In this document: positions 1 to 11,021 of the stretch, piece by piece
Layout: every line of letters begins with the position of its first letter
How positions within the stretch are numbered: the first letter of the stretch is position 1
Source of the DNA: Alphaproteobacteria bacterium
GTDB taxonomy: Bacteria > Pseudomonadota > Alphaproteobacteria > Sphingomonadales > Sphingomonadaceae
Direction: 5' to 3'
Assembly: GCA_028293055.1 (NCBI GenBank)
Contig: JAQGLD010000281.1
Location: 1-11,021 of the forward strand
Length of the DNA: 11,021 nt
Notes under the pieces: generated by a model
Databases searched by the model: none
Told to the model about the DNA's origin: nothing
The model's input: the letters and a program-made list of their open reading frames with translations, nothing else
Translations under genes and position numbers: made by a program

Positions 1-1518
1 GATACGGTTCTTCGAGCGCTCCGGCACCCAGCGCGTCTCGTCGATCGCGGACAGGGCGGTGCTGCGAAGGGTCTTAAGCCCCTCCCCTCCAGGAGAGAGG
101 CTGGGGTGGGGCAGTGTCCCATCCACCCGCGTCTCCGCGGACTCCCCCACCCCTTCGCGCTGCTGCGCAGCCCTCTTCCCCTCCCCTGAAGGGGAGGGGT
201 TGGTTTGGCGGTCCATCGGGATGAACCATTGCGGGGTGCAACGGAAGATGACCTTGGCCTTGGACCGCCAGCTGTGCGGATAGGAGTGCTTGAAGTCCGC
301 CGACGCGGCGAAGAGCGCGCCGACCTCGCGCAAATTCTCGCAGATCGGTCCGTCCGGCGCGTTGAACTTCGCGTTGATCACGCTGCCTTGGCCGCCGAGC
401 CACAGCCAGTCGCTGCGATACTTGCCGTCGCCCTCGACCGCGAAGACCGGCTCGATACCATAGGCCTTGCACAGCAGGAAATCATCCTCGCCATGGTCCG
501 GAGACATGTGGACGAGGCCGGTACCGGCGTCGGTGGTGACGAACTCGCCCGGCAGGAACGGGCGGGCTTTGGCGAAAAAGCCCCCGAGATGGTGCATTGG
601 ATGGCGAGCGATAGTTCCAGCGAGGTCCGAACCCCTCACCCGCAACGGGTCATTCTCGCGCAAGCGGGAATGACGGGCCAAGGCGGTGTCAGCCAGGTCT
701 TCGGCAACAAGAAGGCGTTTTCCCCCTGCCTCGACGACCAGATACTCAATATCAGGCCCATAGGCCAAAGCCTGATTGACCGGGATCGTCCACGGAGTCG
801 TCGTCCAGATCACCGCATAGGCGCCGACCAGCTCCGGGATCGGGCTCTCTACGATCTCGAAGCCGACATCGATCTGGGTGGAGACGATCTCCTCATATTC
901 GACCTCGGCCTCGGCGAGCGCGGTCTTCTCGACCGGGGACCACATTACCGGCTTGGCGCCGCGATAGAGCTGACCGCTCTCGGCGAAGCGGAGCAATTCC
1001 TCGACGATCTTGGCCTCGGCCTCGAACTTCATCGTGAGGTAGGGGTCGTCCCACTCGCCCATCACGCCGAGGCGCTGGAACTGCTCGGACTGAACTTTGA
1101 CCCAATGCTCTGCATAGGCGCGGCATTCGGCGCGGAACTCGCGTGGCGGGACCTGGTCCTTGTCGAGTTTCTTCTTGCGATATTGCTCCTCGACCTTCCA
1201 CTCGATCGGCAAACCGTGGCAGTCCCAGCCGGGGACGTAGGGCGCATCCTTGCCAAGCAGGGACTGCGATCGAACGACGATGTCCTTGAGGACCTTGTTC
1301 ATCGCATGGCCCATATGGATGTCGCCATTGGCGTAAGGCGGGCCGTCGTGGAGGATGAAGCGGGTGCGTCCGGAACGCGCTTCGCGCAGCCTCTGGTAGA
1401 GCTGCTCGGACGCCCAGCGGGCGAGGATAGCCGGCTCCTTGGTCGCAAGGCCGGCTTTCATCGGGAAGTCGGTCTTCGGAAGGAAGACCGTGTCGCGGTA
1501 ATCTGGCTTTTCGGACAT
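1..1518 (-). CDS. ileS: Isoleucyl-tRNA synthetase (N-terminal 506 codons, cut by window edge)
   Basis: IleRS, a cytoplasmic class I enzyme, charges tRNA-Ile and edits misactivated valine. Seen in the sequence: the ATG at 1518-1516 opens a stop-free frame to base 1, read codon by codon. The class I HIGH signature is HMGH at residues 68-71, preceded by HDGPPYANGDI. The catalytic motif PGWDCHGLPIE follows. The CP1 editing domain carries WTTTPWTIP (238-246) and TGLVHMSPDHGEDD (about 333-346). PQWFIPMD ends at residue 436, and AIDETRWVPE follows downstream. The KMSKS motif and zinc-binding tail lie outside the window. Two oddities are described separately: a roughly 40-residue in-frame insert at about 439-481, where relatives have a short loop between MD and LR, and a repeat-like stretch at residues 282-294. 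No clear Shine-Dalgarno precedes the ATG. The gene starts 35 bp after the upstream GDPD-like stop, so it probably shares that transcript. ribF followed by ileS is a common bacterial order, often continuing to lspA. Confidence 0.97.
   Translation of the reverse strand, partial: MSEKPDYRDTVFLPKTDFPMKAGLATKEPAILARWASEQLYQRLREARSGRTRFILHDGPPYANGDIHMGHAMNKVLKDIVVRSQSLLGKDAPYVPGWDCHGLPIEWKVEEQYRKKKLDKDQVPPREFRAECRAYAEHWVKVQSEQFQRLGVMGEWDDPYLTMKFEAEAKIVEELLRFAESGQLYRGAKPVMWSPVEKTALAEAEVEYEEIVSTQIDVGFEIVESPIPELVGAYAVIWTTTPWTIPVNQALAYGPDIEYLVVEAGGKRLLVAEDLADTALARHSRLRENDPLRVRGSDLAGTIARHPMHHLGGFFAKARPFLPGEFVTTDAGTGLVHMSPDHGEDDFLLCKAYGIEPVFAVEGDGKYRSDWLWLGGQGSVINAKFNAPDGPICENLREVGALFAASADFKHSYPHSWRSKAKVIFRCTPQWFIPMDRQTNPSPSGEGKRAAQQREGVGESAETRVDGTLPHPSLSPGGEGLKTLRSTALSAIDETRWVPERSKNRI
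79..199. repeat. Structured palindromic repeat inserted in frame in ileS (family A, copy 1)
   Basis: The 121-bp element is bounded by the 10-mer CCCCTCCCCT (79-88) and its exact reverse complement (190-199). A second copy of the 10-mer at 178-187 forms a 10-bp hairpin with 190-199 around a 2-base loop. Inside, 103-111 pairs perfectly with 145-153 over 9 bp, enclosing a 5-bp hairpin (127-131/136-140). GCTGC at 159-163 pairs with 167-171. On the ileS strand there is no stop: the element and its margins encode Pro/Ser/Gly/Glu/Arg-rich residues at about 439-481, including TNPSPSGEG and HPSLSPGGEG, the mirrored translations of the two ends. No target-site duplication is apparent. The architecture resembles the intergenic element at 4814-4969. 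That it is an interspersed repeat is inferred from this resemblance and from its palindromic structure. Confidence 0.85.
638..674. repeat. Short REP-like palindrome pair inside the ileS editing domain (family B, copy 1)
   Basis: Two adjoining palindromes are visible. ACCCG (638-642) pairs with CGGGT (646-650). Bases 649-659 pair with 664-674 around a GCAA loop, over 11 positions with a single mismatch. The core GTCATTCTCGC...GCGGGAATGAC matches the type of extragenic palindrome, GTCATTCCCGC-loop-GCGGGAAT, that is widespread in proteobacteria, and it resembles the intergenic copy at 6816-6837. It is read in frame as IleRS residues 282-294 (RHSRLRENDP...), between VAEDLADTALA and RGSDLAGT. As far as I can judge from remembered orthologues, this segment is not longer than usual, so it may be a replacement, an old domesticated copy, or a coincidence. 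Confidence 0.55.
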
Positions 1519-1553
1519 TGCCGGCGGGGCTTAGCGGGCGGGCGAACCTCAGT

Positions 1554-2531
1554 CTAGCGGCGCAGCGCCGGACCCATATCGTATATGTCCTCGACGAAGA
1601 GGTGGCCGTGGAAGTCGGCCGGGACCTTGTCATATTGCTCGGGCTGGTCGAGCCCGGTCAGCGCGCCTTTGTGCTCATGGCCATAAATCAGCAATTTGCT
1701 GTGGGCCTTGGCCATCCGGTCGAAGAAGCGATAGGGCCAGCCCCAGATCTTCCATCGCTCGTCGAGCGGGACAATGACGGTGATTCCGCGGCAGCTCGCC
1801 GGCACGATGCTGGTCCAGCCGATCCTGACATAGTCGGCCAGGCACGCCTTCGAGGCAGCGCCGTCATAGACCCAGGCGCCCGGTGCGAGCTGCTTGATCC
1901 TCGCCGCGGCTCCGCCGCTGGCGACGAAGCCATATTTGTCGTCGATGTTCACTCCGGCGCGGCCGAACGCGGCGATCAGGGCGTCGGCATCGGCCGGCTC
2001 CGAGCCTTGCAGTGCGAAGACGATCCCCGCGGTCGGGATGTAGCGCAGCACTTCGTCGACTGTCGGCATCGCGCCGACACCGCGGCCACGCAGCGGGAAG
2101 GAGCGGCCACCATCCGACGTATAGCCGTAGCCGATGTCGAGCGCCTTGAGCTCGGCGAGGTCGTGGTCTCGAATCGCGCCATGGCCGTTGGTGCGGCAGT
2201 CGAGCGTCGGATCGGCGAACAAGACCATCTGCCCGTCGCGGCTGCGCTGGACCTGGACTTGGACCGCCTGAGCCCCGAGCTTGAGCGCCTCGTAGAGCGA
2301 GCGGGCGGTGTTCTCGATATAAACATTGTCGCCGCCGGCGCGGATGCGTGCGGCGGTGCAACCTCCGGGATCCGCCCGGTCAAACTGCTGCCCGACGCCG
2401 CGATCGGCGACGAGGGTGAGATGCCCTTCCGGCCTGGGCGCAAGCCAGGAGGCGTTGACCAGGGACAGCGCTACTGAGGCCAGGGCGATCAGGATCAGGA
2501 GGGGCCGCCACCTTCGCATCCTCCGGGTCAC
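1554..2531 (-). CDS. Membrane-anchored GDPD-family protein with degenerate active site (probable pseudoenzyme)
   Basis: This 325-residue protein matches the glycerophosphodiester phosphodiesterase family. It starts with RRMRRWRP followed by one hydrophobic segment (about 10-28), so it is probably inner-membrane anchored or exported. Retained family features are ENT (73-75), GAQ.V...SRDG (86-100), TLDCRTNG (109-116), LAELKALDIGYGY (125-137) and GWTSIVPASCR (238-248). The residues that normally do chemistry are all altered: HRG is DRG (H to D43), the metal-binding E-x-D is Q91-V-Q93, the HD histidine is A106, and the later conserved lysine is Q175. I infer that it is not an active phosphodiesterase and may bind a ligand or partner. 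The GTG start at 2531 is chosen because GGAGG (2537-2541) lies 5 bases upstream and it overlaps the ribF stop by 4 bases (GTGA). The internal ATG at 2519 sits too far from that site. ileS begins 35 bp downstream. Confidence 0.85.
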   Translation of the reverse strand: MTRRMRRWRPLLILIALASVALSLVNASWLAPRPEGHLTLVADRGVGQQFDRADPGGCTAARIRAGGDNVYIENTARSLYEALKLGAQAVQVQVQRSRDGQMVLFADPTLDCRTNGHGAIRDHDLAELKALDIGYGYTSDGGRSFPLRGRGVGAMPTVDEVLRYIPTAGIVFALQGSEPADADALIAAFGRAGVNIDDKYGFVASGGAAARIKQLAPGAWVYDGAASKACLADYVRIGWTSIVPASCRGITVIVPLDERWKIWGWPYRFFDRMAKAHSKLLIYGHEHKGALTGLDQPEQYDKVPADFHGHLFVEDIYDMGPALRR

Positions 2532-3451
2532 GCCAGCCTCCGCCTGGCCTCGGCGACATCCGCGGCCATCTGGTGTGCCAAGGCGTCGAGGGACTCGAAC
2601 TTCTCCTCGGGCCGCAGGAAGGAATGCAGCTCGACCTCGATCGCCTGGCCGTAAAGATCGCCGTCATAGTCGAAGAAGAAGGGCTCGAGCAGCTCCCGCG
2701 GCGGATCGAAGGTCGGCCGGATGCCGAGATTGGCCGCGCCGTCCCGCACTACGCCGCCGGGCAGTCGCCCGCGCACCGCATAGATTCCGAAAAGCGGGCG
2801 GACATAGCGGCCCAGCGCCAGATTGGCGGTCGGATAGCCGAGCTCCCGGCCCCTCTTGTCGCCATGCTCGACTACACCCTCGATCGTGAACGGCCGGGTG
2901 AGCAGGCGGGCTGCGGTGCCGCAATCGCCGGCGCGAAGCGCTTCGCGGATCCGGGTCGAGGAGACCGGTCCGTCTCCATCGGTCACCGGCGCGACCGCGT
3001 CGACCGAGATCCGGTTGGCCTGGCCGAGCAGCCGCAGCACGCCGAGATCGCCGCCGCGCGCCTTGCCGAAGGTGAAATCCTCGCCGGTGACGACTCCCGC
3101 GACTCCGAGCTGGCGGACCAGCCAGTCGGCGACGAATTCGGAGGCGGTGAGCGAGGCGAAATCCGCGTCGAACCGGAACACGAACAGCCCGTCGGCGCCG
3201 GCCTGCTCGATCAGCCGGGCGCGCTGGTCGGCGCTGGTCAATCGGAAGGGCGGCGAATCCGGCCGGAAATAGCGCATCGGGTGCGGCTCGAACGTCGCGA
3301 CCAGGGCCGGCCGGCCTTCGGCGCGCGCCCGCTCGATGGCGCGGCCGACCACCGCCTGGTGTCCCAGGTGAAATCCATCGAAATTGCCGAGCGCGACGAT
3401 GCCCCCGCGTAGCCGCTCCGGAACCGCCGAGCCGCTGTCCAGCCGCTCCAT
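2528..3451 (-). CDS. ribF: Bifunctional riboflavin kinase / FAD synthetase
   Basis: RibF phosphorylates riboflavin to FMN and adenylylates FMN to FAD in the cytoplasm. The 307-residue protein shows both domains in order. The N-terminal nucleotidyltransferase carries GNFDGFHLGH (22-31), TFEPHP (53-58), GEDFTFGKARGGD (123-135) and SSTRIR (164-169). The C-terminal flavokinase carries GRELGYPTANL (201-211), then FGIYAVRG and NLGIRPTF. The length is normal for the family. A TTG further upstream at 3487 is in frame but has no ribosome site. The ATG at 3451 has AGGG (3458-3461) six bases upstream and is preferred. It begins 42 bp after folA ends, and its TGA overlaps the GTG of the GDPD-like gene. 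Confidence 0.96.
   Translation of the reverse strand: MERLDSGSAVPERLRGGIVALGNFDGFHLGHQAVVGRAIERARAEGRPALVATFEPHPMRYFRPDSPPFRLTSADQRARLIEQAGADGLFVFRFDADFASLTASEFVADWLVRQLGVAGVVTGEDFTFGKARGGDLGVLRLLGQANRISVDAVAPVTDGDGPVSSTRIREALRAGDCGTAARLLTRPFTIEGVVEHGDKRGRELGYPTANLALGRYVRPLFGIYAVRGRLPGGVVRDGAANLGIRPTFDPPRELLEPFFFDYDGDLYGQAIEVELHSFLRPEEKFESLDALAHQMAADVAEARRRLA
2537..2541 (-). promoter_or_regulatory. Shine-Dalgarno deciding the GTG start of the GDPD-like gene
   Basis: GGAGG on the minus strand lies inside the 3' end of ribF, 5 bases before the GTG at 2531 and 17 before the alternative ATG at 2519. The GTG overlaps the ribF TGA as GTGA, an arrangement typical of coupled translation. Confidence 0.6.
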
Positions 3452-3493
3452 GGCGCGCCCTATAGGAAACAAGTGCGGGACGGACAACGCGGG

Positions 3494-3976
3494 CTAGTCA
3501 GCGCGCTCGAGCCGGACGAAGCTGAAGCCGGGCCTGCCGTCCTGGGGCGGATGATCCTCCCGGGAGGCCTCGCGCCATGTGTCGCTCGGGAAAGCCGGCA
3601 GATAGGTATCGCCTTGGACCTCCTCGTGGACTTCGGTCAGCTCGATCGCTTGGGCGATGGGAAGGAACAGGCCGAATATCTCGGCCCCGCCAATGATCGA
3701 GACTCGCTCGTCGCCGGCAATCTCCAGGGCTTGCTGGGGGGTGCGGACCGGTTCGGCGCCTTCGGCGCGCCACGCGGGATCGCGGGTCAGGACGATATGC
3801 CTGCGGCCGGGAAGGAGGCCCGGCAGACTCTCGAACGTCTTGCGCCCCATCACCATCGCCGACCCGAGCGTCACCGCCTTGAAATGCTTGAGGTCGGGCG
3901 GGATGCGCCAGGGGAGGGCGCCGTCGCGCCCGATCACTCCGTTCGCGGCGCGAGCGACGACCAGGGTGATGCTCAA
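3494..3976 (-). CDS. folA: Dihydrofolate reductase (TTG start)
   Basis: FolA reduces dihydrofolate to tetrahydrofolate with NADPH and recycles the DHF made by ThyA. The 160-residue protein has the whole family signature: [20 protein letters not shown] (13-32) with the active-site acid D28, MGRKTFESL, and the nucleotide-site region SIIGGAEIF. The start codon is TTG (3976-3974). It is supported by GAGG at 3984-3987, seven bases upstream, by the normal N-terminal sequence SITLVVARA directly after it, and by the lack of a better upstream start. The TTG overlaps the thyA stop as TTGA, so translation is probably coupled. It is a chromosomal-type enzyme, and nothing suggests a trimethoprim-resistance cassette. 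Confidence 0.96.
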
Positions 3977-4767
3977 ACCGCCACCTCGGCCTTGATATGG
4001 GGATGGGGGTCGTAATCGAGGATCTCGAAATCCTCATAGTCGTAACCGTCGATGGCCTCGGGGCGGCGCTTGATCTCGAGCCGGGGGAGAGGGCGCGGAT
4101 CGCGGCTCAGCTGAAGCCGCGCCTGGTCGAGATGGTTGGAGTAAAGGTGACAGTCGCCTCCGGTCCAGACGAAGGTGCCCGGCTCGAGGTCGCATTGCTG
4201 CGCAAGCATATGGGTGAGCAGCGCATAGCTGGCGATGTTGAACGGCACTCCGAGGAAGACGTCGGCGCTTCTTTGGTAGAGCTGGAGGTGAAGCTTGCCG
4301 GCGGCAACCTGGGTCTGGAACAGGCAGTGGCAGGGCGCGAGCGCCATCCGGTCGAGCTCGGCCGGATTCCACGCCGAGACGATCTGGCGGCGCGACGCCG
4401 GATCGCGCCGGATCAGCGCGATAAGATCGGCGATCTGGTCGACATGGCGTCCGTCCGGCCCCTCCCAGTCGCGCCACTGCTTGCCGTAGACGGGGCCGAG
4501 ATCGCCATCCGCGTCGGCCCATTCGTCCCAGATTCCGACCTTGCGGTCCTTCAGCCAGCCGATGTTGGTGTCGCCGCGCAGAAACCAGAGCAGTTCGACG
4601 ATGATCGAGCGCAGGTGAAGCTTCTTGGTGGTGACGACCGGAAAGCCCTTCGACAGGTCGAAGCGCATCTGATGGCCGAACACGGAGCGTGTCCCGACCC
4701 CGGTACGATCGTTCTGCTCGACGCCCTCGTCGAGGATGCGCTGCATGAGGTCGTGATAGGGCTGCAT
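3973..4767 (-). CDS. thyA: Thymidylate synthase (ThyA type)
   Basis: ThyA methylates dUMP to dTMP using methylene-tetrahydrofolate, yielding DHF. With the start at ATG 4767 the protein is 264 residues, the same length as E. coli ThyA, and the catalytic cysteine falls at C146 in LAPCHCLFQ. Other hallmarks are the phosphate-binding region [11 protein letters not shown] (21-31), WFLRGDTNI (61-69), [10 protein letters not shown] (126-135), [14 protein letters not shown], and the HLYSNH segment. An earlier in-frame start at 4812 would add 15 residues not found in the family. The ribosome site is weak. A structured repeat (4814-4969) ends 46 bp upstream and separates thyA from the methyltransferase gene. 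folA follows with a 4-base overlap, forming a dTMP-cycle pair. Confidence 0.97.
3984..3987 (-). promoter_or_regulatory. Shine-Dalgarno supporting the folA TTG start
   Basis: GAGG on the minus strand lies within the last codons of thyA, 7 bases before the folA TTG. This is the evidence for a non-ATG initiator, since no in-frame ATG gives a family-like N-terminus. Confidence 0.55.
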
Positions 4768-4813
4768 GCTGTTTCTATGACGGGCAGGCGCGAGGTTGGG
4801 AAGGGATAGCAAA

Positions 4814-4969
4814 TCCTCCCCTGCATTTGCAGGGGAGGGGGACCGCGCGCAACGCGGTGGAGGGGCGGGCGCGGAGGGCCCATCTTTCGACCGACCTGAT
4901 GAACTCGCTTCGCTCGACCCCCTCGACCACCCTGCGGGTGGTCCCCCCCACTCGAAATCGAGGGGAGGA
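4814..4969. repeat. Composite palindromic repeat between methyltransferase gene and thyA (family A, copy 2)
   Basis: This 156-bp element has perfect 9-bp terminal inverted repeats: TCCTCCCCT at 4814-4822 and its complement at 4961-4969. Four hairpins lie in series: 4815-4825/4828-4838 (11 bp, 2-base loop), 4842-4847/4853-4858 (6 bp), 4925-4932/4936-4943 (8 bp, 3-base loop) and 4951-4955/4958-4962 (5 bp, extendable past an A-G mismatch). The CTCCCCT...AGGGGAG ends and the hairpin-chain layout match the copy inside ileS. It starts 9 bp after the methyltransferase stop, so in minus-strand RNA it forms the 3' trailer of that gene and the leader of thyA. It could act as a terminator, a stability element or a processing site; none of these is shown by the sequence alone. 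Confidence 0.8.
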
Positions 4970-4978
4970 GTTTGCGCA

Positions 4979-5683
4979 TTAGCTTCCGTTCGGGCACACC
5001 TTGATCTGCGCCGGCTCCGGCCTCGCGGCGCGCGGCTCGAACTGCGCGAAATAAGTTTCGGGGTCGGCCAGTCGCTCGAAGCGGGTGAGCTCGTAGCCGA
5101 GCGCTCCGAACTCGCAGATCAGCAGGCGCGGCGGCGTGCCGTGGCGGTCGGTCGAGCGGTCGGCGTCGACCACGATCACCCTTCCGTCGCGGACCAGGGC
5201 GTCGCGCAGGTGCCAGAGGAATTCGCTCGGCCGCTGGATCTCGTGATACATGTGGATCATGAAGATCCGATCGAACGAGGCTGGCGGCAGCTTCGGATCG
5301 TTGGGCAGGCCGAGCTTGACCGCGACGTTGTGCAGATTCTCGCGGGTGACCCGGCGGGCGAGTGCGTCGCGGGTTTCGGGCACGATATCCTCGGCGAGGA
5401 CCCGGCCCTTCCGTCCGACCAGGGGAGCGAGGCGAACCGTATAATAGCCTTCGCCGGCGCCGATGTCGGCGACGGTCATCCCCGGGGCGAGATTGCCCAG
5501 CTTCATCACCGTCTGCGCCTCGCTCAGGCTGTCGCGGGCATCCTCGTTCGAATAACGCGGCGAGACGATCGGCGAGACCGCCCGCTGCGGATCCGGGAAG
5601 GGAGATTGGGTCTCGGCCGCCTTGTGACAGGCGCCGAGCAGAGCGAGCCCGAACAGGGCGAAAATACCGGCCTTATTCCACAT
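4979..5683 (-). CDS. Predicted lipoprotein with class I SAM-methyltransferase fold
   Basis: This 234-residue protein opens with a short charged N-terminus, a hydrophobic stretch (about 6-16) and a lipobox LGAC with C19 as the acylation site. A lipoprotein signal peptide is therefore predicted; His at +2 would favour the outer membrane by the E. coli rule. The rest is a Rossmann-type methyltransferase: motif [12 protein letters not shown] (71-81), an acidic residue after the second strand (VLAEDI, 96-100), [13 protein letters not shown] (137-149) and [10 protein letters not shown] (166-175). Exported predicted methyltransferases of this type occur in proteobacteria, but substrate and function are unknown to me. 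SAM is not expected outside the cytoplasm, so the true localisation or the loss of catalysis is an open question. The ATG overlaps the prfB end by 11 bases, so it is probably cotranscribed. Confidence 0.85.
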
Positions 5684-6800
5684 CTTCGACTTCGACTTCC
5701 TCCCCGGTCACGCGCTGCGACAGGGCCGCGGCCATGAAGCGGTCGAGATCGCCGTCGAGCACATCCGCCGGCGCGGTGGAGGTTACGCCGGTCCGCAGGT
5801 CCTTGACCAGCTGATAGGGCTGGAGGACGTAGGATCGGATCTGGTGGCCCCAGCCGATGTCCGACTTGGTGGCGTTGACCGCGTCCGCCTCGGCCTCGCG
5901 GCGGCGCAGCTCGGCCTCGTAGAGCCGTGCCTTGAGCATCTTCATCGCCTCGGCCCGGTTCTTGTGCTGCGAACGCTGATTCTGGCAGGCGACGACGATC
6001 CCGCTCGGCAGATGGGTGATGCGGACCGCGGAATCGGTGGTGTTGACATGCTGGCCGCCGGCGCCGGACGATCGGTAGGTATCGATCCGCAGATCCTTGT
6101 CCTGCACATCGATGTCGATGTCGTCGTCGATCACCGGATAGACCCAGACGCTCGAGAAGCTGGTGTGGCGGCGCGCGGCGCTGTCATAGGGGCTGATCCG
6201 GACCAGCCGGTGGACCCCGCTCTCGGTCTTGGCATAGCCATAGGCATTCTCGCCCTTGACCAGCAGGGTCGCCGATTTGATCCCGGCCTGCTCGCCGGCA
6301 TGCTCGTCGACGATCTCGACCTTGTAGCCGTGGCGCTCGGCCCAGCGCCCGTACATCCGCGCGAGCATCTGGGCCCAGTCCTGGCTCTCGGTGCCGCCTG
6401 CGCCGGCATTGACCTCGATATAGGTGTCGTTTGCGTCGGCCTCGCCGGCGAGCAGGGCCGAGACCTTGTCGCGCTCAGCCCGCTCGGCGAGCGCGGCCAG
6501 CGATTCGAGCGCGTCGTCGACCATCGCATCGTCGCCCTCGGCCTCCGCCATCTCGGTCAGCTCGATCGTGTCGTCGAGCTCCTGCTGGATCGCCCGGGTC
6601 GCCCCGATCGCCTCGTCGAGCCGTCGACGCTCGCGCATCACCTCCTGAGCCGCCTTGGGATCGTTCCACAGCGACTGGTCCTCGACCCTGGCATTGAGCT
6701 CGTCGAGCCGCCTCAGCGCCCGATCCCAATCCAGGAACCGGCGGAGAAGATCGAGCGCCGACCGTATCTGGTCGACATAGGCTTGCGCTTCTGCGCGCAT
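5673..6800 (-). CDS. prfB: Peptide chain release factor 2 (no programmed frameshift)
   Basis: RF2 terminates translation at UGA and UAA. The 375-residue protein is full length. It has an N-terminal helical domain, then AGAGGTESQDWAQML (132-146), the stop-codon-recognition region SPYDS (203-207), the peptidyl-transferase GGQ at 248-250 in SSGAGGQHVNTTDSAVR, and SDIGWGHQIRSYVLQPYQL near the end. The E. coli SPF tripeptide is SPY here, a conservative change that I recall being common in alphaproteobacteria. The frame is continuous from the ATG, so the autoregulatory +1 frameshift of many prfB genes is absent. AGGA at 6808-6811 lies 7 bases before the ATG. A palindromic repeat sits directly upstream, between mrcA and this gene. 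The 3' end overlaps the lipoprotein methyltransferase gene. Confidence 0.97.
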   Translation of the reverse strand: MRAEAQAYVDQIRSALDLLRRFLDWDRALRRLDELNARVEDQSLWNDPKAAQEVMRERRRLDEAIGATRAIQQELDDTIELTEMAEAEGDDAMVDDALESLAALAERAERDKVSALLAGEADANDTYIEVNAGAGGTESQDWAQMLARMYGRWAERHGYKVEIVDEHAGEQAGIKSATLLVKGENAYGYAKTESGVHRLVRISPYDSAARRHTSFSSVWVYPVIDDDIDIDVQDKDLRIDTYRSSGAGGQHVNTTDSAVRITHLPSGIVVACQNQRSQHKNRAEAMKMLKARLYEAELRRREAEADAVNATKSDIGWGHQIRSYVLQPYQLVKDLRTGVTSTAPADVLDGDLDRFMAAALSQRVTGEEVEVEDVE

Positions 6801-6815
6801 GTTGAATTCCTATTC

Positions 6816-6888
6816 GTCATCCCGGCGAAAGCCGGGACCTCGTTGTGAAACGCCGTGCCGCTCGCTGGATCCCGGCCTTCGCCGCGAT
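6816..6888. repeat. REP-like doublet between mrcA and prfB (family B, copy 2)
   Basis: There are two palindromes about 30 bp apart. TCCCGGC (6820-6826) pairs with GCCGGGA (6831-6837) around GAAA. ATCcCGGC (6869-6876) pairs with GCCGcGAT (6881-6888) around CTTC, with one mismatch. The GTCATCCCGGCGAAAGCCGG unit resembles the palindrome inside ileS at 649-674 and the CATTCCCGC-type extragenic palindromes common in proteobacteria. In minus-strand RNA it lies in the leader of prfB, ending just before the AGGA ribosome site. Confidence 0.7.
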
Positions 6889-6890
6889 AC

Positions 6891-6912
6891 GGGCCGCGCC
6901 TGCGCGCGGCCC
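6891..6912. terminator. GC-only hairpin overlapping the mrcA stop codon
   Basis: A perfect 9-bp stem, GGGCCGCGC/GCGCGGCCC, with a CTGC loop begins at the last base of the mrcA TAG. No T-tract follows on the minus strand, so it is not a classical intrinsic terminator. It may protect the mrcA 3' end or cause pausing. It could also be an extension of the adjacent repeat. Confidence 0.4.
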
Positions 6913-9425
6913 TAGTAAATCCCGCCCTGATTCTGCAAGAAATCGCTGTCCTTGGTCCGCTCCTGCTGGCGGACCGCCTTCACTGCCGCCTTGGCCGCCA
7001 CCGGGGCGATCTCGTCGCGGCGGATCGAGCGGCGAGGCTCGCTCTCGGGCTTGAAGGCTTCCCAGATCACCGCCGACTTGGGATCGTCGGTCGGCCAGGC
7101 GCCGAACACCTTCTTGCCGGACCGACGGTCGATGCGGACCATCCGGATCCCCGCCGGGGCGCGGAACGGCACGGCCGGCATGTCCTTGAACGCGCTCAAG
7201 GCGAACTGCTTGAAGATCGGCGCAGCGATCGTTCCGCCTTGGGCATAGCCGCCCATCGGCCGCGGATGATCGAAGCCCATATAGATGCCGCCGACGATCT
7301 CCGGCGTGCCTCCGATGAACCAGACGTTGGTCGGGCCACTCGTCGTCCCGGTCTTGCCGAACATCGGCCGGCCGAGGTCGCGAAGCACCTGGGCGGTGCC
7401 GCGCTGGACGACTCCCTCCATGATATGGACCATCTGGTAGGCGGTCAGCGGATCGACCACCTGGCGGGTGCGCAGGGGCGGGCGAGGCATCGGCTTGCCG
7501 TCCCAGTCTGGGGCGTTGCAGCCCTCGCAAGGTCTCGTGTCGGCGCGGTAGATCGCCTTGCCGTTGCGGTCCTGGACATAGTCGATCAGCACCGGCGCCT
7601 GGGCGCGCCCATTGTTGGCGAGGATCGAGAAGGCGTTGGTCATCTTGATCGCGGTGGTCTCGCCAGCACCGAGCGCGATCGCTAGATAATTGGGAAAGTC
7701 TCCCACGCCGAGGTCGTGGGCGCGGCGCGTGACCTTGTCCATGCCGATCTGGTTTGCGGTGCGCACCGTCATCAGGTTGCGCGATTGCTCGACGCCCCAG
7801 CGCATCGTCTGCGGCCCTGCATTGCCGCCGGAGAAGTTGCGGAAGCATTTCTGGCCGAGCCCGGCGCCCTGGTAGACGCAGAACGGGCCGTCGACGACGA
7901 TCGAGGCCGGAGTCATTCCGTTGTCGAGCGCCGCCGAATAGACGACCGGCTTGAACGTGGATCCGGGCTGGCGCTGGGCCTGGGTGGCTCGGTTGAAATC
8001 GTCGCCGCGAAGGTCCCAGCCGCCCTGCATGGCAAGCACTCGGCCGCTGCCCACCTCCTCGACGATCATCGCGCCGCGAATCTCGGGGATGGAGCGCAAC
8101 GCCCAGTTGGCGCCGTCCTTCTTGACCGCGATCACCATGCCGGGACGCAGGAAGTTGAACGCGGCCGTCGCGGTGCCCCGCTTGGGCATGGCCGCGGCGA
8201 AAGCGGGCAGGGTGCCGGTGCTTCCGTCGGGCAGGCCGATCTCGGCCTCGGCACCTTCGCGGCTCAGCACGACCGCCGGGTGCCAGTCGGGATAACCGGT
8301 GCCGAGCGGCGCCCGCGCCAGCCGCGGCGCCCAATTGCCGTCGATATCGATCGACAGGCCAGGATCGCGCCAGCCGCGTGCGCTTTCGTAGCGGACCAGG
8401 CCGTCGCGCAGCGCCTGCTCGGCGGTGCGCTGCTTGTCGACGTCGATCGCTGCGCGAACCCAGAGGCCGCCGGTATAGACTCCGTTCGAGCCTTTCTCGG
8501 TCTGCTCACCATAGCGGTCCATCAGCTGGCGGCGCACTTCCTCCATATAATAGCCGCCGATGTTGCGAACGCTGTTGCTCGGTCCGCGCACCGTGCCGAG
8601 CGGCGCCGCCTGGGCGGCGGCACGCTGGGCGGCATTGATCTTGCCGTTGCGCTCCATCTCCATCAGCACCCAGTTGCGGCGCGCAAGCGCTCGACTCGTG
8701 GCGCGGTCCGGGTCGTAATTGTTCGGCGCCTTGGGGAGAATGGCGAGATAGGCCATTTCCGGAAGGCTGAGCTGGTCGACATCCTTGTCGAAATAGGCGC
8801 GCGCCGCGGCCTGCACTCCGTAGGCGTTGCGGCCGAGGAATATCTGGTTGAGGTAGAGCTCGAGGATCTGCTGCTTGGTCAGCACATTCTCTATCCGTCG
8901 CGCGAGGAAGGCCTCGCGAATCTTTCGGGTGATCGAATATTCGTCGCCGATCAGCAGATTCTTGGCGACCTGCTGGGTGATGGTCGATCCGCCGCGGGCG
9001 CGGTTGCCGCTGCCCATCTTCGAAATATAGTCGCCGACAGCGCCGATCAGGCCGGGATAGTCGATGCCGTGATGGCTGAAGAAGGTGCGGTCCTCGGCCG
9101 AGGTGTAGGCGTCGATCAGCTGCTGCGGGAATTCGTCATATTTGAGCTCGACCCGGCGCTCGCGGGCAAAGCTCTGCACCGGCTGGCCATTGGTGTCCCG
9201 GATATTGGTCGGCAGCGGCGGCTGGTAGGTGAGCAATGTATCCGCCGAGGGCAGGCCGCGGGCGAAGACCAGCCAGAGCAGGAAATAGAGGATGAAGGGG
9301 ATCGCTGCGAGGATCGCGAGGATCCGCACCCAGCGCCGCTGCCACGCGCGGCGCGCGAGTCCGCCGAAGCGGCCGCCCGCATCGCGATACAGGGTGAGGC
9401 GGGTAGAATTGCTGTCGGCACTCAT
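6912..9425 (-). CDS. mrcA: Bifunctional class A penicillin-binding protein 1A
   Basis: PBP1A polymerises lipid II (glycosyltransferase) and crosslinks peptides (transpeptidase) in the periplasm. The 837-residue protein has a cytoplasmic N-terminus and one transmembrane segment (about 34-54). The glycosyltransferase domain follows, with the catalytic glutamate in EDRTFF (E111), RGGSTITQQVAKNLL (144-158), RKIREAFLARRIE and LELYLNQIFLGRNAYG. After an intervening OB-like region comes the transpeptidase with its three hallmarks: STFK (nucleophile S489), SRN (548-550) and KTG (691-693). A CEGC pair (633/636) lies in the transpeptidase domain. The C-terminal tail is short and basic. The ATG at 9425 lacks a strong ribosome site. 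The amidase gene ends 92 bp upstream, and amidase-PBP1A-prfB is an order seen in other alphaproteobacteria. Confidence 0.97.
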   Translation of the reverse strand: MSADSNSTRLTLYRDAGGRFGGLARRAWQRRWVRILAILAAIPFILYFLLWLVFARGLPSADTLLTYQPPLPTNIRDTNGQPVQSFARERRVELKYDEFPQQLIDAYTSAEDRTFFSHHGIDYPGLIGAVGDYISKMGSGNRARGGSTITQQVAKNLLIGDEYSITRKIREAFLARRIENVLTKQQILELYLNQIFLGRNAYGVQAAARAYFDKDVDQLSLPEMAYLAILPKAPNNYDPDRATSRALARRNWVLMEMERNGKINAAQRAAAQAAPLGTVRGPSNSVRNIGGYYMEEVRRQLMDRYGEQTEKGSNGVYTGGLWVRAAIDVDKQRTAEQALRDGLVRYESARGWRDPGLSIDIDGNWAPRLARAPLGTGYPDWHPAVVLSREGAEAEIGLPDGSTGTLPAFAAAMPKRGTATAAFNFLRPGMVIAVKKDGANWALRSIPEIRGAMIVEEVGSGRVLAMQGGWDLRGDDFNRATQAQRQPGSTFKPVVYSAALDNGMTPASIVVDGPFCVYQGAGLGQKCFRNFSGGNAGPQTMRWGVEQSRNLMTVRTANQIGMDKVTRRAHDLGVGDFPNYLAIALGAGETTAIKMTNAFSILANNGRAQAPVLIDYVQDRNGKAIYRADTRPCEGCNAPDWDGKPMPRPPLRTRQVVDPLTAYQMVHIMEGVVQRGTAQVLRDLGRPMFGKTGTTSGPTNVWFIGGTPEIVGGIYMGFDHPRPMGGYAQGGTIAAPIFKQFALSAFKDMPAVPFRAPAGIRMVRIDRRSGKKVFGAWPTDDPKSAVIWEAFKPESEPRRSIRRDEIAPVAAKAAVKAVRQQERTKDSDFLQNQGGIY

Positions 9426-9501
9426 TCGGACGGGGCTCTAGACCATTTTGTCGGCAGGTTAAATCGCCAGAGTCGGGATAAAAGGCGAAGCGAAGGCGAC
9501 G

Positions 9502-9516
9502 CGCCGCGCAGCGGCG
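9502..9516. other. Small hairpin just after the amidase stop codon
   Basis: CGCCGC pairs with GCGGCG around a 3-base loop, one base past the amidase TGA. A run of four T appears only about 20 bases further along the minus strand, so this is a weak terminator or attenuator candidate within the 92-bp amidase-mrcA gap. Confidence 0.25.
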
Positions 9517-9517
9517 G

Positions 9518-10360
9518 TCATCGCGACGCGAGCCGGACCAGCCGGCGGGCGAAATGCGCCTCGATCGCGCTCTTCATGCCGGAGGCGATCCGTCTCTGCC
9601 CCTCGCGCGATTCGATATAGGAGAGGTCGACTGCGTTGGTCAGATAGCCGGTCTCGAACAGGATCGAGGGCACGTCCGGCGCCTTGAGCACCACCAGGGA
9701 AGCGAAGCGGTGAAAATCGGGCCGGAACGGGAAATAGGCCGACCCCTCCCGCCTGAGTACTGCCGCGAAGACCGCCGAGATGTTCATGCTCTCGCGCTGG
9801 GCGAGGTCGATCAGGATCCGGTTGACCCCCGCATCCTCGCTCAGCGGCGCGTCGCCGAGCCGGTCCGCCTGGTTCTCGCGGGCGGCGAGCAAAGCCGCCT
9901 CGCGATCCGAGGCGACCTCGGACAAAGTATAGATGGTCGCGCCGCGGGCGCCGTCATTGTGCGGCGCGGCGTCGGCGTGGATCGAGATGAACAGGTCCGC
10001 CTTCATCCGCCTCGCGATCTCGTAGCGGTCGCGAAGCACCAGGAAGCGGTCGTCCTCGCGGGTCATCGCCACCCGCACCCGGCCCGACGCCGCCAGGGCG
10101 TCCCGGATTGCGATCCCGACCTGAAGGGTAACATCCTTCTCGCGCTTGTTGGCGATCGGCGAGATCGCGCCGGGATCCTTGCCGCCATGGCCGGGGTCGA
10201 TCACCACCAGCGGCCGATCGGGTCTCCGCGATCCGAGAATGCGCGGCAGATCCTTCTGGTCGGCGCCGAGCGCGATCGTGAAGCCGCTCTCGCCGCCCTC
10301 GGCGCTGCCGGGGTGGCCGAGGCCGAACAGGGCGGCGACGAGGACTAGGAGGTACTCCAT
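9518..10360 (-). CDS. amiC: N-acetylmuramoyl-L-alanine amidase (Amidase_3, AmiC-like)
   Basis: This zinc amidase cleaves the bond between MurNAc and L-Ala of the stem peptide in the periplasm. From the ATG at 10360 the protein is 280 residues. The N-terminus YLLVLVAALFGLGHPGSA is a plausible signal peptide. Zinc and catalytic residues of the Amidase_3 family are present in order: H58 in VVIDPGHGGKDPGA, E74 in NKREKDVTL, H128 in FISIHADAA, and the catalytic E236 in PSILFETGYLTN. No long AMIN or LysM domain is present, so it is shorter than E. coli AmiC. Upstream in-frame starts would add a Cys/Arg-rich extension ahead of the signal peptide and are rejected. GTG codons one and three codons before the ATG cannot be excluded. 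mrcA follows, and rne is divergent. Confidence 0.93.
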   Translation of the reverse strand: MEYLLVLVAALFGLGHPGSAEGGESGFTIALGADQKDLPRILGSRRPDRPLVVIDPGHGGKDPGAISPIANKREKDVTLQVGIAIRDALAASGRVRVAMTREDDRFLVLRDRYEIARRMKADLFISIHADAAPHNDGARGATIYTLSEVASDREAALLAARENQADRLGDAPLSEDAGVNRILIDLAQRESMNISAVFAAVLRREGSAYFPFRPDFHRFASLVVLKAPDVPSILFETGYLTNAVDLSYIESREGQRRIASGMKSAIEAHFARRLVRLASR

Positions 10361-10550
10361 CACCGCCACTCTGCCGTCGCCCACCCGCCACGGTCCAGCA
10401 AAAATACATTGTTTCGCCGCCGTTAGCGGTTGCCGCCCCTTTCGGCAGATGCTAGCAGATCGGGCAGGCTCCCTGTTGAAGGCTTTGCACCTTCTCTCCA
10501 TCTGGAGCCGGTAACATCGAGCCGGCTGAGTCCATGCCGGCGACCCAAGG

Positions 10551-10556
10551 TTGACG
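10551..10556 (+). promoter_or_regulatory. Candidate -35 element for rne
   Basis: TTGACG matches the sigma-70 -35 consensus at five of six bases, but the hexamer 17 bp downstream (CCATCA) is a poor -10. If used, it would give an rne leader of roughly 200 bases containing both hairpins described here. Confidence 0.2.
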
Positions 10557-10696
10557 CTGCATGAGGCATTTTCCCATCACCACGCTCCGCCCCTCTGCCA
10601 ATGCGGGCGCTGCGGTGATGGTGCTGCGGCCGGGAACAGAGACCGGCCTGCCGAAAGCAGCAGAGGCACTGAAATCCTTTTTAACCCGGACATACA

Positions 10697-10722
10697 GGGC
10701 GCGCGCCACGAGCGTCGCGCCC
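10697..10722 (+). promoter_or_regulatory. Stable hairpin in the putative rne 5' leader
   Basis: GGGCGCG (10697-10703) pairs with CGCGCCC (10716-10722), and the stem continues inside as CGC (10704-10706)/GCG (10712-10714) past a single bulged T. That is about 10 bp in total, ending 64 bases before the rne ATG. In E. coli a structured 5' UTR mediates RNase E autoregulation. A similar role here is inference only. Confidence 0.4.
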
Positions 10723-10786
10723 TCGTCCCCATTCGAGCGCGCGCAGCGCCCGCCAAGGATCGCGGCGCGCGTGTGGAGAAACTTTA

Positions 10787-11021
10787 ATGACATTGCGTAT
10801 GCTGATCGACGCCCGCCACCGGGAGGAAACCCGGGTGGCAGTGGTGCAGGGAAACCGGATCGAGGAATTTGATTTCGAATCCGCCGAGCATAAACAGCTC
10901 AAGGGCAACCTCTATCTCGCCAAGGTACCCAGGGTCGAACCGTCCCTGCAGGAGGCGTTCGGCGATTATGGCGGCAACCGTCACGGAGTCCTCGCAGTCG
11001 CGGAAATCCACCCCGATGATT
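10787..11021 (+). CDS. rne: Ribonuclease E (first 78 codons, cut by window edge)
   Basis: RNase E is the endonuclease that initiates mRNA decay and rRNA/tRNA processing and scaffolds the degradosome. The visible N-terminus, MTLRMLIDARHREETRVAVV, is followed by GNRIEEFDFESAEHKQLKGN and the start of the S1 RNA-binding domain (YLAKVPRVEPSL..., residues 43-54). This matches alphaproteobacterial RNase E closely. RNase G is less likely given the EEFDFESAEHKQLKGN stretch. GGAGAA at 10775-10780 lies 6 bases before the ATG. Within S1, residue 59 is Gly where Val is usual and residue 68 is Val where the E. coli RNA-binding Phe67 sits. Catalytic and zinc-link regions are outside the window. It is divergent from the amidase gene. 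Confidence 0.93.
   Translation, partial: MTLRMLIDARHREETRVAVVQGNRIEEFDFESAEHKQLKGNLYLAKVPRVEPSLQEAFGDYGGNRHGVLAVAEIHPDD

Follow-up and report, generated by a model that had tools for sequence, protein, structure and literature searches.

Unrelated families of palindromic repeats occupy the same loop of isoleucyl-tRNA synthetase in sphingomonads

Ogata et al. reportedly described, in 2000 and 2002, several families of palindromic elements in conserved genes of Rickettsia, and REPIN/RAYT systems are known in which non-autonomous doublets of inverted palindromes occur. The Rickettsia palindromic elements (RPEs) are presented as in-frame insertions of ∼150 bp (PMC10969869). For REPs, the text of Di Nocera, De Gregorio and Rocco (2013) describes repeats that are often dimers of inverted units and mostly intergenic, in species that include members of the order studied here, and it also reports intragenic GTAG and CGTC REPs, including copies in uvrA and, for S. 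alaskensis and E. litoralis, in tRNA synthetases (PMC3733652). In that text, a CGTC-REP is defined by a CGTC tag, an 8–9 bp stem opening with A/T pairs and a 4–5 nt loop, and different REPs at about the same site are described for one case, recB of two Xanthomonas, with different sites otherwise (PMC3733652). Perfect inverted repeats are also described within mitochondrial protein genes of Nematomorpha (PMC6649704). As a class of event, translated intragenic palindromes are therefore already known from RPEs and intragenic REPs, and the remark in our initial annotation that no equivalent was known in sphingomonads is corrected by the 2013 report. What is new at the locus described here is that its main family of elements (F1) fits neither REP definition, and that fixed protein loops are repeatedly colonised by unrelated families. 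In the literature searched, which took in a minority of subscription papers, palindromes in sphingomonad isoleucyl-tRNA synthetase genes (ileS) were not found beyond Di Nocera et al., whose tRNA synthetases, as described in the main text, may include ileS; neither F1 within ileS nor a loop occupied in succession by unrelated families was found in the same literature.

The stretch of DNA that was analysed (the window; 11,021 bases) is one entire contig, C370, from the metagenome-assembled genome of a sphingomonad (G000), which comprises 3.6 Mb in 644 contigs and is 82% complete. Positions 1–1518, on the reverse strand, encode the first 506 residues of isoleucyl-tRNA synthetase (IleRS), truncated by the contig end (Pfam PF00133, E 1.4e-63), and the closest solved chains to the product are IleRS. 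The reading ends at the contig edge, ∼70 bases beyond a 47-codon in-frame insert (site A; positions 70–210, reverse strand, residues 437–483). Contig C197 of the same genome is probably the continuation of this gene, and a second, uninterrupted ileS was not seen in G000 (at 82% completeness), where the other matches were this likely continuation and distant synthetases of ∼30% identity. Named isolate genomes carry the same type of ileS insert, and therefore the site A insert is not an assembly artefact; the sequencing artefact envisaged in the initial annotation does not apply either. Positions 2–88 of C197 overlap the window start with 93% protein identity, which places an assembly break near the palindrome. 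Another genome of the genus, G015, has the full gene on contig C3 and, at the end of contig C63 (positions 2–604; L071), an additional ileS fragment covering the N-terminal part; this fragment is either an extra copy or contamination.

The insert lies between QWFIPMD and LRSTAL, with LRSTALSAIDETRWVP following it. The initial annotation had described a palindrome read in frame, with 47 residues between MD and LR and conserved sequence on either side, and all of this was borne out: no stop interrupts positions 1–1518, the element at 79–199 falls inside this reading, and IleRS sequence resumes on both sides. Inverted-repeat and pattern searches resolve the element as a 121-bp REP-like doublet of family F1, built from two inverted palindromes of ∼22 bp with sub-terminal GGGGTGGGG / CCCCACCCC. 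The first palindrome (79–100) is imperfect and the second (178–199) reads CCCCTCCCCT GA AGGGGAGGGG; as inverted arms, these 22-nt segments are 86% complementary. With up to three mismatches, the pattern CCCCTCCCCTNNAGGNGAGRGG matched both arms on both strands, giving four matches, where 200 dinucleotide shuffles gave 0.01 on average. Each arm is therefore itself palindromic. The 141 nt of the insert fold with an energy of −90.9 kcal/mol (z −7.1 against dinucleotide shuffles). An Rfam 15 scan of the window gave nothing above any family's gathering score, a PADLOC scan of IleRS gave no match, and none of the 26 candidates from a protein search restricted to the insert (residues 436–486) reached E ≤ 0.01.

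The palindromes described here resemble the REPs of Di Nocera et al. in that some of them lie inside genes, including uvrA and tRNA synthetases (PMC3733652). Unlike the REPs defined in that text, the site A element lacks both the CGTC and the GTAG tag, and its stem does not start with AT. Its palindrome is CCCCTCCCCTNNAGGGGAGGGG, in which the CCTC letters sit within the paired stem, leaving no unpaired CGTC (or TGTC/CCTC) tag; the stem has C/T on one side and opens with C–G pairs, and GTAG is absent from the ends of the site A palindromes. The string 'CCCTC' does not occur in the main text of PMC3733652, whose consensus sequences are in figures. Of the features expected of a MITE, inverted ends are present, and the flanks of filled and empty sites are, by eye, too diverged for a target-site duplication to be read. 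Nematomorpha coding palindromes, as described, are perfect mitochondrial repeats (PMC6649704); the elements here, in contrast, are dispersed repeats entering a shared loop.

Beyond what had been annotated initially, ileS contains a second in-frame palindrome (site B; 649–675, reverse strand), a single CGTC-type REP in the part encoding the editing domain (approximately residues 282–290, HSRLREND). Its pattern match at 649–674 has one mismatch to the palindromic pattern and no counterpart in 200 shuffles. The coding strand reads CGTC ATTCCCGC TTGC GCGAGAAT, with seven of the eight stem positions pairing, and the element thus has the CGTC tag, the 8-bp stem beginning AT and the 4-nt loop of the published CGTC-1 type, with one stem position unpaired. 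A fuller doublet of CGTC-1 type lies near the same place in ileS of G015. Elsewhere in the window, a palindromic doublet (CCTCCCCTGCATTTGCAGGGGAGG ... CGAAATCGAGGGGAGG; F6-like by eye) adjoins the start of thyA at 4811–4972, and a lone CGTC-type REP (CGTCATCCCGGCGAAAGCCGGGACC) lies immediately upstream of the prfB start at 6815–6839. On another contig of G000, glyS carries a further in-frame palindrome (CCCCGGCGGAGGCCGGGG ... CCCCGGCCTCCGCCGGGG; L297, C362).

We examined the families at site A for dispersal in 26 genomes of the genus and found that F1, F3 and F4 are dispersed repeats. The F1 pattern gave 1–211 sites per genome, compared with 0–2 for a reversed-pattern control; F4 gave 0–240 matches, on both strands, and F3 0–87, each with controls of 0–2. 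In genomes with F4 at site A, F4 matches numbered 44 (G001), 60 (G007) and 101 (G008), and where F3 occupies site A, F3 matches numbered 32 (G002), 11 (G005) and 12 (G013). The genome of the window contains partial relatives of the 79–199 doublet and has 30 F1 sites compared with one in the control, together with no F4 match and one F3 match. Further copies had been proposed as a check of the element, and its type is indeed present elsewhere in its own genome.

Copies of F1 were presumably moved by an enzyme, and a known REP/RAYT (REPIN) system is one candidate. The doublets of inverted palindromes do resemble REPINs, and 11 of the 26 genus genomes have Y1 (RAYT-type) transposases, as do 5 of 14 controls. 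However, no RAYT flanking F1 was found: F1 adjoined none of 19 Y1_Tnp places (up to ∼1.5 kb on each side), the nearest F1 to any Y1 gene being one palindrome ∼900 nt off (L158), and some Y1 genes stand beside other palindromes. In addition, four genomes with 50–79 F1 sites (G002, G010, G021 and G025) have no Y1 match, and F1 lacks the GTAG tag. With Y1 genes devoid of flanking F1 and F1-rich genomes devoid of Y1, a RAYT is disfavoured as the F1 mover, and we consider mobilisation by such a system very unlikely. The Y1 genes that lie between other palindromes are in L156, L160 and L167 (TTTGTCCG..CGGACAAA; GGGACAGTTAC..GTAACTGTCCC; GGTGACAGTCAC).

Outside the family of the window, site A is a short loop in nearly all of the genes read. 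In solved IleRS nothing separates the two flanks of the site, which meet near residue 414/415 in 8c9e, and in 1ffy the alignment extends to residue 417; in the known architecture of IleRS, this is the point at which the chain passes from the editing domain back into the catalytic domain. An insert-free probe across the site matched in 108 of 115 genomes sampled from the class, and outside the family of the window the site-spanning matches had at most ∼17 added residues (G040); the matches in G033 and G069 start at or after site A and are uninformative. Thirty loci were fetched, these being the best-scoring and hence biased to short loops, and 22 of them were readable by script: the loop has 3 residues in 20 of the 21 readable genomes outside the family and 9 in the other (L216), while L207, from the same family as the window, has 8. 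The figure of about 8 residues initially given for other alphaproteobacteria should therefore be nearer 3. Large expansion of the loop is confined to the family of the window within the genomes sampled.

Within sphingomonads, ileS was read in 24 of the 26 genus genomes; G017 had no ileS match (its best match, E 5.5e-20, is a distant synthetase) and in G020 (68% complete) the gene is frame-broken. To these were added named records, taken as the 80 best tblastn-scoring ileS loci, a sample in which frame-broken copies may be under-represented. With G012 (cut by a contig end), L077 (unparsed, its insert equal to that of G019) and the duplicates L075 and L079 left out, 100 distinct inserts were compared. 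With family motifs defined after viewing the inserts and 8 of the 100 labels assigned by hand, these comprised 34 F1 (CCCTCTCCC / CCTCCCC / CCTCCCGC types), 3 F2 (CGTC-like), 6 F3 (TCGACTTCGCTCG type), 7 F4 (TGAGCCTGTCGAA type), 8 minimal loops of 5–7 residues and 42 others; one insert labelled F1 (G016) fits the later-defined family F6. The eight minimal loops answer a question raised by the initial annotation, in that not all sphingomonads are filled at this site. A recognised palindrome motif was present in 50 of the 100 genes and a strong fold in 45: among the 90 inserts of at least 60 nt, 45 had z < −3 and 42 had z < −4, compared with 2 and 0, respectively, of 180 random equal-length windows elsewhere in the same ileS genes. 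All 45 bear a family label, and the labelled inserts short of z < −3 were L116, G008, L146, G009 and L128. Therefore, at least four unrelated palindrome families occupy the same IleRS loop in relatives, which goes beyond the initial annotation.

Occupancy of the loop turns over on the IleRS tree. This was a quick maximum-likelihood tree computed from 879 IleRS columns with the insert removed (the 24 of 97 inner branches with support under 80 are drawn open), and on it the six labels require at least 37 changes over 100 rows, and palindromic versus non-palindromic states at least 26. Close relatives differ in state, with F1 in L081 and F2 in L080, F1 in G025 and F3 in G002, and F4 in L121 and L127 beside a minimal loop in L139. 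By eye, two kinds of palindrome adjoin at single loci (F3 and F1 in L145, F3 and F4 in L146, and another palindrome with F1 in L144 and L108), L098 and L110 resemble decayed F1 remnants, and L128 resembles a decayed F4. A non-palindromic loop with the motif W-x-x-E-G-G occupies site A in 15 of the 100 genes, and L144 has this motif together with an F1 doublet; the W-x-x-E-G-G loop is absent from the alphaproteobacterial loops read outside the family.

Other conserved genes are affected in the same way. In the closed genome G002, we examined the surroundings of the F1 and F3 sites listed, in 57 stretches that contain 77 clusters, calling frame from the codon bias of the flanks. Among these listed-site clusters, 6 of 77 lie in one open frame on both sides; of the remainder, 36 have a side that is not clearly coding, 22 have same-strand flanks in different frames, 6 are convergent, 5 are divergent, 1 is in the same frame with a stop and 1 is at an edge. 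By Pfam, the six open-frame genes are ileS, glyS, a RarA/MgsA-type AAA ATPase, an MtaB/MiaB-type radical SAM enzyme, uvrA and putA, the RarA/MgsA and MtaB/MiaB designations being our own assumption beyond Pfam. Among 12 F1 clusters in G000, one is in frame and open (ileS site A), 7 have a side that is not clearly coding, 2 are convergent, 1 is in the same frame with a stop and 1 is at an edge. Individual loci of G002 (L251, L258, L278 and L283) show in-frame palindromes in glyS (at two places), the rarA-type ATPase, the mtaB-type enzyme and putA, and in G017 an F1 palindrome lies, by eye, within an apparent valyl-tRNA synthetase frame (L070, ∼2099–2116).

The genes glyS and uvrA were chosen for comparison across loci because they were found in G002, which is itself counted among the loci. 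At the second glyS site, z was below −3 in 13 of the 16 loci read by script (F1 in 6, F6 in 4, F3 in 2 and one unlabelled), these 16 being drawn from 25 loci of which four others have no long insert and five were unread. For uvrA, 21 of 22 loci were read, with a family motif in 16 (F1 in 10, F6 in 3 and F4 in 3) and z < −3 in 10. One loop each of GlyS-β and UvrA thus behaves like IleRS site A, an extension that the initial annotation did not contain. The parallel that it drew with Rickettsia was apt, since several conserved genes are hit in frame (ileS, glyS, uvrA, the rarA-type and mtaB-type genes and putA). As with the in-frame RPEs (PMC10969869), palindromes of several families are found here within conserved alphaproteobacterial genes without breaking the frame. 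The elements differ from RPEs in their sphingomonad host and in that several unrelated families occupy one loop of one protein across many species.

The convergence of unrelated families on one position, with two kinds adjoining in L145, L146, L144 and L108, could also mean that position is set by DNA and not by protein tolerance, either because the sites are targets of one mobilising enzyme or because palindromes attract palindromes. Yet the flanking DNA differs, by eye, among the ileS, glyS and uvrA sites, and 71 of the 77 G002 clusters examined among the listed sites were not found in one open frame. We therefore regard DNA targeting as fairly unlikely and favour tolerance by the protein.

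Since the elements are read in frame, we asked how often an F1 doublet is translatable. Among 42 distinct dispersed F1 doublets, length is divisible by 3 in 21, and 53% of frames are open (37% with 6-nt ends). Open frames average 3.17 of 6 per doublet, compared with 3.28 in the doublets' own shuffles; an unusual freedom of F1 doublets from stops is therefore not supported, and their openness is due to base composition. In contrast, all 80 named ileS loci are open across site A (79 by script and L077 by reading). Set against the dispersed doublets, half of which have a length that is not a multiple of 3 and about half of whose frames contain a stop, this uniform openness points to selection for translation, a caveat being that the loci were picked by protein score. 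It also bears on whether the insert is present in the gene and missing from the protein, either because it is cut out of the mRNA or because ribosomes bypass it. Strong mRNA stems (z −7.1) would suit RNase cutting or a ribosomal hop, but removal or bypass needs neither an open frame nor a length divisible by three, and yet the frame is open in 80 of 80 named ileS loci, unlike in the 42 dispersed doublets. Such removal is thus extremely improbable, and the mRNA presumably stays whole, with the peptide retained in the enzyme.

Comparison of related genes shows relaxed change in most of the palindromic inserts compared. In five palindromic pairs, which have few changes each, pN/pS was 0.38–0.80 in the insert and 0.16–0.34 elsewhere in the gene; the sixth pair (L121/L127) has one silent change and no amino-acid change in the insert. 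Among non-palindromic pairs, L113/L136 had a pN/pS of 0.2 and L153/L143 of 0.7 (relaxed), and three pairs with the W-x-x-E-G-G loop had 0–0.11, below the rest of the gene. These last pairs speak for an insert that is kept by selection, as a working part of IleRS or as a regulatory hairpin, and is not a tolerated guest: in all three pairs compared, the W-x-x-E-G-G segment (15 of 100 genes) is more conserved than the remainder of ileS, so the loop can carry function, and the palindromic insert of L121/L127 is unchanged in amino acids. Against such a function, the families share no common peptide, F1 is read, by eye, in different frames, five of the six palindromic pairs change fast, and 8 of the 100 genes do without any insert. 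We consider selected function of the palindromic inserts quite improbable, and a near-neutral effect of a tolerated segment is the more plausible reading. An AlphaFold2 model of a Rhizorhabdus IleRS (L076; mean pLDDT 73, alignment of 40) places insert residues 459–499 at pLDDT < 50, ahead of a helix at 503–513, and the conserved stretch preceding the insert (428–452) is likewise below 50. This weak model fits disorder of the insert, as a compatible result and not a demonstration.

Taken together, we think it highly likely that REP-like doublets disperse through these genomes and that copies which enter a permissive loop in frame persist there, to be translated as a tolerated segment. The site A element would then be a copy of a dispersed, non-autonomous F1 doublet inserted in frame into the IleRS loop, and would be read as a 47-residue segment rich in Pro, Ser, Gly and Glu, probably disordered and tolerated by the enzyme. 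The loop itself may act as a permissive landing site that families enter repeatedly, sometimes side by side, and in which they then decay. As a more tentative and rather unlikely extension, the IleRS, GlyS-β and UvrA loops may be serial docking sites that make new disordered segments, some of them later constrained, with the W-x-x-E-G-G loop as an end state. Rickettsia, the genus from which palindromes within coding sequence are most familiar, is an obligate parasite and difficult to work with genetically, whereas those described here are in culturable bacteria, and the shared site lies in an essential enzyme that is filled, empty, mixed or apparently decayed among close relatives. Culturable carriers include Sphingomonas metalli (L094), S. 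pokkalii (L114), S. naasensis (L124) and Allosphingosinicella vermicomposti (L079). Because these states occur in culturable relatives, two old questions become directly testable: whether such inserts are functionally neutral or contribute to the enzyme, and whether their position is determined by what the protein tolerates or by targeting of the DNA.
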